The position numbers were made by a program, and so were the translations under genes. Below are positions 1 through 64,000 of a stretch of 64,000 bases of DNA, piece after piece. The stretch spans positions 2,073,861 to 2,137,860 of the forward strand of contig CP070691.1 of assembly GCA_020353195.1 (NCBI GenBank), given 5' to 3'. This stretch comes from Phycisphaerales bacterium (lineage in GTDB: Bacteria; Planctomycetota; Phycisphaerae; UBA1845). Each line of letters begins with the position of its first letter. Position 1 is the stretch's first letter. The notes under the pieces are model-generated. The model did not search any database and was not told where the DNA came from. It worked only from the letters and a program-made list of their open reading frames with translations.

Positions 1-249
1 AGTCTCCACGATATACGTGATCGTCATGGTGACGCCGATGAAGTGCGGATCGAACGCCCGGATGCGTTGCTCGACCTCAGATTCGGTCAGCGGCCGATGC
101 GGAGCGGTCTCGTCGAGCAGAAGCACCTGGTGCCCCCCGTCCTTCAACACCGCCGAGAGATAGGCGAGGTTGAGAAGGACCGTGGTGGCTGGTGACGCCG
201 TCGGCGGGTTCAACAGCACGACCCTGCATTTGCCGGAATTTCGACTCAT
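1..249 (-). CDS. B12-binding-domain radical SAM protein, N-terminal part (cut by window edge)
   Basis: An open frame begins with ATG at 249 and runs without a stop to the left edge, giving the first 83 residues of a longer protein. The pattern VVLLNPP near the N-terminus, LNLAYLSAVLKDGGH, LLLDE and FIGVTMTI is the beta-alpha layout of the cobalamin-binding Rossmann domain that precedes the radical SAM core in B12-dependent radical SAM enzymes (methylases, ring-formers and others). The CxxxCxxC cluster motif would lie outside the window, so the catalytic class is inferred from the N-terminal domain only. It is on the same strand as, and 3' of, two further radical SAM genes. No strong ribosome binding site is visible. 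Confidence 0.75.
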   Translation of the reverse strand, partial: MSRNSGKCRVVLLNPPTASPATTVLLNLAYLSAVLKDGGHQVLLLDETAPHRPLTESEVEQRIRAFDPHFIGVTMTITYIVET

Positions 250-696
250 CCGGTGCCCTTGTTTCCTGGAGGCAAGCCCGCGTCACCACCACGAGGCAAT
301 CGGGCCGGTCGCTACGAAGCGGAGCGGTCAGTATGTGTCGGCTCATGCGGCGCCACGGACACCGCGCGACCTTGCCCTGGCCGCACCGCACGCCGTCTGA
401 CCGTGGCCGCCGTCAGCGGCCGCTGGTTTATCGACGGCGGAACGCGATTGAAGTGAACGAAAAGGGATGGCGCCCGCTGCGCCGCACGGGTGCGCGTCGG
501 AATCGGCCGCCGCCGGCGGCGGCCGATGCGGGTCTTGGTCCGATAACCGGGCTACATCCTGAGCATCAGGGCCTGCGCGTGCCGCCGACCCTGCCTGTAC
601 ACGATCGCGCGATGAATGACCGGTGCGAGGACGCAGTGTTGGCGACCATGCCACGAAGGAGGTGATTCGCCATCGTAGCAGTATGCGTTTGTCGTC
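250..696. other. Gene-free stretch between two minus-strand genes
   Basis: About 450 bases with no coding frame that I believe. A perfect Shine-Dalgarno-like string (AAGGAGGTGA) lies near 654-664, but no sensible frame follows it at the right distance and it points into the antisense of the next gene. I see no promoter, tRNA or repeat here. Confidence 0.4.
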
Positions 697-1632
697 TCAG
701 CGCGCTGCAGTTGGCGGAGCGCCGAACTGCCTTGCGTCGGCGGCGGCCTCTTCGAACGCCTTCCGGTACGAAGTCAGCAGCCTGATATACCACAGTCCGA
801 AGACCAGAACCGCCACGACGCCGGCGCATACGAACGGTACGCCGCCGGCCACAGCCGCGCGGCCGAGCGGTGGCCCCCCCGGGCCGCTGCTCGCGCCGAT
901 ACCGGCGCCGACCAGAATGGCGACGCCCTTGACGATCGCGCCACCAATCAGGAGAGCCGCGAAGGCGCTCGGCAATCCCCAGAGCACGATCGTCGTGGAT
1001 TTCTGCAATCTCGCGTCGGGAATGCGGTGAGCGAAACGGCGGTAGTAGACCAACTCGCCGAACATCTGCACGACCCCGGCCACCGCCAGGACGCCCGCCA
1101 CGATCGTGAGCACAACGCGGATGTCGGCGGCCGCCGTCCGTTGTGCGTGACTCGAGAATTGCCCGAGGACGCTGGCAACCGCGCAGGCGCGGACGAGTTT
1201 GCGGAGGTTGATCGGGTCCTCTCGCATCAACACGCGGGGTTCCGGGGTGGTGATCAGGAAGGCGGCCCACAGGCCGAGCCCGGCTCCAACGAGCGCGAGC
1301 AACTCGACCAACGCCTGAGGCAGTCCGAGGCCCCCGATGATCGCGGCGACGGCTCCGATCACGATTGCGATGAGGATGTTCCAGAGTTTCAGGGAGGTTC
1401 CGAAGCGAAGCCTCTCCAGCCATTGAGGATCGGCATAGCGCAACTGGTCGCCCAAAACTGATCGCGCGATAGGCGTTCCGCATTCAGGGCACGACTTGTC
1501 TTGGGTCAGGCCTCGGAGGTTGTATCCGCACTGAACGCACGGCGTATCTTCGCTGATTTGCATCTGTCCTGCTGATGGGACGTCAGTCATGGGAAGCCAG
1601 CCCCGTTTCCACACGGCAGATTCCGTAGACAT
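697..1632 (-). CDS. Zinc-ribbon multi-pass membrane protein of unknown function
   Basis: This 311-residue protein has a zinc ribbon close to its N-terminus (C32, C35, C48, C51, with the text CGYNLRG and CPECGTPI) followed by about five hydrophobic segments between residues 82 and 280. The CxxCGYNLRG ribbon fused to membrane helices is a hallmark of many planctomycete proteins of unknown role. It probably sits in the inner membrane with the ribbon in the cytoplasm. An alternative ATG at 1590 gives a 297-residue product whose ribbon follows sooner; neither start has a clear ribosome binding site. It lies 90 bases beyond the radical SAM pair on the same strand, and no functional link can be argued. 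Confidence 0.75.
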   Translation of the reverse strand: MSTESAVWKRGWLPMTDVPSAGQMQISEDTPCVQCGYNLRGLTQDKSCPECGTPIARSVLGDQLRYADPQWLERLRFGTSLKLWNILIAIVIGAVAAIIGGLGLPQALVELLALVGAGLGLWAAFLITTPEPRVLMREDPINLRKLVRACAVASVLGQFSSHAQRTAAADIRVVLTIVAGVLAVAGVVQMFGELVYYRRFAHRIPDARLQKSTTIVLWGLPSAFAALLIGGAIVKGVAILVGAGIGASSGPGGPPLGRAAVAGGVPFVCAGVVAVLVFGLWYIRLLTSYRKAFEEAAADARQFGAPPTAAR

Positions 1633-1723
1633 CTCGTGCGGGCGTGCCGTGCGTGAGCAACTTCTTTCGATACACTGCCGGACCCTGTCACTGCTTCGTC
1701 TTCGCCGCGCGTATCATGCCGTG

Positions 1724-3472
1724 TTACAGGACGGCATTCAACTTGCCGTCTTCGACTGCATCCGTCGAGCCGGCCAGGTCATCCCAGGATTTCGAATTGA
1801 AGATGCAGCCCGGGTCGCCGGCATTGATTTGCCCGAAATAGCCGTCGGCGCGGGCGCGGCAGCCACCGCAGTAGTTCTTGAACTCGCAGACTTCGCAATG
1901 GTGGGTCCGTTGGGTGCGGTCGTTGAGGATCTCATAGAAATCGTTGTTGCGGAATATGTCGACGAAGCTTCGGTTGCGGATGTTGCCCAGCACGCGGTGC
2001 GGCATGTAGACGCACGGAGTGATCGTGCCGTCGGGTTCGATGCAGACATAACAGCGGCCGGCGCCGCAGCCGCCGAGGTACTTGGCTACCACGCGCGCCT
2101 TCTCGCCACCGCCGCCGCCCAAGTGCGAGCACGACTGCAGCCCTTCGATCGGGGCATAGGCCAGCGAGACCCGGCAGAGTTGTGGGGCGGTGCTCATGAT
2201 GCTGATTCGGCCGGATTGCATGGTCTCGTTGAACAAGCGAAGGGCGCGCTCGCGCTGCTGCGGTGTCAGGTCGGCGGCGCTCATGTTCAGGCCGCGGCCC
2301 ACCGGGATGAAGTTGAAATGGGCGAAGCAGGAGGCCCCGAGGTCCACGGCGAAGTCGATCATGTCCTCGACTTCTCCGACGTTGCCCTGATGGACGCACA
2401 TCGCGACGCCGAGTCGAAGCCCGTCCTGGGCGACGACGTTCTTCATGCCTTGCACGGTTCGTTCCCACATGCCGGGTCGGCCTCGGAAGGCGTCGTGCTT
2501 GTCCGGGTCAACCGAGTCGAGGGAGATTTCGATGTACTTGCAGTCTGCTTCGGCGAGCTTCTGACAGTACTGCGCGGTCAACGCAGTGCCGTTGGTGGCC
2601 AGGGACGTGTGGATGCCATAGTGTTGACAGCGTTTCAGTACGGGCAGAAGGTGATCGGAGACAGTCGGCTCGCCGCCGGAGAACGAGACCATCGGCACGT
2701 ACGCGCGGCCTATCTGGTCGATGACGTCGAGCTTCTCCGCCAGCGTCAATTCCTCGATGCGCTTCTGGTTGGCGTCCTGGTAGCAGTGCTCGCAGTGCAG
2801 GTTGCACCTGTTCGTGAAGTTCCAGATCACGATGAGCGGCACGCTGAACCGCTGGGGCAGCGTCAGGCCGAACTCGGCCACGCTGCGGGCCGTAGCGACG
2901 AACCCGCGCAGCGTGCTTCGGTGCTGCGCGATGCGCTTGCGGAACGTCTCGTCCGTCACACCGCCCTTGACCCGCCGGATGAACCGGTGCAGCGGCCAGT
3001 ACTTGACGCGGTGCCACGCCGGTGCATCGGGGTCGGCGTAGGACCGGATGATCTCCTCGAACATGGTCCCGCTGTTGCGGCGCGGTTTCGAGATGATGCC
3101 GAGCAGCTTTCGCATCCACCATGTGCCCAGGTAGTCTTCCAGGGCGTGGTGGTAGTCGAGGTGGACGTGCTTGTCGTTGCCGTCGGCATCACCACCGAGA
3201 GCCTGGCGTCGTTCCCGTGACGCTTCGACATACTCCCGCGAAGACATGTCGCCGTCGCCGGACCGATCGGACCGCTTGTTTCTGTTCGTCGAAACCGCGC
3301 CGGCGTGTTCGTACTCCTTGCCGATTTCGCGGGCGGTGGAGCAAGTCGGCGCCTCGGTCCGGCTGTCGTAAGCGTCTTTCAACGGTTCGCTTGCGCGCCG
3401 TCCGCCGTCGGCGGCAAGCGCCGACCGGCTCGAGCCGGTCCGGGTTTTCGCATGGTTATCCATGGCGCTCAT
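1724..3472 (-). CDS. Radical SAM protein with SPASM-like C-terminal domain
   Basis: A 582-residue protein. The first 110 residues are polar and probably disordered. The radical SAM core starts near 212 with the cluster motif C223-x3-C227-x2-C230 and the GGEP motif at 266-269. The C-terminal part carries a cysteine set typical of SPASM/twitch auxiliary Fe-S clusters (C469, C474, C477, C487, C526, C529, C535, C538, C556), with the usual EPDGTITPC strand. SPASM enzymes mostly modify peptides or proteins or act in cofactor maturation; the substrate here is not evident. The start codon overlaps the upstream gene's stop as ATGA, so the two are probably translated together and may work on one pathway. 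Alternative downstream starts would remove only the disordered tail. Confidence 0.85.
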   Translation of the reverse strand: MSAMDNHAKTRTGSSRSALAADGGRRASEPLKDAYDSRTEAPTCSTAREIGKEYEHAGAVSTNRNKRSDRSGDGDMSSREYVEASRERRQALGGDADGNDKHVHLDYHHALEDYLGTWWMRKLLGIISKPRRNSGTMFEEIIRSYADPDAPAWHRVKYWPLHRFIRRVKGGVTDETFRKRIAQHRSTLRGFVATARSVAEFGLTLPQRFSVPLIVIWNFTNRCNLHCEHCYQDANQKRIEELTLAEKLDVIDQIGRAYVPMVSFSGGEPTVSDHLLPVLKRCQHYGIHTSLATNGTALTAQYCQKLAEADCKYIEISLDSVDPDKHDAFRGRPGMWERTVQGMKNVVAQDGLRLGVAMCVHQGNVGEVEDMIDFAVDLGASCFAHFNFIPVGRGLNMSAADLTPQQRERALRLFNETMQSGRISIMSTAPQLCRVSLAYAPIEGLQSCSHLGGGGGEKARVVAKYLGGCGAGRCYVCIEPDGTITPCVYMPHRVLGNIRNRSFVDIFRNNDFYEILNDRTQRTHHCEVCEFKNYCGGCRARADGYFGQINAGDPGCIFNSKSWDDLAGSTDAVEDGKLNAVL

Positions 3473-5526
3473 TCCACTTCGCCACCGGGCACGTCATGCC
3501 CCTGCCCGTCGGCCCACGGTTTGCCGTGGTGGTCGATTCTCCCCAGTCGGTCGGGCGGGGGCATTGCGGTGTCGGCGTGCAGATTCGGGCGGAGCGGAAC
3601 GTCGGTGTGGTAGCTCTCGCTCTTCTCGCGGTGGGCGGCGGTCATGGCTTCGAGGAACGGGCGGTAAGTCGGCCCGCCGTTGATGGTGCAGAACGGATAG
3701 AACCCGTCGGGAGTCGAGTACTGGATGACGCATCGCTTCACGCGCTCGACGTCGAAGTTGTAGCGGTCCATGAAGTGCATGCCCGCCGCCATCAGCGTCT
3801 TGTACGATTTCTTCTCGCCCTGGCCGCGTCCCATTCTCTTGTTCGTCAGCCCCTGCAGGGCCCGCATGAACGTGAACGGCGGAATCCGCCGGTCGAAGCG
3901 ACGCCAACGGTAGGTCTTGATGAACTGCCAGGCGACGCGCAACCTGTCGAGGCGGCTGGCCAGCTCGCGTTTGCCTTGGATCCGGGCGGCCAGCTCGTTG
4001 AAGCAGTCCATGAGGCGGTAGAAGTCGAACAATGACGGGATGGGAATCGCGTCCTTCTCGGGCGTGACGAAGAGATACGTGCCGAACGCACAATCGCTGT
4101 GGCAGCTCGACCGGATTTTCGGCTTGCCGTCGAGCAACTGCATGACCCGCGACAGCGGCGCCACCGATCCGAGGGGCAAAAAGTCGCGGTCGATGTCGGC
4201 CCCGGGGATCGCGTCGGCGATGTCGTGGGCGAGATCGCCAAGCGTATATCGCTGGCGCCGGCGTTCCCGCGCGCTGATCCGGCCGGTGAACACTACCGGC
4301 TGATACGCGATGGCGCTGATGGCGTCGACGTGCTCGACGGCGAATCGCAGGATGGTGCCCACCTGGTCGTTGTTGACACCGTTGATGATCGTGGGCACCA
4401 GGCAGATCTTCATCCCCGTCTGCTTGCAGTTCTCCACACACGCGAGCTTCTTCTCCCACAGGTCCTGGCGGCGGATCACCCTGTAGATGTCCGGTCCCAC
4501 CCCGTCGAATTGCAGGTATAGGGTATGCAGCCCCGCCGCCGCCGATCGGCGAACGAACTCTGGATCGGCGTGGGTCACTCCGTTCGTGGCGATCTGCACG
4601 TGTGTGAAGCCCATCTGATTGGCTTTGGCCACGATGCGATGGAAGTCGGGATGGATCGTCGGTTCGCCGCCAGTGAACTGGATGGCCGTCGGCGGATATG
4701 GTCGCTGGTCACGCAGGGCCTGTAGCATCTCGACCACCATGTCGTACGTCGGTTCCGCCACCCGGCCCGACGCATTGGCGTTGGCGAAGCACACGGGGCA
4801 GCTCAGGTTGCAGCGGTTGGACAGGTCGATCTGGGCCAGGCACGAGGTTGACAGGTGTTGGCTGCACAGACCGCAATCGCTCGGGCAGTGTTGCCCGCCC
4901 CGGACCTGCGGCTGGTCCACTCCCCGCTCATCCTGAAAGACCGAACGCGTGGCTTTGAGGTACACCCGCGCGTCGGAATTGACTTTGTCGCGGACGTACC
5001 CGTGCTCGGGGCACGTTTTTTCGATGTAGACGACGTTGTCCTCTTCGTAGTATCTCCCCAGGATGATGCACGAGCATTCGGGGCAGAGGGTCTCCACCGT
5101 GCGCGGCAGTCGGCGAAGCACGGGGCGTATCCGCCCCCCGGTGCGAGTGCGCTTCGGCTGGCGGGGGTGGGCTTCGGGCATTGCCCGGGCGAACAACGTG
5201 TCTTCGTGCCACTCGCGATGCTGTCCGCACGATGGACAGTCGTATTCCAGGAACACGGCGGTGGCGGGCTCGTCATAGACGAACTGCGACGGCACTATGC
5301 GGCGGCAATGGGGGCAGGTCGACTGACACGACCAGGGCAATCCGTGATCGACCGGATGGTGCTTGCGCAAAGCGACTTTGTACCGCTCGAGTTCGGTGCG
5401 GGGGTTGTCCGGGTCGATGGGGCTGCGGCGGATGGCGTGAACCGGGCGCACCAGGTCGCCCGAATGCTGCTGGTCGTACGTACGAGGCTTAGACTCTATC
5501 CTCCTCGAGATACCGCCGCCTTTCAT
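3469..5526 (-). CDS. Tes/MJ0619-like radical SAM protein (COG1964-type)
   Basis: A 685-residue protein. Two similar cysteine ribbons occupy residues 65-105 (C67, C71, C74, C97, C100) and 146-180 (C148, C151, C172, ending KTCPEHG). A third cysteine set follows (C214, C218, C221), then the radical SAM motif C239-x3-C243-x2-C246 with GGEP at 286-289. The C-terminal region contains MHFMDRYNFDVERVKRC and GFYPFC. This order matches archaeal MJ0619/Tes proteins, which join isoprenoid chains to form tetraether lipids; bacterial relatives have unknown substrates. Family membership is from recognised motifs; lipid joining here is inference. I chose ATG 5526 because AGGGAG lies just before it; GTG 5544 would add six residues. 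It is coupled to the downstream SPASM gene by ATGA. Confidence 0.8.
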   Translation of the reverse strand: MKGGGISRRIESKPRTYDQQHSGDLVRPVHAIRRSPIDPDNPRTELERYKVALRKHHPVDHGLPWSCQSTCPHCRRIVPSQFVYDEPATAVFLEYDCPSCGQHREWHEDTLFARAMPEAHPRQPKRTRTGGRIRPVLRRLPRTVETLCPECSCIILGRYYEEDNVVYIEKTCPEHGYVRDKVNSDARVYLKATRSVFQDERGVDQPQVRGGQHCPSDCGLCSQHLSTSCLAQIDLSNRCNLSCPVCFANANASGRVAEPTYDMVVEMLQALRDQRPYPPTAIQFTGGEPTIHPDFHRIVAKANQMGFTHVQIATNGVTHADPEFVRRSAAAGLHTLYLQFDGVGPDIYRVIRRQDLWEKKLACVENCKQTGMKICLVPTIINGVNNDQVGTILRFAVEHVDAISAIAYQPVVFTGRISARERRRQRYTLGDLAHDIADAIPGADIDRDFLPLGSVAPLSRVMQLLDGKPKIRSSCHSDCAFGTYLFVTPEKDAIPIPSLFDFYRLMDCFNELAARIQGKRELASRLDRLRVAWQFIKTYRWRRFDRRIPPFTFMRALQGLTNKRMGRGQGEKKSYKTLMAAGMHFMDRYNFDVERVKRCVIQYSTPDGFYPFCTINGGPTYRPFLEAMTAAHREKSESYHTDVPLRPNLHADTAMPPPDRLGRIDHHGKPWADGQGHDVPGGEVE

Positions 5527-5638
5527 GCGCAACTCCCTGGGCACCCTTTGACCGCGCCGCGTGGGGCAGCCCCGCCGGGCGACGGGGATTGTACACTACC
5601 GTGAGGCCGGACCCAAGAAGAATAAACTGGCAGTGTAG

Positions 5639-5663
5639 GCGGCCCTTATGCGCGCAGGGCCGC
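5639..5663. repeat. GC-rich perfect hairpin
   Basis: GCGGCCCT and AGGGCCGC form a perfect 8-bp stem around a 9-base loop, in the region between two divergent radical SAM genes. There is no T-run on either side, so it is not a standard intrinsic terminator. It could be a leader structure of the minus-strand gene or a REP-like element. Confidence 0.4.
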
Positions 5664-5716
5664 TCTCGTGCCGGATCGCCAGCCGCCTGCCGCAGGCCCG
5701 GCCCGGCCTGCCGATC

Positions 5717-5740
5717 CCGGATCGACGTACCTCGATCCGG
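5717..5740. promoter_or_regulatory. Operator-like inverted repeat overlapping the amrS promoter
   Basis: CCGGATCG and CGATCCGG are perfect 8-base arms separated by 8 bases. The repeat covers the presumed -35 hexamer and most of the spacer of the promoter ending at 5750. A dimeric repressor bound here would block RNA polymerase. No candidate regulator gene is adjacent. Confidence 0.45.
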
Positions 5741-5750
5741 CTCATATAAT
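5722..5750 (+). promoter_or_regulatory. Sigma70-type promoter for the amrS-like gene
   Basis: TCGACG at 5722-5727 and a consensus TATAAT at 5745-5750 are 17 bases apart. The expected transcription start near 5757 would leave a leader of about 50 bases before the ATG at 5810. Confidence 0.5.
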
Positions 5751-5809
5751 CTCCTGGCGCGTTTCGTGGCCAGTGGTACAGACCACTCATTTGCAGCGAA
5801 GTTAGGCTG

Positions 5810-6922
5810 ATGGCGCAGTTGGTTCCACTCAAGCGGGTGTTGGAGGACAACACGGCACCGGCGGCACCGGAACTGGTGGTTCAGGAGCAGGATGGCGCGG
5901 TGCGCTGTCTGGCCTGCGGACATCGTTGCCGGATTCCCGCAGGTCGGGCCGGCGTGTGCAAGGTGCGGTTCAACCGCGGCGGCGAGTTGCGGGTGCCCCA
6001 CGGGTATGTGTCCGGCCTGCAGATTGACCCCATCGAGAAGAAGCCGTTCTACCACGCACTGCCCGGCCGCGATGCGCTGTCGTTCGGGATGCTGGGCTGC
6101 GACTTCCATTGCAGCTACTGCCAGAACTGGATCACCAGCCAGACCCTGCGGGACGATCGGGCCGGCGCCCGCGTCAACAAGCACTCGGCGAAGGACCTGG
6201 TAGACCTGGCGGTTCGGCACGGCGTGCCGATGATCGTCAGCACCTACAACGAGCCGCTGATTACGGCAGATTGGGCGGTCAGTATCTTCGCACCGGCGCA
6301 GGAGCAGGGGATTCGGTGCGGGTTCGTCAGCAACGGCAACGCCACGCCGGAGGTGCTGGGCTACATCCGCCCGTTTGTGGACCTCTTCAAGGTGGACCTG
6401 AAGTGCTTTGACGACCGGAATTATCGCAAGCTGGGTGGTGTGCTCGGCACGGTGCTGGATTCCATCAAGCAGCTTGCAGAGACGGGGTTCTGGGTGGAGA
6501 TCGTGACGCTGGTGGTCCCCACCTTCAACGACTCGGACGACGAACTGCGCCGGATTGCCGAGTTCATCGCCTCGGTGTCGGTTGACATTCCGTGGCATGT
6601 GACGGCGTTTCACCCGGACTACAAAATGACTGACCCGCCGCGGACGCCCGCGTCCGCGCTGATCCGGGCCTATGACATCGGACAGAATGCCGGGCTCCGC
6701 TACGTGTATGCGGGCAATCTGCCCGGTGGGGTCGGGGACCGGGAGCACACGCGCTGCCCGAGCTGCGGCGAGGTGCTCATCCGTCGGCAGGGCTTCTATG
6801 TGGAGGAGAACCGGATGCGAGGCGGCGATTGCCCCGGTTGCGGGGAGGCCGTCGCCGGCGTGTGGGAGGACGACCCGCCGCGCCGCTCTTGCGGGCGCGG
6901 TTGGCCACGAGCGCTGCAATAA
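5810..6922 (+). CDS. amrS: AmrS-type radical SAM enzyme (AmmeMemoRadiSam system)
   Basis: A 370-residue protein with an N-terminal cysteine group (C33, C36, C40, C50) in the CLACGHRCRI..GRAGVC pattern, then the radical SAM motif CDFHCSYCQNW (C97, C101, C104). A STYNEP segment, and GLRYVYAGNLPG before a C-terminal zinc-finger-like pair of CPxCG motifs, are typical of the AmrS/PflA-like family. AmrS proteins are usually encoded with AmrA and AmrB (Memo-like) partners and their reaction is not well defined. Neither partner is in this window, though AmrS is often free-standing. It lies 110 bases upstream of kdsC on the same strand and may share its transcript. The start codon has only a weak ribosome binding site. 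Confidence 0.85.
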   Translation: MAQLVPLKRVLEDNTAPAAPELVVQEQDGAVRCLACGHRCRIPAGRAGVCKVRFNRGGELRVPHGYVSGLQIDPIEKKPFYHALPGRDALSFGMLGCDFHCSYCQNWITSQTLRDDRAGARVNKHSAKDLVDLAVRHGVPMIVSTYNEPLITADWAVSIFAPAQEQGIRCGFVSNGNATPEVLGYIRPFVDLFKVDLKCFDDRNYRKLGGVLGTVLDSIKQLAETGFWVEIVTLVVPTFNDSDDELRRIAEFIASVSVDIPWHVTAFHPDYKMTDPPRTPASALIRAYDIGQNAGLRYVYAGNLPGGVGDREHTRCPSCGEVLIRRQGFYVEENRMRGGDCPGCGEAVAGVWEDDPPRRSCGRGWPRALQ

Positions 6923-7031
6923 ACCTGATTCCGTGCGGTCGGGGTGCAGCGGCCGCGGGCGCCTTGCCCGTTGATGCCCGCGCGCGAGCCGATGCGCTGG
7001 GGCCGGACGGGGCCTCCCTTGACCGCCACGC

Positions 7032-7577
7032 GTGCACGATAGATACTGGGCTTCTTCTCCGCTGCGGGACGCGTGGATGGACTTCGGCCGTATCAGCGTG
7101 CTGGTTCTCGATGTGGACGGTGTGCTCACCGACGGTCATTTGGCATTCGGCGACGCCGGCGAATCGGTGAAGACCTTCTGTGTGCAGGATGGCTGGGCGA
7201 TCAAATGCTGGCAGCGGGCGTCGCACCGGGCGGTCGTCCTGTCGGGACGGCAGAACCCGGCCGTGGACCGACGGGCCGACGAACTCGGCATCGCCCTGAT
7301 TCGGCAGGGCGTCGGCGACAAGGGAGTCGCCTACGGGCAACTGTGCGACGAGCTAGGCGTCCGTGACGAGAACGTCTGTTACGTGGGTGACGATTGGCCG
7401 GACCTTCCGGCGATGTCGCGTTGCGGGTTCCCGGTGGCGGTGGCGAATGCGGCCGGTGCGGTCAAGCGCGTCTCGAAATACGTGACGAAGCGGCGCGGGG
7501 GCGACGGGGCGGTGGCGGAAGTGATCGAATTGGTCCTGCGCAAGCAGCGACGTTGGCCGCCCGAGTTGTTCTCGTAA
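7032..7577 (+). CDS. kdsC: KDO-8-phosphate phosphatase KdsC-like HAD enzyme
   Basis: A 181-residue HAD-superfamily phosphatase without a cap domain. The nucleophile motif is LDVDGVLTDG (D27, D29), followed by the VVLSGR threonine/serine-type motif and GDDWPDLPAM as the metal-binding motif. Length and motifs match KdsC, which removes phosphate from 3-deoxy-D-manno-octulosonate 8-phosphate in the cytoplasm during lipopolysaccharide core synthesis. The next gene is an LptC/OstA-like export protein, repeating the kdsC-lptC-lptA order known from proteobacteria and supporting the assignment. The GTG at 7032 is uncertain; ATG at 7077 would start nearer the catalytic strand. Related sugar-phosphate phosphatases cannot be excluded. 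Confidence 0.8.
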   Translation: MHDRYWASSPLRDAWMDFGRISVLVLDVDGVLTDGHLAFGDAGESVKTFCVQDGWAIKCWQRASHRAVVLSGRQNPAVDRRADELGIALIRQGVGDKGVAYGQLCDELGVRDENVCYVGDDWPDLPAMSRCGFPVAVANAAGAVKRVSKYVTKRRGGDGAVAEVIELVLRKQRRWPPELFS

Positions 7578-7737
7578 GGGCGTGGCGTCGAAGGCGCTCG
7601 GGAGTCGGTCCCGATAGCCTGTGGGGCCGGCTCTGAAGCTCCGTGAGACCGGCATCTCCGCCGGTCGGATGGTGGGCTTGGAGCGCCCGTCCCACAGCCT
7701 CGCCAAAGGTTGTCAAGGAAAGAAAGGCCGGCGGGTC

Positions 7738-10700
7738 ATGTTTCCCAGCTCAGGAAAGCAACCGAACAGCGCGATCCGCATGGTGATTCTCTTCGCGTCG
7801 GTGTTCGCCATTGTCGGCGTGATCTTCGCCATCGTTCAGTCCATGGACATGGGCGGGCCGGAAATGCAGACACCGTTGAGACCGACGCCGTCGACGCGAC
7901 CGGTAGAGCCGATCCGACCTGCGCCCGGCGAGTCCGAAGCGGCGCTGACCATCCGGGAAGGCGTACCCAAGCTGGTCGGAACCCAGGGCAAGATCGCCAT
8001 CCGAAACTACTCGCCCGACAGCGATGTGCCGCGGTTGGAGTTCAAGGTGCGCGAGTGGAAGCCCACGGGGCGGCGCAAGGATGAGATGGAGGCCTTCGAG
8101 CCTGAGATTCGCCTCCGCACGCCGGGCGGGCAGGAAATCCGTGTAGTGGCCGATTACGGCGTCGTGCAAAGGAGACGGGCCCCGGGAGGCACTGACGATC
8201 TACGGCGGGGCCGGCTGGAAGGCAACGTCGTGATGGACATGGACACCCGGACGACCGCCGATCGAGAAGCCCTTCCCCCGGAACTTCGGGACGCTCCGCC
8301 CGGGCCCGAGAACCTCATCCGTGCGGAGCTCGAGGATCTCCGGTTTGACCTGGAGACCTCGCGCGTCGAGACCGCTGGTCGATTCCGTGCGCAGGGAACC
8401 ATCAAGGGGGTCGGAGGGTCGATTGAGGGGGTCGGCCTAGCCGTGCGCTACGACGAAGTGAGCAGCCGGATTGAGCAGCTGGAGATCGACCGCGGCGTGC
8501 AGATCGTTCTGCGGGGAGCAGGGCGATCGTTGGAGATCGCGCTGCCCGGGGCGTCCACCGTCGATGCGGGGGGCGTCGAGTTTCCGCTAGCCGCCGCGGA
8601 ACCGGACGTTCTCCTGCCCGGATCGTCTCCGGCCTCTCCGCCTTTGCCGGCTGCCCCGGCAGAGCCGGAGCCAGAAGTTGACGGGGACGGCGTTCCGATT
8701 CTGCTTCCCGATGGACCGAGGAAGCCCAAAGTGCACCCGGTCGAGACCTATCGTGCGACGTTTGAAGGCGGCGTTGTCATCGAAGAGACTGCGGCTGACG
8801 GTGCCGTTTCCTGTCTGGAATCCGAGACACTTGAGTTTCTGTTCGACGTCGGACAGCGCTTGAGGGCGGCAGCCGACACCGCCGCGCCGCCTGCCGGCGC
8901 CGACACGCCATCGCAACCATCAGCAGCTGACGCCAGTGCCGAGTCGGAGGTGACTGTGACCTGGTCGGGGCGTTTTCTCGTTGACTTCCTGGAAGCGGGC
9001 GGCGCCGGCGCGACCGGGGACCGCCTGCACGTGGTGGCGGAGGGCCAGCCGGTTCACCTGCGCAACCGCCTGGGCCAGGCGATCTGCACTGAGCTGGAGT
9101 TTCACAACGAGACCCGGCGCGTCTGGCTGCGTAGCGGCGTCGCAGGCGAGGAGGTGACCGTCAGCTCGGCGGGGACCGGGCAGATCGTGGGGCGCGAAGT
9201 GTTTTTCGACCGCGACGGGGGCCGGTTGCATGTGGCCGGGCCGGGGCACCTGTCCGGCCGGCGATCGCCCCAGGACCGGCTGGGCGGCTCACCGGATCGA
9301 GCGGCTCAGGCGCCGGGCGATGGCAGCACGCGGGTTCGGTTTGACCAGGACTTGACAGCGGCGTTCGAGCAACAGGTGACCGAATCGATCGACGAGGTGA
9401 CGGGCAAGACGGTGGTCGGGCGGAAGCAGTACCTTCGGTCAGCCCGGGTTGTTGGTGACGTCCTGATGTCACAAGATCGTGATTCCATAGCCGCCGAAGA
9501 AGTGGAGGTTCTGTTCAGACCGCCGGCGGAGCCCGGGTCGGGGGCGGGCGACCCCGAGCGGCTGACCGCGTCGGAGAACGTCCGGCTGGCCCATGGCGAC
9601 GACTCGATCACCTGCCGCGCCATTGAAGTGTTCATGGATATCGACGAGCGGGGAGAGACATCACCGAGGCACGCCCGGGCGGATGGGGACGTGGTGGCGA
9701 CTCGAGGACGGCGCCGGATATCGGCCACCGAGACGATGGTCGTTGACCTGAGAATGTACGAGAAAGCGAAACCGCCGTTCAACCTTACGCGGGCCCGGGC
9801 CCAGGCGGTGGCCAAAGGGGTCGATCCTGCCACCGTGGATTGGCAGCAGCAGCGGATCAAGTACGAGCGGGAACCGGCGTACGAGCCCGGGCTGACCCGG
9901 TTGCACGCATTGGGGAACGTGCTCATTCACGATCCGAAACAGAGCCTGAACGTCTCGGCGGCGCGGCTGGACTGTACGTTCACATCCACGCCCGAAGTCG
10001 ACGACGAACCGCGCATTGACGAGGCACGAATCGCTGGCGATGACGCCGGATCACCGGCGTCGCTGGAAATCGACGATTTCGCCATTCACGGACGATTGAT
10101 CGAGCTTGACGCCGGCGAGCCCTTTGCCCAGGTGCCCGGGGCGGGACGGTTGACGTTCAACAGCCGGACCGATCTGGATGGCCACGAGCTTGACACTCCG
10201 GTGCCCATCGCCGTGACCTGGACCCAGGAGATGATCTTCCGGGGGCAGGCGAACCGGGCGGTGTTTGACGGTGCCGTGCATGCCGAATCACAGGACAGCA
10301 CGCTGGACTGCCAACGTCTGACACTCGGATTCGAAAACGAGGAGCCCGCGGTGGCGCCCGCCCCGGAGGGCAAATGGTGGACCCTCAAGCCGTTCTTCGA
10401 TCGCGGTGGTTCCGAATCCGGAAGAGCCCCGGTGGCCGGTGTGCGGTACGCCAAACGGCGGCTGGTCTCTCTCTCCACCACCGGCGGGTCGGTGGTGCTG
10501 ACGTCGAACCAGGACGAAGCCACGGGCCAGCTCGTCAGCCGGGCCCGCCTGTCGGCCGAGCAGATCGATCTGGATCTGGACCGAAAACTGGCAAGCGTCG
10601 ATGGGGCGGGCCAACTGTTGATCGAGGATTACCGGCTGCGACAAGCCGGGTCCGCCGCCCCGGCGGATCGCACGAATCCGTTCGGCGCGATCGGCGGGGG

Positions 10701-11226
10701 CGAGCCGTCCCAGACGTATGTCGAATGGGCGGACTCGATGGCCTACAACTTCAAATATCACACGGCGAACTTCGACAACGACGTGATGCTGGTTCATCGT
10801 TCCGGGGCCAAGCTCGTGCTGGCCGAGCGCGTCCTTCCGACGGCGGCGTTTGACGGGGCTCAGGCTCCGATCGCGGGCAAAGGGCGCGATGCCCGGCTGA
10901 CGTGCAGTTCCCTCTTCGTCCAGTTCAAACGGAAGGATGACCAAGGCCGGCAGCGCCGGTCCGGCGTGGGATCTCTGAGCGGATTCGCGCTCGACAAGTT
11001 CCAGGCTGAGGACGAAGTCTACTTCGTCGACTCCGGTGTCTCAACCACTGCCGACCGTATCACGTACACCCAGGAAGACACGCTGCTGAGCATCTTCGGC
11101 GCGCCGGCTTTGCTGTATGACGAGCGGGACGGTCTCCCCAAGAGCTATTTCCGCGCCCCGGTCATCTACTGGGACCGCACGAAGAACCTGATCGAAGCGC
11201 CGAAATCCACTATCTTCACCCGATGA
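7738..11226 (+). CDS. Very large LptC/OstA-like LPS export protein
   Basis: A 1162-residue protein with one membrane anchor near residues 14-34, a proline-rich linker, then a long beta-rich body. Several segments alternate statements of the type A..GDVVAT..RRISATETMVVDL and FRGQANRAVFDGAVHAESQDSTLDCQRLTLGF, the repeat logic of OstA/LptA and LptC jellyroll domains that carry LPS across the periplasm. Ordinary LptC is about 190 residues, so this looks like a fused or expanded bridge. Its place directly after kdsC supports an LPS role. A methionine upstream in the same frame (7621) is less likely than ATG 7738, which follows AAGGAAAGAAAGG. A proline/alanine-rich linker lies near residues 285-320. 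Confidence 0.65.
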   Translation: MFPSSGKQPNSAIRMVILFASVFAIVGVIFAIVQSMDMGGPEMQTPLRPTPSTRPVEPIRPAPGESEAALTIREGVPKLVGTQGKIAIRNYSPDSDVPRLEFKVREWKPTGRRKDEMEAFEPEIRLRTPGGQEIRVVADYGVVQRRRAPGGTDDLRRGRLEGNVVMDMDTRTTADREALPPELRDAPPGPENLIRAELEDLRFDLETSRVETAGRFRAQGTIKGVGGSIEGVGLAVRYDEVSSRIEQLEIDRGVQIVLRGAGRSLEIALPGASTVDAGGVEFPLAAAEPDVLLPGSSPASPPLPAAPAEPEPEVDGDGVPILLPDGPRKPKVHPVETYRATFEGGVVIEETAADGAVSCLESETLEFLFDVGQRLRAAADTAAPPAGADTPSQPSAADASAESEVTVTWSGRFLVDFLEAGGAGATGDRLHVVAEGQPVHLRNRLGQAICTELEFHNETRRVWLRSGVAGEEVTVSSAGTGQIVGREVFFDRDGGRLHVAGPGHLSGRRSPQDRLGGSPDRAAQAPGDGSTRVRFDQDLTAAFEQQVTESIDEVTGKTVVGRKQYLRSARVVGDVLMSQDRDSIAAEEVEVLFRPPAEPGSGAGDPERLTASENVRLAHGDDSITCRAIEVFMDIDERGETSPRHARADGDVVATRGRRRISATETMVVDLRMYEKAKPPFNLTRARAQAVAKGVDPATVDWQQQRIKYEREPAYEPGLTRLHALGNVLIHDPKQSLNVSAARLDCTFTSTPEVDDEPRIDEARIAGDDAGSPASLEIDDFAIHGRLIELDAGEPFAQVPGAGRLTFNSRTDLDGHELDTPVPIAVTWTQEMIFRGQANRAVFDGAVHAESQDSTLDCQRLTLGFENEEPAVAPAPEGKWWTLKPFFDRGGSESGRAPVAGVRYAKRRLVSLSTTGGSVVLTSNQDEATGQLVSRARLSAEQIDLDLDRKLASVDGAGQLLIEDYRLRQAGSAAPADRTNPFGAIGGGEPSQTYVEWADSMAYNFKYHTANFDNDVMLVHRSGAKLVLAERVLPTAAFDGAQAPIAGKGRDARLTCSSLFVQFKRKDDQGRQRRSGVGSLSGFALDKFQAEDEVYFVDSGVSTTADRITYTQEDTLLSIFGAPALLYDERDGLPKSYFRAPVIYWDRTKNLIEAPKSTIFTR

Positions 11227-11340
11227 CGTCGTCGGTGTGGTCCGGTTCGTCTTGCAAACCCCGGGCGGCCCCGTCACAATCTCCCGCACGTGCCCCCGCA
11301 TCATGGCAGCGGTCAACAGCGAAGGGAGCGATAGCGATCC

Positions 11341-13560
11341 ATGGCTGATTCATCTCCGCTCGGGCAGCGCCCGCGCGAAAACTGGGCGTCGAAGATCGGG
11401 GTCATCCTGGCCGTATCGGGGTCCGCAGTCGGGCTGGGAAATTTCCTGCGCTTCCCGGGGCAGGCGGCCGCCAACGGCGGCGGCGCGTTCATGATTCCCT
11501 ACTTCATTTCGCTTCTGGTCCTGGGGATCCCGATCTGCTGGGCGGAGTGGACGCTCGGGCGCCAGGGCGGGCGGCTCGGGTTCAACAGCGCCCCGGGGGT
11601 CCTGTTCGCCCTGACCGGCAACCCGGTGCTGCGGCTCTTCGGAGGGCTGGCCGTCCTCATTCCCGTCGTCATCTACATGTACTACGTGTACATCGAAGCC
11701 TGGTGCCTGGGCTATGCCTACGATTACATGGTAGGCAACATGCGGTGGCTGGGCTTGCAGATCGAAGCCTACACCGAGCACTTCAATCAGTTCGTCGGGA
11801 GTGAGGCGAACGGGTTCCTGCACCTGCCGGGGCAAGGCGAGGACAAAGGCGTCAGCCGTGTCGTGTATTTCCTGGTCATCGTGTTCACGGTCAACTTCGT
11901 GCTGATCTACCGCGGCGTGACCAGGGGGATCGAGAGATTCTGCAAGTACGCCATGCCCGTGTTGATCGTGGCCGCACTGGTGGTTCTGGTTCGCGTGTTG
12001 ACGCTGCCCCCGCAGCCCGTGCCTGAGCCGTGGCAGTACAGTCTGGCCGACGGCCTGCCCGCAGCGAAGTGGAACGCATTGCTGGAGAAGCTCGACGAGC
12101 TGGACGCCGCGCTGGTGGCCCTGGAAGCGGACGGTGCAGAGGCGGTCGATGAGCAAGCGCTGGCGGACGCCGAGGAGGCCCCGGGCAAGGCGATCACCGA
12201 CGCGGTTGCTGATTACTACCGGGGCAGCATCCGCGGAGAGCCGGGGTACACCGCCGGCGTGGCCGTGGCCGCCCCCTACGGATACCTCGTGACACCGGAG
12301 GGTATCCGGTACGCCCTGGGGCAGCTGGAGGACACCGAGGGCGCCTGCGTCCATCGAGAGTGGGTGCGCCGCACCCGCAGTGCGCTCACCCGGGAACAGG
12401 TGTGGGACCTGCTGCATTATGAAGCCCGCGGAGCGGAGCTGTCGGGTGTTATCGAGGATCCCGAAGTCGATCCGCGGGAGCGGAAGGCGGCCCGGCAGGA
12501 GCTGGCGCGCAAACGGGCCGAGCGACGCCGGTTGATTGAGGCGATCGGGCCGCCGCCGGGTCTCGCCTCGGCGACGGCGCCCGATGCCTACCTTCGCGGG
12601 GCGGCGGCGGAGGTGTCCGAACTGGAGCGGACGGTGGTCAACGGGCTCGGGTTCATGTGGAACCCGTTTACCGCCAGGGGCGGGCGAAGCGTCTGGGCCG
12701 CCCTGTCCGACCCGCAGGTGTGGCTGGCGGCGTCGAGTCAGATTTTCTTCAGCCTGTCGGTCGGCTTCGGGATCATCATGACGTATTCGACCTATCTGCG
12801 CCGCAACGACGACGTCGTGTTGAACGGATTGACGGCGGCGGCAACGAACGAGTTCTGCGAGGTGTGCCTGGGCGGGCTGATTACGATTCCCGCGGCCTTC
12901 ATCTTCCTCGGCCTGGGCGCCGTCCAAGGCGCCGGAACGTTCGATCTCGGGTTTCTGACCACGCCGACGGTATTCGCCCAGATGCCTGCCGGGCAGCTCT
13001 TCGGGTTCATCTGGTTCTCGATGCTGCTGTTGGCCGCGGTTACCAGTTCACTGTCGATGCTCCAGCCCGCGATCGCGTTTCTGGAGGAGGGATTCAGCCT
13101 GAACCGCCGGGGATCGGTCGCGCTGCTCGGGCTCCTGACCGCCAACGGCACGCTGGTCGTGCTCTACTTCAGCGAGGGGCTCACCGGGCTGGACACCATG
13201 GACTTCTGGGTGGGGAACCTGTGTATCTTCGTGATGGCTACTGTGATGGTCATTCTGTTTTCCTGGGTCATCGGCGCGGGAAAGGGGTTCAAGCTCGCCC
13301 AGGAGGGGGCAGAGCTCAAGATTCCCGGTTTCTTCGTATACCTGATCAAGTATGTTTCGCCCGTTTACCTTCTGGTCATCTTCGGGCTGTGGCTGTATCA
13401 CAACGCGGGTGACTACGTGGATAGCGTCGTGAGCAACAATGGCGCAACGTTCACCGTGGTGTTCGTGATTCTGGTGATGATCTTCTTCGGCGTCCTCGTG
13501 CGGTTGGCCAACGTGCGGTGGGCGGCGCAAGGGCGGGGCGTGCAGGAGATCCAGGCATGA
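11341..13560 (+). CDS. Sodium-dependent NSS/SNF-family transporter with a 200-residue insertion
   Basis: A 739-residue inner-membrane transporter. TM1 carries GSAVGLGNFLRFPG (residues 27-40), and TM6 begins with SQIFFSLSVGFG, the two half-unwound helices that bind sodium and substrate in the LeuT fold. Between TM5 and TM6 (about residues 231-433) lies a charged, partly helical insert absent from LeuT, in the position of extracellular loop 3. Substrates in the family are amino acids or amines; none can be assigned here. AAGGGAG precedes the ATG. The stop overlaps the start of a tiny membrane protein (ATGA), as in bacterial NSS transporters that need a MetS-like subunit. Confidence 0.9.
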   Translation: MADSSPLGQRPRENWASKIGVILAVSGSAVGLGNFLRFPGQAAANGGGAFMIPYFISLLVLGIPICWAEWTLGRQGGRLGFNSAPGVLFALTGNPVLRLFGGLAVLIPVVIYMYYVYIEAWCLGYAYDYMVGNMRWLGLQIEAYTEHFNQFVGSEANGFLHLPGQGEDKGVSRVVYFLVIVFTVNFVLIYRGVTRGIERFCKYAMPVLIVAALVVLVRVLTLPPQPVPEPWQYSLADGLPAAKWNALLEKLDELDAALVALEADGAEAVDEQALADAEEAPGKAITDAVADYYRGSIRGEPGYTAGVAVAAPYGYLVTPEGIRYALGQLEDTEGACVHREWVRRTRSALTREQVWDLLHYEARGAELSGVIEDPEVDPRERKAARQELARKRAERRRLIEAIGPPPGLASATAPDAYLRGAAAEVSELERTVVNGLGFMWNPFTARGGRSVWAALSDPQVWLAASSQIFFSLSVGFGIIMTYSTYLRRNDDVVLNGLTAAATNEFCEVCLGGLITIPAAFIFLGLGAVQGAGTFDLGFLTTPTVFAQMPAGQLFGFIWFSMLLLAAVTSSLSMLQPAIAFLEEGFSLNRRGSVALLGLLTANGTLVVLYFSEGLTGLDTMDFWVGNLCIFVMATVMVILFSWVIGAGKGFKLAQEGAELKIPGFFVYLIKYVSPVYLLVIFGLWLYHNAGDYVDSVVSNNGATFTVVFVILVMIFFGVLVRLANVRWAAQGRGVQEIQA

Positions 13561-13721
13561 CCTCCGTGGGTTGGGTGATGATGATCGTGTCGGTGGGGTT
13601 CGTGGTCGGGCTGGCTTTGTTCTGTTTCTACCGCGTGCTGACGACGCCGGAAGCGCAGGAGCACATACACGGCGCCTCGGACCTCGACATCCGCGATCAT
13701 GATCGTCAAGCCGACGCGTAG
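13557..13721 (+). CDS. MetS-like small subunit of the NSS transporter
   Basis: A 54-residue protein with a single hydrophobic helix (about residues 5-26, VGWVMMIVSVGFVVGLALF) and a short charged tail. Its ATG overlaps the transporter's TGA, so it is translated with it. Size, topology and position resemble MetS, the small subunit required by the corynebacterial methionine/alanine transporter MetPS. The role is inferred from position and topology, since so short a sequence carries little family signal. Confidence 0.7.
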   Translation: MTSVGWVMMIVSVGFVVGLALFCFYRVLTTPEAQEHIHGASDLDIRDHDRQADA

Positions 13722-13736
13722 AAGCCGGTGCGGCTT
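13722..13736. terminator. Short hairpin directly after the transporter operon
   Basis: AAGCCG and CGGCTT form a perfect 6-bp stem with a GTG loop, immediately after the stop codon of the small subunit and before a convergent gene. There is no T-run, so termination is only suggested by position. Confidence 0.3.
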
Positions 13737-13782
13737 GCCCAATGACATTCGTGTTGCGGCTGCGACGTGCGATGCGGGCGGG

Positions 13783-14478
13783 TCACATGGGGCCGGGCGG
13801 GGCCGGCTCGTACCGCGGCGCCGGGCCGAAGAAGCGCTTCATCTCGTTCACGACGCGGACCACGCGGCGCTTGTCGCGCGTTGCCCGAAACCGCCCGATC
13901 AGTTCGGCACGAGCGAACGGCACCGGCGGATCCCCCACCTGGCACGTCGGCTGAAGGGCGGACAGCTCGAGTTCACCGGTCAGGATGCTGCCGTGAGCAT
14001 CTTCGGTGAAGACGGTGAAGCCGCCGCCCTCGAACGCCACTCCGCCCGATTCGCCCATGATCCAGTAACTGACCGTCGCGTTGAGCTGCGTGCTTTCGAC
14101 TCGCGTCGTCCCCGGCACGGCTTGCCAGATCCCATGCAGGCGCACGATCTGCGTTGTCGCGTTGTCCGGGTCCGCGGCGAGCAGGTCGGTGTGACGGGCG
14201 ACGATGTCCACGTTGCCCATGGCGTCCAGGTCGTAATAGCACTCCTCGAAATCCTGGAAATACCGGGCGGGCTCCCCCGTGATGCGATAGTCGGTGATCT
14301 CGAAGCGCGTGGCCCGCTGCTGGCAGCCCGGACCGAGGCCGCAGAAGGTCACTGCGCCGGCGGCCAGCAGGCAGGTAGGCACCGAACGGCCGGGGTAGGC
14401 TTTCGGTACCCCTTGCCGGTTCGCATGCGCCGTTCGGCCGGAGACGCGGTCTACCGTTTGCCCTCTCCAGTACCACAC
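13783..14478 (-). CDS. Exported, possibly lipid-anchored protein of unknown function
   Basis: A 231-residue product. A hydrophobic stretch around residues 34-47 ends in GLGPGC, a loose lipobox, suggesting export and perhaps lipid attachment. If so, the true start may be the GTG at 14382, which would put the signal at the very N-terminus. The mature part is acidic to neutral with no motif I recognise (RFEITDYRITGEPARYF, SYWIMGESGGVAFEGGGF). It converges with the transporter operon and is divergent from mqnA. I do not recognise the family. Confidence 0.6.
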   Translation of the reverse strand: MWYWRGQTVDRVSGRTAHANRQGVPKAYPGRSVPTCLLAAGAVTFCGLGPGCQQRATRFEITDYRITGEPARYFQDFEECYYDLDAMGNVDIVARHTDLLAADPDNATTQIVRLHGIWQAVPGTTRVESTQLNATVSYWIMGESGGVAFEGGGFTVFTEDAHGSILTGELELSALQPTCQVGDPPVPFARAELIGRFRATRDKRRVVRVVNEMKRFFGPAPRYEPAPPGPM

Positions 14479-14783
14479 GTGTCTCGCCCACCCGTTTGGC
14501 GTCTGCCTCGCGGATACGAGATGCCAGCGCTGGGGATCGCTCTTGCGCGCGGGGGCGCCGGTACGCCCCTCCGTCGGGCCTCGCTGCCACCGGCATGGTT
14601 GCCAAACTCGTGCCGGATCACCGCCTGCGCGCCACGGTAGCGGAGCGTTGCGACCGTGTCAACGTGACGCTGTCGTTTGCGGAGCGTTGGACGGTTGGCG
14701 GGCGTCAACTATAATTCACCGGATCGGCGGACGACAGGAGGTCTGCCACGCCGTCATCTTGTGGATTTCCGAAAGGGACTTGT
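14479..14783. other. Divergent intergenic region upstream of mqnA
   Basis: About 300 bases between divergent genes. The proximal half shows no frame worth calling. The last 100 bases hold the mqnA promoter and its ribosome binding site (GAAAGGGA at about 14771-14778). Confidence 0.4.
14687..14715 (+). promoter_or_regulatory. Probable promoter of mqnA-mqnC
   Basis: A consensus TATAAT (14710-14715) lies 17 bases after TTGGAC (14687-14692). The -35 match is poor beyond TTG, so the call rests mainly on the -10. The leader would be about 60 bases. Confidence 0.4.
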
Positions 14784-15587
14784 TTGAACGGCAGCAAAGA
14801 CAAGCACGGTCGCCACCGCATCGGCGCGGTTTCGTTTCTGAACTCCAGACCGCTGGTGTACGGACTCCGGGAAAAGGCCGACATCGAGGTGTGCTTCGAC
14901 CTGCCCTCTCGATTGCCGGCCTTGCTGGATGACGGCTGCGTGGACGCGGCCCTGACGCCGGTGGTTGACATGCTGCGCCCCGGTCGGTCGTGGAAGATCG
15001 TCTCGGATGCCTGCATCGGCTGTGACGGCGAGACCATGACCGTGCGCGTGTTCTCACGGACGCCCCCGGACCAGGTGAAACGCATCTGGGCCGACCAGGC
15101 TTCGCATACCTCGGTCGCCCTCGCCCGGCTGATCTGGCAGGAGACGTACGGGCATCCGCTGGACGTGTGCCCCCTGGACGACGCTGCCCGCACGGAAGAT
15201 TGTGACGCAGTGCTGCTGATCGGCGACAAGGTGGTGACGGCCGCCCCGTACGGATTCACGTACCAGACCGATCTCGGCGGTGCCTGGAAGTCGTTGACCG
15301 GCTTGCCGTTCGTGTTTGCCGTCTGGGCAGCCCACGCCCGAACGCCGGTGGGTGCCCTCCCGACCCTGCTGTCGCAAGCCCGGGATCGCGGGGTCGCGCA
15401 CGCGGAGGCCATCGCCGTCCGTGAAGGGCCCGGGCTCGGGTGGCCCCCCGCGGTGGCCCGGACGTATCTGACCCGGAACCTGTCTTACACGCTGGACGGG
15501 CGGCACCGCGACGGCATGCGGGCATTCTTGAGAATGGCGAGTCAGCGCAACATCGCGCCGTCGTACCGGGAGCTCGTGTTCACATGA
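14784..15587 (+). CDS. mqnA: Chorismate dehydratase MqnA
   Basis: A 267-residue protein of the periplasmic-binding-protein fold used as an enzyme in the futalosine route to menaquinone. MqnA dehydrates chorismate to 3-enolpyruvylbenzoate. The opening IGAVSFLNSRPLVYGL, the DLPSRLPALLDDGCVDAALTPV segment and IGDKVV are characteristic of MqnA/MqnD-type proteins. There is no signal peptide, consistent with a cytoplasmic enzyme. Translation probably starts at TTG 14784, because GAAAGGGA sits about 6 bases before it. The stop overlaps the mqnC start (ATGA), and mqnC catalyses a later step, so the pair confirm each other. Confidence 0.9.
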   Translation: MNGSKDKHGRHRIGAVSFLNSRPLVYGLREKADIEVCFDLPSRLPALLDDGCVDAALTPVVDMLRPGRSWKIVSDACIGCDGETMTVRVFSRTPPDQVKRIWADQASHTSVALARLIWQETYGHPLDVCPLDDAARTEDCDAVLLIGDKVVTAAPYGFTYQTDLGGAWKSLTGLPFVFAVWAAHARTPVGALPTLLSQARDRGVAHAEAIAVREGPGLGWPPAVARTYLTRNLSYTLDGRHRDGMRAFLRMASQRNIAPSYRELVFT

Positions 15588-16699
15588 CGACCACGCCCGC
15601 CCCAGCCTGCGATCCGGGGGGCCGGCGAATCACGCAGAGCGAGGCGCTCGAACTCTATCGTCGTTGCTCCGTCCACGAACTGGGGCGGCTGGCCCACGAC
15701 GTGACGATGCGGCTGCACCCCGAGCCGTATCGCACGTACGTCGTCGACCGCAACATCAACTACTCCAACATCTGCACGGCCCGGTGCGCGTTCTGCAACT
15801 TCAAGGTCCTGCCCGGGCGACCGGGTGGGTATGTGCTGAGCTTCGACGAGATCGACCGCAAGATCGAGGAGTTGATCGGGATTGGGGGCACGCAGATCCT
15901 CATGCAAGGCGGGCTCGTACCCTCGGACAGGCTTCCTTTCGACTGGTATCTGCATCTGCTCCGTCACATCAAAACGAAGTTTCCAGCGATCCACGTCCAC
16001 GCGTTCAGCCCCCCGGAGATCTTCGCGTTTCACCGGGTCTTCGACATGCCGGTCAGCGACGTGCTGCTCAGGTTGCAGGAGGCGGGGCTGGACACCATCC
16101 CCGGCGGCGGAGCGGAAATCCTCGTGGATCGGGTCCGAAACAGGATCGGCGTCGGAAAAACGAAAACGGCCGAATACCTTCAGGTGGTGCGTGAAGCGCA
16201 TCGCATCGGAATGCGGACGAGCGCGACGATGATGTTCGGCCACGTCGAGACGCTCTCCGAGCGGGTTGAGCACCTGGCCCGCATTCGCGATCTTCAGGAC
16301 GAGACCGGCGGGGTCACGGCGTTCATCTGCTGGACGTTTCAGCCGGAGAATACGCCGCTGGGGCGGATCCGTCCGTTGCCGGCAGAAGTGCATGAACCGG
16401 ATGGGAAGCGCCTGGCGCTGGCGGGCGCCCACGAGTACCTCAGGACGCTGGCCATTTCGCGCGTCTTTCTCGACAACGTGCCCAACCTTCAGGCGAGCTG
16501 GGTCACACAGGGGCCCCGAATCGGCGAGTTGGCCCTTTTTTTCGGCGCCAACGACATGGGGTCGGTGCTGATGGAAGAGAACGTCGTTTCGGCCGCAGGT
16601 ACTGCTTACTGTTTGACGGAGCGAGAGATACGGAGTTTAATCACCGATGCCGGGTGGGAACCTCGCAAGCGGAACTGCTATTACGAACTGCTTGACTGA
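15584..16699 (+). CDS. mqnC: Cyclic dehypoxanthinyl futalosine synthase MqnC
   Basis: A 371-residue radical SAM enzyme. The cluster motif is CTARCAFCNF, preceded by NINYSN. The segments GGTQILMQGG, IPGGGAEILVDRVR, TSATMMFGHVET and FICWTFQPENTPLG are those that separate MqnC from the related MqnE. The enzyme cyclises dehypoxanthinyl futalosine to its spiro product in menaquinone synthesis. ATG 15584 overlaps the mqnA stop, which fixes the start; the frame is open further upstream but that part is antisense-like noise inside mqnA. The remaining genes of the pathway (mqnB, mqnD, mqnE) are not in the window. Confidence 0.93.
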   Translation: MTTTPAPACDPGGRRITQSEALELYRRCSVHELGRLAHDVTMRLHPEPYRTYVVDRNINYSNICTARCAFCNFKVLPGRPGGYVLSFDEIDRKIEELIGIGGTQILMQGGLVPSDRLPFDWYLHLLRHIKTKFPAIHVHAFSPPEIFAFHRVFDMPVSDVLLRLQEAGLDTIPGGGAEILVDRVRNRIGVGKTKTAEYLQVVREAHRIGMRTSATMMFGHVETLSERVEHLARIRDLQDETGGVTAFICWTFQPENTPLGRIRPLPAEVHEPDGKRLALAGAHEYLRTLAISRVFLDNVPNLQASWVTQGPRIGELALFFGANDMGSVLMEENVVSAAGTAYCLTEREIRSLITDAGWEPRKRNCYYELLD

Positions 16700-17131
16700 A
16701 GTCACAGTGGACGGCGGGTTTGCGCTCGCTTGGGCCCTGGCAGCCTGCGATTCGCTCGCCTGGAGCGAATCGGGCCCGAGGAGGAAGGTCCTGCGGCGAT
16801 TGGCCGATTCCAGTTGTGACGCCCCATTCACGATTTGTACTTGCTCCGGAGCATACGATTAGGCTATCTTAGAAATGGGGGAGTGCGCCCTGTCGGAGGC
16901 GGGCGTTCGGCCTCTTGCCGAAAGGGAACGGACGGCTTCGTCACGCCGTGAAGCTGCGGTAGCCGAAGCTATCCAGGACTTCAGAACAACCATGGGTGTC
17001 GGCGGGGAAAGTAGGAGCCTGTTGCGGAGGCGATGCTCTTGGTGCCGGCGGCTGCGGTGTGGATGGGGTGTGGCATCGGATCTTTAATCCGGGTTCGGCG
17101 AGGCAGCTTCGCCACCTGCCGCGGTGGAAGA
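16700..17131. other. Intergenic region between mqnC and the HD-domain gene
   Basis: About 430 bases without a credible gene. A perfect 12-base palindrome, TGCTCCGGAGCA, is at 16842-16853, and a weak -10-like TATCTT follows at 16865. No good -35 matches it. Nothing else stands out. Confidence 0.4.
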
Positions 17132-17848
17132 ATGGCAAATCTGGAGTCTATCTGGCAGCGGGCCAGAACTGACTTGACGATTGACGACGGCCGGGGGCAG
17201 CGGGACACGTTCCTGTGGGAGCACTCGGCGCGGGTCGCGCGCGCGGCGGTGATCATCGCGGAAGTGCCGGACATCAGTCCGCGTCCGCTGGACACCACGG
17301 CTCTGGTGGCGGCGGCCCTTTACCACGACGCCGGGTGGATCGTCCAATGCAGGGAGGGGCTGGTCGAGCGGTCCGAGATACTCGTCCGCGCGACCTGCGA
17401 TCTCCAGCGCGAGTTGGCTGCCGCTATGTTGGAGGAGCGACTGGGATCATCGCTGCCGGCTCGGAGTCTGGATGCCGCCGTGGTGGCCGTGCGCCGGTTG
17501 AACGACCGCGACGTTACGTTGCCTGAAGCGCACGTGCTGGCAGATTCTGACAACCTCGACTGCATCGGCGCCCTGTCGTTTTGGCAGACCGTGCGCCGGT
17601 GCTCGAACGACGGCAAGGGGATGCAGGCGGCCATTGAAACCTGGAAACGGCAGAAAGAATACCACTTCTGGGAAGCCCGGATCGCCGACGCCTTCCGGTT
17701 TGAGCCGGTCCGCGAACTGGCCCGTGAGCGGCTCTCCCAGTTCAGCGAATTCATGGACGCATTGGCCTGGCAACACGGTGGAGAGGACGTTGCCAGGCTC
17801 AAGGGCGTCCGCACCGGGTCATCATCGCAGCGGCTGCCCAGCATCTGA
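17132..17848 (+). CDS. HD-domain phosphohydrolase
   Basis: A 238-residue protein. The metal-binding HD signature is seen as H31 (FLWEHSARVAR) and H65-D66 (ALYHDAGW), with a later aspartate region LADSDNLDCIG that could complete the site. The family contains phosphohydrolases acting on nucleotides and cyclic nucleotides, and no substrate can be read from the sequence. There is no signal peptide, so it is probably cytoplasmic. The ATG at 17132 follows GGTGGAAG; an upstream frame extension from 17033 has no such signal. It converges with the TPR gene and has no evident partner. Confidence 0.8.
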   Translation: MANLESIWQRARTDLTIDDGRGQRDTFLWEHSARVARAAVIIAEVPDISPRPLDTTALVAAALYHDAGWIVQCREGLVERSEILVRATCDLQRELAAAMLEERLGSSLPARSLDAAVVAVRRLNDRDVTLPEAHVLADSDNLDCIGALSFWQTVRRCSNDGKGMQAAIETWKRQKEYHFWEARIADAFRFEPVRELARERLSQFSEFMDALAWQHGGEDVARLKGVRTGSSSQRLPSI

Positions 17849-17866
17849 CGTAATGGTGCCGACCGG

Positions 17867-19318
17867 TTACTGCATGTTGCCGGCCGCGCTGAGATATTGA
17901 GTGGCCAGCTTCACCAGGCTTGGGTCCGTCGAACGGTCGACCACCCAGCGGAAGTCGGAAACGGCTCCGCCGGGATCACCGGAGTCCCACCGCGCCTGTC
18001 CCCGGCTGTAGTACGCGTACCCATAGTCGGGTTTGGCCTGGATGGCGTGATCGTAGTCTTGGATGGCGTTGGGATAATCGCCCAGTTCGCGCCGGATGTC
18101 GCCACGGGCGCAGTAGGCGTATGCATGCTTGGGATCCAGGTGAAGCACCTGGTTCAGGTCGGTAATCGCGCCGCCGAAGTCACGGCTTCTCTCCTTCGCA
18201 TCGGACCGCGCGATCAGAGCGTCAATGTTGGTGGGCTCCAGCTCGATGACCTTATTGAAGTCGGCTACCGCCGCCGTCGGCTTGCCCCATGCGGCGCGCG
18301 TGATGCCCCGATGGAAATAGGCGACCGCTCGCCCGGGCTCGAGTTCGATGGCCCGCGTATAGTCGGCGACCGCTCCGTGTCGGTCGCCGCGGTCGCGGCG
18401 GGCGTTGGCGCGTTCGAGGTGAGCGCGCGCGTCCTTAGGGCGCAGCTCGATGGCTTTGGCCAGGTCCGTGATCGCCCCGGTCAGGTTCCCGCGTGCTCGG
18501 CGTGCCAACGCCCGGTCGATGTAGTAATCCGGGTTGACGGGTTCGATCAGGATTGCCCGGTTATGATCGGATTCGGCGCCGCCGGCGTCGCCGAGCATTT
18601 GCTTTGCTCGCCCTCGCGCGTGCAGGGCGATAGCGCTGTCCGGCGCCAACCGGATCGATTCGTCAAGATCAGCCAGCGCGCCGGCAGGATCGCCCAGGGC
18701 AAGGCGGGCCCGACCTCGCACGCGAAACGGCCCCGGATCGTCCAGTTTGACTGCGATGGATTTCGCGGCGTCGTCGACCGCTCCCTGGTAATCGCCGACT
18801 TCGAGTTTCGCCGCCGCGCGCTGGCGCAGGGCTCCGGCGTGGTCCGGTTTGAGAGAGATGGCCTGATCGTAGTCGGCTACGGCGATTTCATGGTGACCCG
18901 CCGCCGCATGAACGTCACCGCGCTTGATTCGATAGGTCGGATCGTCCGGCGCCAGCGTCACCGCCGCGTTGTAGCTCTCGACGGCGCCACTGAAATCGCC
19001 GTCCGCCGCCCTGGCGTCACCCAGCTTGGCCGCCAGTTCGGCTTCGTCGGGTCTCAGGGCCCATGCCCTTTCGTACGAGTCGATGGCACTGGTGGGATCG
19101 TGGGAGTCCATTTGCCTGTCCCCCTGGAGAGTCAAACGGACCCAGGGATCCAGGCCCGCCGTCGCCAACCGGGGGTGGAGGTACCACAAACCACCGGCGC
19201 CCACCGCCATGATCCCTGCCAGCGTGATCAGCACCTTGACGGTTCGGGGCCGTTTCGGCGGGGGCTCCGCCTGCGACTGGTTCCACTGTGCGAGCTTGCC
19301 GGATAGTTTTGATCGCAT
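17867..19318 (-). CDS. Membrane-anchored TPR-repeat protein
   Basis: A 483-residue protein with a basic N-terminus, one membrane helix near residues 28-46 (VLITLAGIMAVGAGGLWYL), then about twelve consecutive 34-residue tetratricopeptide repeats filling the rest (repeat texts such as DPTSAIDSYERAWALRPDEA and GDYPNAIQDYDHAIQAKPDY). TPR solenoids hold partner proteins; the helix would place this scaffold on the periplasmic face of the inner membrane. It lies about 150 bases downstream of the giant coiled-coil gene on the same strand, so the two may be co-transcribed scaffolding parts. Confidence 0.85.
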   Translation of the reverse strand: MRSKLSGKLAQWNQSQAEPPPKRPRTVKVLITLAGIMAVGAGGLWYLHPRLATAGLDPWVRLTLQGDRQMDSHDPTSAIDSYERAWALRPDEAELAAKLGDARAADGDFSGAVESYNAAVTLAPDDPTYRIKRGDVHAAAGHHEIAVADYDQAISLKPDHAGALRQRAAAKLEVGDYQGAVDDAAKSIAVKLDDPGPFRVRGRARLALGDPAGALADLDESIRLAPDSAIALHARGRAKQMLGDAGGAESDHNRAILIEPVNPDYYIDRALARRARGNLTGAITDLAKAIELRPKDARAHLERANARRDRGDRHGAVADYTRAIELEPGRAVAYFHRGITRAAWGKPTAAVADFNKVIELEPTNIDALIARSDAKERSRDFGGAITDLNQVLHLDPKHAYAYCARGDIRRELGDYPNAIQDYDHAIQAKPDYGYAYYSRGQARWDSGDPGGAVSDFRWVVDRSTDPSLVKLATQYLSAAGNMQ

Positions 19319-19474
19319 CGTTCGTATAGGGCGCGGTTTCCAGTCCGCGCGGCCACGTGGGCCACATGGAGTATCGACCTACCCTGTCCCCTTGTTGGGC
19401 TGATTCTCTCCGGGTTCTTGAATCCTCCTGCCAGCTGACGTTGCCCCTTGGTGGTCTGCGGGATACCCCCAGAT

Positions 19475-22213
19475 CTAGTTCTTCTTTCCCCACCAGCCAC
19501 GTTTCGGTTTCGACTTCTCGGACGCTTGCTCCGCCCGAATCTGAGTGAGCAGCTCGCGGTCGGACTTGCCGGGGGCCAACCGCCGGAGGGTCTTGAGCTT
19601 GGCCTGAGTCTCCTCGTCCAGTCCCGGGGGAAGTGGGGACTCGACGCGGGGCGCGGGCTGGGGCTTTGATTGCTGGCCCGGCCTGAACTTGATCGGCTCG
19701 TCCGGATCCTGCGCCGGCTCGCTTCGGGTCGGCGCCTTCTTTGTGGGCTTCTTCGTGCTTGCCTTGACGGGTTTTGGGACTTCCACCTCGATTTTCGGCG
19801 TCTTTGGCCGGGGTACGGTTTTCGCGCGTGCTTTCCCACCAGCGGTGTCCGCTTGCGGCGGCCGCACCGGGGCCGACTCGCCGGGCTTCTTGCCGGTCGC
19901 CGCGCTGCCGCTCCCGGCCAGTGCCCTCTCGCGTTCGTCCAACTGCTTCTGCCGCTCTTCGATCGCCTTCTGTGCCGCTTCGACCTGGGCGGTCAGACTC
20001 GCCTCGGCCTGCTGCTGCCACTCGGTGAACTCCCGCCGCTGCTTCTCGAGCTGCGCCTTTAGCTGATCTAACTCGCGTGCGCGGGCCTGGATCTCGCGCT
20101 GCGAATCGGCGGACGGCGGCGCGGCGTGTTGGGTGCCGGTGGAATCAGGCTGGGGGGCGCCTTGTGCTTCGACGTCAGAAGCCCGGGCGTCGAGTTCAGC
20201 CTTACGGCGGTCGAGTGCCTCGTGCTGAGCGGCCAGGGCCTTCTTCTGGTTTTCCACTTCGCCGCGGAGACGATCCAGTTCCTTGGCGCGCTGGGTTGTT
20301 TCTTGCTCGGTCCGGGTGATCTGCTGGAGACGGTCGTCGAGTTCGTTCTGAAGTTCCTGAGCGCGCTGATGCTGTTCGCTCAGCTCCTGCTCGCGGGTCT
20401 CGGTCTGTTTGATGGTAGCCTGGAGGTTCTCCTCTCGGCTGGCCAGCGCCTGGGCCTGCTGTCCGAGCTCCTTCTGGCGGGTGTTGGCTTCGTCCAGCTG
20501 CATTTGGATCTGCTCGTTTTGCCGCTCGAGTTCGGCCCGTCGGGCTTCGAGTTCTTCGTACTGCTGGCTGAAGCCTGCCCCTTGCTTCTTGCGCTCGAGG
20601 TCCAGCACCGCCCGGTCGCTGGCGATCTCGTTTTCGCGGACGCGGAGCTTCTCTCGCAAGCGATTTACTTCGGCGCTTTGCTCTTCCACTTTCCCCTCGC
20701 GCAGCACGAGTTCCTCGCTGCGGGCGGCCAACGTGCGGTCCAGCTGATCAACCTGCTGTTGTCGTTCGTTCACGCGCGTCTCGGCGGCCTGGACCTGCCG
20801 TTGTAGCTCTTGCCACTCGGCCTGCTTCCGGGTCGCCTCGTCGAGCATCTGTCTGGCTTGGGTCTGTTGCTGTTCCGACTGGGATTGGAGGTCGTCCAGC
20901 TCACGCGCGCGTGCGCCCAGCTTCTCCTGTGTCCGTGACCGATCGTGTTCGAAGGCCTTGACGGAGTCGGCCAGGCTCTTCTCAGCAGAACTGAGCAAAT
21001 CTTCGCGCTCGTTAAGGCGGTCGCCGCGTTCGTTGAGCGCGTCCTCGAGTTCTTCGCACTCGCGGAGCCGGCGGGAGGTTTCCGCCTCCCGTTCTTCCGC
21101 CTTCCGCGCTTTGAGATTGAGCTTCTCCTCTTGTGCGGCCAGGCGCGCGCGGGTGGCTTCCAACTCCTCCGCGTTGCCGGTCAACCCGTGTTCCCGTGCC
21201 GCCAGTTCGTTCTGCCTCTCCTGGACCTCCGCCAGTTGCTGCTGGATCTCGCTGCGCTGGCGGGCGAAGTCGGCCCGGGCCGCATCCAGTTCTTCGTATT
21301 GACGTGCGAAGCCGGCCCCTTGCTGCTGGCGCTCGAGTTCCAGGGCGGAGCGATCGGATTCGATCTGGGCCCGTTTGGCTTCAAGCGACTCGCGCAGCTT
21401 GCGGAGTTCCTTTCCCTGCTCCGCCAGTTGTTGCCGCTGTTCCTCCACCTCTTGCCGGCGGGTCTCCAGTTTCTCCGTGCGCGCGGCGAGCTCTTCGTTT
21501 CGTGCGTTGAACTCGTCGACCAGTTCGGCGCATTTGGTCCGTTCGCCGTCGAGGTTGCGGTCCCTTGCTTCGAGGTCGCGCTGGAGGTGCGACAGTTCCG
21601 CCTCCCGCTGCCGGGCGGCCTCCACGCGTTGCCTGATCACTTGCTTGGCTTCGTCCAGCGAGGCGGCTGTATGGTCGAGCTCTTCCTTCCGCGCCCGTGC
21701 TTCCTCCCATGCCTCGTCGAGCGCAGAACGCCGACTCTCGAACTCGCGAAGCTCGGCGTTGAGTTGCTCGCGATCCCGGCGGAACTGGTCACGCTGCCGC
21801 CGGACGTCCTCGTCGAAGGTCTGGCGGCGGGCAGCGGACTCCTGCTCCTGCTGTTGCAGCGTCGCCTCCCGGTGATCGAGTGTTTCACTTGTGGCTGTGA
21901 GTTCCGCTTCCCGTCGGTCAGCGTGGGCGACCCGCTGTTTGAACTGCTGTTCCGTGGCTTCGAACCTGGCGTGGGTCTCTTCGATCTGGCGCTCGAGTTC
22001 CTGCTGGCGACGGGCGAGGTCCTCCTCGCGTGCCTGCAGCCGGACGGTCTGCTCCTCGAAGCAGGACCGCAACGATTCGGCTTGGCGCTCATGGAGGCTG
22101 ATTCTCTGGGCAAGCTCATCCAGCGCGGCACAGAGTTCGGCGTCCACCGCCGACAGAATCGCTTCCGAGGCCTCGTTGTGTGGTTGCAAGCCCTGTACGG
22201 GTGTGTCAGCCAT
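19475..22213 (-). CDS. Giant coiled-coil protein with proline/lysine-rich C-terminal segment
   Basis: A 912-residue protein, almost entirely Glu/Gln/Arg/Leu-rich heptads from about residue 20 to 710, predicting a rod roughly 100 nm long if fully helical. A segment about 246 residues long is duplicated in frame: the text QGAGFxxQYEEL occurs twice with the same neighbours. The last 170 residues are low in heptads and rich in Lys, Pro and Ala (AKTVPRPKTPKIEVEV), ending with a DREL-containing helix and a basic tail ending WWGKKN. There is no enzymatic motif. ATG 22213 is preferred over GTG 22231. It is divergent from a second, shorter coiled-coil gene heading the SUMF1-GTPase operon. Confidence 0.8.
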   Translation of the reverse strand: MADTPVQGLQPHNEASEAILSAVDAELCAALDELAQRISLHERQAESLRSCFEEQTVRLQAREEDLARRQQELERQIEETHARFEATEQQFKQRVAHADRREAELTATSETLDHREATLQQQEQESAARRQTFDEDVRRQRDQFRRDREQLNAELREFESRRSALDEAWEEARARKEELDHTAASLDEAKQVIRQRVEAARQREAELSHLQRDLEARDRNLDGERTKCAELVDEFNARNEELAARTEKLETRRQEVEEQRQQLAEQGKELRKLRESLEAKRAQIESDRSALELERQQQGAGFARQYEELDAARADFARQRSEIQQQLAEVQERQNELAAREHGLTGNAEELEATRARLAAQEEKLNLKARKAEEREAETSRRLRECEELEDALNERGDRLNEREDLLSSAEKSLADSVKAFEHDRSRTQEKLGARARELDDLQSQSEQQQTQARQMLDEATRKQAEWQELQRQVQAAETRVNERQQQVDQLDRTLAARSEELVLREGKVEEQSAEVNRLREKLRVRENEIASDRAVLDLERKKQGAGFSQQYEELEARRAELERQNEQIQMQLDEANTRQKELGQQAQALASREENLQATIKQTETREQELSEQHQRAQELQNELDDRLQQITRTEQETTQRAKELDRLRGEVENQKKALAAQHEALDRRKAELDARASDVEAQGAPQPDSTGTQHAAPPSADSQREIQARARELDQLKAQLEKQRREFTEWQQQAEASLTAQVEAAQKAIEERQKQLDERERALAGSGSAATGKKPGESAPVRPPQADTAGGKARAKTVPRPKTPKIEVEVPKPVKASTKKPTKKAPTRSEPAQDPDEPIKFRPGQQSKPQPAPRVESPLPPGLDEETQAKLKTLRRLAPGKSDRELLTQIRAEQASEKSKPKRGWWGKKN
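20521..21380 (-). repeat. In-frame internal duplication within the coiled-coil gene
   Basis: Two similar stretches, near 20521-20640 and 21259-21380, lie 738 bases (246 codons) apart in the same frame. Both encode a QGAGF..QYEEL core flanked by DR(A/S)xLxLER and an RQ/QL-rich helix. The match is strong enough to see by eye at the DNA level, suggesting duplication of a coiled-coil unit. Confidence 0.6.
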
Positions 22214-22796
22214 CGGTTTGCCGCTCTCCACGTGGAACGTGTTGAACGCTGTCCCCGTTACCTATCCGCTAACTGTCATCGGTCGAAACCGATGTGCGAT
22301 CGAGACCGACCCGGGTTCACGGCGCCCCAACGCAGGTCGGCGTGCCTGCCCACCTCCGGTCTGGACGGATTGAATGGAACAAGCAGGCTAAGCTTACAAT
22401 TCAGATCGTCGCGTTGGAGACCGTGCGATGAATTTCCGGCGCGGGTCGTTGTTATCGCACCTTGACGTTTCGCCGGACCGTCATACTGTCGCAGTCGTGT
22501 GCCGACGATGTCCCGTCGTCAGCCTGCCCGGCCCCAAGTCCGATACTCGCTGGCGGGTCTCCGGAGGGTTCTGCATCGGGAGCCCCGGCGGGCGGTTGCA
22601 CCGGGTCCGTGAAACCAGGATCAAAAGTCCGTCCCGGATATCACCGATCGATTCTACTGCGGGTCAGGCTCTGCTGTGGGATCAGGCCACATGCCGCGAG
22701 ACCTGTGCGCGGGTGTCCGGTTGCCGCAGTGGAACCTGCCAACTCCGAGCATCGCGCCGTCGCGGACAGGACAGGCGCTTGGCCGAAAGTGGTGAA
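22214..22796. other. Divergent control region between the two coiled-coil genes
   Basis: About 580 bases with no credible gene. A perfect 7-bp hairpin with a CGAA loop lies at 22277-22294 (CATCGGT/ACCGATG), in the presumed leader of the minus-strand gene. On the plus strand TTGAAT (22370) and TACAAT (22395-22400) could form a promoter but with a long 19-base spacer. Confidence 0.4.
22277..22294. repeat. Perfect hairpin with CGAA tetraloop
   Basis: CATCGGT, CGAA, ACCGATG: a 7-bp stem closed by a tetraloop about 65 bases upstream of the giant coiled-coil start. No T-run follows, so it is not a standard terminator. It may be an mRNA leader structure or a protein-binding site. Confidence 0.35.
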
Positions 22797-23690
22797 ATGA
22801 ACGACCGCAGCGAATTGCCCACTGTGAGCTCCGAATCCGACCGCGTCAAGGCGCTCGGCAACGAAGTGGTGGCGGCCATCCATAACGTTCAGGAGCAGCT
22901 GCAGAAGCGGGCTGCCGCCATGGAGAAGATCAACCATGATCTTCAAGAGCGCCATCATGCGATCGAGCGGATACGGCAGGAACTCGATCAGGAGCGGGAC
23001 GCGTTGGAGCATGAGCGCGAGGAGCAGGCTCGACGGTTCGCCGAACAGCGGCAGGAGCTGATGCAGGAGGAAGAAAGATGCGCTGCGAAGCGGCAGGAGC
23101 TGGAGACGTGGGCGGCAGCACTTGAGCGACGGAATCAGGTGCTCGGAGAGGCGGAAGTCACGTTGCACAGGCTGCAGGACGAAGTGGAACACCAGCGTAT
23201 GGAGCTGGCGTCGCTGCAGTTCGACCTGAGCGATCAGGGATCGCTTGAGTTCACGTCGAAGTCACAGGATAGCAAGCGCAAGCCGGGCGCGGTGGAACGG
23301 GACTCAGGCGACGCTGCGGTGGCAGGGGACCGCAGGGACAGGGAGTTCGACGCCCGCGAGCGGGAGATCGAGGCGGCACGGAGGCAGATAGAAGCTCAGC
23401 GAGCGGAGGTCGACAAAGCCCGCGAGAACGTGACGACCCTGCAGAGTCAGTTGGAGTGTGAGCGGCAGGAGATTGCGGCCCAGCGGGCTGAACTGGCGGA
23501 GCAGATGAGCGTGATCCCGGAGGACGGTTCGGGACCGCCGGAATCGAAGCCAACCGAGGCGCCGCAGGAGCCTCCCACCGCGGAGCCGACCGCGCAGTCG
23601 GGCGAGAAGCCCAAGGAGAGCGGCAAGCTGGTCGACCGGTTCAGGAAGCTGCGTCGCGATGCGAAACGCCGCGCGATCGGCGGCATGTGA
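22797..23690 (+). CDS. Coiled-coil protein, first gene of the SUMF1-GTPase operon
   Basis: A 297-residue protein. Residues 15-145 form a continuous Glu/Gln/Arg/Leu coiled coil, a polar linker follows (about 150-178), and a second coil covers 180-235. A Pro/Glu-rich segment then leads to a basic amphipathic C-terminus (KLVDRFRKLRRDAKRRAIGG). It has no catalytic motif. ATG 22797 follows GTGGTGA closely; the frame is open upstream to 22428 but that part looks non-coding. It shares composition with the divergent 912-residue coil and lies 51 bases before the SUMF1-like gene, so a structural role in the same assembly is plausible but unproven. Confidence 0.75.
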   Translation: MNDRSELPTVSSESDRVKALGNEVVAAIHNVQEQLQKRAAAMEKINHDLQERHHAIERIRQELDQERDALEHEREEQARRFAEQRQELMQEEERCAAKRQELETWAAALERRNQVLGEAEVTLHRLQDEVEHQRMELASLQFDLSDQGSLEFTSKSQDSKRKPGAVERDSGDAAVAGDRRDREFDAREREIEAARRQIEAQRAEVDKARENVTTLQSQLECERQEIAAQRAELAEQMSVIPEDGSGPPESKPTEAPQEPPTAEPTAQSGEKPKESGKLVDRFRKLRRDAKRRAIGGM

Positions 23691-23741
23691 ACCGTGTGAT
23701 AACGAACCGGTCATCGTGGCAAGACACTGGATAGCCGGATT

Positions 23742-24767
23742 ATGCCGTTAAGGATCTTCTCAAAAAGAGGGCGACGGTCGGATCAGCTCGGCAACGGAGC
23801 CGCGACGGGGCGGTCGCCGGCTTCGGCCTCTGCGGCCGTCGCCTACGACGCGGCGCCGCCCGAACCACTCGAAACCGATCCCCTCAGGCAGTTGTGGCAG
23901 CAGGGCCGGTTCGCAGTGATCCTCCGTGAGGCCGACAAATGGCGAAAGCACACCGGCGGTGACGCGATCGTCGGCGCCGCGGCCAGCGCACTCGAGAAGC
24001 GAATGGCCCTCGTGCCCGAGGGAACCGTCACGCTACCGACGACGCTCTCCAGTGAGCCGGGAGCTCCGGAGATTGATGTCGACGTGGAACCCTTCCTGCT
24101 GGCCGCCACCACCGTGAGCAACGCGGAGTTCCAGCGGTTCGTCGACGCGGCGGGATACGACGAACTCGAGCTGTGGCCGAAGGACATTTGGCCGCACCTG
24201 ATCGAGTTTCACGACCAGACCGGTTCGCCCGGCCCCCGCTTCTGGCGACAGAGCCGGCACAGCCGACGTCTGGCCAATCATCCGGTTGTGGGAGTCAGCT
24301 GGTTTGAAGCCCGGGCCTATGCGTTGTGGGCGGGGTTGCGCCTGCCGACGGAGGTGGAATGGCAGATGGCCGCCAGTTGGCACATACGCAGTTCGGCCGA
24401 CGTGTTCCGCCGTTTCCCTTGGGGCGATGCGCTGGACCGCGAGCGTTGCAACCTGTGGCTGTCGGGCATCGGCGAGACGGCGCCCGTGGATGCCTATGCC
24501 AACGGCGCTGCCCCGAACAACGTGTTGCAGTTGGTGGGCAACGTGTGGCAATGGAACTCGTCGGACTTCGAAGTCACCGACGTCGCCGGGCGGGCCGTGC
24601 TGGGAGAAATGCCGATGAAAGGACTGCGGGGCGGTGCCTTCGACACCTACTTCGAAAGTCAAGCGACGAGTGGATTCCGGACCGGCCTGATCGCGCTGGC
24701 CCGGACCCATAACGTCAGTTTCCGCTGTGCTATGGATCTCAAGGACGCAACCTGGCTGCACGAGTAG
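23742..24767 (+). CDS. SUMF1/FGE-sulfatase-fold protein, probably not a formylglycine synthase
   Basis: A 341-residue protein. After a polar 50-residue N-terminus and a short helical part, a SUMF1 fold runs from about 88 to the end: VEPFLLAATTVSNAEFQRFVDAAGY, HPVVGVSWFEARAYALWAGLRLPTEVEWQMA, NVLQLVGNVWQWNSS and SFRCAMDL. True formylglycine-generating enzymes need a cysteine pair shortly before the last strand; here that stretch (ATSGFRTGLIAL) has none, so a binding or modified role is more likely. The SUMF1 fold is often linked to signalling and conflict modules. It is 51 bases after the coiled-coil gene and 28 bases before the GTPase. Confidence 0.8.
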   Translation: MPLRIFSKRGRRSDQLGNGAATGRSPASASAAVAYDAAPPEPLETDPLRQLWQQGRFAVILREADKWRKHTGGDAIVGAAASALEKRMALVPEGTVTLPTTLSSEPGAPEIDVDVEPFLLAATTVSNAEFQRFVDAAGYDELELWPKDIWPHLIEFHDQTGSPGPRFWRQSRHSRRLANHPVVGVSWFEARAYALWAGLRLPTEVEWQMAASWHIRSSADVFRRFPWGDALDRERCNLWLSGIGETAPVDAYANGAAPNNVLQLVGNVWQWNSSDFEVTDVAGRAVLGEMPMKGLRGGAFDTYFESQATSGFRTGLIALARTHNVSFRCAMDLKDATWLHE

Positions 24768-24795
24768 AGGCCCCCACGAACCGCGGACCGGATCG

Positions 24796-25671
24796 ATGAC
24801 CACAGTCCTGGCAGAACGAATCAACCATTGCCTGATTTGCGAGGCGAAGAACCACCCCGAAGCCGTGCTCTGCAGCGATTGCTCGGCTCCGATGGCGCTG
24901 ATTCAGGAGGCCGTGCAGCAGGAGCGCGAACCGTGCATCATCAGCGTTATCGGGGACTCCAACGTTGGAAAGACCGTGTATCTGGGCTTCTTGCTGGATA
25001 TGCTGTCCAAGCGGGCCGGCAATTTCAGCGCCATCCCCAAGGGCGCCTACTCGGTGAACCTCCAACAAGCGGTGATCAACTACCTGTCGCGGCGCATGTT
25101 CCCGCCCAAGACACCGAGCGAAGTGGACCAGTGGAACTGGGCCTATTATCAGGTTGTCCGGCATCAGCGGGGAACGAGATGGTTCGATCTGGTCATGCCC
25201 GATATGGCCGGCGAGGCGCTGGCGGCGGAGGTCGACACGCCGCACTCGTTTCAGGTCATTCACAACCTGCTGGCCAAGAGCGAGGGCTGCATCCTGCTCA
25301 TCGACGCCGCAATGGCCAGCACCGGATCGCCGCAGCCGGATTTCTTCGGCCTGAAGCTCATGAGCTATGTCGACGATATGTTCGCGGTCAAGCGCGAGGA
25401 CAAGATTGACGTGCCGGTGGCAGTCGTGCTCTGCAAAGCCGACTACTGCCCGGAGTCGTTCGACAATCCGCACAAGTTCGCCCAGACCAACCTGAACCGC
25501 CTCTGGAACGTCTGCGAGGCCCGGTTTCGAAACGTCGAGTTCTTTGCGGCCTCGGTTGTCGGGTCGTTGGGATACGGTAGCGACGAAGATAACAACGTGA
25601 TCACCATCCCGTTGCACTGCGCCCCGCGCGGCATTCTGGAGCCGTTCCGATGGCTTCTGAGTCGATTGTAG
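24796..25671 (+). CDS. Zinc-ribbon P-loop GTPase (double-GTPase 2-like)
   Basis: A 291-residue protein. An N-terminal zinc ribbon (C12, C15, C26, C29) is followed by a P-loop GTPase domain: G1 GDSNVGKT at 53-60, G3 DMAG at 136-139, G4 CKAD at 213-216 and a G5-like AAS near 240. The architecture of an N-terminal ribbon, this G1 and a companion of GAP1 type resembles the 'double-GTPase 2' family described in computational surveys of NTP-dependent conflict systems. Only one GTPase domain is visible here. The stop overlaps the start of the GAP1-like gene by 22 bases. No membrane anchor is seen, so the protein is probably cytoplasmic. The family name is from memory of motifs and should be tested by profile search. 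Confidence 0.8.
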   Translation: MTTVLAERINHCLICEAKNHPEAVLCSDCSAPMALIQEAVQQEREPCIISVIGDSNVGKTVYLGFLLDMLSKRAGNFSAIPKGAYSVNLQQAVINYLSRRMFPPKTPSEVDQWNWAYYQVVRHQRGTRWFDLVMPDMAGEALAAEVDTPHSFQVIHNLLAKSEGCILLIDAAMASTGSPQPDFFGLKLMSYVDDMFAVKREDKIDVPVAVVLCKADYCPESFDNPHKFAQTNLNRLWNVCEARFRNVEFFAASVVGSLGYGSDEDNNVITIPLHCAPRGILEPFRWLLSRL

Positions 25672-27089
25672 TGGACCGGTCGCCCGCTCCGGACGGCCGG
25701 ACCTCAACGGTCACATGCGATCAAGCGATCTACTCGTCCTTGCGGACTCTGGTCGGCCAGGGCTACCAGATCATCGCCGCGAGCCCGGGCCTGACCGCAA
25801 CCGAGAAGAAGGAGATCACCAGGCGCAGCCCGTCGCACGGCGGGTTGTGTCAGGACGGACCCGAGGCGGCGGCGGTGGGGTTCTACAAACTCAGCACGGG
25901 GCGCCTGGCCGTCGCCTTCAGTTGCGACGGCGGTGCGGAGCACACCGGCAGGGGCGTTCGGCGGATCTATACGCACGTCACCGTGTTGCAGGCCGACGAC
26001 TTCGAAAAGTTCGGGTTCAATCCTTCCAACGTGCTCATTGCCGTCGACCGGGTCGGCGGGTTGGAGGTTCGGCTCGACCCGCCCCGGCGGCTCGATCCGC
26101 TCACCCTGCAACCGCTCGACCGCTTTAACCGCGAACGAGCGGCCGCGGCCGTCGGGCGTTTCGGGGCGCCATGGATAACGTATGCCCTGTCGCTGGTGTT
26201 GCGACACATGCGGCTCGTGGTGAGTGGAGACCTCGACCCCGGGGAATGTATGGAGGCGATCCTGTTGGGCGTGCCCGGGCCTCTTCGAGCGGACGTGTCG
26301 TTTTCGGCCGGCCTGCGGTTCTCGGTGGGGCGACCCTACGCGGTCACCGTGGTCGCCGGGAATCCGGAGAAGACCCGCCGCCTGGTCCGAGGCCAACGTC
26401 TGGAGTACCTGGAGCCCGACACCGAAACGCCCGACCCGCCGGACACGCCGTGGCTTCGCATGGTGAGACGGCGGTACGAGAAAGGCCTATTCGACGCCGT
26501 CGCCGAAACCGCCGCGCGGCCCATTGACGACTGCTCTGACGCCGGTTTGGACCGGATCGGCCGCACATGCAACAACATGGACGACGCCAGGGAGGCTGAC
26601 ACGCGCCAGTTGTTGCACCTGGCCGGCGACCATCTGGAGGCCGAAGCTGCCAATGACTTCGAGGCGAGTTTGAGCGTGAGACTGCTGCGGGTCGTCCAGT
26701 CACAACTGTGCAATCGCCTTACGAGCGAGCCCGACGTTGACGCGCACTGGCCCGAGTTGTTGAGCTTGCTGCGCCGGTCGCGCCGGGGTGCTGATTTCGC
26801 CCTGCCCGCTGTCGGCGCTGCCGTCGAGCGCCTGGCCCAGACGGCGCCGGTTCGGGCGGCGGAGCACATCCTGGAGGCTGTCCGCACCGTGCCCGGCGCG
26901 AACGTCGCGGAGCGGTTGCAGCCGTCGTTGACGGTCGTTCTGGAGAGCTTCCGCCCGTGGCTGGCGCACGCGACGGCGGACAGGCTGGACCGGGCCAAGT
27001 CGGTTCTCAACGAATGGCAGTTCAAGCTTCCTCGGCAAAGCGCCCTCAACAGCCTTCTGGCGCAGATTGAACGCCGCCAGGCGGAGTAG
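25650..27089 (+). CDS. GTPase-associated protein 1 (GAP1-N)-like
   Basis: A 479-residue protein. The N-terminal part reads AIYSSLRTLVGQGYQIIAASPGL, then EITRRSPSHGGL, a GFYKLSTGRLAVAF strand and a YTHVTVL strand, which resemble the GAP1-N domain of GTPase-associated proteins. The middle contains FSAGLRFSVGRPYAVTVV, and the C-terminal 150 residues are helical and alanine/arginine-rich. No catalytic motif is recognised. In known systems this protein is encoded beside a GTPase, as here, with a 22-base overlap. The ATG at 25650 has a GGAG about 9 bases upstream. The assignment combines text resemblance and context, so it is only moderately secure. Confidence 0.65.
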   Translation: MASESIVVDRSPAPDGRTSTVTCDQAIYSSLRTLVGQGYQIIAASPGLTATEKKEITRRSPSHGGLCQDGPEAAAVGFYKLSTGRLAVAFSCDGGAEHTGRGVRRIYTHVTVLQADDFEKFGFNPSNVLIAVDRVGGLEVRLDPPRRLDPLTLQPLDRFNRERAAAAVGRFGAPWITYALSLVLRHMRLVVSGDLDPGECMEAILLGVPGPLRADVSFSAGLRFSVGRPYAVTVVAGNPEKTRRLVRGQRLEYLEPDTETPDPPDTPWLRMVRRRYEKGLFDAVAETAARPIDDCSDAGLDRIGRTCNNMDDAREADTRQLLHLAGDHLEAEAANDFEASLSVRLLRVVQSQLCNRLTSEPDVDAHWPELLSLLRRSRRGADFALPAVGAAVERLAQTAPVRAAEHILEAVRTVPGANVAERLQPSLTVVLESFRPWLAHATADRLDRAKSVLNEWQFKLPRQSALNSLLAQIERRQAE

Positions 27090-27520
27090 ATCCGCGAATT
27101 GCACTTGTCTTCACGGCGCGTCTCGTGCCGTCGCCGCCGTCCACGCTGCCACGCGGGTCGGCGCCAGCGCCAGCGTGAAGATCATGGCGCAGGCCAGGAA
27201 GGAAGCGTCCGCTTCTGCCTGACCCCCCTGCATTCCGTCGGCGTTTGGGCGGCTCGACGTCGAACAGCGAGCAGAGAACAGCGGACAGGAAGCAGAGAAT
27301 CACGAACCGCGATCGTCAGGGAGCGGCCGGTTCGGACTCACTTGTGCTCCACCTGTAAGGAAACGGTTGATTCCGGTGGCCGCTCGCTTTCTGTGGTCGG
27401 GGCTGGTATGTCTCCGGTGTGGTCGAGATCTTGCACTAGCCCCCGCCACCCGCATCGGTTATACTGACCCGCCAACAGGATCACGTCGTTTCTGCAGTGT
27501 TGTCGTGGGAGTGTATGACC
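27090..27520. other. Intergenic region after the GTPase operon
   Basis: About 430 bases. No frame looks coding. A -10-like TATACT (27461-27466) lies about 55 bases before the next gene but has no -35 at a normal distance. The next gene may therefore have its own promoter or be read through from the operon. Confidence 0.35.
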
Positions 27521-28024
27521 ATGGTCGATGAGGGAACCCGAAGCTGTCAGCAGTGCGGCGCCAGCATCTATGCCGAACACCTGGACACGGGTATTGCAGG
27601 TTACCACGGCGGGAAACTCCTCTGCCCGCATTGTCTGGAGGAGGCGGAGGCCCAGGCGGACGTCACCTCCAGCGGCGTCGTGGAGGAAGATGTAGAAGTC
27701 ATTTCGCTGGCCGACGAGGAGACCGGCAAACCCCATGAGAAAGGAGAGACCCAGATTCGCAGCTTTGGCAGCGAATCACAGGTGGGCGGCACGTTCGACG
27801 AGGCCGGGCTGGAACGCCGGGCTGACGCGAAGGCAGTAACGGCCACTCGCTGCCGCACCTTCCACACCAAGCTCAACGAAGGCGCGGTCCTGTTCATGAA
27901 CCGCCAGGTCAACGAATGGACCGACGCGAACCCCGACGTGACCATCAAGTTCGCCACGTCCACCATCGGTGTGTTCGAGGGTAAGAAGGCGGACCCCCAT
28001 CTGATTCTCACCGTGTTCTATTGA
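27521..28024 (+). CDS. Zinc-ribbon protein with an uncharacterised C-terminal domain
   Basis: A 167-residue protein. An N-terminal zinc ribbon reads CQQCG ... LLCPHC (two CxxC pairs about 26 residues apart). An acidic linker of about 60 residues follows, then a compact domain from about 105 to the end (FHTKLNEGAVLFMNRQVNEW ... IKFATSTIGVF ... LILTVFY). I do not recognise the C-terminal domain. GGGAG at 27508-27512 favours ATG 27521; ATG 27515 and GTG 27497 are alternatives. It lies 430 bases after the GAP1-like gene on the same strand, and the shared ribbon style with the GTPase suggests, but does not prove, a link. Confidence 0.7.
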   Translation: MVDEGTRSCQQCGASIYAEHLDTGIAGYHGGKLLCPHCLEEAEAQADVTSSGVVEEDVEVISLADEETGKPHEKGETQIRSFGSESQVGGTFDEAGLERRADAKAVTATRCRTFHTKLNEGAVLFMNRQVNEWTDANPDVTIKFATSTIGVFEGKKADPHLILTVFY

Positions 28025-28030
28025 AGGGGA

Positions 28031-29677
28031 TCAGGGGAGCGACGGACCGGTCGCCGTTTCGACGGCGTCCTTCTCCGGGACCGTCGGCGTGGACGGCTCC
28101 GGTGCGGTTGCCGGCAGGACGACGACGAACGTCGTCCCGCGGCCCACTTCGCTGACCAGGTGAATCTCGCCCCCCAGGATGTGGACCAACTCCCGCGTGA
28201 TGGCCAATCCGAGCCCCGTACCCCCGTGCTCACGGGTGACCGAGGCGTCCACCTGTTTGAACTTCTCGAAGACCGCTGCCCGCTGATCTTCGGGAATGCC
28301 GGGCCCCGTGTCGCTTACCGACAGGCGGACGGACGGCGTCGGCGCGTCGTGCGGTTCCACGCGGACCTCCACCGATCCGCCTTCCGGCGTGAATTTCAGT
28401 GCGTTGCTCATCAGGTTGTACAGGATCTGCTTGACCTTGCCGGAGTCCGAGCGGAACGGGGGCAGCGACGGGCTGACGTCCAGCTTGAGATCCTGGCGTT
28501 TCTGGCCGGCCATCGGCTGGACGAAGTCGATCAGCGTGTGGCAGACCTGCCCCACGTCGAAATCGCTGATGTGCAGTTCGAGCTTGCCCGCTTCGATTTT
28601 CGCCAGGTCCAGCAGATCGTTGATGATCTCCAGCAGCATCCGACCGCTCGTGTAGATGTTGTCGGCATAGCGCTTGAGGCGATTGCGGTCCTTCGGCGGC
28701 TTATCCTGGGCGTCGCGCACCAGCTCGGCAAACCCGATGATCGAAACCAGCGGGGTGCGCAGCTCGTGGCTGACGTTGGCGAGAAACTCGCTTTTCAGGC
28801 GGTTGCTTTCGTACAGCGCCACGTTCGCGTCCGCCAGCTCGTCGATCTTCGCATCCAGCGACCGGTTGATCGTCTCGAGTTCCTCCTGACTGGCTTGCAG
28901 GTTGCCAAGCATGTCGTTGAACGCTTGAGCCAGCTCCTGAAACTCGTCACGCGTCGCAATGTCCGAGCGGACGGCAAGATCGCCTTGGGACACCTGCTCC
29001 ACCAGCCGCCGAAGCCCACGGACCGGCGAGAGGATCAGCTTCTGTGTGACCAGGTAGAACACCAGCAGCGCCGCCAACCCGCCGGACAGCCCGGACAGGA
29101 CGACGACAATCGCGTTCCAAGTACTCAGATCGCTCTCCACCGGCATGCGGACGTCGATGATGCCCATCAATGTGCCGGGATTCGGGGCCGTCTCACCGGC
29201 CCGGACGGCAAGGGCGACCTTCAGCAGGGGATACCCGTCTTTGTTCGATATCTTCCAGTAACACGACTGCATGGGCTCGGCCTGCAATTGCCGGATCGAC
29301 GTGGGCACGAACCCGTGCCCGCCCCGCCGTTTTGCCTGCTCGACGGAGATCAGCGTCGGCGGTCGCAGCGGGAACTCCAGTCGTCGGGCGTACGCGGGCC
29401 AACGCCGGTTCAGGTCCTCCTGCGCGGTGGTCCAGTCTTGCCCCATCAGGTCGGTCAGAAGAAAGGCGGCGTTGGCGATCCGCTCGGCCTTCAGCACGTC
29501 GAGGTGGCTGCCGAGGCTGGCCATCTGGACCCACGGAACCAGCAGCGTGGCGGCAACGATCAGGAGCACCGCTACCCCGAACAGCAGCCGGCACTTGGTC
29601 GCCAGCGAAATGTTGGGTAGTAATGGTCTGCCCACGACGCACAGTGTAACGGATTTCCGTCTGCCGTTGGAGTGCAC
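28031..29677 (-). CDS. Membrane sensor histidine kinase with HAMP domain
   Basis: A 548-residue protein. TM1 is near residues 30-50, a periplasmic sensing part spans 51-186, TM2 is near 187-209 and a HAMP linker covers about 211-263. After a coiled stretch the dimerisation helix carries SHELRTP with the phospho-accepting H304. The ATP-binding domain shows NALKFTPEGG, DTGPGIP, and GGTGLGLAI. The sensory domain matches no family I know. No response regulator is adjacent, so it is an orphan kinase here. Its last gene bases approach the 3' end of the convergent zinc-ribbon gene, and its start is divergent from the phosphoesterase gene with an 80-base gap. Confidence 0.9.
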   Translation of the reverse strand: MHSNGRRKSVTLCVVGRPLLPNISLATKCRLLFGVAVLLIVAATLLVPWVQMASLGSHLDVLKAERIANAAFLLTDLMGQDWTTAQEDLNRRWPAYARRLEFPLRPPTLISVEQAKRRGGHGFVPTSIRQLQAEPMQSCYWKISNKDGYPLLKVALAVRAGETAPNPGTLMGIIDVRMPVESDLSTWNAIVVVLSGLSGGLAALLVFYLVTQKLILSPVRGLRRLVEQVSQGDLAVRSDIATRDEFQELAQAFNDMLGNLQASQEELETINRSLDAKIDELADANVALYESNRLKSEFLANVSHELRTPLVSIIGFAELVRDAQDKPPKDRNRLKRYADNIYTSGRMLLEIINDLLDLAKIEAGKLELHISDFDVGQVCHTLIDFVQPMAGQKRQDLKLDVSPSLPPFRSDSGKVKQILYNLMSNALKFTPEGGSVEVRVEPHDAPTPSVRLSVSDTGPGIPEDQRAAVFEKFKQVDASVTREHGGTGLGLAITRELVHILGGEIHLVSEVGRGTTFVVVLPATAPEPSTPTVPEKDAVETATGPSLP

Positions 29678-29757
29678 GGACGCGAATCCGGTGGTCCCTC
29701 GGGCTGGATCGCCACGACCCGTGGCGAATCCGACCCGCCACGGAGCCTGCCGTCTCC

Positions 29758-30957
29758 ATGATTCCCTTCCCGGTCATCGTCGCCTTCTCCACCGTCATCG
29801 ACGTTGCCGTAGCGGGCCTGGTCCTGGTCTCTTACCGGCGGCGGTCGAACCGGACGGATCGGGGCCCGTCACTCCTCCGCGCGGCGCATTTGGCGGCTGC
29901 CGGCGTTGCCGGCGGCTTCGCGTGTCTGGCCAAGCTGCCCGTGTACACGCTGCTGGGTGTCGACGTGTTCGGCCTGGCGCACCTGGTCTACTTCGATGGG
30001 GCCGTCGGCGTGCCCGCGATCGGGGCCACGGTGCTCGTGATCAGCGGGTATCTGGCGATTCGGTCGAGACCCGCCGTATTCAGCGGGCCGGTCACGATGC
30101 TCGCGGGGTTGGCCGTCAGCACAGTCCCCGTATCGATCTGGGCGAGCTTCGTGGAACCCTATCGCCTGGTGGTCGAGAGGGCTGAGATTCCCGTCCTGCC
30201 CGCCCGAGGCGGCGTTGCCACCGTCCGCATCGGCGTGCTGGCGGATCTTCAGACGGATCGCATAACCGAATACGAGCGGTCCGCCGTGGAGCGGCTGATG
30301 GCGATGAGGCCGGATGTCATCCTCATGCCCGGGGACGTCTTCCAGGGGACTCGGTCGGCGTTCGAGCGGGAGCTTCCGGCCATTCGCGGCTTGCTGGGTC
30401 GACTCGATGCGCCGGGCGGGGTATATGCGGTGGTCGGCAACGTCGACTCGCCGCAGGCTCTCCGGGTGATGTTCGAGGGAACCGGCATCCGGTTGCTGGC
30501 GGGCGACGTGGTGATGGCCAGCGCTGGCGGTTGCACGGTGGCCATCGGCGGACTGGAATTCCGAGGTGCGGCGCACGAGACGCGTGAGACTGTTCGGGAG
30601 TTGGGAGCGATGAGAGGTCCGGGCGGGACCGGCGGTGCCGACCCGGAGCACCGCGGTGCGGACGTCAGGATCCTCTTGACCCACGCGCCGGACCCGGTGC
30701 TGGAACTTGATGGCTCCAGCGGTATCGATCTGGTCGTAGCCGGGCACACGCATGGCGGGCAGGTGCAACTGCCGCTGATCGGCCCGTTGGCCATGGTCAG
30801 TCGCGTGCCGCGGGCAACCGCTGCCGGCGGTCTGACGCGGGTCAACGACGTGTGGACCTACGTCAGTCGCGGCGTTGGATTCGAGCGGGGCAACGCGCCG
30901 CGCGTCCGTCTGTTCTGTCCGCCGGAAATCTCCCTGCTGACCCTGGTGCCCAAATGA
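29758..30957 (+). CDS. Membrane-anchored metallophosphoesterase-like protein with altered metal ligands
   Basis: A 399-residue protein. Four hydrophobic segments occupy residues 5-26, 44-66, 75-101 and 110-130. A calcineurin-like phosphoesterase domain follows from about 155. Standard motifs can be aligned: D163-L-Q165 where DxH is expected, GD at 192-193, GNVD at 228-231 where GNHD is usual, and an intact GHTHGGQ near the C-terminus. Two ligand or catalytic histidines are therefore replaced by Gln and Val, so activity may be reduced or changed. Relatives such as YkuE act on UDP-diacylglucosamine or on other phosphoesters. Its stop overlaps the next start (ATGA), so the two are probably made together. 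Confidence 0.8.
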   Translation: MIPFPVIVAFSTVIDVAVAGLVLVSYRRRSNRTDRGPSLLRAAHLAAAGVAGGFACLAKLPVYTLLGVDVFGLAHLVYFDGAVGVPAIGATVLVISGYLAIRSRPAVFSGPVTMLAGLAVSTVPVSIWASFVEPYRLVVERAEIPVLPARGGVATVRIGVLADLQTDRITEYERSAVERLMAMRPDVILMPGDVFQGTRSAFERELPAIRGLLGRLDAPGGVYAVVGNVDSPQALRVMFEGTGIRLLAGDVVMASAGGCTVAIGGLEFRGAAHETRETVRELGAMRGPGGTGGADPEHRGADVRILLTHAPDPVLELDGSSGIDLVVAGHTHGGQVQLPLIGPLAMVSRVPRATAAGGLTRVNDVWTYVSRGVGFERGNAPRVRLFCPPEISLLTLVPK

Positions 30958-32375
30958 CGACAGCGGGATGGCTTGCTTCGTTCGGGATGGCCTGGGCGGC
31001 ACCGACTGCCGACCTGACCGGCGCGGTGCCCCGGGAGACGGCGATAGCTGTTCTGCTTGACTTCTCGGCGGACGTCGGCGACCCGTCCCGCACGCCGAGC
31101 GGCGCAATGGCGACGGCTTCCTTTCTGCTGCGCCAGGCGCGGCGATCGGGTTTGACCTCAAGTTGGGGAACCGACGCCCGCATCGTCGCGGATATCGTCG
31201 GCTCGCTGCCGACAATGACGAGCCATCCCATGGCGATCCTGCTTCTCGACGCCCGGGCCAGAGCCCTGGAGCGCGGGGGCTATCGGCTCGCGGGGTTGAG
31301 GGGGGCCGTTGTCTTGGGCACGAACGGGCAAGACGCCGGCGTCGCCCGCCGTATCCAGGAACTGCTGAATCTGTACACCGACAAAGAGCATTCGACGATC
31401 ACCCGGTGCCAGACCGACGGGGCGGCCAGGTTCGTTCTGACGGACCGCCGGCTGCCGGATTGGGCTGTCCTGGAGTGGGGCCCGGTGGACGGGTTCTTCG
31501 TCATGGCGATCGGGGACGGTGTGTTTCAGCGCGTCACCGGCGCCCTTCGCGAGCCCGACAGGTCCTTGAAGAGCGAGCCCTGGTTCTCGGCTGCGCATGA
31601 CCGCTGTCGTCACCCCAATGCCGTCCTGGAGATCTATGCCGACCTCGAGGTGCTGCGGGGGCAACTTGGCGAGGTGATGGGTCCCAAGCCCGAGCAGGTC
31701 GCCGCCGCTCTTGGGCTGCGCGCCGTGCAGCGGGGGTTGTGGTCGGTCGGGCGCAGCGGCCGGTTTGTCGAGGCTTCGTGTGTCCTCCGCTCCGGCGGGC
31801 GGGATCGGCAGGTGCCGATCACCATGTCCCAGGACCGCAGACGCACCGTGGCCCGCGCCATCCCCGGTGGGGCTACGACCTGCACGGTGCTCGACGTGTC
31901 GGCCGCGGACTTGATCCGTCGAGTCCGTGACGCCTACCTGTCATCGAAGAGCCGGTCGTCACGAGTGCATTTGGCCCGTCTGTGGGACCGGTACGTCGAC
32001 GATCCAACCTGGTCGGTTGAAGCCGATTTCCTCGATCAGCTTGGCCACTGCGTGATCCTTCATAACGACCCGCCGCATCCGGTGGGTCTGCCTCTGTTGT
32101 GCACGATACTCGTCCGCGTCGACGGGTCTTCCGAAGACGTGTCAGCGTCAATCGACCGATTGCTTGGCGCTGTGCAACGGTACTTCGTACCCTCCCCGGG
32201 CACGCCGGCTCGGGGCATGTTCGCGCCGACCCTGCGACGCGCTCCCGACGGCGTGTGGTTTCTGCAGGTCGGCCTGGTCGGCCCCGCGCTCGCCGTGACC
32301 GACCAGTGGATCGTCATCAGCTATGCCCCTCAGGCCGTACGCCAGAACGTCCAGATGCTGCGCGATCGCCCTTGA
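30954..32375 (+). CDS. Exported protein of unknown function
   Basis: A 473-residue protein. The first 20 residues (GWLASFGMAWAAPTA) may be a short signal peptide. The rest is a mixed alpha/beta protein with texts such as AIAVLLDFSADVG, AVVLGTNGQD, WFSAAHDRCR and LQVGLVGPALAVTDQWIVISY. The layout resembles large planctomycete periplasmic proteins of unknown function of the DUF3352 kind, but I cannot assign it with certainty. ATG 30954 overlaps the stop of the phosphoesterase gene, which fixes the start. Confidence 0.7.
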   Translation: MTTAGWLASFGMAWAAPTADLTGAVPRETAIAVLLDFSADVGDPSRTPSGAMATASFLLRQARRSGLTSSWGTDARIVADIVGSLPTMTSHPMAILLLDARARALERGGYRLAGLRGAVVLGTNGQDAGVARRIQELLNLYTDKEHSTITRCQTDGAARFVLTDRRLPDWAVLEWGPVDGFFVMAIGDGVFQRVTGALREPDRSLKSEPWFSAAHDRCRHPNAVLEIYADLEVLRGQLGEVMGPKPEQVAAALGLRAVQRGLWSVGRSGRFVEASCVLRSGGRDRQVPITMSQDRRRTVARAIPGGATTCTVLDVSAADLIRRVRDAYLSSKSRSSRVHLARLWDRYVDDPTWSVEADFLDQLGHCVILHNDPPHPVGLPLLCTILVRVDGSSEDVSASIDRLLGAVQRYFVPSPGTPARGMFAPTLRRAPDGVWFLQVGLVGPALAVTDQWIVISYAPQAVRQNVQMLRDRP

Positions 32376-32487
32376 AAACCGCGGCCGGGCGACGACAATG
32401 TAGCCCGTGCACCGTCGACGGCCTCAGCGTAGTGTAAGCGGCGGTGAGGATTCGACTTCGGCTCCAAGCGACAGGCGCGCGATTCTC

Positions 32488-32592
32488 ATGAAGAAGAAAG
32501 TCATGCTCGTTGGGCTCACAATGGTCGGGACCCTATTCGGGGGTAGTTGCGTAGGCGATATCCTGCTCTTGCTGTTCGGCGGTTTCTTCTGA
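32488..32592 (+). CDS. 34-residue secreted or lipid-anchored peptide
   Basis: A very small frame starting MKKKVMLVGL and continuing with a hydrophobic stretch to GTLFGGSC, then a hydrophobic tail ending LLLLFGGFF. The lysine-rich start, hydrophobic core and GGSC resemble a signal or lipoprotein leader; the predicted mature part is only about 13 residues. Similar short exported peptides occur in planctomycetes as I recall. The ribosome binding site is weak, so expression is uncertain. It follows the unknown exported protein by 112 bases and could be in the same transcript. Confidence 0.45.
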   Translation: MKKKVMLVGLTMVGTLFGGSCVGDILLLLFGGFF

Positions 32593-32970
32593 ACGCCCGC
32601 CCACGCGTGCCCGGCACGATTCTGTGGGTCGTGGAGCCCGGCACCGCCCGCAACCGACCTGTCTGCGTCTGAGCCTGTCACCGGTCACAGGGCTTTGCCG
32701 GGCACTGCTTGCGGATGCTCGAACGGGTCGATTCTCGGCGCACCGTATCAATGACGGATACTCGGCGCCGGGACAAGTCTGATGATCATCCGTGGGCGGT
32801 GGGGCGATGCAGCCTCCTGCCATGACGTCTGGGCCCGGTTCCTTCTCCTTCATCGACAACAAACAAACGGGCGAGCATGCCTTCGACGTGGCTGCCAGAG
32901 CCACGCCGAGCGCGTGCTCGCCCGCGATCGCTGCGACGACAGAAGAGCCGGTCTGCGTGCCGGCCCGTGC
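32593..32970. other. Gene-free region between convergent genes
   Basis: About 380 bases separating the 34-residue peptide from the SWIB gene. The only strong element is the long hairpin at 32869-32923 described as the SWIB terminator. No coding frame here is convincing. Confidence 0.5.
32858..32923 (-). terminator. Intrinsic terminator of the SWIB gene
   Basis: Read on the minus strand, a 9-bp stem (GGGCGAGCA/TGCTCGCCC, arms at 32915-32923 and 32869-32877) encloses an inner 7-bp stem (CGTGGCT/AGCCACG, 32887-32905), and is followed directly by the T-rich GTTTGTTTGTTG. It lies about 50 bases after the SWIB stop codon. It has the form of a rho-independent terminator. Confidence 0.7.
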
Positions 32971-33552
32971 CTACGTAAGGTGCCTCGAGACCAGCTTGTT
33001 CATTTCGAACATGCTGACCTGGGACTTACCTCTGAAGACGGCCCTGAGGTTATCGTCGGCGTTGATCATCCGGCGGTTCGTCGCGTCCTGCAGGCCGTGC
33101 TTGCGAATGTAGGCCCACAGCTTCTTCACCACGCCCGAGCGGGGCAGCGGTTTGCTGCCGATGACCGCCTGCAGTGCAGGTGATGCGGTAAGCGGTCTCA
33201 TGAACGCCGCGCTGGCCTTGCGTTTCTTCTTCTTTTTGGCTTTCTTCTTCGGCGCCTTCTTTTTCTTCTTGACGGCCTTCTTCTTTTTCCTCTTGACGGC
33301 CTTCTTCTTTTTCCTCTTGACGGCTTTCTTCTTCTTCCTCTTGACGGCCTTCTTTTTCCTCTTGGCGGCCTTCTTCCTCTTGGCGCCCTTCTTCTTCCTC
33401 TTCACGGCCCTCTTCTTCCTGGCGCCCTTCTTCTTTCGTCTGGCCGTCTTCTTCTTCGCTGCCTTCTTCTTCCTCTTGACGGCTTTCTTCCTCTTTGCTC
33501 CCTTCTTCTTCCTCACGCTCTTCTTCTTTGCTTTCCTCTTCTTCTTAGCCAT
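32971..33552 (-). CDS. SWIB/MDM2-domain protein with long histone H1-like lysine tail
   Basis: A 193-residue protein. Residues 2-113 are almost only Lys, Arg and Ala (units such as KRKKKKAV repeated), a tail like that of histone H1 or bacterial Hc-type proteins and able to bind DNA. Residues 115-193 form a SWIB/MDM2 domain (FMRPLTASPALQAVIGS, VVKKLWAYIRKHGLQD, RMINADDNLRAVF, VSMFEMNKLVSRHL). SWIB domains occur in eukaryotic chromatin remodellers and in Chlamydia and related bacteria. The combination suggests a nucleoid or chromatin-compacting protein. ATG 33552 follows AAAAGGAGAATGCGCC, a strong ribosome binding site, so the longer frame to 33744 is not used. Confidence 0.88.
   Translation of the reverse strand: MAKKKRKAKKKSVRKKKGAKRKKAVKRKKKAAKKKTARRKKKGARKKRAVKRKKKGAKRKKAAKRKKKAVKRKKKKAVKRKKKKAVKRKKKKAVKKKKKAPKKKAKKKKKRKASAAFMRPLTASPALQAVIGSKPLPRSGVVKKLWAYIRKHGLQDATNRRMINADDNLRAVFRGKSQVSMFEMNKLVSRHLT
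33214..33549 (-). repeat. Low-complexity lysine-codon repeats in the SWIB gene
   Basis: Tandem, imperfect units of about 24-27 bases encoding KRKKKKAV-type segments; at least three adjacent copies near 33270-33350 are nearly identical. Such tracts change length easily by slippage, so tail length may vary between strains. Confidence 0.7.
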
Positions 33553-33756
33553 GGCGCATTCTCCTTTTGTACTGTAGGCCTGTCCGAGTTTCGATAGCCT
33601 CTCGCCCCAAGCCTGCACGCGGGTAATTCTCCCCGCTTGTGCCGGTCTTTGCCAGAAGATTTCAGAAGAAATCACACAGGTTTTTTCTCGCCGGAGCAGG
33701 GGGCCGCCGGCCGGCTGACCGCGCTGCCGGCCGACTCCCCGCACGTTTGTCGCCTG

Positions 33757-35013
33757 TCAGTACGCCCGAGTCAAGTGCATACCGGGGTAGTAGAATTTCA
33801 GGATCTGCCCTGCTTGGCGACCCAATAGTGCCTGACCCTCCATGCCCCACTGACACAGCCCCACCCCGTGACCGAACCCCTTGCCGTGTGTGAACTGGAT
33901 GTGGCTTGGGCCGTTCACGATCTCACAGTCGCTGCTACGCATGACCCGGGCTCCCGCCGCGAGGCGAAACTGCTCGGCTCTGAGCGTTTTCTGCCGTCCG
34001 TTCGTGCCGATCACACGAATCCGGGCAGGGCGCCCTGATTTGGCGCGGCTGGCGACCTCGATCCGGTCCACCGTGCCGATCGATCGGGCTGACGGAAACC
34101 GGCGCGCCAGCCGCCGCGTCAACTCGGCCTTGCTGACGGACGCCGGGCCCCATCGGTAGGCGCTGGTGCGCCGTTGGGCGATCCGGCAGTAGTTGCACTG
34201 CACGCCGCCCGCCAGTGGCGTGATATCCTCGACATCCAGCATGTCGGAGACCGCCTGCGTCCTGCCCCCGCAGGCCGACGAGTAGTACGTGCAGAAAATC
34301 CGCTCGCCCTGCGGCGACGTCCAGGTGCAGACGATGCCGCGCGTATGAACGACGGCATCGTAGGCTTTCCTCGCCGCCGGTCCGGTGGGTATGCCCCCAT
34401 AGACCTGGGACGCCTCTGTGGCCCGAACGTCATAGGCGCGGTGCGCGTTGGTGGCCATCTGCCACAGGGCATAGGTCCGAGCGGCGACGGCCTGGGCACG
34501 GTATGTTTCAATCTGGAAGTCCGCGTACAGCTCCCGCGCCAGCACGCCCGCCACGTATCGCTCGATGTCCACGACGTTGATGACGTTCATCGTCGTGGCC
34601 GTGCGGCGGGGGCAACGGATGAACCCGGCGTAGGCGATGGGGCTGCTCCACTTTCCCCCCTCGGGCCGAGAGATCAGGATCCGGGTGCCCTCTTCGGGGA
34701 CGATGTCGATCGTCCCCGCCGTCCAGCGGCGGTCCCCCACTGTGAAGTCGCCGGTCGAACGGCTCACCTTGGACCATGGCAGTTCGCTGCCTTTGCCCAG
34801 CACGCCTGTCGCGGGGTTGCGCACGACGTAAGGCCCGTCGATCCGGACCTGAAACTCGTTGACTTGGCTGAGGATCAGGACCCGGATGTTCCGGGACCTC
34901 ATGCCCACGTGAACCTGGCGGGGAACCTGCGCAGGACGTTCGGCGCGCTCGCGGCACGCGGGCCAAGCGCCCAGGACGCACACAAGCAGGGCGAGCATGA
35001 AGCGTCGAATCAT
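33757..35013 (-). CDS. SpoIID/LytB-domain lipoprotein
   Basis: A 418-residue protein. The signal peptide MIRRFMLALLVCVLGAWPAC ends in a plausible lipobox cysteine (C20). A SpoIID domain follows: VNVVDIERYVAGVLARE, YRAQAVAARTYAL, TEASQVYGG, then ACGGRTQ and, close to the end, FTHGKGFGHGVGLCQWGMEGQA. SpoIID cleaves stem-peptide-free glycan strands of peptidoglycan during spore formation, and LytB/SpoIID homologues elsewhere act on cell-wall glycan or enhance amidases. In a Gram-negative, probably non-sporulating organism it would act in the periplasm on peptidoglycan or a related glycan. The 72-base gap to the TPR-alphaCTD gene, same strand, allows co-transcription. Confidence 0.85.
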   Translation of the reverse strand: MIRRFMLALLVCVLGAWPACRERAERPAQVPRQVHVGMRSRNIRVLILSQVNEFQVRIDGPYVVRNPATGVLGKGSELPWSKVSRSTGDFTVGDRRWTAGTIDIVPEEGTRILISRPEGGKWSSPIAYAGFIRCPRRTATTMNVINVVDIERYVAGVLARELYADFQIETYRAQAVAARTYALWQMATNAHRAYDVRATEASQVYGGIPTGPAARKAYDAVVHTRGIVCTWTSPQGERIFCTYYSSACGGRTQAVSDMLDVEDITPLAGGVQCNYCRIAQRRTSAYRWGPASVSKAELTRRLARRFPSARSIGTVDRIEVASRAKSGRPARIRVIGTNGRQKTLRAEQFRLAAGARVMRSSDCEIVNGPSHIQFTHGKGFGHGVGLCQWGMEGQALLGRQAGQILKFYYPGMHLTRAY

Positions 35014-35084
35014 CGCCGGACGGTCCCTCCTTGCTCTCCGGCGACGACCGACTCGAGGGCGCCCGCCACCGGGACCGGCGGCGG

Positions 35085-36056
35085 CTACTTGGACGCTGTG
35101 CGGAGCGCCAGGCCGAGTTCAGACATCCGCCGCTTGATCTCGTTCAATGAGGTTTGTCCGAAGTTCTTGATGGACAACAGCTCCTGCTCCGACCGCGACG
35201 CGAGCTCTCCCAGCGTGGTGATTCCCAGCCGCTGCAGGCACTTCCTCGATCGGGCCGACAGCTCCAGCTCCGTAACGGACCGGCTGAGGGTGTCGGGATC
35301 ACCGGTGCTCGCCGCCGGTTTCGGCAGCTTCAGCAACTCGCCCTGCGGCTCTTCCAGGAGTTGCCCGAGCCGCAGCCGCTTCTGCTTGAGCATGAGCTTG
35401 ATCTCGTTCAGCGACGTTTCGCCGAAGTTCTTGTAGGCCAGCAGCTCGGGCTCCGTGATCTTCAGCAGATCACCCAGCGTATGGATGTTCATCTGCTTCA
35501 GGCAGTTCCGGCTGCGGACGCTGAGCTCGAAGTCGCTGACCGGTGTATCGAGCACCGCGTTATGTTCCTTGCGGGCCCGTTCCATCTCCTCGTCGTAGTA
35601 CATGTCCTGGGCGGACTGGATATCACGCAGAAACAGCCGGGCCCGTGCGTGGTTCGGGTATTCCGCCAGCACACGCTCGAGGCAGGCTTCGGCGCCCGCG
35701 TATTCGCCGTCATCTTCGTACAGGACCGCCAGGTTGATCAGTGCATTGACCGGTGCAGGCGTCTCCCTGGTGCACTCCTCGTACAACTCGATGGCTCGCT
35801 CGGCGTCACCGCGAAGGTCGAGCAGGTACGCCAAGCGGAACTTCGCCGTGGCATGGCTGCAATCGATCTCGAGGGATTCCTCGTACAGGTCGACAGCCTT
35901 CTCGAACTCGTGGGCCTTCTCGGCCAGCAGCGCCTTGAGATAGAGTTCTTCGGCCCGGTCCTCGTCCGTGATGGCGGCCTGGTCGAGCCGCTTGGCTGCC
36001 TCGTCCAGCTCCCCCGTCTCGATCAACGTCGCCACCTCGTTCAAATCGCTGTTCAT
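35085..36056 (-). CDS. TPR protein with two RNA-polymerase alpha-CTD modules
   Basis: A 323-residue protein. Residues 5-150 are about four TPR repeats. Residues 170-230 and 258-318 are two copies of the RNA polymerase alpha C-terminal domain: DFELSVRSRNCLKQM ... TLGDLL ... NFGETSLNEIK, and the similar ELELSARSRKCLQRL ... TLGEL ... NFGQTSLNEIK. In E. coli alpha the equivalent VRSANCL contains the arginine (R265) that contacts UP-element DNA; the arginine is kept in both copies, the asparagine only in the first. The rest of alpha is missing, so this is a DNA- or activator-binding scaffold rather than a polymerase subunit. GAGGCGAG lies before the ATG. Confidence 0.9.
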   Translation of the reverse strand: MNSDLNEVATLIETGELDEAAKRLDQAAITDEDRAEELYLKALLAEKAHEFEKAVDLYEESLEIDCSHATAKFRLAYLLDLRGDAERAIELYEECTRETPAPVNALINLAVLYEDDGEYAGAEACLERVLAEYPNHARARLFLRDIQSAQDMYYDEEMERARKEHNAVLDTPVSDFELSVRSRNCLKQMNIHTLGDLLKITEPELLAYKNFGETSLNEIKLMLKQKRLRLGQLLEEPQGELLKLPKPAASTGDPDTLSRSVTELELSARSRKCLQRLGITTLGELASRSEQELLSIKNFGQTSLNEIKRRMSELGLALRTASK

Positions 36057-36616
36057 CAGCTCGCCTCAAGAACGTTCAACACCCCGTCGAGCCCGGGGAT
36101 CGCGGCGCAACGGCGCCGATGCACTCAACCGTTTATCGGATAGCCCGTGATTCGGGGTTTAAGCCAACACACCGCTCGCTTCCCGTCCGGCACGCATGAA
36201 GAGGTCGATACCCCGGGCAGCCCGATACCCAACCGGAACAAAGCGCTGCCCCTGACCGCCGTCCGGCCCGGCTGCACTGTTGGCAGCCGCGTAGAATACG
36301 CACTCGGCACGTGCGTCGCAACCCCCCCGCGCCCGGCGACACAGGGCCGCTAACCGGCATCTGGGGGCAGCGCCGGGCAAGCGTCCGGCTGTTGTCCCCG
36401 GGCGAGAACCTCACCGGCGCCGGCGCCCGGTCCACGCGGTGTGTCCGAAATCGGATCACCGGCGGGTCGCCCCCTGCCGCCATGGTCATCACACCCGTCG
36501 GCCCGCCGGGCCTGGCGATGGCGCCGCCGATACCGCCGGAGGCCGGGGTTGCAATCCTCGCCCCCTCAGCTAAAATTGACCCTTTGTGTGTTTGCTCAGG
36601 ACGTGAGGCTGCTGCT
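36057..36616. other. Divergent intergenic region before rpmI
   Basis: About 560 bases. No gene is convincing; infC, which often precedes rpmI-rplT, is absent. The last 70 bases contain the rpmI promoter. No recognisable L20-binding leader or riboswitch was identified, though the first 490 bases are otherwise unexplained. Confidence 0.45.
36549..36576 (+). promoter_or_regulatory. Promoter of rpmI-rplT
   Basis: TTGCAA (36549-36554) and TAAAAT (36571-36576) are separated by 16 bases, giving a leader of about 34 bases to the rpmI ATG. Confidence 0.5.
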
Positions 36617-36811
36617 ATGCCCAAAATGAAGACTCACAAGGGGATGAAGAGGCGGGTCAAGGTGACCGCTGGCGGGAAGGTCCGCTACAAGAAGTCCTTT
36701 GCCGGCCATCTGATGAGCGGCAAGAGCGGCGATCGGCGGCGCCGGCTGCGTCGGCCCGGTTTAATGACCGGCGTAATGGCGAAGAAAACCAAAGCGGCCA
36801 TCAACCAGTAA
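36617..36811 (+). CDS. rpmI: 50S ribosomal protein L35
   Basis: A 64-residue basic protein beginning MPKMKTHKGMKRRVKVT, with GKVRYKKSFAGHLMSGKS and a lysine/arginine-rich rest, the standard size and pattern of L35. It binds 23S rRNA in the large subunit. It is followed 33 bases later by rplT, the usual gene order. The frame continues upstream to 36311, but ATG 36617 matches the family start exactly. Confidence 0.95.
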   Translation: MPKMKTHKGMKRRVKVTAGGKVRYKKSFAGHLMSGKSGDRRRRLRRPGLMTGVMAKKTKAAINQ

Positions 36812-36844
36812 GGTCGCTACCGTTCCGGAAGGAGTTTGCAGGTC

Positions 36845-37213
36845 ATGCCACGGGTTCGATCTGGCGCCGCTCGACATCGACGGAAAGTGCGGGTGTTTCA
36901 CGAAGCCAAGGGCTACCGCGGGGCCCGCAGCAAGCTGTATCGGACGGCCAAAGAGGCCGTCACTCGCGCCGGCACTTTCGCATACCGGGATCGGCGGATC
37001 CGCAAGCGTGACTTTCGCGCCCTGTGGATCACGCGCCTGACTGCGGCCTGCGCGGAGAGGCGCATCCGCTACAGCCGGTTCATCTACGGCCTCAAAGCCG
37101 CGCGGGTCGTCCTGAACCGCAAGATGATGAGCGAAATCGCCATCGCGGATCCCAAGGGCTTCGACGCCATCGCCGCGCTCGCCAGCCAGCATTCGCCCGA
37201 AGACGGCGCCTGA
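36845..37213 (+). CDS. rplT: 50S ribosomal protein L20
   Basis: A 122-residue protein with the L20 signature PRVRSGAARHRRKV, KGYRGARSKLYRTAKEAV, AYRDRRIRKRDFRALWITR and YSRFIYGLKAA. It binds 23S rRNA early in large-subunit assembly and in some bacteria represses its own operon. The length is typical. GGAAGGAG precedes ATG 36845 by about 9 bases. It is co-transcribed with rpmI. Confidence 0.96.
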   Translation: MPRVRSGAARHRRKVRVFHEAKGYRGARSKLYRTAKEAVTRAGTFAYRDRRIRKRDFRALWITRLTAACAERRIRYSRFIYGLKAARVVLNRKMMSEIAIADPKGFDAIAALASQHSPEDGA

Positions 37214-37300
37214 CGCTTCGATACGCCGCCAGAAAACGGAGCAGTCGACTCCTCTGTAACAGGCATGGCTCCTCGCCCGCATGGCGAGGTGCCGCGCGTG

Positions 37301-38083
37301 ATGTTGACAAGATCATCAAACAGGGCGGCAAACGCCCCTCACGGCCGATGCCGCAGCCCTCAAGGCAAGCCCGCGTTCACCTTGGCCGAATTGCTGGCGG
37401 TCGCGGGGGCTGTCATGCTTGCCGGCGCGGTCGCGTGGCCGGCGGCTGACGCCCTACGCAGGCAAGGGAGCAAGCAGGCGCAGTGCATGGCCAACCTGCG
37501 CACCATCGGCGCCGCTCTGTTTGCCTACGCCGACGACAATAATCGAGAGCTGCCGGGCTATGCGACAATGGGGCGTCACGCGTTCCGGATCGCCCCGGGG
37601 CGAAGACTTGACGACGCGAGCCCGCAGGAGGCCTGGGGCGTGCAGGCCGTCCTGGAATCAGGGCACGCCCCCCCGGTCTATCCGAATGGGCTCGCGTACT
37701 ACACCGAGACCGTCCCGCCGGTCTATCTCGGCGGGAACAGCGAGGCGTGGATCTGTCCCTCGAATCCCGGGCCCGCCCTGACGCCGGGTGCCTGGGCGGA
37801 CTATGCCAGTACCTACGCGTACCGCACCACTTCGACGGGTACGTACAACCTGGACGAGCTGGCTCAGGATAAGGGCAAACGGGCGAATCCTCTCGTCTGG
37901 GATAACTACGCCTGGTATCCGGGCTTCCCGGCTATTGACGGGCCGTTCGGCCCGGATTTCGTCGTGCCGGCGGATCAGCGTCAGGCGCCGCATCATGTCG
38001 GTAATCGAGAGTTCTGGATTGAGTACGCAGCCAGCGGGCATTGCGTCAAGCGTTCGTGGACGAATCCAGAGCCCGCGCAGTGA
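37301..38083 (+). CDS. Type II pseudopilin-like protein
   Basis: A 260-residue protein. A prepilin-type signal, AFTLAELLAV, begins near residue 25; the hydrophobic helix follows (VAGAVMLAGAVAWPAADALRR) with a conserved Glu at mature position 5. The mature domain contains NLRTIGAALFAYADDNN, cysteines (WICPSN, HCVKRSW) and many aromatics. Planctomycetes encode many such proteins, whose pilin-like start is processed by a prepilin peptidase; individual roles are unknown. ATG 37301 follows GAGGTG at the right distance, rather than ATG 37265. It lies 88 bases after rplT and could be co-transcribed. Confidence 0.75.
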   Translation: MLTRSSNRAANAPHGRCRSPQGKPAFTLAELLAVAGAVMLAGAVAWPAADALRRQGSKQAQCMANLRTIGAALFAYADDNNRELPGYATMGRHAFRIAPGRRLDDASPQEAWGVQAVLESGHAPPVYPNGLAYYTETVPPVYLGGNSEAWICPSNPGPALTPGAWADYASTYAYRTTSTGTYNLDELAQDKGKRANPLVWDNYAWYPGFPAIDGPFGPDFVVPADQRQAPHHVGNREFWIEYAASGHCVKRSWTNPEPAQ

Positions 38084-38113
38084 TTCCCCTTCAACACGGC
38101 TGCCGAAGAGAAG

Positions 38114-38707
38114 CTACGGCCCCTCTGCGTTGCCGGAGAAGTCGACGTCCGGTACGGCTTTGGCGGCCTCTTCGACCTGGAAGTACTCCGCCTTTTCCAC
38201 GCCTGCCAGGCTCGCGTAGAAGCGCCCCGCCAGCTTGCGGGTGAAGGCATTGAGTTCCTTGACCTTGTCGTTGTACCGCTTCCGCTCGGTTGAAACTCGA
38301 CTCTCCGTGCCCGCAATCTCGTCTTGCAGTTTCAGGAACGACTCGTTGGACTTGAGCTCGGGGTACGCCTCGCGCATCATCAGCAGGCGCGACAACGCCG
38401 ACTCGAACGAACCGGCGGCGGCGGCTTTCTCCCTGACCGTCTTGGCCTGGAAGTAGGCCTCCCGCGATTTGGCGATGCCCAGGAAGATCTCCTGCTCCTG
38501 CCCGGCTACGCCCTTGACCGTCTCGACCAGATTGGGGATCAGGTCGAACCGGCGCTGAAGCTGGTTCTCCACCTGCGCCCATTGGCCGCTCACCTCTTCG
38601 TCCAGCGTGACGGCTTTGTTATATCCACTGTACACGCACCCGCCGACGAGGATGGCCGCGATGACGAACGCCGCAATAACCGCCAATAGAGCTTTGACTA
38701 CGTTCAT
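38114..38707 (-). CDS. lemA: LemA family protein
   Basis: A 197-residue protein with an N-terminal membrane helix (residues 5-24) and the LemA text YNKAVTLDEEVSGQWAQVENQLQRRFDLIPNLVETVKG followed by a helical core, ending near AKAVPDVDFSG. The function of LemA proteins is unclear; they sit in the membrane with the helical domain outside and are often beside TPM-domain genes, as here (95 bases apart on the same strand). GAGGGA precedes ATG 38707, excluding the longer frame up to 38866. Confidence 0.92.
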   Translation of the reverse strand: MNVVKALLAVIAAFVIAAILVGGCVYSGYNKAVTLDEEVSGQWAQVENQLQRRFDLIPNLVETVKGVAGQEQEIFLGIAKSREAYFQAKTVREKAAAAGSFESALSRLLMMREAYPELKSNESFLKLQDEIAGTESRVSTERKRYNDKVKELNAFTRKLAGRFYASLAGVEKAEYFQVEEAAKAVPDVDFSGNAEGP

Positions 38708-38801
38708 GGTTGTCCCTCGCGTATTCGTTGAGACCCTTGCCGCGCACGGCTTGAACAACCGCTCTGCTGCGGCAATACCTGCTCGCCAAGCGGGACGCCG
38801 G

Positions 38802-39626
38802 TCACCAGCTTCCGCCGGCACCCCCGCCCCCGAAGCCGCCGCCCCCGCCGAACGATCCGCCCCCAAATCCTCCCCCGAACCCGCCGCCGAACCCTCCGCC
38901 TCCCCACGATGAGCGGCCGCCGCCCATCATGTGGCCGAACAGGCTGCCCAGCAACAAGCCGTGGAACAGACCGCCTCCACCCCACCGCCCGTAGTGTCGC
39001 CGGCGCCGGCTCAGTGAGGAGAGCAGAATCACGATAAAGAGGATCGGAAGGAGACCGCCGCACGGCGCCACCTTCCTCGCCGTGAGGCGCCGGCTGGAGA
39101 ACCGATACTGCGGGATACCCGCCAACTGCACGCCGGCGTCATCTGCAATCTTGCCGGCGATCATCACCGTGCCTTTGTAAAGACCCTCGGAGAATCGGCC
39201 TTGCTTGAAGTTCGGTACGAAGACCTGGCGGCGGAGCGTCCCGCACCACCCGTCCGGCATCACGCCTTCCAGCCCGTACCCGACCTGAATGTGGTCCTTC
39301 CGCTCCTTCATCGCCACCATGATCAAGACACCGTTGTCCTTGCCCTTTTGGCCGAGTTTCCACAACTCGGCGTGACGGAGGCTGAAGCTGAACCGATCCT
39401 CGCCGTCCATCGTTTGCACGGTGAGGATCTTCACTTGCGCCGTCGTCTTCTGCTCCAACTCGCGAAGCCAGGCTTCCAATCGGGCTTCCACGCCGGCGTC
39501 GATGATGCCCGCCCGGTCCACCACGTACGTACCCGGGTCCGGGATCGTCACCTCCCCCCTTGCCGCCCCGGGAACAGCCAGGAGGGCGACGACAAGCGCC
39601 GATCCGGCGGCCCACGTGCTCCGCAT
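38802..39626 (-). CDS. TPM-domain (YgcG-like) membrane protein with Gly-rich tail
   Basis: A 274-residue protein. A signal peptide (residues 1-24, ending AARGE) precedes a TPM domain at 28-175 (VVDRAGIIDAGVEARLEAWL ... DNGVLIMVAMKERKDHIQVGYGLEG). A membrane helix follows near 193-207, and the last 60 residues are glycine-rich with serine and phenylalanine (GGGFGGGFGG). TPM domains occur in photosystem II repair factor TLP18.3 and bacterial proteins of uncertain enzymatic role. The neighbouring lemA supports the YgcG-LemA pairing seen elsewhere. The ATG at 39626 is favoured because the signal peptide then lies at the N-terminus. Confidence 0.85.
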   Translation of the reverse strand: MRSTWAAGSALVVALLAVPGAARGEVTIPDPGTYVVDRAGIIDAGVEARLEAWLRELEQKTTAQVKILTVQTMDGEDRFSFSLRHAELWKLGQKGKDNGVLIMVAMKERKDHIQVGYGLEGVMPDGWCGTLRRQVFVPNFKQGRFSEGLYKGTVMIAGKIADDAGVQLAGIPQYRFSSRRLTARKVAPCGGLLPILFIVILLSSLSRRRRHYGRWGGGGLFHGLLLGSLFGHMMGGGRSSWGGGGFGGGFGGGFGGGSFGGGGGFGGGGAGGSW

Positions 39627-39768
39627 CGCCCGAGCCGCTCCACCGCGACGGGGCCCCCGACCCGAGCGGCACGTGGTCTCTGAGCGGGCGTGGAATCGGG
39701 TTACCAGCCGGTCAGACGCCGGCCTGACCTCCTGTCCCACGTTTGTCAGACGGGCTGTGCTTGCTGTC

Positions 39769-40494
39769 CTACCATGCATTGACGATAACGCTCAAAGCCG
39801 CGACGTCCTCATACAGGCGCTGAAACTCGGGCCAACTGTGCTCCGCTGTCGGGTCCAGCGCCGTTCGCAAGCCGTGCAACTTTCGATCCGTGACTGTCTC
39901 CACCGCGTCGACGACGGCCGCCGACGGTTTCGGCTTCTTGTCGCCCTTGAGCCACAGCATTCCCCGGAGCGTGCGCAGCAGCCCGGCGGCGACGTCGACC
40001 TCCAGCTCGCCAAGGATCCTGTCCCGCCCGGCGGCGGCCAACAGGCCCTGCCGTAGCCCGATCAGGATCGCCTTGATCTCGCGCTCGCATTGCAGCCGCA
40101 GATCGCTCTCGGCGAAGGTCAGCTCGACGAAGTGGTCCTGCCCGAACAAGGTCACGTGCTGCTGCTGGATCTCCAGCAGTTCCAGTGGGAACGTGTCAAG
40201 CGACTCGGCGATGTACTCCGGCGTCATGATCAGCGGCGCCGAAATCCGCTGCTTGCCGAGCTTCGCCCCGTGCTCCGCCAGTCGTTTGAGTACCTCCAGG
40301 TCCACCTCGCCCAGCACGAGCACGTTGCGGACCACGTGCCGGTCGGGATCGAACGACCCCGCCACGACAGCCCCGAACAGCGTAAGCGCCCGGGCGTTTG
40401 CACCGGCCAACTTCCGCACGAGCCCGGCGTATTCATGGATCGGGCCCCGCAGGAACTCGGGCACACGATCCATGCCGGCCGATTCTTCCGCCAT
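39769..40494 (-). CDS. Nucleotidyltransferase-like protein of unknown function
   Basis: A 241-residue protein. It contains LRGPIHEYAGLVRKLAGANARALTLFGAVV, with the serine of the usual GS motif of nucleotidyltransferases replaced by an alanine-rich FGAVVAGSF, and a VRNVLVLGEVDLEVLKRLAEH segment; the rest is helical. It resembles the uncharacterised nucleotidyltransferase-domain proteins of planctomycetes, but I see no intact catalytic motif. GGAGGAG precedes ATG 40494, a strong start. It is upstream of the TPM and lemA genes on the same strand, with a 142-base gap. Confidence 0.65.
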   Translation of the reverse strand: MAEESAGMDRVPEFLRGPIHEYAGLVRKLAGANARALTLFGAVVAGSFDPDRHVVRNVLVLGEVDLEVLKRLAEHGAKLGKQRISAPLIMTPEYIAESLDTFPLELLEIQQQHVTLFGQDHFVELTFAESDLRLQCEREIKAILIGLRQGLLAAAGRDRILGELEVDVAAGLLRTLRGMLWLKGDKKPKPSAAVVDAVETVTDRKLHGLRTALDPTAEHSWPEFQRLYEDVAALSVIVNAW

Positions 40495-40882
40495 GGGACT
40501 CCTCCGCGTTGCAGCTTCGTGCCGCCGGTCGTCGGCGGCCGTGGACACCATCGCGTGGACGTTGCCGCCGCGCTGCCATACCCTAGCCCGCCTCGCGGCG
40601 CGCAGCAAGTATAGAGCCGGTCGCCGATTGTAACGCTGCACGCCGGCGGCACCGGGAAAGACCGGACTACGCGCCGCTCGATGTGCCGCCAATAGGCCGG
40701 TTCGGCGGAGTGCCTGAGGCGGTGCCGAACCGGTTCACTTGGACCAGGGAAACCGGTATAGTGTGCGGTTCCGTTTGCCGATCCTGGCGGGCGCCGCAGG
40801 CCGGTGGATACGTTGGGCCGGCTCGCCGCGGTCGACAGGGTGTGTTCATGGTCGGATCACGCGTTTTTGCCGAGGAGACGCC
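40495..40882. other. Divergent intergenic region and ileS leader
   Basis: About 390 bases, with the ileS promoter near 40734-40762 and a leader of about 115 bases. The palindromic GAACCGGTTC (40727-40736) overlaps the -35. No T-box consensus was recognised in the leader. Confidence 0.4.
40734..40762 (+). promoter_or_regulatory. Probable promoter of ileS
   Basis: TTCACT (40734-40739) and TATAGT (40757-40762) with a 17-base spacer. The -35 has four matches to consensus, the -10 five. Confidence 0.45.
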
Positions 40883-43800
40883 GTGGCGTTTGAAAGTGTC
40901 AGCCCCAAAGTCGACTTCCCCGCCCTGGAGCGGTCGATCCTGAAGTTCTGGGACCGCATCGGCGCGTTCGAGAAGCTGCGGGCCAAGAACAAGGGCAAAC
41001 GCACGTGGTCGTTCCTCGACGGCCCCATCACCGCCAACAACCCCATGGGCGTCCACCACGCCTGGGGCCGAACCTACAAGGACGTCTTTGGCCGTTATTT
41101 CGCCGCCACCGGCCATGACCTGCGCTATCAAAACGGCTTCGACTGCCAGGGGCTCTGGGTCGAGGTCGAGGTCGAGCGGGAGCACGGGTTCAAGACGAAA
41201 GCCGACATCGAGTCGTATGGGCTGGACAGATTCACCGAGGAGTGCAAGGCCCGGGTCCGCAAGTACTCCGCCATCCAGACCCAGCAGTCGATCCGCCTGG
41301 GCTACTGGATGGACTGGAACAACTCGTACTACACGATGACCGACGCGAACAACTACGCCATCTGGGCGTTCCTGAGGAAGTGCCACCAGCACGGGTATCT
41401 CTACAAGGGCACCGACGTCATGCCCTGGTCGGGCAAAGCCGGTTGCGCCTACTCGCACATGGAGATCGCAGAGGGACGCAAGCTGGTGACCCATACGTCG
41501 GTGTTCGTGCGGTTTCCGATTCGCGGCCGCCAGAACGAATACCTGCTCATCTGGACCACCACGCCCTGGACGCTGACGTCGAACACCGGAGCCGCCGTCA
41601 GCTCCGAGCTGGACTACGTCAGACTTCGGGCCAACAAGGACGGGGCCGTCTATTACTTCGCCGCGGACAACCTGAAGTACCAGCGGCTTGAGACGCAGTT
41701 CAAGGAGGGCTTCGGGCGCGACCCCTGGCCCAAGGGCTTGCCCAAGCTGCGGACCATCCATCAGATCTTCGAGGAGCAGGGCGGCTACGCCATCGAGGGC
41801 ACGGTGCCCGGCGGCGACATGATCGACTGGGCCTACGACGGGCCTTTCGACGAGTTGCCGGCCCAGCAGCAGCGCGGCGGCTACGCCCAGCCCATCGACC
41901 TGATCGAACCCGCACAACGCGACTGGCCCAGCGGAAAGGACGGGCATCGCGTCTTCGATCCCGGAACCGACTACAAGGGCGAACCGTATGTCGTGGCCGG
42001 TGAGGGAACGGGCATTGTCCACTCCGCTCCCGGGTGCGGTGACATCGACCACGCCTGGGGCAAGCATTTCCACATGGCGGCGATCGCCCCACTCGACGAG
42101 GAAGGGCGGTTCGTCGAAGGGTTCGGCAAGTTCACCGGACTGCGGGCGTCCGACCGCCAGACCGCCCAGGCGGTTATCGCCGACCTGAAGGACAAGGGCC
42201 TGCTCGTCGCCACCGAAGAGTATCCACACATCTACCCACACTGCTGGCGCACCGGCGACGAACTCATCTTCCGCCTGGTCGATGAATGGTACATCTCGAT
42301 GGACTGGCGGGACGAGATCAAGGAGATGGCGCAACGGGTCAACTGGTTACCGCCGGCGATGCGCGGCATCGAGCGCGAGCTCGACTGGCTGACAACGATG
42401 AAGGACTGGATGATCTCCAAGAAGCGCTACTGGGGTCTGGCGCTGCCCATCTGGGAGTGCCCCGACTGTGGTCGCTTCGACGTTCTCGGCGGGCGCGAGG
42501 ACCTGAAGGAACGGGCGGCGGAAGGCTGGGACCGCTTTGATGGTCATTCGCCGCACCGGCCCTACGTCGACTGGGTCAGGATCAAGTGCGCCAACTGCGG
42601 TTCGATCGCGTCTCGCGTCCCGGACGTGGGCAACCCCTGGCTGGATGCGGGCATCGTGGCGTACTCTACCACGCGCTACAGCACCGACCGGCAGTACTGG
42701 GAGAAGTGGATCCCGGCTGACCTGATCACCGAGTGTTTCCCCGGCCAGTTCCGCAACTGGTTCTACTCCATCCTGGCGATGAGCACCATGATGGAGCTGG
42801 GCAAGCCGGACAAGCGCCCGCCGTTTCGGAACCTCCTGGGCCATGCCCTGGTGCTCGATGAGAACCGTCAGGTGATGCACAAGTCCGACGGGACCGCGAT
42901 CTGGTTCGAGGAGGCGGCCGAACAGCTCGGCGTGGACACGATGCGGTGGATGTACTGTGTGCAGCCGCCCACGGTGGATTTGCCGTTCGGCCTTCGTCAT
43001 CCGGGCGAGCACGTCGCGATCGACTGCCCCGACGGCACGCGGATCACCGACACCGTCGACGGCGAACCGCTCTGTCGGGTGACGTCCACTCCGGCCGATG
43101 AGATCCGTCGCCGCGTGCTGCTCATGCTGTGGAACTCGTACGCGTTTCTCTGCAACTACGCCCGCCTGGACGCGTTTGACCCCGCGACGCCGCCCGTTCC
43201 GTTGGATCAGCGTCAGGACATCGACCGCTGGATTCTGTCCGATCTGCAGCTCGTGATCCGCAGCGCTCATGAGAACTTCCGGAGCTACAGTCTGCCTCCT
43301 GTATGCCACCGGATTGAGAAGTTCCTGGACGACTTGAGCACCTGGTACATCCGCCGCAATCGCCGGCGCTTCTGGCGAGGCGCGTGCGAAGGCGACACCG
43401 ACAAGCTGGCTGCCTATCAGACGCTGTACGAGGTGTTGGTCACGCTCGCAAAGGTGGTGGCGCCGATCGTCCCGTTCGTGACCGAGCACATCTACCAGCG
43501 CCTCGTGGCTGAACAGGTCGACGGCGCGCCGGAGAGCATCCACCTGTGCGACTATCCGGAGGTCGACGAGACCCGCATCGACAGTGAGCTGTCCGAGGCG
43601 ATGGCGGCGGTCGTGCGGATCGTCTCGCTCGCCCGATCCGCCCGGACGGCGTCGAAGCTCAAGGTCCGCCAGCCACTAGCGGAATTAATCGTCGCCTCGG
43701 GCAATGAGTTTGAACGCCGGGCCGTCGCGCGGTTCGCCGACCATCTGCTTGACGAGCTGAACGTCAAGAAGGTATCCGTTCGGGAGAGCGCGGCCGACCT

Positions 43801-44338
43801 GTGCGAGATCCGGATCGACGTGAACAAGCGTCTCGTCGGTGCGAAGTACGGTTCGCTCGTGCCCGCCATCATCCAGGCGGTATCGCAGGTCGACCCCGTT
43901 GACGCCGCGGCGAAAGTGTCCGCCGGCGAATGCGTCCCCGTGGCTGCCGGCCCGGAGAACGTCCTCCTGGAACCCGGCGAACTCGTGGTCGACAAGAGCT
44001 ACGGCCAGGATTGGGTCGCCGCCGAGGACCAGCAGACCATTGTGCTCCTTGACAAGCGGATCACGACGGAACTCAAACACGAGGGCATCGCCCGCGACGT
44101 GGTCCGCAACGTGCAGAATCTGCGCAAGGAGATGGACCTGAACATCGAAGACCGGATCGTGCTGTCGCTCCAGGCCGAATCGGAAGAGGTTTCCGCCGGG
44201 ATCGAGGCGTTCAGAGACTACATCGCCCGCGAGACGCTGGCCGTCGAGCTGACTGCCGATACCCTCACCGAAGCCGTGGGGCGCAAAGGCGTCAGCATCG
44301 GCGGCGCGAAGCTGGACATCGCCGTTCGCAAAGCGTGA
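40883..44338 (+). CDS. ileS: Isoleucyl-tRNA synthetase, divergent type
   Basis: A 1151-residue class I synthetase with the layout of IleRS: catalytic core, a CP1 editing insertion containing WTTTPWTLTSNT, a DWMISKKRYWG helix, and an anticodon-binding C-terminal half. The class signatures differ from textbook form: the HIGH region reads GVHHAWGRT, and the KMSKS region reads MHKSDG. This variant is a recognised sub-branch among some planctomycetes and Chloroflexi as I recall. The enzyme charges tRNA-Ile in the cytoplasm and hydrolyses mischarged Val-tRNA-Ile. GTG 40883 is preceded by GAGGAGA; the frame stays open upstream to 40739. Confidence 0.88.
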   Translation: MAFESVSPKVDFPALERSILKFWDRIGAFEKLRAKNKGKRTWSFLDGPITANNPMGVHHAWGRTYKDVFGRYFAATGHDLRYQNGFDCQGLWVEVEVEREHGFKTKADIESYGLDRFTEECKARVRKYSAIQTQQSIRLGYWMDWNNSYYTMTDANNYAIWAFLRKCHQHGYLYKGTDVMPWSGKAGCAYSHMEIAEGRKLVTHTSVFVRFPIRGRQNEYLLIWTTTPWTLTSNTGAAVSSELDYVRLRANKDGAVYYFAADNLKYQRLETQFKEGFGRDPWPKGLPKLRTIHQIFEEQGGYAIEGTVPGGDMIDWAYDGPFDELPAQQQRGGYAQPIDLIEPAQRDWPSGKDGHRVFDPGTDYKGEPYVVAGEGTGIVHSAPGCGDIDHAWGKHFHMAAIAPLDEEGRFVEGFGKFTGLRASDRQTAQAVIADLKDKGLLVATEEYPHIYPHCWRTGDELIFRLVDEWYISMDWRDEIKEMAQRVNWLPPAMRGIERELDWLTTMKDWMISKKRYWGLALPIWECPDCGRFDVLGGREDLKERAAEGWDRFDGHSPHRPYVDWVRIKCANCGSIASRVPDVGNPWLDAGIVAYSTTRYSTDRQYWEKWIPADLITECFPGQFRNWFYSILAMSTMMELGKPDKRPPFRNLLGHALVLDENRQVMHKSDGTAIWFEEAAEQLGVDTMRWMYCVQPPTVDLPFGLRHPGEHVAIDCPDGTRITDTVDGEPLCRVTSTPADEIRRRVLLMLWNSYAFLCNYARLDAFDPATPPVPLDQRQDIDRWILSDLQLVIRSAHENFRSYSLPPVCHRIEKFLDDLSTWYIRRNRRRFWRGACEGDTDKLAAYQTLYEVLVTLAKVVAPIVPFVTEHIYQRLVAEQVDGAPESIHLCDYPEVDETRIDSELSEAMAAVVRIVSLARSARTASKLKVRQPLAELIVASGNEFERRAVARFADHLLDELNVKKVSVRESAADLCEIRIDVNKRLVGAKYGSLVPAIIQAVSQVDPVDAAAKVSAGECVPVAAGPENVLLEPGELVVDKSYGQDWVAAEDQQTIVLLDKRITTELKHEGIARDVVRNVQNLRKEMDLNIEDRIVLSLQAESEEVSAGIEAFRDYIARETLAVELTADTLTEAVGRKGVSIGGAKLDIAVRKA

Positions 44339-44621
44339 ATGAACACCGATGGCTCGGGCTCCGGACGACTCCGTACTCAGCGTCGGACCGCACCGTCAAG
44401 CCGACCAGCGCGCGCCGCAGGCGCGTGCTCGACACGCGCCGCCGGAAATCCACGGCACCGATGCGCGGCACGCGCTTCCGCGGAGTCCGTGCGGACACGC
44501 CGATAGGTGTTACTCGTCGCGGAGAACGTCGGACTTCTTGCTGGTCGGCTACCGCTTGTGCGCGCACGTGCATGGCCACGCGAGCGCGGGTGTGCAATCC
44601 TTTTCTCGTCACGCGACGGCG

Positions 44622-45977
44622 CTACAGTGACCAGCCCGGGCGATAGTCCCTGCCGAGATAAGCGTTCGCCTCCGGCACGTTCGTGATCTTCATCTTGACG
44701 GGATCCCAGTGGATCCGCTGCTGAGCGCGAATGGCGATGTTCCCCAGCAGCACGGTCTCGGTCAGCGGACCGGCATAGTCGAAGTTCGAGCCGGGCTGCG
44801 GACCTCCCTTGCACGCCGCGATCCACTCCTCGTGATGTCCTATCGAGCGCGGGAGGCGCTTGGCCGGGCGGTCGTACGCCTTCATCTTCGCTTCAGGGAT
44901 GATGCGCAGCCCATCGGCGCCGTGTGCGCCGCAGATCATCTTCCCCTCATCACCGACAAACAGCAGGCCGCCGAACATGTTCCCCATCATCCGGCCTGCT
45001 TCCAGCTCGGACGGCCGCTCCGGCATCAGCCCCCCGTCATACCAGGTCAACTCGAGCGGCGGCTTGTCGCCCCGCGCGGGAAACCGGTACCGGACGATCG
45101 AGGCTCGCGGATAGCTCTCGGTGTTGAACTTCTTGTCCCAGGTCAGCCCTTCCGGCACGAAGGTCGAGAAGCTGGCCTCGACGGTCGTGGGGGGCGTCAA
45201 CTCGAGGGCGTAGAACACGGGATCGAGAATGTGGCACCCCATGTCGCCCAGAGCCCCCGTTCCGAAATCCCACCAGCCACGCCACGTCACCGGTGCGTAA
45301 GCCGGGTGGTACGGGCGCTGCGGGGCGGGGCCGAGCCACAGGTCCCAAGAGAGCGTCTCGGGGACCGGCGGCGTCTCCTTCGGTCGGTCGATGCCCTGGG
45401 GCCAGACGGCGTGCGGGGTCCAGGCCTCGACCTGCCGAACGGTTCCGATGGCCCCGTCCTCGATCCATTCCTTGAGCAGGCGCATGGCCTCGGCGGCATG
45501 TCCCTGGTTGCCCATCTGCGTCACGACGCCCGCCTTACGGGCCTCTTCCGTGAGCCGGCGGACTTCATGAATCGAGTAGGCCAGCGGTTTCTCGACGTAT
45601 ACGTGCTTGCCCATCTTGATGGCGGTCATGGCCGCGACGGCGTGAACGTGGTCCGGCGTGGCGATGACGACGGCATCGATGTCCTTCTCCTTCTCGAGCA
45701 TGAGGCGGAAGTCGCGGTAGCGGCGAGCGTTCGGATAACGTTTGAAGGTCTCGGCCGCTCGCTCCCAATCCACGTCGCACAGGGCCACGATGGTCTCGCT
45801 CGCCACAGAGTGCAAGTCGGCGCCTCCCTGACCACCGACGCCGATGCCGGCTATGTTGAGCGTCTCACTCGGCGGCTTCTGCTCCGGCCCTCCGAGCACG
45901 TGTCGCGGAACGATCGCCAGAGACGCTGCCGCACCGGCGGTCTGTCCCATGAATTGTCTGCGGTTCATCGAAGCCAT
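44622..45977 (-). CDS. Tat-exported Gfo/Idh/MocA family oxidoreductase
   Basis: A 451-residue protein. The N-terminus MASMNRRQFMGQTAGAAASL carries a twin-arginine signal, so the enzyme is probably exported folded, with NAD(P) bound. The Rossmann fold starts NIAGIGVGGQGG, and the family lysine-histidine motif is visible as VYVEKPLAY, with GNQGH and GDMGCHILD further on. Substrates are sugars or their derivatives; planctomycetes carry many exported paralogues. GAGGAGG precedes ATG 45977. It stands alone between ileS and sucD with convergent and divergent neighbours. Confidence 0.92.
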   Translation of the reverse strand: MASMNRRQFMGQTAGAAASLAIVPRHVLGGPEQKPPSETLNIAGIGVGGQGGADLHSVASETIVALCDVDWERAAETFKRYPNARRYRDFRLMLEKEKDIDAVVIATPDHVHAVAAMTAIKMGKHVYVEKPLAYSIHEVRRLTEEARKAGVVTQMGNQGHAAEAMRLLKEWIEDGAIGTVRQVEAWTPHAVWPQGIDRPKETPPVPETLSWDLWLGPAPQRPYHPAYAPVTWRGWWDFGTGALGDMGCHILDPVFYALELTPPTTVEASFSTFVPEGLTWDKKFNTESYPRASIVRYRFPARGDKPPLELTWYDGGLMPERPSELEAGRMMGNMFGGLLFVGDEGKMICGAHGADGLRIIPEAKMKAYDRPAKRLPRSIGHHEEWIAACKGGPQPGSNFDYAGPLTETVLLGNIAIRAQQRIHWDPVKMKITNVPEANAYLGRDYRPGWSL

Positions 45978-46431
45978 CGTGCAGTTTCCTCCTCGAAAGA
46001 TAACACCGGCCGCTGCCAGAACGTGGGCACACGTGAGACGTCGGAACGTCGACCGGGGCCCACCCGACGGATCATACCTGCAGCGCGACCGGCTCACAAT
46101 GAGCCGCCGATGCTAGCGACCGTTAGACGGTGCGCGGGCCAGTGCACAGTGCTCTCGGCAACGCGGGCTGGCAACGGCTGCCGTCAGTGTCCAGGCCGGA
46201 CGCGGGTTGCCGGAGAATCTGCTGCATCCCGCGGTCGGCGACGGAGCCCCGCCGGCGTCGGGATGTCGGCCGCGGCGGTGGACAACCGGCGACCGACCGA
46301 TCATACTATTCGAGCGCTCTGCGCGGGCGCTGGGCACGATCTGAAGGCCCGGCGGCGCGGCTCGCCGGGGCTGAGGCGGTAGGGGCGGTGGCGCTCGGGT
46401 CCGGACTTCGTCCTCCAGAGGATCGCAACCG
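45978..46431. other. Divergent intergenic region before sucD
   Basis: About 450 bases with no credible gene. GAGGATC about 10 bases before the sucD ATG is its ribosome binding site. No promoter with two convincing hexamers was found. Confidence 0.4.
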
Positions 46432-47316
46432 ATGAGCATTCTGGTCAACAAGGAAACAAGGGTCGTCTGTCAGGGAATCACGGGCAAGGCAGGGGCGTTC
46501 CACGCCGCCCGGTGTATCGAATACGGCACGCAGATCGTCGCCGGGGTTGTGCCGGGCAAAGGCGGGACCCGGTCAGAGCACGACGTCCCGATCTTCAACA
46601 GCTGCCACGATGCGGTGACCGCGACGGGCGCCGACGTCTCACTGATCTTCGTCCCGGCGCCGTTCGCGCCGGACGCGGCGATGGAGGCGGCCGATGCGGG
46701 GGTCTCGCTGGCCGTGCTGATCACCGAGGGCGTGCCCGCGCTGGACATGGTGCGGGTCCGCAAGTACCTCGACGACAAGGGTACGAAGCTCATCGGACCG
46801 AACTGCCCGGGGATCATCACGCCGGGTGAATGCAAGATCGGGATCATGCCGGGGTACATTCACCGTCCGCCGCAGAACGCGAGCCGAAACGTGGGCATCA
46901 TCTCGCGGAGCGGGACGCTGACCTACGAAGCCGTCTGGCAGTGCAGCACGCGCGACATCTCCCAGACCACTTGTGTGGGCATCGGTGGAGACCCGGTCAA
47001 AGGGCTCAACTTCATCGAACTGCTGGACATGTTCGAGCAGGACGAAGAGACCGACGCGATCATCATGATCGGAGAGATCGGCGGGACGGACGAGGAGCAG
47101 GCGGCGTTCCATGTGCGGCATCACATCACCAAGCCCGTGGTGGGATTTGTCGCCGGGCAGACCGCCCCTCCGGGCAAGCGGATGGGCCACGCCGGCGCGA
47201 TCATCAGCGGCGGTGAAGGGACGGCGGCCTCCAAGATCGCGGCGCTGACTGAATCCGGCGTCACGGTGGCGCCGTCCCCGGCCACGATCGGAGAGACGCT
47301 GGCGTCGGTTCTGTAA
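46432..47316 (+). CDS. sucD: Succinyl-CoA synthetase (ADP-forming) alpha subunit
   Basis: A 294-residue protein with the CoA-binding Rossmann domain at the N-terminus ([17 protein letters not shown]), the ligase motif [16 protein letters not shown], and the phospho-histidine segment [13 protein letters not shown] (H253). It catalyses the alpha half of succinyl-CoA plus ADP and phosphate to succinate plus ATP in the citric acid cycle. The beta subunit gene sucC, normally just upstream, is absent here; it is presumably elsewhere on the genome. Confidence 0.95.
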
Positions 47317-47359
47317 TCGTCGCCTCCGCCGACGCGGACGCAGTCCGCCGGAAAATGGG

Positions 47360-48226
47360 ATGATCATCGTGAGTATTCAATCGAGAGGTCGCGGGCGACC
47401 GCCCCGGCGAATCGCGTCCCGCCCGTTGTGCTGCCTGGTGACGGCTTTTGCGGTGTCGGCGCTGCTTCCGGCGTGCAGGAACGAACCCGCCCCGGTCCCG
47501 CCGTCCACCCGGCCGACCTCGCCCGATCGTTTCGATCCATCCGGATCGACGCCGCAGGCCGTGACGCAGGAAGCGCCATCGAGCGGACAACAGCTTCCGC
47601 TTCCCAAGGGGCATCCCCCTCTGAAGCCGAACGAGCCGCTGCTCCCTCCGGGGCACGTCCCGCTGAGCGCAGGGGACGCTGCCGGGTCGGTGCCGACCAC
47701 GCAGCCGGGCACGGTTCCAGGGATGCCGGTTCCCGCCGCAGGCGGGGACCAGACCGTTCTGGACGGCATCACGCTGACGGTCCCGCAGGGCTGGCAACCG
47801 CAGGACCCCAAGCCCATGCACCCCAAGTTGCCCGAGTTGGCCCCCAAAGCGGTTTTTCACCTTGCCACCGGCCCATCTGATCTGGAACCGGTGATGGTTC
47901 GGGTGAGTCACTTCGCGAACATGCGGGGCATGCCCGGGTTGGTGCAGCAGAATCTGCAGCGCTGGTCCCGAACGTTCACGCAGCCGGACGGACGACCCAC
48001 GTCGGATACGGTGGTGGTCGAGACATTTGAAGCCGGAGGTTGCCGCATCACGGTCGCGCACCTCCAGGGGTCCCTCGGGGCCTTGCCGGGCCAGGCAATG
48101 ATCGGCGCCATCATCGAACATCCGAAGGGACCTTTCTTCGTCAAGGCGAGCGGATCGGCGGCGGGCGTGGAGCGCTGGAAGCCGTCCATCCTGGCCTACC
48201 TGAAGAGCGCCGCGCCGAGCGAGTGA
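47360..48226 (+). CDS. Proline-rich lipoprotein of unknown function
   Basis: A 288-residue protein with a lipoprotein signal ending LLPAC (C39). A proline/glycine-rich linker of about 90 residues follows, then a globular domain from about 130 (VLDGITLTVPQGWQPQ ... MVRVSHFANMRG ... FFVKASGSAAGVERW). The C-terminal domain resembles exported proteins of unknown role found widely in planctomycetes. It is 43 bases after sucD on the same strand, but there is no functional reason for a link. Confidence 0.75.
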   Translation: MIIVSIQSRGRGRPPRRIASRPLCCLVTAFAVSALLPACRNEPAPVPPSTRPTSPDRFDPSGSTPQAVTQEAPSSGQQLPLPKGHPPLKPNEPLLPPGHVPLSAGDAAGSVPTTQPGTVPGMPVPAAGGDQTVLDGITLTVPQGWQPQDPKPMHPKLPELAPKAVFHLATGPSDLEPVMVRVSHFANMRGMPGLVQQNLQRWSRTFTQPDGRPTSDTVVVETFEAGGCRITVAHLQGSLGALPGQAMIGAIIEHPKGPFFVKASGSAAGVERWKPSILAYLKSAAPSE

Positions 48227-48299
48227 CCGGGCCGGCCCACTGGAAAGCGTTTCCCCATCTCGCGGTGAGAGAATCACTGTGGTGCGGAGGACGACGGGG

Positions 48300-48830
48300 T
48301 TACTCGGCAGGGATCGGCCTCGCTTGGCGCAGCGCCGATCGGACCAGGTCGCTGATGTGCTCGCAGAGGAAATCGCGAAACCTCCTGCCGGAGAGATTCC
48401 GCGTCTGCAACGTAGGACCGCTGGAGATAGCGGGCCCGACGTTGTTCGTGTACCGCGTCACCTGAAACGCGATGCGGTTGGCCAGGACCGTGCCCAGCAG
48501 CCGGATCCCGGAGCTCTCAAACGCGATGTCGATGAGAATCTCGCTTCCGCCCGCGAGGAACCGCCCCACGTCCAGGTGGAGCTGGATGCCCTGGGGACCG
48601 TACTTGTCGACCACCTCCAGAAACGCGGGCACGAGCTCGATCCTGAATCGCTCACGAAGTTCCTCCAAGGGGTCGGACGGATCGATAGGCGTCTTCGAGC
48701 GGGAGGCCGGGACCCGCTGTCTGTACCGCTGCAGCAGGCCGTCCAGCTTGACCTCCGTGCTCCGCGCCTTGCCGGGGAACGGCACGCACGTCTTCAGCGG
48801 CGGGTTGACAGGTCTGTCGTTCTGCGGCAT
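48300..48830 (-). CDS. Conserved-looking protein of unknown function
   Basis: A 176-residue soluble protein with no recognised motif. It contains a helical region (EELRERFRIELVPAFLEVVDKYGPQGIQLHLDVGRFL) and a strand-rich part with TNNVGPAISSGP before a final helix. The frame is open upstream to 49925 but that extension is antisense to the nuclease gene, so ATG 48830 is preferred. It converges with the lipoprotein gene. No function is offered. Confidence 0.6.
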   Translation of the reverse strand: MPQNDRPVNPPLKTCVPFPGKARSTEVKLDGLLQRYRQRVPASRSKTPIDPSDPLEELRERFRIELVPAFLEVVDKYGPQGIQLHLDVGRFLAGGSEILIDIAFESSGIRLLGTVLANRIAFQVTRYTNNVGPAISSGPTLQTRNLSGRRFRDFLCEHISDLVRSALRQARPIPAE

Positions 48831-49073
48831 CGCGTCGAATCGACTGTGGTCGGGCTTCAGGCGGCGGTCGCAGGCCCCGGAGGGTACACGGTTATCGCCC
48901 CCACTCGGTCCGGCGTACGGCGTCCGCCTGAGATTGTACAGTCTTGTTTCGGCTGACTCGGCGTCGTTCTTGAGGACCGCGCTGTGACCCGACCACCAAT
49001 CACGACGCCGTGACATCGGCCCCGACGGGCGGTACGATTCTCCCCGATCACGAATGTCGGACGGAGAATCGCC

Positions 49074-50318
49074 ATGCAGATTATCGGATGCATCCTCAGT
49101 CTGACCGCCGCCGCGGCCCAATCCCCCATTACCGCAGAGGAAACGGCGCCGGTCATCTCGTACGACCAGGCAGCAGACTACATTGACCGGATCTGCTACG
49201 TGCACGGCCGGGTCGTTAACACCAGGAACATCGGGAGCCGGTGCTTCCTGAACTTCCATGCCGATTTCAAGAACCACTTCACCGTCGTCATCAACCAGCG
49301 TGATTTCGACAAGTTCCCCGAGCCGCCCGAAGTGAAGTACTTGAACCAGAACGTCAAGGTGTTCGGGCGGGTCGTCGAGTTCAACGGAAAGCCGGAGATC
49401 GTGGTGTCCGACCCGAATCGGATCACGATCCTGACGGAACCGTACCGTGGGCCGACCAGCCTGCCCGCCTCCGTGAAACCGGCGAAGCGGCAGTTCACGG
49501 GCGCCGTCCGGATCGCCACGTACAACCTGTTGAACCTCTTCGACGGCGAGGACGACCCGTACCACGATGACGAGGGGACACCGACCAAGCCCCGCGACGC
49601 CATCGAGAAGGTGGCCGCCACGATCCGCAAGATCGACGCCGATGTGCTCGCGGTACAGGAAGTCGAGAACCGGTTCTACCTCGAGCGCGTGGTGCAAGCC
49701 CTTCTGCCCGACATGGGCTACCGGGAGGTGGTGCTCTTCGAGGGCAACGACCGCCGGGGGATCGACGTGGCGATTCTGTCCCGGTTTCCGGTCGGGCCGG
49801 TCACGTCGTACCGTCACCTCCGGTTCTCTGACGGCAACGGCGTCGAAATGTCGTTTCGCCGCGACCTTCTCCAGGCCCGGATCGAGCCGCCCGGTGCAGA
49901 GGCGTTCGAGATGTTCGTCGTGCACCTCAAGAGCAAGGGAGGCGGGGCGGACGCGTCATTGCCCATCCGGATGGGCGAGGCTGGGCAACTCCGCAAAGTT
50001 CTTGATTCCGTGCTCGCCCGTGATGCCCGGGCCCGCTTCGTTGTCTGCGGCGACTTCAACGACACGCTCGACAGCGAGCCGATGCGGACGATTCTCGGCA
50101 CCGGGCCGGCCGCCCTGCGGCATCTGGCCGATGAGCTCCCCGAAGCCGAACGCGTCTCCTTCAACAAGGCACCCTACCGGTCGATGATTGACTTCATTCT
50201 GGCTTCACCGGGCATGGCCCGTTGCTACCGGAAGGGCTCAGCCCGAATCCTGCCGGGCACGGTGGAGGATTCGGGGTCGGACCACAATCCGGTGATGGCG
50301 ACATTCGACCTTCGTTGA
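49074..50318 (+). CDS. Exported EEP-family nuclease/phosphatase with N-terminal OB-fold
   Basis: A 414-residue protein with a short signal peptide (about residues 1-16). Residues 28-125 look like an OB-fold of the nuclease-associated kind (ICYVHGRVVNTRNIGSRCFLNF ... VKVFGRVVEFNGKPEIVV). The rest is an endonuclease/exonuclease/phosphatase domain: IATYNLLNLFDG, VLAVQEVEN, RGIDVAILSRFP, HLKSKGGG, CGDFND, and GSDHNPV, all catalytic motifs intact. It would cut extracellular or periplasmic nucleic acid or phosphoesters. GGAG lies 8 bases before the ATG. Confidence 0.9.
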   Translation: MQIIGCILSLTAAAAQSPITAEETAPVISYDQAADYIDRICYVHGRVVNTRNIGSRCFLNFHADFKNHFTVVINQRDFDKFPEPPEVKYLNQNVKVFGRVVEFNGKPEIVVSDPNRITILTEPYRGPTSLPASVKPAKRQFTGAVRIATYNLLNLFDGEDDPYHDDEGTPTKPRDAIEKVAATIRKIDADVLAVQEVENRFYLERVVQALLPDMGYREVVLFEGNDRRGIDVAILSRFPVGPVTSYRHLRFSDGNGVEMSFRRDLLQARIEPPGAEAFEMFVVHLKSKGGGADASLPIRMGEAGQLRKVLDSVLARDARARFVVCGDFNDTLDSEPMRTILGTGPAALRHLADELPEAERVSFNKAPYRSMIDFILASPGMARCYRKGSARILPGTVEDSGSDHNPVMATFDLR

Positions 50319-50405
50319 CCCGGCAGGGGGGCGAGGCCCATGGGGCCCCGGCTCGCCGGGGGAGCGTGGATTCGGGTGGGGGGCGAAACAGGCGCTGCGG
50401 TCCGT

Positions 50406-50435
50406 TTGACAGTCGGGGGATGGGGCTCCTATTAT
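50406..50435 (+). promoter_or_regulatory. Promoter of the FHA-GAF kinase gene
   Basis: A perfect TTGACA (50406-50411), an 18-base spacer and TATTAT (50430-50435). The leader to GTG 50526 would be about 85 bases. This is the best sigma70 match in the window. Confidence 0.6.
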
Positions 50436-50525
50436 CATGGGGGTCGGCGCTAGACTCTGACTGCTTCTCCGCCCGCTGCATATCGGGCTTCGTGAACGAG
50501 TTTGACCATCGGTAGGATCCACACG

Positions 50526-52190
50526 GTGCCCACGCTCCACGTATTACGGGGTCCCGACAAGGGACAGACGTTCCAGATGACGGAAGAGCCCGGCGTCATC
50601 GGCCGCTCGGGCGATCACGTGAATCTGAACGACCACACCGTCTCGCGCTGCCACGCCGAAGTGTTCCTGGAGGGTGAGCGGTGGATGCTAGTAGACCGGG
50701 GCAGTTCAAACGGCACGTATCTCAACGGCGTGCGGATCCAGGCACCCAGCACGATCAAGCACGGCGACCAGATCAAGGTGGGCAGCACGCTGATGGTGTT
50801 CAGCGGGGATGACTCGATCCAGCGGTTCAGCGGTCCCAGCGGCGCCGCGGACCTGGTGGACCTGGAATCGGGCCAGAAGATGATGGACTCATCGATCCTG
50901 TCGGCCGTCTCCTCCGCGGAGGACAGCGTGATTCTGGCCGCCCCGGAGACCGCCGACGCGGTTCACGCCTGGAACGTGATGTGTCGCATCGCCGAGATCA
51001 TCGGTGGGGTGGCGGCGGTCGATGAGTTTCTCGAACACGTGACCGACATTCTGTTCGATCATCTGCCGGTCGACCGAGTGTTTATTCTCATGCGGGACTC
51101 CGAGACGAGCGGGTTTGAGCCTCAGGTCGTGCGCTACCGCACAAAAACCCGCGGCAAGCGAACCAAGATCACGGCGTCGAAGACCATCGTCAACCACGTG
51201 ATCAGCAAGAAAGAGGGCATTCTCTGTGCGAACGCCCTGACCGACCCGCGGTTCGCCCAGGCTCCCGGCTCGGGCAGCATCCACGACCTCGGGCTGCGGA
51301 GCATCATCTGCGTGCCCATCACGACCCACGAGGAAGTGAAGGGCGTGATCCACATCGACTGCGCCATGCTCAGCCATGTGTACACCCACGAGCAGTTGCG
51401 ACTGGTCAGCGCCATCGGGCGGATGGCCGGGATGGCCATCGAGAACATTTCCCTGCTCGAGTCGCGCGTGCAGAACGAGCGGCTGGCGGCCATGGGCGAA
51501 ACCGTCGCACATCTGTCCCACCATATCCGCAACATCGCCCAGGGACTGGGAAGCGGGGCCGACGTGATCGAGCTCGGCCTGCGAAACGAGAACATGAGCC
51601 ACATCACCCAGGGATGGCGGATCCTGAAGCGCAACGCCGATCGGATGCTGCTGCTGACCACCAACATGCTGACCTTCAGCAAGGATCGCTGCTCAGCCGT
51701 TCAGGTCGGCCAATTGAACAAGGTCATCGAGGACGTGGTCAACCTCACGCAGCGGTCGGCTGACGACAAGAACATCATGCTCCTGACCGACCTGGAAGAC
51801 ATGCCCGCGGTCCCGTTCGACGCGGACGGAATGCACCACGTGCTCCTGAACATCGTCACCAACGCCATCGACGCCTGTCCCGCTGAGGGCGGGCGCGTCA
51901 CCGTCAAATCGTCCTACCAGACTGCCGAGAACCGCGTAACGGTGGCGGTCAGCGACAACGGGTGTGGAATCCCCTCCGACAAAATCCCCGTGATCTTCAA
52001 CGCGTTTCATTCCACCAAGGAGCAGGGAGGAACCGGGTTGGGTCTGGCCGCCGCGAGGAAGGTGGTCGAGGAAATGCGCGGGCTCATCGAGGTGACCAGC
52101 AAGCCCGGCGAAGGGACTACCTTCACCGTGCGGGTCCCGGTCGTCGACGGCAGCCCCCGTGACAGCGACAGCACGGTGCTGCCCATCTAG
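50526..52190 (+). CDS. FHA-GAF histidine kinase
   Basis: A 554-residue cytoplasmic protein. Residues 1-95 are a forkhead-associated domain (VIGRSGDHVNLNDHTVSRCHAEV, DRGSSNGTYLNG) which binds phosphothreonine peptides. A GAF domain follows (about 130-310), then a dimerisation helix with SHHIRN and an ATP-binding domain with NIVTNAIDACP, DNGCGIP and GGTGLGLAAARKV. FHA joined to a histidine kinase couples Ser/Thr-kinase signals to two-component signalling. No receiver or regulator is adjacent. I chose GTG 50526, which follows TAGGATC, over TTG 50502. Confidence 0.9.
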   Translation: MPTLHVLRGPDKGQTFQMTEEPGVIGRSGDHVNLNDHTVSRCHAEVFLEGERWMLVDRGSSNGTYLNGVRIQAPSTIKHGDQIKVGSTLMVFSGDDSIQRFSGPSGAADLVDLESGQKMMDSSILSAVSSAEDSVILAAPETADAVHAWNVMCRIAEIIGGVAAVDEFLEHVTDILFDHLPVDRVFILMRDSETSGFEPQVVRYRTKTRGKRTKITASKTIVNHVISKKEGILCANALTDPRFAQAPGSGSIHDLGLRSIICVPITTHEEVKGVIHIDCAMLSHVYTHEQLRLVSAIGRMAGMAIENISLLESRVQNERLAAMGETVAHLSHHIRNIAQGLGSGADVIELGLRNENMSHITQGWRILKRNADRMLLLTTNMLTFSKDRCSAVQVGQLNKVIEDVVNLTQRSADDKNIMLLTDLEDMPAVPFDADGMHHVLLNIVTNAIDACPAEGGRVTVKSSYQTAENRVTVAVSDNGCGIPSDKIPVIFNAFHSTKEQGGTGLGLAAARKVVEEMRGLIEVTSKPGEGTTFTVRVPVVDGSPRDSDSTVLPI

Positions 52191-52227
52191 CAACACGCCG
52201 GCGCGGCCAGACCGATCCCGGCAACTG

Positions 52228-52974
52228 TCACCGCCGCGGCGGCGGCAAACCCAGCTTCGCCATCACCGCCTGCAGGTCTTGCCACGCCCTGCCCTTCTCG
52301 GCCGGGCTGCGAAGCAGGTAGGCGGGATGGTACGTCGGCATTAGGGGAATCGCGTCACCGACCAGCGGCGATCCGGACGGATAGAAATCGTGGAACCGCC
52401 CGCGAAGCCGGCCGATCGACTGGTTCGTGTCCAGCAGCGTCCGCGCCGCCGGTGCCCCGAGGGCGACGATCACCTCCGGCGCTATCGTCGTAATCTGCTC
52501 CATCAGGTAGGGGGTGCAGGCGCTGATCTCGTCAGGCGCCGGGTCGCGGTTGTTCGGCGGGCGGCATTTCAGCACGTTGCAGATGAAGACCTGCTCCCGC
52601 GTCAAGCCCATGGCCGCAATCATCCGCGTGAGGAGCTGACCGGCCCGCCCCACGAACGCGAGGCCCTGACGGTCCTCTTCAGCCCCCGGAGCCTCCCCCA
52701 CGAATACCAGCCGGGCATTCGAGCTGCCCTGCCCGAACACGGTGTTCGTGCGTGTGTCGGCCAGCCCACACCGCGTGCAGACGCGGACCTCCGAGTCGTC
52801 AAGGGTCTTCAGCGCGGCCTCCTTCGGGTCGCAGGCGCTCGAGTCGTCCGCGTCCGGCGGAACAGACTGGACAACCGGGATCGCTTTGACGCCGAACAGC
52901 ACGTCCGTCTCGAGAAACTGCGCCAGCGCCTTGCCTGCGTTGATCTGCTGACGGTGGGTGTGTGAATCGGCCAT
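52228..52974 (-). CDS. Type-4 uracil-DNA glycosylase with [4Fe-4S] cluster
   Basis: A 248-residue protein. Residues 61-248 match the thermophile-type uracil-DNA glycosylase: cluster cysteines C66, C69, C137 and C153, motif 1 GEAPGAEED, and the C-terminal HPAYLLR loop. It removes uracil from DNA at the start of base-excision repair. The 60-residue N-terminal extension is unusual but of low complexity. ATG 52974 has a GAGGGG ribosome binding site; the longer frame to 53118 lacks one. Confidence 0.9.
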   Translation of the reverse strand: MADSHTHRQQINAGKALAQFLETDVLFGVKAIPVVQSVPPDADDSSACDPKEAALKTLDDSEVRVCTRCGLADTRTNTVFGQGSSNARLVFVGEAPGAEEDRQGLAFVGRAGQLLTRMIAAMGLTREQVFICNVLKCRPPNNRDPAPDEISACTPYLMEQITTIAPEVIVALGAPAARTLLDTNQSIGRLRGRFHDFYPSGSPLVGDAIPLMPTYHPAYLLRSPAEKGRAWQDLQAVMAKLGLPPPRR

Positions 52975-53146
52975 GGCTACGCACCCCTCTGGGCCGGTGT
53001 TCCGTAAGGTCAATGATCCGTCCGGGGCAAAAAGAGCCTCGCCGGCGGTCTCAGGGTGATTGTCCTGCATTGTAGCACGTGCGACCGCCGGTGCACCCGG
53101 ATTTCCGGCGTGATTCACGCGCCGTCCGGCGTTAGGATCACCCGTG

Positions 53147-54040
53147 ATGTCGCGCTTCGAGGAAATTCACATCCGGCTGTCGGACGGTTACTCCGCCTAC
53201 GCCCGCTACCGGGCCCCGAAGCACCCGATCGGCGGCGTGCTGTATCTGCACGGAATCCAATCTCACTGCGGATGGTACGACGAGTCGGCTCAGCGGCTGC
53301 ATGAGGCCGGCTTCGCGGTGCTTCAGCCCGACCGCCGCGGCGCGGGCCGAAACACGCAGCGACGAGGCCACGCCGAATCCCCGCGCCAGCTCATCGACGA
53401 CGCGCTCTGTTGCCTCGACGAACTGGTCCGGCGGACGCGGGAGGCGAAGAACCATGTGCTCGGCATAAGCTGGGGCGGCAAGCTTGCGGCGGCGATGCAC
53501 GCCACGAATTCCGTCGGGGTCCGCAGCCTGACACTGGTCACCCCGGGGTTGTTTCCGATCGTCGACGTGTCGCCGGTCGACAAGCTCCGTATCGGCTGGG
53601 CCATGGTCTCCGATCCCCACCGGTGCTTCGACATCCCTCTGAACGACCCGGAACTGTTCACTGCGAATCCGGCCTGGATCGAGTGGCTCCGCGGCGACGA
53701 GCTTCAGCTTCATCAGGCGACGGCCGGCTTCTTCCTGGTGTCGCGGCGAATGGACCGGATCGCGCGCCGACTGCCGACCGCGCTGCCGGTGCCTCTGAAT
53801 GTGTTCCTCGCCGAGGACGAGCGCATCATCGACAATGCCAAGACACGCCACTTCGTTCGGGAGCTGAATTGGCCTTGCGTACGGATCACGACGTATAAAG
53901 ACGCGCGCCACACGTTGGAGTTCGAGAAGCACAACGACCGCTATTTCGATGACCTGGTGAACTGGTTGTTGGAGGCCACACACGACGACGGCGCACGAAC
54001 CGCGACGGCGGGACGTGACCGCCCCCGGCGCGTCAGGTAG
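53147..54040 (+). CDS. Alpha/beta hydrolase (monoglyceride lipase-like)
   Basis: A 297-residue protein with YLHGIQSHCGWYD (oxyanion hole), the nucleophile elbow GISWGGK, and candidate Asp and His in AEDERIIDN and ARHTLEFE. This order fits the serine hydrolases related to monoglyceride lipase and lysophospholipase (PldB). No signal peptide is visible. GTG 53144 is an equal alternative start. It is divergent from the glycosylase gene and its end is close to the antiporter's stop codon. Confidence 0.85.
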   Translation: MSRFEEIHIRLSDGYSAYARYRAPKHPIGGVLYLHGIQSHCGWYDESAQRLHEAGFAVLQPDRRGAGRNTQRRGHAESPRQLIDDALCCLDELVRRTREAKNHVLGISWGGKLAAAMHATNSVGVRSLTLVTPGLFPIVDVSPVDKLRIGWAMVSDPHRCFDIPLNDPELFTANPAWIEWLRGDELQLHQATAGFFLVSRRMDRIARRLPTALPVPLNVFLAEDERIIDNAKTRHFVRELNWPCVRITTYKDARHTLEFEKHNDRYFDDLVNWLLEATHDDGARTATAGRDRPRRVR

Positions 54041-54048
54041 CGGATCCG

Positions 54049-55767
54049 TCACAGACGCCGCCCCATCGCGCGCACGGCGATCCCCAACCCGACGGATCCC
54101 ACCACCAGGCCGATCCACACCGGAGCCCCGAGCAGGCCGCACAGCACGTTGCCCGCAAGAATCGCCGCCAGCGCCGCCACCGCTGCATACGGGGCCTGCG
54201 TCCAGACGTGGTCTTCCAGACTGCACCCGCTGGCCGCCGCCGATAGCACCGTGGTGTCGCTGATCGGTGAGCAGTGATCGCCGAAGATGGCACCGGCCAG
54301 CACCGCCCCGACCGAAGCGTAGAACAGCCGAAGCCCGACATCCGGGGGAACATCCGCCACCAGCCGGGCCGACACTTCCACCGCCACCGGGCAGAGTATC
54401 CCCATCGTTCCCCACGAGGTCCCCGTGGCGAGTGACACGCCCGCTGCCGACAGGAAAATCATCAGCGGCAGCCACGACAGCGAGAAGTCAGCCCCCTGAA
54501 GCCGTGCCGTCACCACATCCCCGAGATGCAAATCTTGCGTCGACGCCGACAACGCCCACGCCAGCACCAGGATCACCACCGCCGGAAGCATCCGGGCCGC
54601 CCCGTGCATGCCCGAATCGATCGCCTCCGCCAGCGTCAACGCCCGGGCGAACAGGCTCATCAGAATCGCCGCCGATGCCGCTGCCAGAGCGGCGTAGAGA
54701 ATCGACGCATACGGGTCGGCGCCGGCCAGCAAGTCAGGAAGTGTGACCGGCTGATCCGGGGCGATGGCCTGCAGCCCGGTTGCGATGATGATGCTGATCG
54801 TCGTCGTGATCAGCACGAAGACGGGAACGCCCGCCAGCCACCACCGGCGGGCGGATACCGGTTCTCGGGCGGCCTCCACCGGTTCCGCCGACGCCGCCCG
54901 ACGCTCGGCCGCCACCATCGGCCCGAAATCGCGCCCGCTCAACGCAATCAGCACCACCAGCAACAGCGCGAAGATCGAGTAGAACCGATAGGGAAGGCTG
55001 TACAGGAATGACTGATACGCTGTGACGCCGACCAGGCACTCGGGCAGGCTGCCGTCGCCCAGCTTGTCGAACCCGTCCTGAATGTACCCGATCTCGGCAC
55101 CGATCCACCCCCCGATCAACGCGATGGATGCCACCGGGGCCGCCGTCGAGTCCACCACGTAAGCCAGCTTCGCCCGCGAGATCTTCAGCCGGTCGAAGAT
55201 CGGCCGCATCGTCGGGCCCACGATCATGCTGTTGGCGTAATCGTCGAAGAACACGACCAGACCGGACGCCCACGCCACCAACTGTCCCGCTCGCTTGCCG
55301 GTGGCCCGCCGGGCCACCGCGTACACCAGCGCCGCCGTCCCGCCGTTGGCGCCGACGACACCGATCATGGCACCGACGGTCAGCGTGAACACGATGATCT
55401 TGATGTGATCGGGGTCCGCCGCAGCCCCGACGACGTAGGTCTCCACCGCAACTCGCAAGCCCGCCGCCAGGCTGTGCGCGGCGTCGTGCTTCCGGTCCTC
55501 CGGCAAGCACGGCAGCAACATGAACGATGCCACCACAATGCCCAGCCCCAGAGACGGAAGGACCTGCCGGCTCACGATCGCCAGCCCGATGGCCGCCAGC
55601 GCAGGCGTCAGGGTCAACAAGCCGTACATCGCCTCCGGGCGGGGCGATTCACCGGCGCCGCGAGCCCGACCGGCAGTGACAATGACCAGCACCACAAGCG
55701 CCAGCAAGATGGCACACCTGAGAGCCTGTACATGCGTGATCTGTCGTTTGCGTGTCGCGTCAGCCAA
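54049..55767 (-). CDS. Na+/H+ antiporter, NhaC family
   Basis: A 572-residue inner-membrane protein with about eleven to twelve helices. Characteristic text includes VVFFDDYANSMIVGPTMRPIFD and FGDHCSPISDTTVLS, the conserved charged loops of NhaC-type antiporters. A soluble loop of about 30 residues follows GRDFGPMV. It exchanges sodium for protons, aiding pH and salt balance; related proteins can carry amino acids. The start is TTG at 55767, with GAGGAG about 11 bases upstream. Confidence 0.88.
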   Translation of the reverse strand: MADATRKRQITHVQALRCAILLALVVLVIVTAGRARGAGESPRPEAMYGLLTLTPALAAIGLAIVSRQVLPSLGLGIVVASFMLLPCLPEDRKHDAAHSLAAGLRVAVETYVVGAAADPDHIKIIVFTLTVGAMIGVVGANGGTAALVYAVARRATGKRAGQLVAWASGLVVFFDDYANSMIVGPTMRPIFDRLKISRAKLAYVVDSTAAPVASIALIGGWIGAEIGYIQDGFDKLGDGSLPECLVGVTAYQSFLYSLPYRFYSIFALLLVVLIALSGRDFGPMVAAERRAASAEPVEAAREPVSARRWWLAGVPVFVLITTTISIIIATGLQAIAPDQPVTLPDLLAGADPYASILYAALAAASAAILMSLFARALTLAEAIDSGMHGAARMLPAVVILVLAWALSASTQDLHLGDVVTARLQGADFSLSWLPLMIFLSAAGVSLATGTSWGTMGILCPVAVEVSARLVADVPPDVGLRLFYASVGAVLAGAIFGDHCSPISDTTVLSAAASGCSLEDHVWTQAPYAAVAALAAILAGNVLCGLLGAPVWIGLVVGSVGLGIAVRAMGRRL

Positions 55768-55909
55768 TGTTCGGCATTCTCCTCACGGCACAGACCCGGC
55801 GAGCCGCGACCGTAACGGAGCGGTCCGCCGCCGTTACCCGGCGGTGCCGGAACCCCGACCGGTCGTTCCCACCATTCGACAAACGTCAAATACCTCTTGC
55901 TGCCGATTC

Positions 55910-56677
55910 CTAGCGAAACCGATGAACCGCCGAGCGGAAGATCGTAAGCCCGTCAGGCTCACCACCGCCCCGGCGTGTCCAGAGCGGGTCGTGCGTCGGA
56001 TCGACGAACCGTTCCGGATGCGGCATGAGCCCGAGGATCTGCCCGGTACGGTCGGTCAACCCGGCGATGTGATCGATGCTGCCGTTCGGATTCGCGGGGT
56101 AATCGGCCGGCTCGCCATCGGCGCCGACGTAGCGCAACGCCACGTGCCCGCTTTCATTCAGGTCGGCCAGCGCTTCATCGTCGGCCACCACGACCTTGCC
56201 TTCCGCGTGGGCGACGGGAAGTCGCAGCCTCACCGCCTCCGGCAGAAAGCAGCACCGCTCCGTACAGACACGGAGATGCACCCAGCGAGCTTCAAACCGC
56301 GAGGAATCGTTCAACGCCAGGGTGACCCGCGGACCGCCGTCGGCGAAACCGGGCAGGAGCCCCGCCTTGAGCAGCACCTGAAACCCGTTGCATACGCCCA
56401 GCAGCAGGTTACCCGCGTCGATGAACCCTCGAAGCTCGTCGGCCAGATGGTGGACGAGCTGATTGGCCAGTATCTTGCCCGCGGCGATGTCGTCGCCGTA
56501 GCTGAACCCACCGGGCACGGTCAGGATCTGGGCGCCTGCCAGACGTGACGGCGATTCGATGAGCCGGTCGACATGCACGAGTTCCGCGTCCGCGCCGGCC
56601 AACTGCCAGGCGTAAACCGTCTCGTGATCGCAGTTGATCCCCGCAGTCCGCAGCACCAGAACCCGTACGCGCGCCAA
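55910..56677 (-). CDS. purQ: Phosphoribosylformylglycinamidine synthase, glutaminase subunit PurQ
   Basis: A 255-residue class I glutamine amidotransferase. The text VLRTAGINCDHET at the start, PGGFSYGDDIAAG, the nucleophile in LLGVCNGFQVL, and the closing GLMPHPERF with the catalytic His and Glu are standard PurQ. It supplies ammonia to PurL in purine synthesis. I place the start at TTG 56677 because AGGAG lies 7 bases before it; a GTG at 56713 would add twelve residues. It is 39 bases after purL and probably in one transcript with it and the debranching gene. Confidence 0.95.
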   Translation of the reverse strand: MARVRVLVLRTAGINCDHETVYAWQLAGADAELVHVDRLIESPSRLAGAQILTVPGGFSYGDDIAAGKILANQLVHHLADELRGFIDAGNLLLGVCNGFQVLLKAGLLPGFADGGPRVTLALNDSSRFEARWVHLRVCTERCCFLPEAVRLRLPVAHAEGKVVVADDEALADLNESGHVALRYVGADGEPADYPANPNGSIDHIAGLTDRTGQILGLMPHPERFVDPTHDPLWTRRGGGEPDGLTIFRSAVHRFR

Positions 56678-56716
56678 ACCATCACTCCTGTACACGAATC
56701 CGTTCGCCACCACCTG

Positions 56717-59638
56717 CTACGGCGCGAGCGATCGCCACGCCCGGCTGAGATCCTCCACCGCCAGGTCGACGAGTGTCCGCGGCCCCGATTTGACGGTCAA
56801 CCGCGGCCGGTCCACGACCTCGCCGATCACCGCGATCGCGGGACCGGGCAGCGACAGCGCGTCAAGTGCCTCAGCCTGGCATTCAATCACGTACGTCGTG
56901 AGCGGTTCATCGAACAGGACGTCGGCCGGGTCGTCGTCACCCCATACGTCCGGCGTGATGTCGGCTCCCAGACCGCCGGCAATGCACATCTCCGCCACCG
57001 CCACCGCCAACCCACCGTCGCTGACGTCGTGGGCCGACAGAACGTTCCCGCCCGCGATCCAGTCCGCGACCGCCCGGTGCAGGTGGCCGGCCGCGTCCAG
57101 ACCGACTTGATTGCCCGGCGCAGCAATGACAACCAGCGCCGAGCCCGGTTCCTTCAAATCCATGGTCACACAGCGGCTCACATCGTCGACCATCCCCAAT
57201 GAGCTGATCAGCAGTGTGTCGGGGATCGAGATGCGCTCCGGCAACCCGCAGCGCCGGGCCTCTTGCGGGCTTTGCGAGAACTGGTTGTTCAGCGAGTCTT
57301 TGCCCGAGATAAACGGCAGGCCGAATGCCAACGCCGCGTCGTGCGCACCTGCGCACGCCCGAACCAGCGCGCCCAGCGACTCCGCGTCGTCCACCGCCGG
57401 CCAGCAGAAGTTGTCCAGGATCGACGTCCGCCCCGGATCCGCCCCCACACACACCACGTTTCGCAGCGCTTCGTCGACGGCCGCCACCGCCATCCAGTAC
57501 GGATCGCCGTCCCGGCGCCCCGGGCACAGCCCGCACCCGATCGCAATCCCGCGCCGGCTGTGCAGGCGAGGCCGGATGACCGCCGCGTCCGACGGTCCGT
57601 CCCCGGGACCGCACAACGGCTTGACCACCGTTGCCCCCTGCACCTCATGATCGTATTGGCGGATCACCCATTCCTTCGACGCCACGTTCGGGTCGGCCAG
57701 CGCCTGCAGCACGCGCCGGCCGAGGTCGACGTCGGACGATCGAGCCGCGTCGGGCGCCGGCCGCGCCTCGGGATGCCAAACCGCCTCCCGGGTCGCCCTG
57801 GGCCGACCGTGATGCAGGAACCGCATATCGAGTTCGCCGACCGTCGTGCCGTGATAGCGCACGCGCAACACACCGTCGTTGGCGAACTCGCCGATCACCG
57901 TTGCCTCGACGTGCTCGTTGCCAAAGACCGCCAGGAGGGTCTCCAGGTGCCCGGGCGGCACGGCGAAGACCATGCGCTCCTGGGCTTCGGATATCCAGAT
58001 CTCGTCGTACCGCAAGCCGGCGTATTTCAGGGGGACCTTCTCCAGGTCGACGACGGCGCCGATGGACTCGCCCATCTCGCCAACGGCGCTGCTCAGCCCG
58101 CCTGCACCGCAGTCGGTGACGGCGTTGAACAGGCAGCCGCTCGGGTGGTCGCGCGCCAACAGCAGCGCGTCGAGCACTTTCTTCTCCTCGATCGCGTTGC
58201 CGATCTGCACGGCGTGAGAGAACTCGTCGGCATGCGTGTCGGTCAGCTCCGCTGACGAGAAGGTGGCACCGTGAATGCCGTCGCGTCCGGTCCGCCCGCC
58301 CACCAGCACGATGCGGTCGCCCGGTTTCGGTTCCTTGCCGATTCGGCTCTTGGGGATCAACCCCACGCAGCCGCAGAACACGAGCGGGTTCGCCAGATAT
58401 CGTTCGTCGAAAAGAATCGCCCCGTTGACCGTGGGGATGCCCATCCGGTTGCCGTAGTCACGCACGCCGCTCACAACGCCTTTGAAGATCCGCTGCGGGT
58501 GCAACACGCCCTTCGGCAGACGGTCATCGGCAAAGTCCGGCGGGGCGAAACAAAAGATATCGGTGTTGGCGATCGGCTTGGCCCCCAGCCCGCACCCGAG
58601 GATGTCGCGAATGCATCCCCCGATGCCGGTGGCCGCACCCCCGTACGGCTCGATCGCCGACGGATGGTTGTGCGTCTCCACCTTGAACGCGATCCCGTAT
58701 TCGTCGTCGAACTCGACGACGCCCGCGTTGTCCTTGAAAACCGACAGACACCAGTCTCGATTCAGCCGCCGCGTCACCTCGGCAATCGTCGATTTGAGCA
58801 GGTTCTCGAATCGCACCTCGACCTGACCGCCGCCACCGAAGCCGGCCCCGCGGTAAACCACGTCACTGGTCAGTGTCTTGTGCACGCAATGTTCCGACCA
58901 GGTCTGGGCCAGGGTCTCCAGCTCGAGGTCGGTCGGGTCCCGGCCGGCGCCGGCAAAGTGATCACGAATCGCCTGCATCTCGTCGGCGGACAGGAACAGA
59001 TGAGCCTGCCGCGAAAGTGCCACAAGCCCGTCACGATCGAGAGCTCGAATCGCCACCGACTTCCGCTCGACCTCCGCACCCGGGGCCGTCGGGAACGTCG
59101 ACGGCAGCGGGTCGGACCGGCCGAAACCCTGGATGTAGACCGACTCGATGCAGTCGTTGGCCAGCACCCGACGGGCGATGCGTTCCAGATCGTCGACGCC
59201 GTTCGCTCCGTCAATGACGTAGCGCCTCGCCGTCCGCACCTCGACCGCCGCATCGCAACTCGTTGCCCCGTCCGCCTGCAACAGATCCGCTATCGCGCCG
59301 GCAGCGCTCAGCGCCACCGCGTCCATCACGCCGGGCTGATAGTGAACCTCGATCGCGGTCTCGGTCGGGTCCCGCCGGGTCATACCCGCCCGCACTGTGT
59401 AGGTCTGCACCACGGCATCCGCCAGCAACCGCCCGGCGATGCGTTCCACCTGCTGCTCGTCGAGCCGACCTCGCAGGAAGTACAGCCCGCTCGATCGGAC
59501 CTGCCGGACGTGCGACAGGGACGGAATCTGCCGAACGTCAGCCAGGCATTGCCGCCCCAGCGGATCCACGTCGGGGCCGCGCGGCACCACCTGAACCTGC
59601 CACATGGCTCGATCAGTTGACTCTGGGGATTCACTCAT
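56717..59638 (-). CDS. purL: Phosphoribosylformylglycinamidine synthase PurL with fused N-terminal PurS-like region
   Basis: A 973-residue protein. The catalytic two-domain PurL core starts near residue 215 (TWSEHCVHKTL ... EVETHNHPSAIEPYGGAATGIGG and later SDGGLAVAVAEM). Before it, two PurS-like modules (about 13-82 and 95-172) show the VxxxRxVDPxG and VxxVYxxG features of the small subunit, so PurS seems to be fused and duplicated, as in the large Gram-negative PurL but without the C-terminal glutaminase, which is the separate PurQ. The step converts FGAR to FGAM. ATG 59638 overlaps the upstream stop (ATGA). Confidence 0.93.
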   Translation of the reverse strand: MSESPESTDRAMWQVQVVPRGPDVDPLGRQCLADVRQIPSLSHVRQVRSSGLYFLRGRLDEQQVERIAGRLLADAVVQTYTVRAGMTRRDPTETAIEVHYQPGVMDAVALSAAGAIADLLQADGATSCDAAVEVRTARRYVIDGANGVDDLERIARRVLANDCIESVYIQGFGRSDPLPSTFPTAPGAEVERKSVAIRALDRDGLVALSRQAHLFLSADEMQAIRDHFAGAGRDPTDLELETLAQTWSEHCVHKTLTSDVVYRGAGFGGGGQVEVRFENLLKSTIAEVTRRLNRDWCLSVFKDNAGVVEFDDEYGIAFKVETHNHPSAIEPYGGAATGIGGCIRDILGCGLGAKPIANTDIFCFAPPDFADDRLPKGVLHPQRIFKGVVSGVRDYGNRMGIPTVNGAILFDERYLANPLVFCGCVGLIPKSRIGKEPKPGDRIVLVGGRTGRDGIHGATFSSAELTDTHADEFSHAVQIGNAIEEKKVLDALLLARDHPSGCLFNAVTDCGAGGLSSAVGEMGESIGAVVDLEKVPLKYAGLRYDEIWISEAQERMVFAVPPGHLETLLAVFGNEHVEATVIGEFANDGVLRVRYHGTTVGELDMRFLHHGRPRATREAVWHPEARPAPDAARSSDVDLGRRVLQALADPNVASKEWVIRQYDHEVQGATVVKPLCGPGDGPSDAAVIRPRLHSRRGIAIGCGLCPGRRDGDPYWMAVAAVDEALRNVVCVGADPGRTSILDNFCWPAVDDAESLGALVRACAGAHDAALAFGLPFISGKDSLNNQFSQSPQEARRCGLPERISIPDTLLISSLGMVDDVSRCVTMDLKEPGSALVVIAAPGNQVGLDAAGHLHRAVADWIAGGNVLSAHDVSDGGLAVAVAEMCIAGGLGADITPDVWGDDDPADVLFDEPLTTYVIECQAEALDALSLPGPAIAVIGEVVDRPRLTVKSGPRTLVDLAVEDLSRAWRSLAP

Positions 59639-61722
59639 GCACGAAGATCACCCTCGCAACGCCCGCCGGGCGGATCGGTCTCCTGCGTCATGTCCCATAC
59701 CCTGAGTACCTCGGCTACGCTCCAGGCCTGAGCGATGCACCCGCACGGGGTGTGCGGCGGGTCGCCGTCGAAGATCTCGCTGATCGACCCCAGGCCCGCC
59801 TCCGCCAAATGGTCGAGCAACGGCTGCAGCAGCCGACGCGCTTCCTCTTTTGCCGCCTGCGAAAACCCGTGGACCCGCAGATGGGCCTCGACGTATGGAC
59901 CGATCAGCCACGACCATACCGTGCCGTTGTGATACGCCCGGTCGCGCACCGGGCGGACACCACCGTACCGCCCCGAGTACTGCGGGTCACCGGGGGCCAG
60001 GCTCCGCAATCCGAACGGCGTCAACAGATGGCGGCCGAGGACCTCGAGCACCGCCGCCTGCTTCTTCGCAGGCAGCGGCGAATGGGCCAGGCTCACCGCA
60101 AAAACCTGGTTGGGGCGGATTGACCCGTCCTCCTCGTCGTCGCGGACGCAATCGTACAGGCAACCCCGGCTCTGGTTCCAGAAAACGCGCTCGAAGTTCC
60201 GCTCGGCCCGGTCGGCCAGCGATCCATATCGCCGGGCCATGCTCGGATCCTCAGTCTCAAACCGCTCTTGCAGGATCCGCAGCCCGTGATACCACAGGGC
60301 ATTTACCTCCACTGGCCGCCCGTGACGGGAGGTGAAGACTGTGTCGCCGTACCTGGCGTCCATCCACGTGATCTGGACGTCGGGATTCCCGCATCGCACG
60401 AGACCTTGCTCGTCCACGCGAATGTCATGGTCCGTCCCGGCCACGAACGCCTCAACCACGCGATGGCAGACCGGGCCAAGGAACCCCCTCCATGATTCCC
60501 CGTCCTTGCTGGCGCTCAGATACGCGTCAGCCGCGTGGATGAACCACAGCGACGCGTCGGCGCTGTTGTATTCGCATTCGCCGCCGTAGTCATCGAAGCG
60601 GTTCGGGATCAGACCGTTACGCTGCACGTCGGCGAACGTCTGCAAGACCTGCCGGGCCTCTTTCAGACGCCCTGTCCGTAGCAGCAGACCGTCCAGCGCA
60701 ATGAACGAGTCGCGGCCCCAGTCGCCGAACCAGGGATACCCTGCGATGATCGTGATTCCCCTGTTGGCTCCGTCCGACTCGCGGCTCACCACAAACTGGT
60801 CCGCCGCCGTCACCAGCGTCTGCCGCACGGGATCACGGGGCGGCGATGCCTGCGGCGGGCGGTGATCCGCAGCTCCGGATGCCGACCCCTCCACCGCTTT
60901 GACCGCATCGTCCGGGCTGTCGGCGAACCCCACGGCGACAAGCTCGACCGATAGCGATCCGGTGCCGGTCGCTCGAAACGCCCCCGCCCACTGTAAATCC
61001 TCGCCGCCGAGATACTCGCGGGCCAGTTCCGTTCGGTAGCGGATGTTATGCCACCACGTCGGATTCGCGACGAAACGTGCCGCGGTCAGCCCGTCCTCCT
61101 GACGGGAGAGCATCGCCAGGGTGACATCGGGTTGGACCCGGTCCCGGGCCCACATCCAACGGTCGTCGCTTTCGAGGTCCCACGCCTCGATCGCCGCCTG
61201 TCGCCGCAATCGGTGAAAGTCGCGCATGGCCAGCATGGGCCCGACCTCGAGCGTGAACCGGCGCCGCGGTGACGCGCCAACGTCATAGCGGATGCGGACC
61301 ATCTGACGGCCGGTGGCTAGCGTCACTCGCCGCCGTACCTCGATATCACCGTCAGCATACGTCCAGGAGACCCACGGATCCGGCGACGACAAGTCGCAGC
61401 TGAAGTCCGTCAGCGCCGCATGGCCCGCCGGTTCCAGACCGTGGTTGAATTCCCACGTCGAAAGGTCGAGCAGGACCTGACCGGCACGGACGCGGTCCAC
61501 CACCCCCGCCAGCAACAGGTACCGCTCCAGCGGCGGACGCCGCGACCCGATCAGCCAACCGTGGTACTTGCGGGTGGGGCAGCCGATGACTGTCCCAGAG
61601 GCGAACCCGCCGTTGGCGTTGGTCAGAAGCCACTCGCGAGTCAGCAGGTCGTCCAGGGTCCCTTGCAGGGCGCGGCACCGCGCCAGTGGGCAGGCATCCG
61701 ACCTGTCGATCGTCGTCCCCAT
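59635..61722 (-). CDS. Glycogen debranching enzyme (amylo-alpha-1,6-glucosidase, GDE family)
   Basis: A 695-residue protein. The N-terminal beta domain starts REWLLTNANGGFASGTVIG and contains TRKYHGWLI, the opening of archaeal/bacterial debranching enzymes. The catalytic (alpha/alpha)6 barrel carries GYPWFGDWGRDSFIAL, ECEYNSADASLWFI, WMDARYGDTVFTSRHGRPVEVNALWY and YHNGTVWSWLIG. It hydrolyses alpha-1,6 branches of glycogen. It is the first gene of the purL-purQ transcript, a pairing with no evident metabolic reason. Start ATG 61722 has only a weak ribosome binding site. Confidence 0.92.
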   Translation of the reverse strand: MGTTIDRSDACPLARCRALQGTLDDLLTREWLLTNANGGFASGTVIGCPTRKYHGWLIGSRRPPLERYLLLAGVVDRVRAGQVLLDLSTWEFNHGLEPAGHAALTDFSCDLSSPDPWVSWTYADGDIEVRRRVTLATGRQMVRIRYDVGASPRRRFTLEVGPMLAMRDFHRLRRQAAIEAWDLESDDRWMWARDRVQPDVTLAMLSRQEDGLTAARFVANPTWWHNIRYRTELAREYLGGEDLQWAGAFRATGTGSLSVELVAVGFADSPDDAVKAVEGSASGAADHRPPQASPPRDPVRQTLVTAADQFVVSRESDGANRGITIIAGYPWFGDWGRDSFIALDGLLLRTGRLKEARQVLQTFADVQRNGLIPNRFDDYGGECEYNSADASLWFIHAADAYLSASKDGESWRGFLGPVCHRVVEAFVAGTDHDIRVDEQGLVRCGNPDVQITWMDARYGDTVFTSRHGRPVEVNALWYHGLRILQERFETEDPSMARRYGSLADRAERNFERVFWNQSRGCLYDCVRDDEEDGSIRPNQVFAVSLAHSPLPAKKQAAVLEVLGRHLLTPFGLRSLAPGDPQYSGRYGGVRPVRDRAYHNGTVWSWLIGPYVEAHLRVHGFSQAAKEEARRLLQPLLDHLAEAGLGSISEIFDGDPPHTPCGCIAQAWSVAEVLRVWDMTQETDPPGGRCEGDLRA

Positions 61723-61875
61723 TGCGCTCGCTCAGCCGGGATCCGTCGAACGTCCGGTCACGGCCCGGCGACACCGGCGGTTCCGCGCCCTCGCCTCCAG
61801 CTCGACAGGCGGTGTACCGGTCGCCGGCATTCTACACGAAATGGATCGCCGTGGAGTCGTTGGGCGGGATCGTTT

Positions 61876-62829
61876 TCAGTACGACAGGCAATCGTCGACA
61901 GGCGAATCTCCGGACGCGTCGCCACCATGACCGCACGTAAGAATGCGCCCGCCGGCGCCGCGGGCCCGCGCCGGAGGCGAAGCCGACGTCTTCGCCGCCG
62001 GCTCCATCATCGCCCCTGTGATGTGGTAGCTGACCCCGCCGGCCTCGTCCAGCATCGAGTCCGGACACGTGGTCTGGGCAATCAGGAACGCCTGCCGCCC
62101 CGCCAGCGATGACATCGTGTGCGACGAAAGCATGATCGCCCGGTCGGCGTCGTCCGCGTCGATCATCAGCCCGAGTTCGTCCGGATGGGCGAACCCGAGC
62201 GTGTGACCGATTTCGTGCGTCGCCACGTTGGCCAGCATGTTCACCCACTCGTCCCGAAGCCAGCCGTCGCCGGCAACTTCGGCGATTCTCCCTCCCCAGA
62301 CGATCGCCACGTCATCGTTGCGGCGATTGCACGCGTCGTAATCCGCCTGGCCTGCCTGGTCCCCACCCGAGGGAGGCAGGTCGATGGTTAGATGAACGCA
62401 GGTGGCGTCGGGGAAATCCACAGCCCGACCGTGGATCACGCGCATGTCCACGGGGTCGAGATCACAAAGAATCGTCTCGATACGCATCCGCACCGCTTCC
62501 TTGAATGCCCTGGCCGACTCCTTCGAGCTCAGGTCGTCATCGTAGACGGGTAAATCCGCGGGGTGCAGACCCGATAGGCGGGCATCGGGATCGAGCGGGC
62601 TCTCTGTCTCGTCCCAGTCGAGCACGATCAAGGTTGACGCCTCAGCGTCGGTCGCCGGAGCCCAGTCACACGCGGCGGGCGGCAGGGACCGGTCCGCCCG
62701 GTATACCGGATCGCTCGTGGATGCCGCGTCCGGCGGAACGGACCCGCACCCGATAACCCAAAGCGCGGGAATCCCGACGGTGAAGAACCGAACCCACCCC
62801 GGTTCGCGTCCTGTGCGCGATACCGACAC
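61876..62829 (-). CDS. Metzincin-like zinc protease, lipoprotein
   Basis: A 317-residue protein. A signal peptide ends in ALWVIGC, a plausible lipobox. The zinc site is HEIGHTLGFAH with a methionine soon after (RAIMLSSH), as in metzincin (matrixin-like) peptidases. The first 130 residues of the mature protein lack known motifs, and two disulphide-prone cysteine pairs are present. It probably cleaves proteins at the cell surface or in the periplasm. GTG 62829 follows GGGGAGGAAACAG, a strong ribosome binding site; the frame extends to 62913. Confidence 0.8.
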   Translation of the reverse strand: MSVSRTGREPGWVRFFTVGIPALWVIGCGSVPPDAASTSDPVYRADRSLPPAACDWAPATDAEASTLIVLDWDETESPLDPDARLSGLHPADLPVYDDDLSSKESARAFKEAVRMRIETILCDLDPVDMRVIHGRAVDFPDATCVHLTIDLPPSGGDQAGQADYDACNRRNDDVAIVWGGRIAEVAGDGWLRDEWVNMLANVATHEIGHTLGFAHPDELGLMIDADDADRAIMLSSHTMSSLAGRQAFLIAQTTCPDSMLDEAGGVSYHITGAMMEPAAKTSASPPARARGAGGRILTCGHGGDASGDSPVDDCLSY

Positions 62830-63080
62830 CTGTTTCCTCCCCCCTTCCGCAAACAGGGGAATCGTCGCGCGGGCGCATACCCTGCCGTCATCCCGGTGAC
62901 GGGCCGGTGACACGCCTGCGCCCGTGACATGTGCTTCTGCTCATTTATTGGCGGACACCGGCGACATGTCAACGTCCCGGTAGCGCTCGCGTCGGTTTGG
63001 TCCGATAATCAGGACGTAGCCGTCGCGCCCGCCGATCACGGAAGGGAGCACGAGAACAGAATGATGTGCCTGAGGCCGCC

Positions 63081-63653
63081 CTACTGGTCTTCGGCTGACT
63101 CCGACCACACGCGGATGTCGGTGATTTCCCACTCCGCGGTGACATCGCCGCGCACGCCGTGGTGCCTGCACAGGCTCAACTGCCGCGTGCTCGACGGCAT
63201 GATGGGCCCGCGCCAGTCATGGTCGATCGCGATCGGTGTAGCGGCGTACTCGTTCCACGCGGTGACCGGATTGCCGGCGCCATCCATGGCCACGATCCGC
63301 AGCGCCAGCAGCGTGACCATCTTGGGACCTCGATTCTCGATCGAGACCACCGGGTGCACGGTTCGGCCGGTCTCGTCAAGGATCAGCCGGACCTGGACGC
63401 CGAGTTGCTCGACGTACTCCGGCGTCCGGCGGTCGTCGAGCACGTCACCGATGGCGGGCGGAAGCCCTTTGATCGTCTCGGGCAGGTTCGTGACGGCCCC
63501 GTTCACCAGCTTGATGACGTCGCCGCCCCAACGGTCACCCACGTTCATGGCGTAAATGGCGATGATAGAGGCACTTGTGATTACGGCCACAAGCACGGCG
63601 GTCACCCCGAGAAACAGGGCCGTCAGCGCCGACATTCGTTGTTTCGGGTGCAT
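63081..63653 (-). CDS. Membrane-anchored protein of unknown function
   Basis: A 190-residue protein with one membrane helix (about residues 7-34, LTALFLGVTAVLVAVITSASIIAIYAM) and a soluble domain outside or inside. The soluble part contains RLILDETGRTVHPVVSIENRG and ends GDVTAEWEITDIRVWS, a beta-rich layout. I do not recognise a family. GGGAGG precedes the ATG. It lies about 250 bases upstream of the metzincin gene on the same strand. Confidence 0.7.
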   Translation of the reverse strand: MHPKQRMSALTALFLGVTAVLVAVITSASIIAIYAMNVGDRWGGDVIKLVNGAVTNLPETIKGLPPAIGDVLDDRRTPEYVEQLGVQVRLILDETGRTVHPVVSIENRGPKMVTLLALRIVAMDGAGNPVTAWNEYAATPIAIDHDWRGPIMPSSTRQLSLCRHHGVRGDVTAEWEITDIRVWSESAEDQ

Positions 63654-64000
63654 GGGTCAATCCTCCCTACGCTTGGACCAGGCGCCGGTCATTGCGGCAG
63701 CCCGTTTCGGTTCCGCCTGAGTATTCGCACCCCGCGAGGGAATATTCGAGACCCGGCGGAATCGTCCGGAGCCGACGTTAACGGGGACCGACTGCGCCGC
63801 CGGTCTCGCTCGGGCTGCCCCGACCGACGGGCGAACAGGCCTGCCCCGCAGGACGGGCAAAGCCGACCGGCGGGCAGGAGAACCTGCTCCCCGTTCCTGC
63901 CCCGCAAGGCTGTCCGGCCGACCGCCAGGCCATTCACCACCCGGCGCCATTCGTATAGAATGCCGGTTTCGTTACGGCGCGGAGAGGTGTTGACAGGGTG
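63654..64000. other. Right-edge region with short inverted repeats
   Basis: About 350 bases. A frame on the minus strand (63689-64000) is open to the edge. Short stems CCTGC-CCC-GCAGG (63842-63854) and GCAGG-AGAA-CCTGC (63873-63886) resemble one another and a GCCTGC/GCAGGC pair near 5685, but the copies are too few to call a repeat family. Confidence 0.3.
63689..64000 (-). CDS. Possible zinc-ribbon protein fragment cut by the window edge (doubtful)
   Basis: A frame open at the right edge, ending at 63689, would encode about 103 residues with one CPSCG motif (LCPSCGAGLFARRSG) and an Arg/Ser-rich tail. A single CxxC pair does not make a full zinc ribbon, and a frame this long is common by chance in GC-rich DNA. 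No start codon is visible inside the window other than a weak GTG at 63940. I report it only as a possibility. Confidence 0.2.
   Translation of the reverse strand, partial: HPVNTSPRRNETGILYEWRRVVNGLAVGRTALRGRNGEQVLLPAGRLCPSCGAGLFARRSGQPERDRRRSRSPLTSAPDDSAGSRIFPRGVRILRRNRNGLPQ

Follow-up and report, generated by a model that had tools for sequence, protein, structure and literature searches.

Five clustered genes from a planctomycete genome may act as a GTPase-switch module with a DENN-like GTPase-activating protein (GAP), a non-catalytic protein of the SUMF1/FGE fold, and coiled-coil scaffolds, serving a core function in the host family, a reading to which we give a probability of roughly 45%. 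The genes lie in the 64,000-nucleotide stretch of DNA that was analyzed (the window) and encode CCA, CCB, FGS, DO-GTPase, and GAP1. The membership of the fifth gene, CCA, is new here, as is a conserved C-terminal tail on each of the two coiled-coil proteins. Also new are a DENN-like fold match for GAP1 and the placement of its Arg101 at the position of a GAP arginine, both predicted from a structure model. A further new finding is that the GTPase is single-copy in the host family and about as prevalent there as rpoB. The first-pass annotation of the window had recognized the GTPase/GAP1 pair and its companions, but neither the fifth gene nor the DENN-like fold of GAP1.

Gene content and conservation of the module

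Four plus-strand ORFs (22797-23690, 23742-24767, 24796-25671, and 25650-27089) are separated by a 51-base gap and a 28-base gap and end in a 22-base overlap, spacings that the first-pass annotation had given exactly. It had taken these for a four-gene operon; all four genes are real, but the unit reaches past them to a divergent gene at 19475-22213. In about 18 other loci, the frames of the GTPase and GAP1 likewise overlap by exactly 22 bases, and the two genes are probably translationally coupled through this overlap. The features of the module are as follows.

19475..22213, minus strand: CCA, long coiled-coil-like protein of 912 residues, divergent from the operon, fifth module member
19478..19642, minus strand: conserved C-terminal tail of CCA (LDEETQAKLKTLRRLAPGKSDRELL...KRGWWGKKN)
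22797..23690, plus strand: CCB, charged helical/coiled-coil protein of 297 residues
23625..23687, plus strand: conserved C-terminal tail of CCB (RFRKLRRDAKRRAIG)
23742..24767, plus strand: FGS, SUMF1/FGE-like fold protein of 341 residues, predicted catalytically inactive (PF03781)
24796..25671, plus strand: DO-GTPase, 291 residues, N-terminal zinc ribbon and Ras-like G domain (PF19975, PF19993)
24829..24882, plus strand: zinc ribbon cysteines C12, C15, C26, and C29, invariant in 39 sequences
24952..24975, plus strand: G1 P-loop, GDSNVGKT
25201..25215, plus strand: G3, DMAGE, with invariant E140, placed by motif
25650..25671, plus strand: 22-base overlap of the GTPase and GAP1 reading frames
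25650..27089, plus strand: GAP1, 479 residues, predicted DENN-like fold (PF20013; structure model)
25701..26054, plus strand: longin-like domain of GAP1, about residues 18-135 (model)
25950..25952, plus strand: codon for Arg101, a candidate arginine finger located between b4 and b5
26100..26414, plus strand: middle alpha/beta domain of GAP1, about residues 151-255, five strands, cDENN-like (model)
26427..27086, plus strand: helical C-terminal region of GAP1 (model), with only generic helical-repeat matches

The gene encoding FGS was clustered beside the GTPase gene in 44/45 order-level GTPase loci, most of which also held a coiled-coil gene, CCB, and GAP1, and chance clustering can therefore be dismissed. 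Conservation of the neighborhood in related genomes had been set beforehand as a check on the annotation, and the GTPase/GAP1 pair, SUMF1-fold protein, and dedicated coiled coils that it grouped are indeed conserved together. More distant planctomycete families keep the gene order CCB-FGS-GTPase, mostly with GAP1.

CCB itself was clustered in 39/45 loci. Its residues K284, R287, D288, A289, and R291 were invariant among 39 sequences sharing only 19-36% identity with CCB. When an HMM of the CCB tail was searched against 714 ORF C-termini, the top 10 were ORFs just upstream of FGS in the distant planctomycete families. A second HMM was built from the tails of 20 divergently oriented long CCA proteins. 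Among 2167 ORF C-termini, its top 21 (E-values of 5e-16 to 1e-3, the next being 0.16) belonged to ORFs that lie immediately upstream of the CCB gene in other families. Because the tail HMM identifies these ORFs, CCA could be assigned to 41/45 loci. Heptad periodicity was evident for CCA (p=0.006) and weak for CCB (p=0.076). Some CCA proteins carry FHA domains. Matches of the coiled coils to JetC and LmuB in PADLOC, and to SMC and HmpF in NCBIfam, were rejected as products of coiled-coil composition.

The GTPase scored 45.0 bits against Pfam DO-GTPase1 (PF19975) and 37.5 bits against DO-GTPase2 (PF19993), each with a cut-off of 27; its earlier assignment as double-GTPase 2 is thus above threshold, but DO-GTPase1 is the better match. 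The zinc ribbon (C12xxC15...C26xxC29) and the G1 (GDSNVGKT, 53-60), G3 (DMAGE, 136-140), and G4 (CKAD, 213-216) motifs are intact, as had been described; across 39 homologues, the four cysteines and the key residues of these motifs show no or almost no variation. Both D136 and E140 of DMAGE were invariant in this set. As placed by motif, E140 would occupy the position of the Ras-type catalytic Gln, and it may be equivalent to the conserved Walker B/G3-region Glu described previously (PMC7159879). Identity of the protein to its homologues is 52-70% at the level of the order and 87% within the genus. Its structure model (pLDDT 84.7) matched Ras/Arl/Rag G domains with Z-scores of about 14-15, as well as the MglA fold, and a Foldseek search of the PDB returned only a general Ras/EF-Tu-like G domain.

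FGS matched Pfam FGE-sulfatase (PF03781) with 122.7 bits, which assigns it the FGE fold. It is the second most conserved protein of the unit, 47-75% identical across the order with 43 invariant columns. The alignment across the order held no hypervariable stretch: entropy is highest in the 15 residues from position 95 onward, on the N-terminal edge, and residues 301-320 belong to the better conserved part. No hypervariability of the DGR type was found towards the C-terminal end of the FGS domain.

Within the host family, the GTPase was found in 46/50 genomes, compared to 47/50 for rpoB, almost always as a single copy. Comparison with rpoB indicated mostly vertical inheritance of the unit (Mantel 0.61-0.70, null maximum 0.26), along with some whole-cassette transfers; the complete unit has sometimes moved outside the host family. 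There its distribution is patchy, with 28/63 other genomes of the order and 24/392 across the phylum. Since the GTPase is single-copy with a prevalence near that of rpoB, and FGS is strongly conserved, a core function suits these data better than an arms race, while the patchiness outside the host family fits an accessory function as well.

The first-pass annotation had linked the pair to biological-conflict systems. In an anti-phage system of this kind, GAP1 would sense an invader and the GTPase would set the threshold, while containment or killing would fall to FGS and the coiled coils as effectors. Kaur et al. placed GAP1-N2 loci among the conflict systems that are enriched in multicellular bacteria, and noted that some such planctomycete systems have FGS domain effectors (PMC7159879, section 29); the patchiness and cassette transfers described above, and the fast evolution of GAP1 and the coiled coils, are in keeping with that view. 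Against it, the unit is near-universal in the host family, where it is almost always single-copy and for the most part inherited vertically, and the supposed effector, FGS, is strongly conserved and not the highly variable module of a conflict system. PADLOC defense models likewise gave no match for FGS, the GTPase, or GAP1, and nothing convincing in the unit or in ten scanned neighbors beyond coiled-coil and TPR/alpha-CTD look-alikes. We consider the conflict function rather doubtful, and because FGS is 47-75% identical across the order with no hypervariable stretch, the unit was not filed as a conflict system.

Predicted fold of GAP1 and its invariant arginine

The 479-residue protein had been annotated as GAP1-like, and a Pfam match had been set in advance as the check on this identity. 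The match to GAP1-N2 (PF20013) was above the curated cut-off of 24, at 47.5 bits, and was found in 36/36 homologues. GAP1-M was recognized only weakly in 2/36 GAP1 proteins (best E-value 0.036), with no match in the window protein.

The structure model of GAP1 (pLDDT 94.1, pTM 0.89) has a longin-like domain, then a five-stranded alpha/beta middle domain, and then a helical end. The elements of the first domain (b1 21-33, b2 36-44, a1 50-59, b3 74-80, b4 86-96, b5 104-113, a2 115-121, and a3 125-134) follow the longin-type order b-b-a-b-b-b-a-a, and this domain also matched an archaeal longin domain (Z 8.2). In the model only, GAP1 thus has the succession of a longin (u-DENN) and a five-stranded alpha/beta cDENN domain. 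When the model was searched with Foldseek against 350,542 PDB chains, the top six were all of the DENN superfamily, led by DENND1A (E-value 2.3e-4), DENND1B, DENND10, FLCN/FNIP2, and the active FLCN GAP complex, with low whole-chain TM-scores of 0.16-0.37 among these six. VIA aligned the model to DENND1A (Z 9.5, 247 residues) and DENND1B (Z 9.4, 246 residues) over about residues 18-306 with an rmsd of 5-6 A; VIA listed the best 50 entries, and the absence of roadblock and TagF among them carries no weight. The helical C-terminus, where a d-DENN domain would be expected, matched generic helical repeats.

None of the 36 GAP1 proteins matched a DENN family in Pfam by sequence, and searching PDB sequences with profiles of GAP1 and the GTPase yielded no significant hit and no DENN match; helical matches to GGA1 in the profile search (E-value 0.035) were not trusted. 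With no sequence match and low whole-chain TM-scores, the relation of GAP1 to DENN is at the level of fold and could be convergent. We therefore describe the predicted fold of GAP1 as DENN-like, rather than naming the protein a member of the DENN family.

The resemblance might even be coincidental, reflecting a common longin and alpha/beta arrangement, with GAP1 instead a non-catalytic, protein-binding regulator like TagF of bacterial type VI secretion. The sequence link to DENN is absent, and TagF matched GAP1 by fold, which suggests that such a fold may also serve purposes other than GTPase regulation; TagF is reported to bind an FHA protein (PMC5995506), and FHA domains occur on some CCA proteins. 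However, the match to TagF was weaker (E-value 0.05), that to DENND1A being two orders of magnitude better, and GAP1 has an invariant arginine at the GAP position, so that we regard this possibility as unlikely.

That arginine, Arg101, lies in the b4-b5 loop of the longin-like domain and is invariant in 36/36 proteins of the order and in all GAP1-N2 sequences correctly extracted from loci across the phylum (29 loci, of which six, L158, L162, L164, L165, L167, and L182, gave short spurious ORFs and were ignored). Conservation within GAP1 is concentrated in the longin domain, at 0.60 compared to 0.36 and 0.27. The defining features of monomeric DENN GAPs are a conserved surface on the longin domain and, between its strands b4 and b5, an arginine (PMC12803157); GAP1, as modeled, has both. 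As modeled, Arg101 is a candidate arginine finger at the position used by eukaryotic DENN GAPs, which suggests that GAP1 acts as a GAP on the DO-GTPase. In structure, GAP1 is closest to GEF domains (DENND1A, and DENND1B with Rab35), and it could in principle switch the GTPase on, as DENND1B does with Rab35. Conservation is nonetheless found around R101 in the longin domain and not in the alpha/beta domain, a pattern reported to mark GAPs (PMC12803157), and a GEF seems to us slightly less likely still than a TagF-like regulator.

FGS and the proposed mechanism

FGS strongly matched both FGE and EgtB chains, which, with its strong conservation, might suggest an active enzyme modifying another member of the unit by formylglycine or sulfoxide-type chemistry; this is very improbable, as the profile alignment to FGE did not reveal the copper-binding cysteine pair (the first maps to a segment missing from FGS, and for the second there is no match), only C236 is invariant with C329 nearly so, and the EgtB match spans its FGE-like domain and not its N-terminal domain, where the iron ligands of EgtB sit. 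FGS is accordingly predicted from its sequence to be catalytically inactive. NCBIfam identities as EgtB or GldK were rejected as far below cut-off. Transmembrane segments were predicted at the N-terminus of FGS in 12/16 distant homologues, and none in FGS of the window's own order.

Building on the gene content, conservation, and family matches observed, the loss of the FGE cysteines, and the invariance of Arg101, we propose that the zinc-ribbon Ras-like GTPase would be the switch. GAP1, made from the overlapping frame, would turn it off by presenting Arg101 of the longin-like domain to the nucleotide site. FGS would serve as a non-catalytic adaptor, membrane-anchored in distant relatives, and CCA and CCB as scaffolds or tethers that may dock into the complex through their conserved tails. 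Were the coiled coils docked in this way, a coiled-coil structure, possibly on the inner face of the cell membrane, would assemble under the control of the nucleotide bound to the GTPase.

DENN proteins regulate membrane-traffic GTPases in human cells, and the planctomycete phylum has long been discussed for its internal membranes. One could speculate, doubtful as this is, that the bacterial GAP1 proteins are truly related to the DENN module of eukaryotes, the planctomycete pairs being small-GTPase/DENN-GAP switches that control membrane coiled-coil tethers. If so, eukaryotic DENN machinery would have bacterial kin and would not be a eukaryote-only invention of membrane traffic. A widely distributed bacterial GAP1 with a DENN-like fold and a GAP arginine would provide a eukaryotic-type GTPase regulator; an uncharacterized conflict-system prediction would become biochemically testable via R101 and GTP hydrolysis, and the planctomycete version would move from presumed immunity towards core cell biology.

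Comparison with known systems

The first-pass annotation had put the unit forward as a candidate for an undescribed system, but the core, planctomycete GAP1-N2 with SUMF1-like (FGS) domains, was already reported by Kaur et al. in 2020 (PMC7159879), a paper that mentions neither DENN nor longin. As in that planctomycete subset of DO-GTPase/GAP1-N2 systems, a zinc-ribbon DO-GTPase is found with GAP1-N2 directly downstream and FGS in the operon. Here, in contrast, two tail-tagged coiled-coil proteins are constant members, FGS is conserved and not variable, inheritance is family-wide and single-copy, and GAP1 is short with GAP1-M not recognized. The FNIII-repeat component usual in the subtype was not found among the cassette members or the neighbors scanned.

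FGS has the PF03781 fold in common with FGE/EgtB proteins, but lacks the catalytic cysteines. TagF matches the GAP1 fold weakly and has a reported FHA partner, and FHA domains occur on some CCA proteins; no type VI genes were seen among the neighbors scanned. MglA-MglB likewise pairs a bacterial Ras-like switch with a dedicated regulator, there a roadblock GAP, roadblock being a circular permutation of longin (PMC3521125). The model of GAP1 instead shows the longin order and a DENN-like layout that includes an alpha/beta domain, in contrast to a roadblock dimer, and its unit adds FGS and two coiled coils.

Occurrence of the DENN and d-DENN domains has been reported solely within the DENN module, which was traced to eukaryotes (PMC3521125). 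GAP1 resembles the eukaryotic DENN GAPs Avl9 and DENND6A (PMC12803157) and the longin GAPs FLCN-FNIP and C9orf72-SMCR8 in its predicted longin, five-stranded alpha/beta, and helical layout, its invariant arginine between longin b4 and b5, and its small GTPase partner. Unlike them, it is bacterial, has no sequence-level match to them, and ends in a generic helical repeat, and its partner GTPase differs from theirs in carrying a zinc ribbon and, as placed by motif, a Glu in place of the catalytic Gln.

Gene layout and conservation of the unit

The first-pass annotation had placed four ORFs in a tight plus-strand run, and this placement proved exact: the genes are separated by 51 and then 28 bases, and the last two overlap by 22. 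The genes and the evidence for each are as follows.

Genes of the unit in the window
19475-22213, minus strand: CCA, long divergent coiled-coil gene (C-terminal tail likeness and tail HMM)
22797-23690, plus strand: CCB, coiled-coil-like protein of 297 aa (ORF)
23742-24767, plus strand: FGS, SUMF1/FGE-like protein of 341 aa (ORF; Pfam FGE-sulfatase, 122.7 bits)
24796-25671, plus strand: GTPase, zinc-ribbon DO-GTPase of 291 aa (ORF; Pfam DO-GTPase1, 45.0 bits, and DO-GTPase2, 37.5 bits, each exceeding the Pfam cut-off)
25650-27089, plus strand: GAP1, protein of 479 aa (ORF; Pfam GAP1-N2, 47.5 bits)

The 22-base overlap between the GTPase and GAP1 genes was found again in about 18 other loci, which suggests that the two are translationally coupled. 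The window's genome, a single 3.8-Mb contig, carries one copy of each.

The GTPase was present in 77 of 120 relatives searched. The window's family has 50 other genomes in this set, of which 46 carry the GTPase and 47 yielded the yardstick gene rpoB; three of the four family genomes without it are 63, 67, and 83% complete. Outside the family its distribution in the order was patchy (28/63 genomes). The gene order CCB-FGS-GTPase-GAP1 was repeated across 45 order-level loci, two pairs of which are one record seen twice, while the flanking genes varied. Identity to the window proteins at these loci was 53-70% for GTPase, 46-62% for FGS, 26-40% for GAP1, and mostly 24-41% for the coiled-coil proteins; in a Phycisphaerae metagenome-assembled genome of the same genus, the first three reached 87, 74, and 53%. 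The parts list and its conservation are matters of direct observation.

A survey of the phylum returned matches in 24 of 392 genomes, 17 of them strong (E 3e-63 or better) and spread over six families that belong to other classes than the window's. One large family outside the order carried the GTPase in 26 of 60 genomes. Nearly all loci beyond the order kept the order coiled coil-FGS-GTPase, and GAP1 came next in most; it was not recognized in four, and L120, L122, and L123 have a conserved ORF of 118 residues after the GTPase instead. At the order-level locus L080, a second FGS-like ORF (460 aa) lies directly after GAP1, some 2 kb beyond the GTPase, and at nine loci of one family (L108-L116, f76) a FliM-like flagellar switch gene, identified by eye only, is convergent to the cassette.

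Elsewhere in the window, the product of 35085-36056 (minus strand) begins with TPR repeats, after which come two copies of the RNA polymerase alpha C-terminal domain, and its PADLOC match to PglW was rejected as due to the latter domain. The gene at 32971-33744 (minus strand) joins very lysine-rich histone H1-like repeats to a C-terminal SWIB/MDM2 domain, and at 14784-16699 (plus strand) MqnA-like (VitK2_biosynth) and MqnC-like radical SAM genes of the futalosine route to menaquinone are adjacent.

Features of the individual proteins

The GTPase model (pLDDT 84.7) matched the G domains of Ras, Arl, and Rag at Z about 14-15. Its P-loop, D136, E140, K214, and D216 are conserved, all four zinc-ribbon cysteines are invariant, and E140 appears from the motif to occupy the position of the Ras catalytic Gln.

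The AlphaFold2 model of GAP1, built from 36 homologues, had a mean pLDDT of 94.1 and a pTM of 0.89. When searched with Foldseek against 350,542 PDB chains, it revealed as best match DENND1A with Rab35 (E 2.3e-4), the top six also including DENND1B (1.9e-3 and 6.4e-3), DENND10 (2.8e-3), FLCN/FNIP2 (2.8e-3), and the active FLCN GAP complex (4.2e-3), followed at rank 7 by TagF (0.05). VIA gave DENND1A at Z 9.5, with 247 residues aligned across model residues 18-306, DENND1B at 9.4, DENND10 at 8.8, and a Lokiarchaeal longin domain at 8.2 across residues 18-156; most remaining rows were helical repeats aligned to the C-terminal half. Because whole-chain TM-scores to DENN chains were low and no DENN profile matched GAP1 by sequence, we describe the predicted fold as DENN-like and do not file GAP1 as a DENN family member.

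A preprint (PMC12803157) proposes that a monomeric DENN protein is a GAP when its longin surface is conserved and bears an arginine between b4 and b5, and reports Avl9 as an Arf-GAP dependent on R116; the catalytic Arg147 of SMCR8 likewise comes from its longin domain (PMC8213707). In the GAP1 model the b4-b5 loop comprises residues 97-103 and contains R101, which is invariant in 36/36 homologues and, across the phylum, in all GAP1-N2 sequences that were properly extracted, long canonical ones included; R105 is invariant in the order only. The placement of R101 was not fitted, since the invariant residues had been listed before we encountered the proposal. Mean conservation was highest in the longin-like domain (0.60, as against 0.36 and 0.27 for the rest of the protein's three parts).

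FGS has the FGE fold, yet when it is aligned by profile with genuine FGE, the segment that holds the first copper-site cysteine is missing from FGS and the second cysteine is unmatched. C236 is invariant and C329 almost invariant, and the alignment showed no hypervariable region such as diversity-generating retroelements produce. Membrane segments were predicted at the N-terminus in 12 of 16 proteins beyond the order and in none of 44 order-level proteins. We infer a binding or adaptor role for FGS.

CCA is, judged by its tail, the fifth member of the unit. This C-terminal tail resembles the tail of a shorter ORF that, in other families, immediately precedes CCB in the same orientation. An HMM from 20 divergent CCA tails, run on 2167 C-termini, gave all of its best 21 ranks to such ORFs (E 5e-16 to 1e-3; next, 0.16), so that CCA is counted present in 41 of 45 loci. 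In most of the window's family the gene is inverted and longer. CCB also ends in a conserved tail (for example RFRKLRRDAKRRAIG) with five invariant residues, while the proteins outside the tail are only 19-36% identical to the window's CCB; an HMM of this tail, run on 714 C-termini from distant planctomycete families, gave all of its best 10 ranks to the ORF that immediately precedes FGS. The CCA variants L107:10919-12469 and L051:1374-5228 bear one or two N-terminal FHA domains. This recalls type VI secretion, in which TagF is paired with Fha; TagF is also the protein that GAP1 matches weakly in fold.

Inheritance and proposed role

We compared trees of GTPase, FGS, GAP1, and rpoB from 37 genomes. 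Mantel correlations with rpoB were 0.61, 0.70, and 0.67 for GTPase, FGS, and GAP1 (null maxima 0.19-0.26), and 13-14 of 34 splits were common to the rpoB and cassette-gene trees (null maximum 2-3). The cassette trees agreed better mutually (GTPase-FGS 0.84, GTPase-GAP1 0.86). Conflict with the rpoB tree at four to six strong splits, together with a window family that is not monophyletic for the cassette, indicates that whole-cassette transfer happens; in G005, G042, and G007, family members bearing another cassette type, the whole cassette was likely replaced through transfer from an other-family type.

The best-supported reading is a GTPase switch with its own GAP, an inactive-enzyme adaptor, and two coiled-coil scaffolds or tethers. 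GAP1 would be the dedicated GAP, FGS the adaptor, and CCA and CCB would dock through their conserved tails, the whole probably sited on the cytoplasmic side of the membrane; we infer catalysis, docking, and output. The published reading, a biological-conflict system, is possible but less likely for this unit: its prevalence in the family is close to that of rpoB, it is mostly single copy and mostly vertically inherited, FGS is conserved, and convincing defence neighbours were not found among the unit and the neighbours scanned. These properties favour a core cellular role in the window's family for the switch unit.

DO-GTPase and GAP1-N2 were already described by Kaur et al. (PMC7159879), who give planctomycete systems with FGS effectors one sentence; PMC11237479 mentions a DO-GTPase protein regarding membrane stress. 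DO-GTPase/GAP1-N terms occurred in these two papers only, in literature excluding most subscription journals and most preprints, and the words DENN, longin, and roadblock are absent from PMC7159879. The GAP1 model runs b-b-a-b-b-b-a-a (longin order), then a five-stranded alpha/beta domain, then helices, in agreement with the published DENN module of longin, five-stranded alpha/beta DENN domain, and all-helical d-DENN (PMC3521125).
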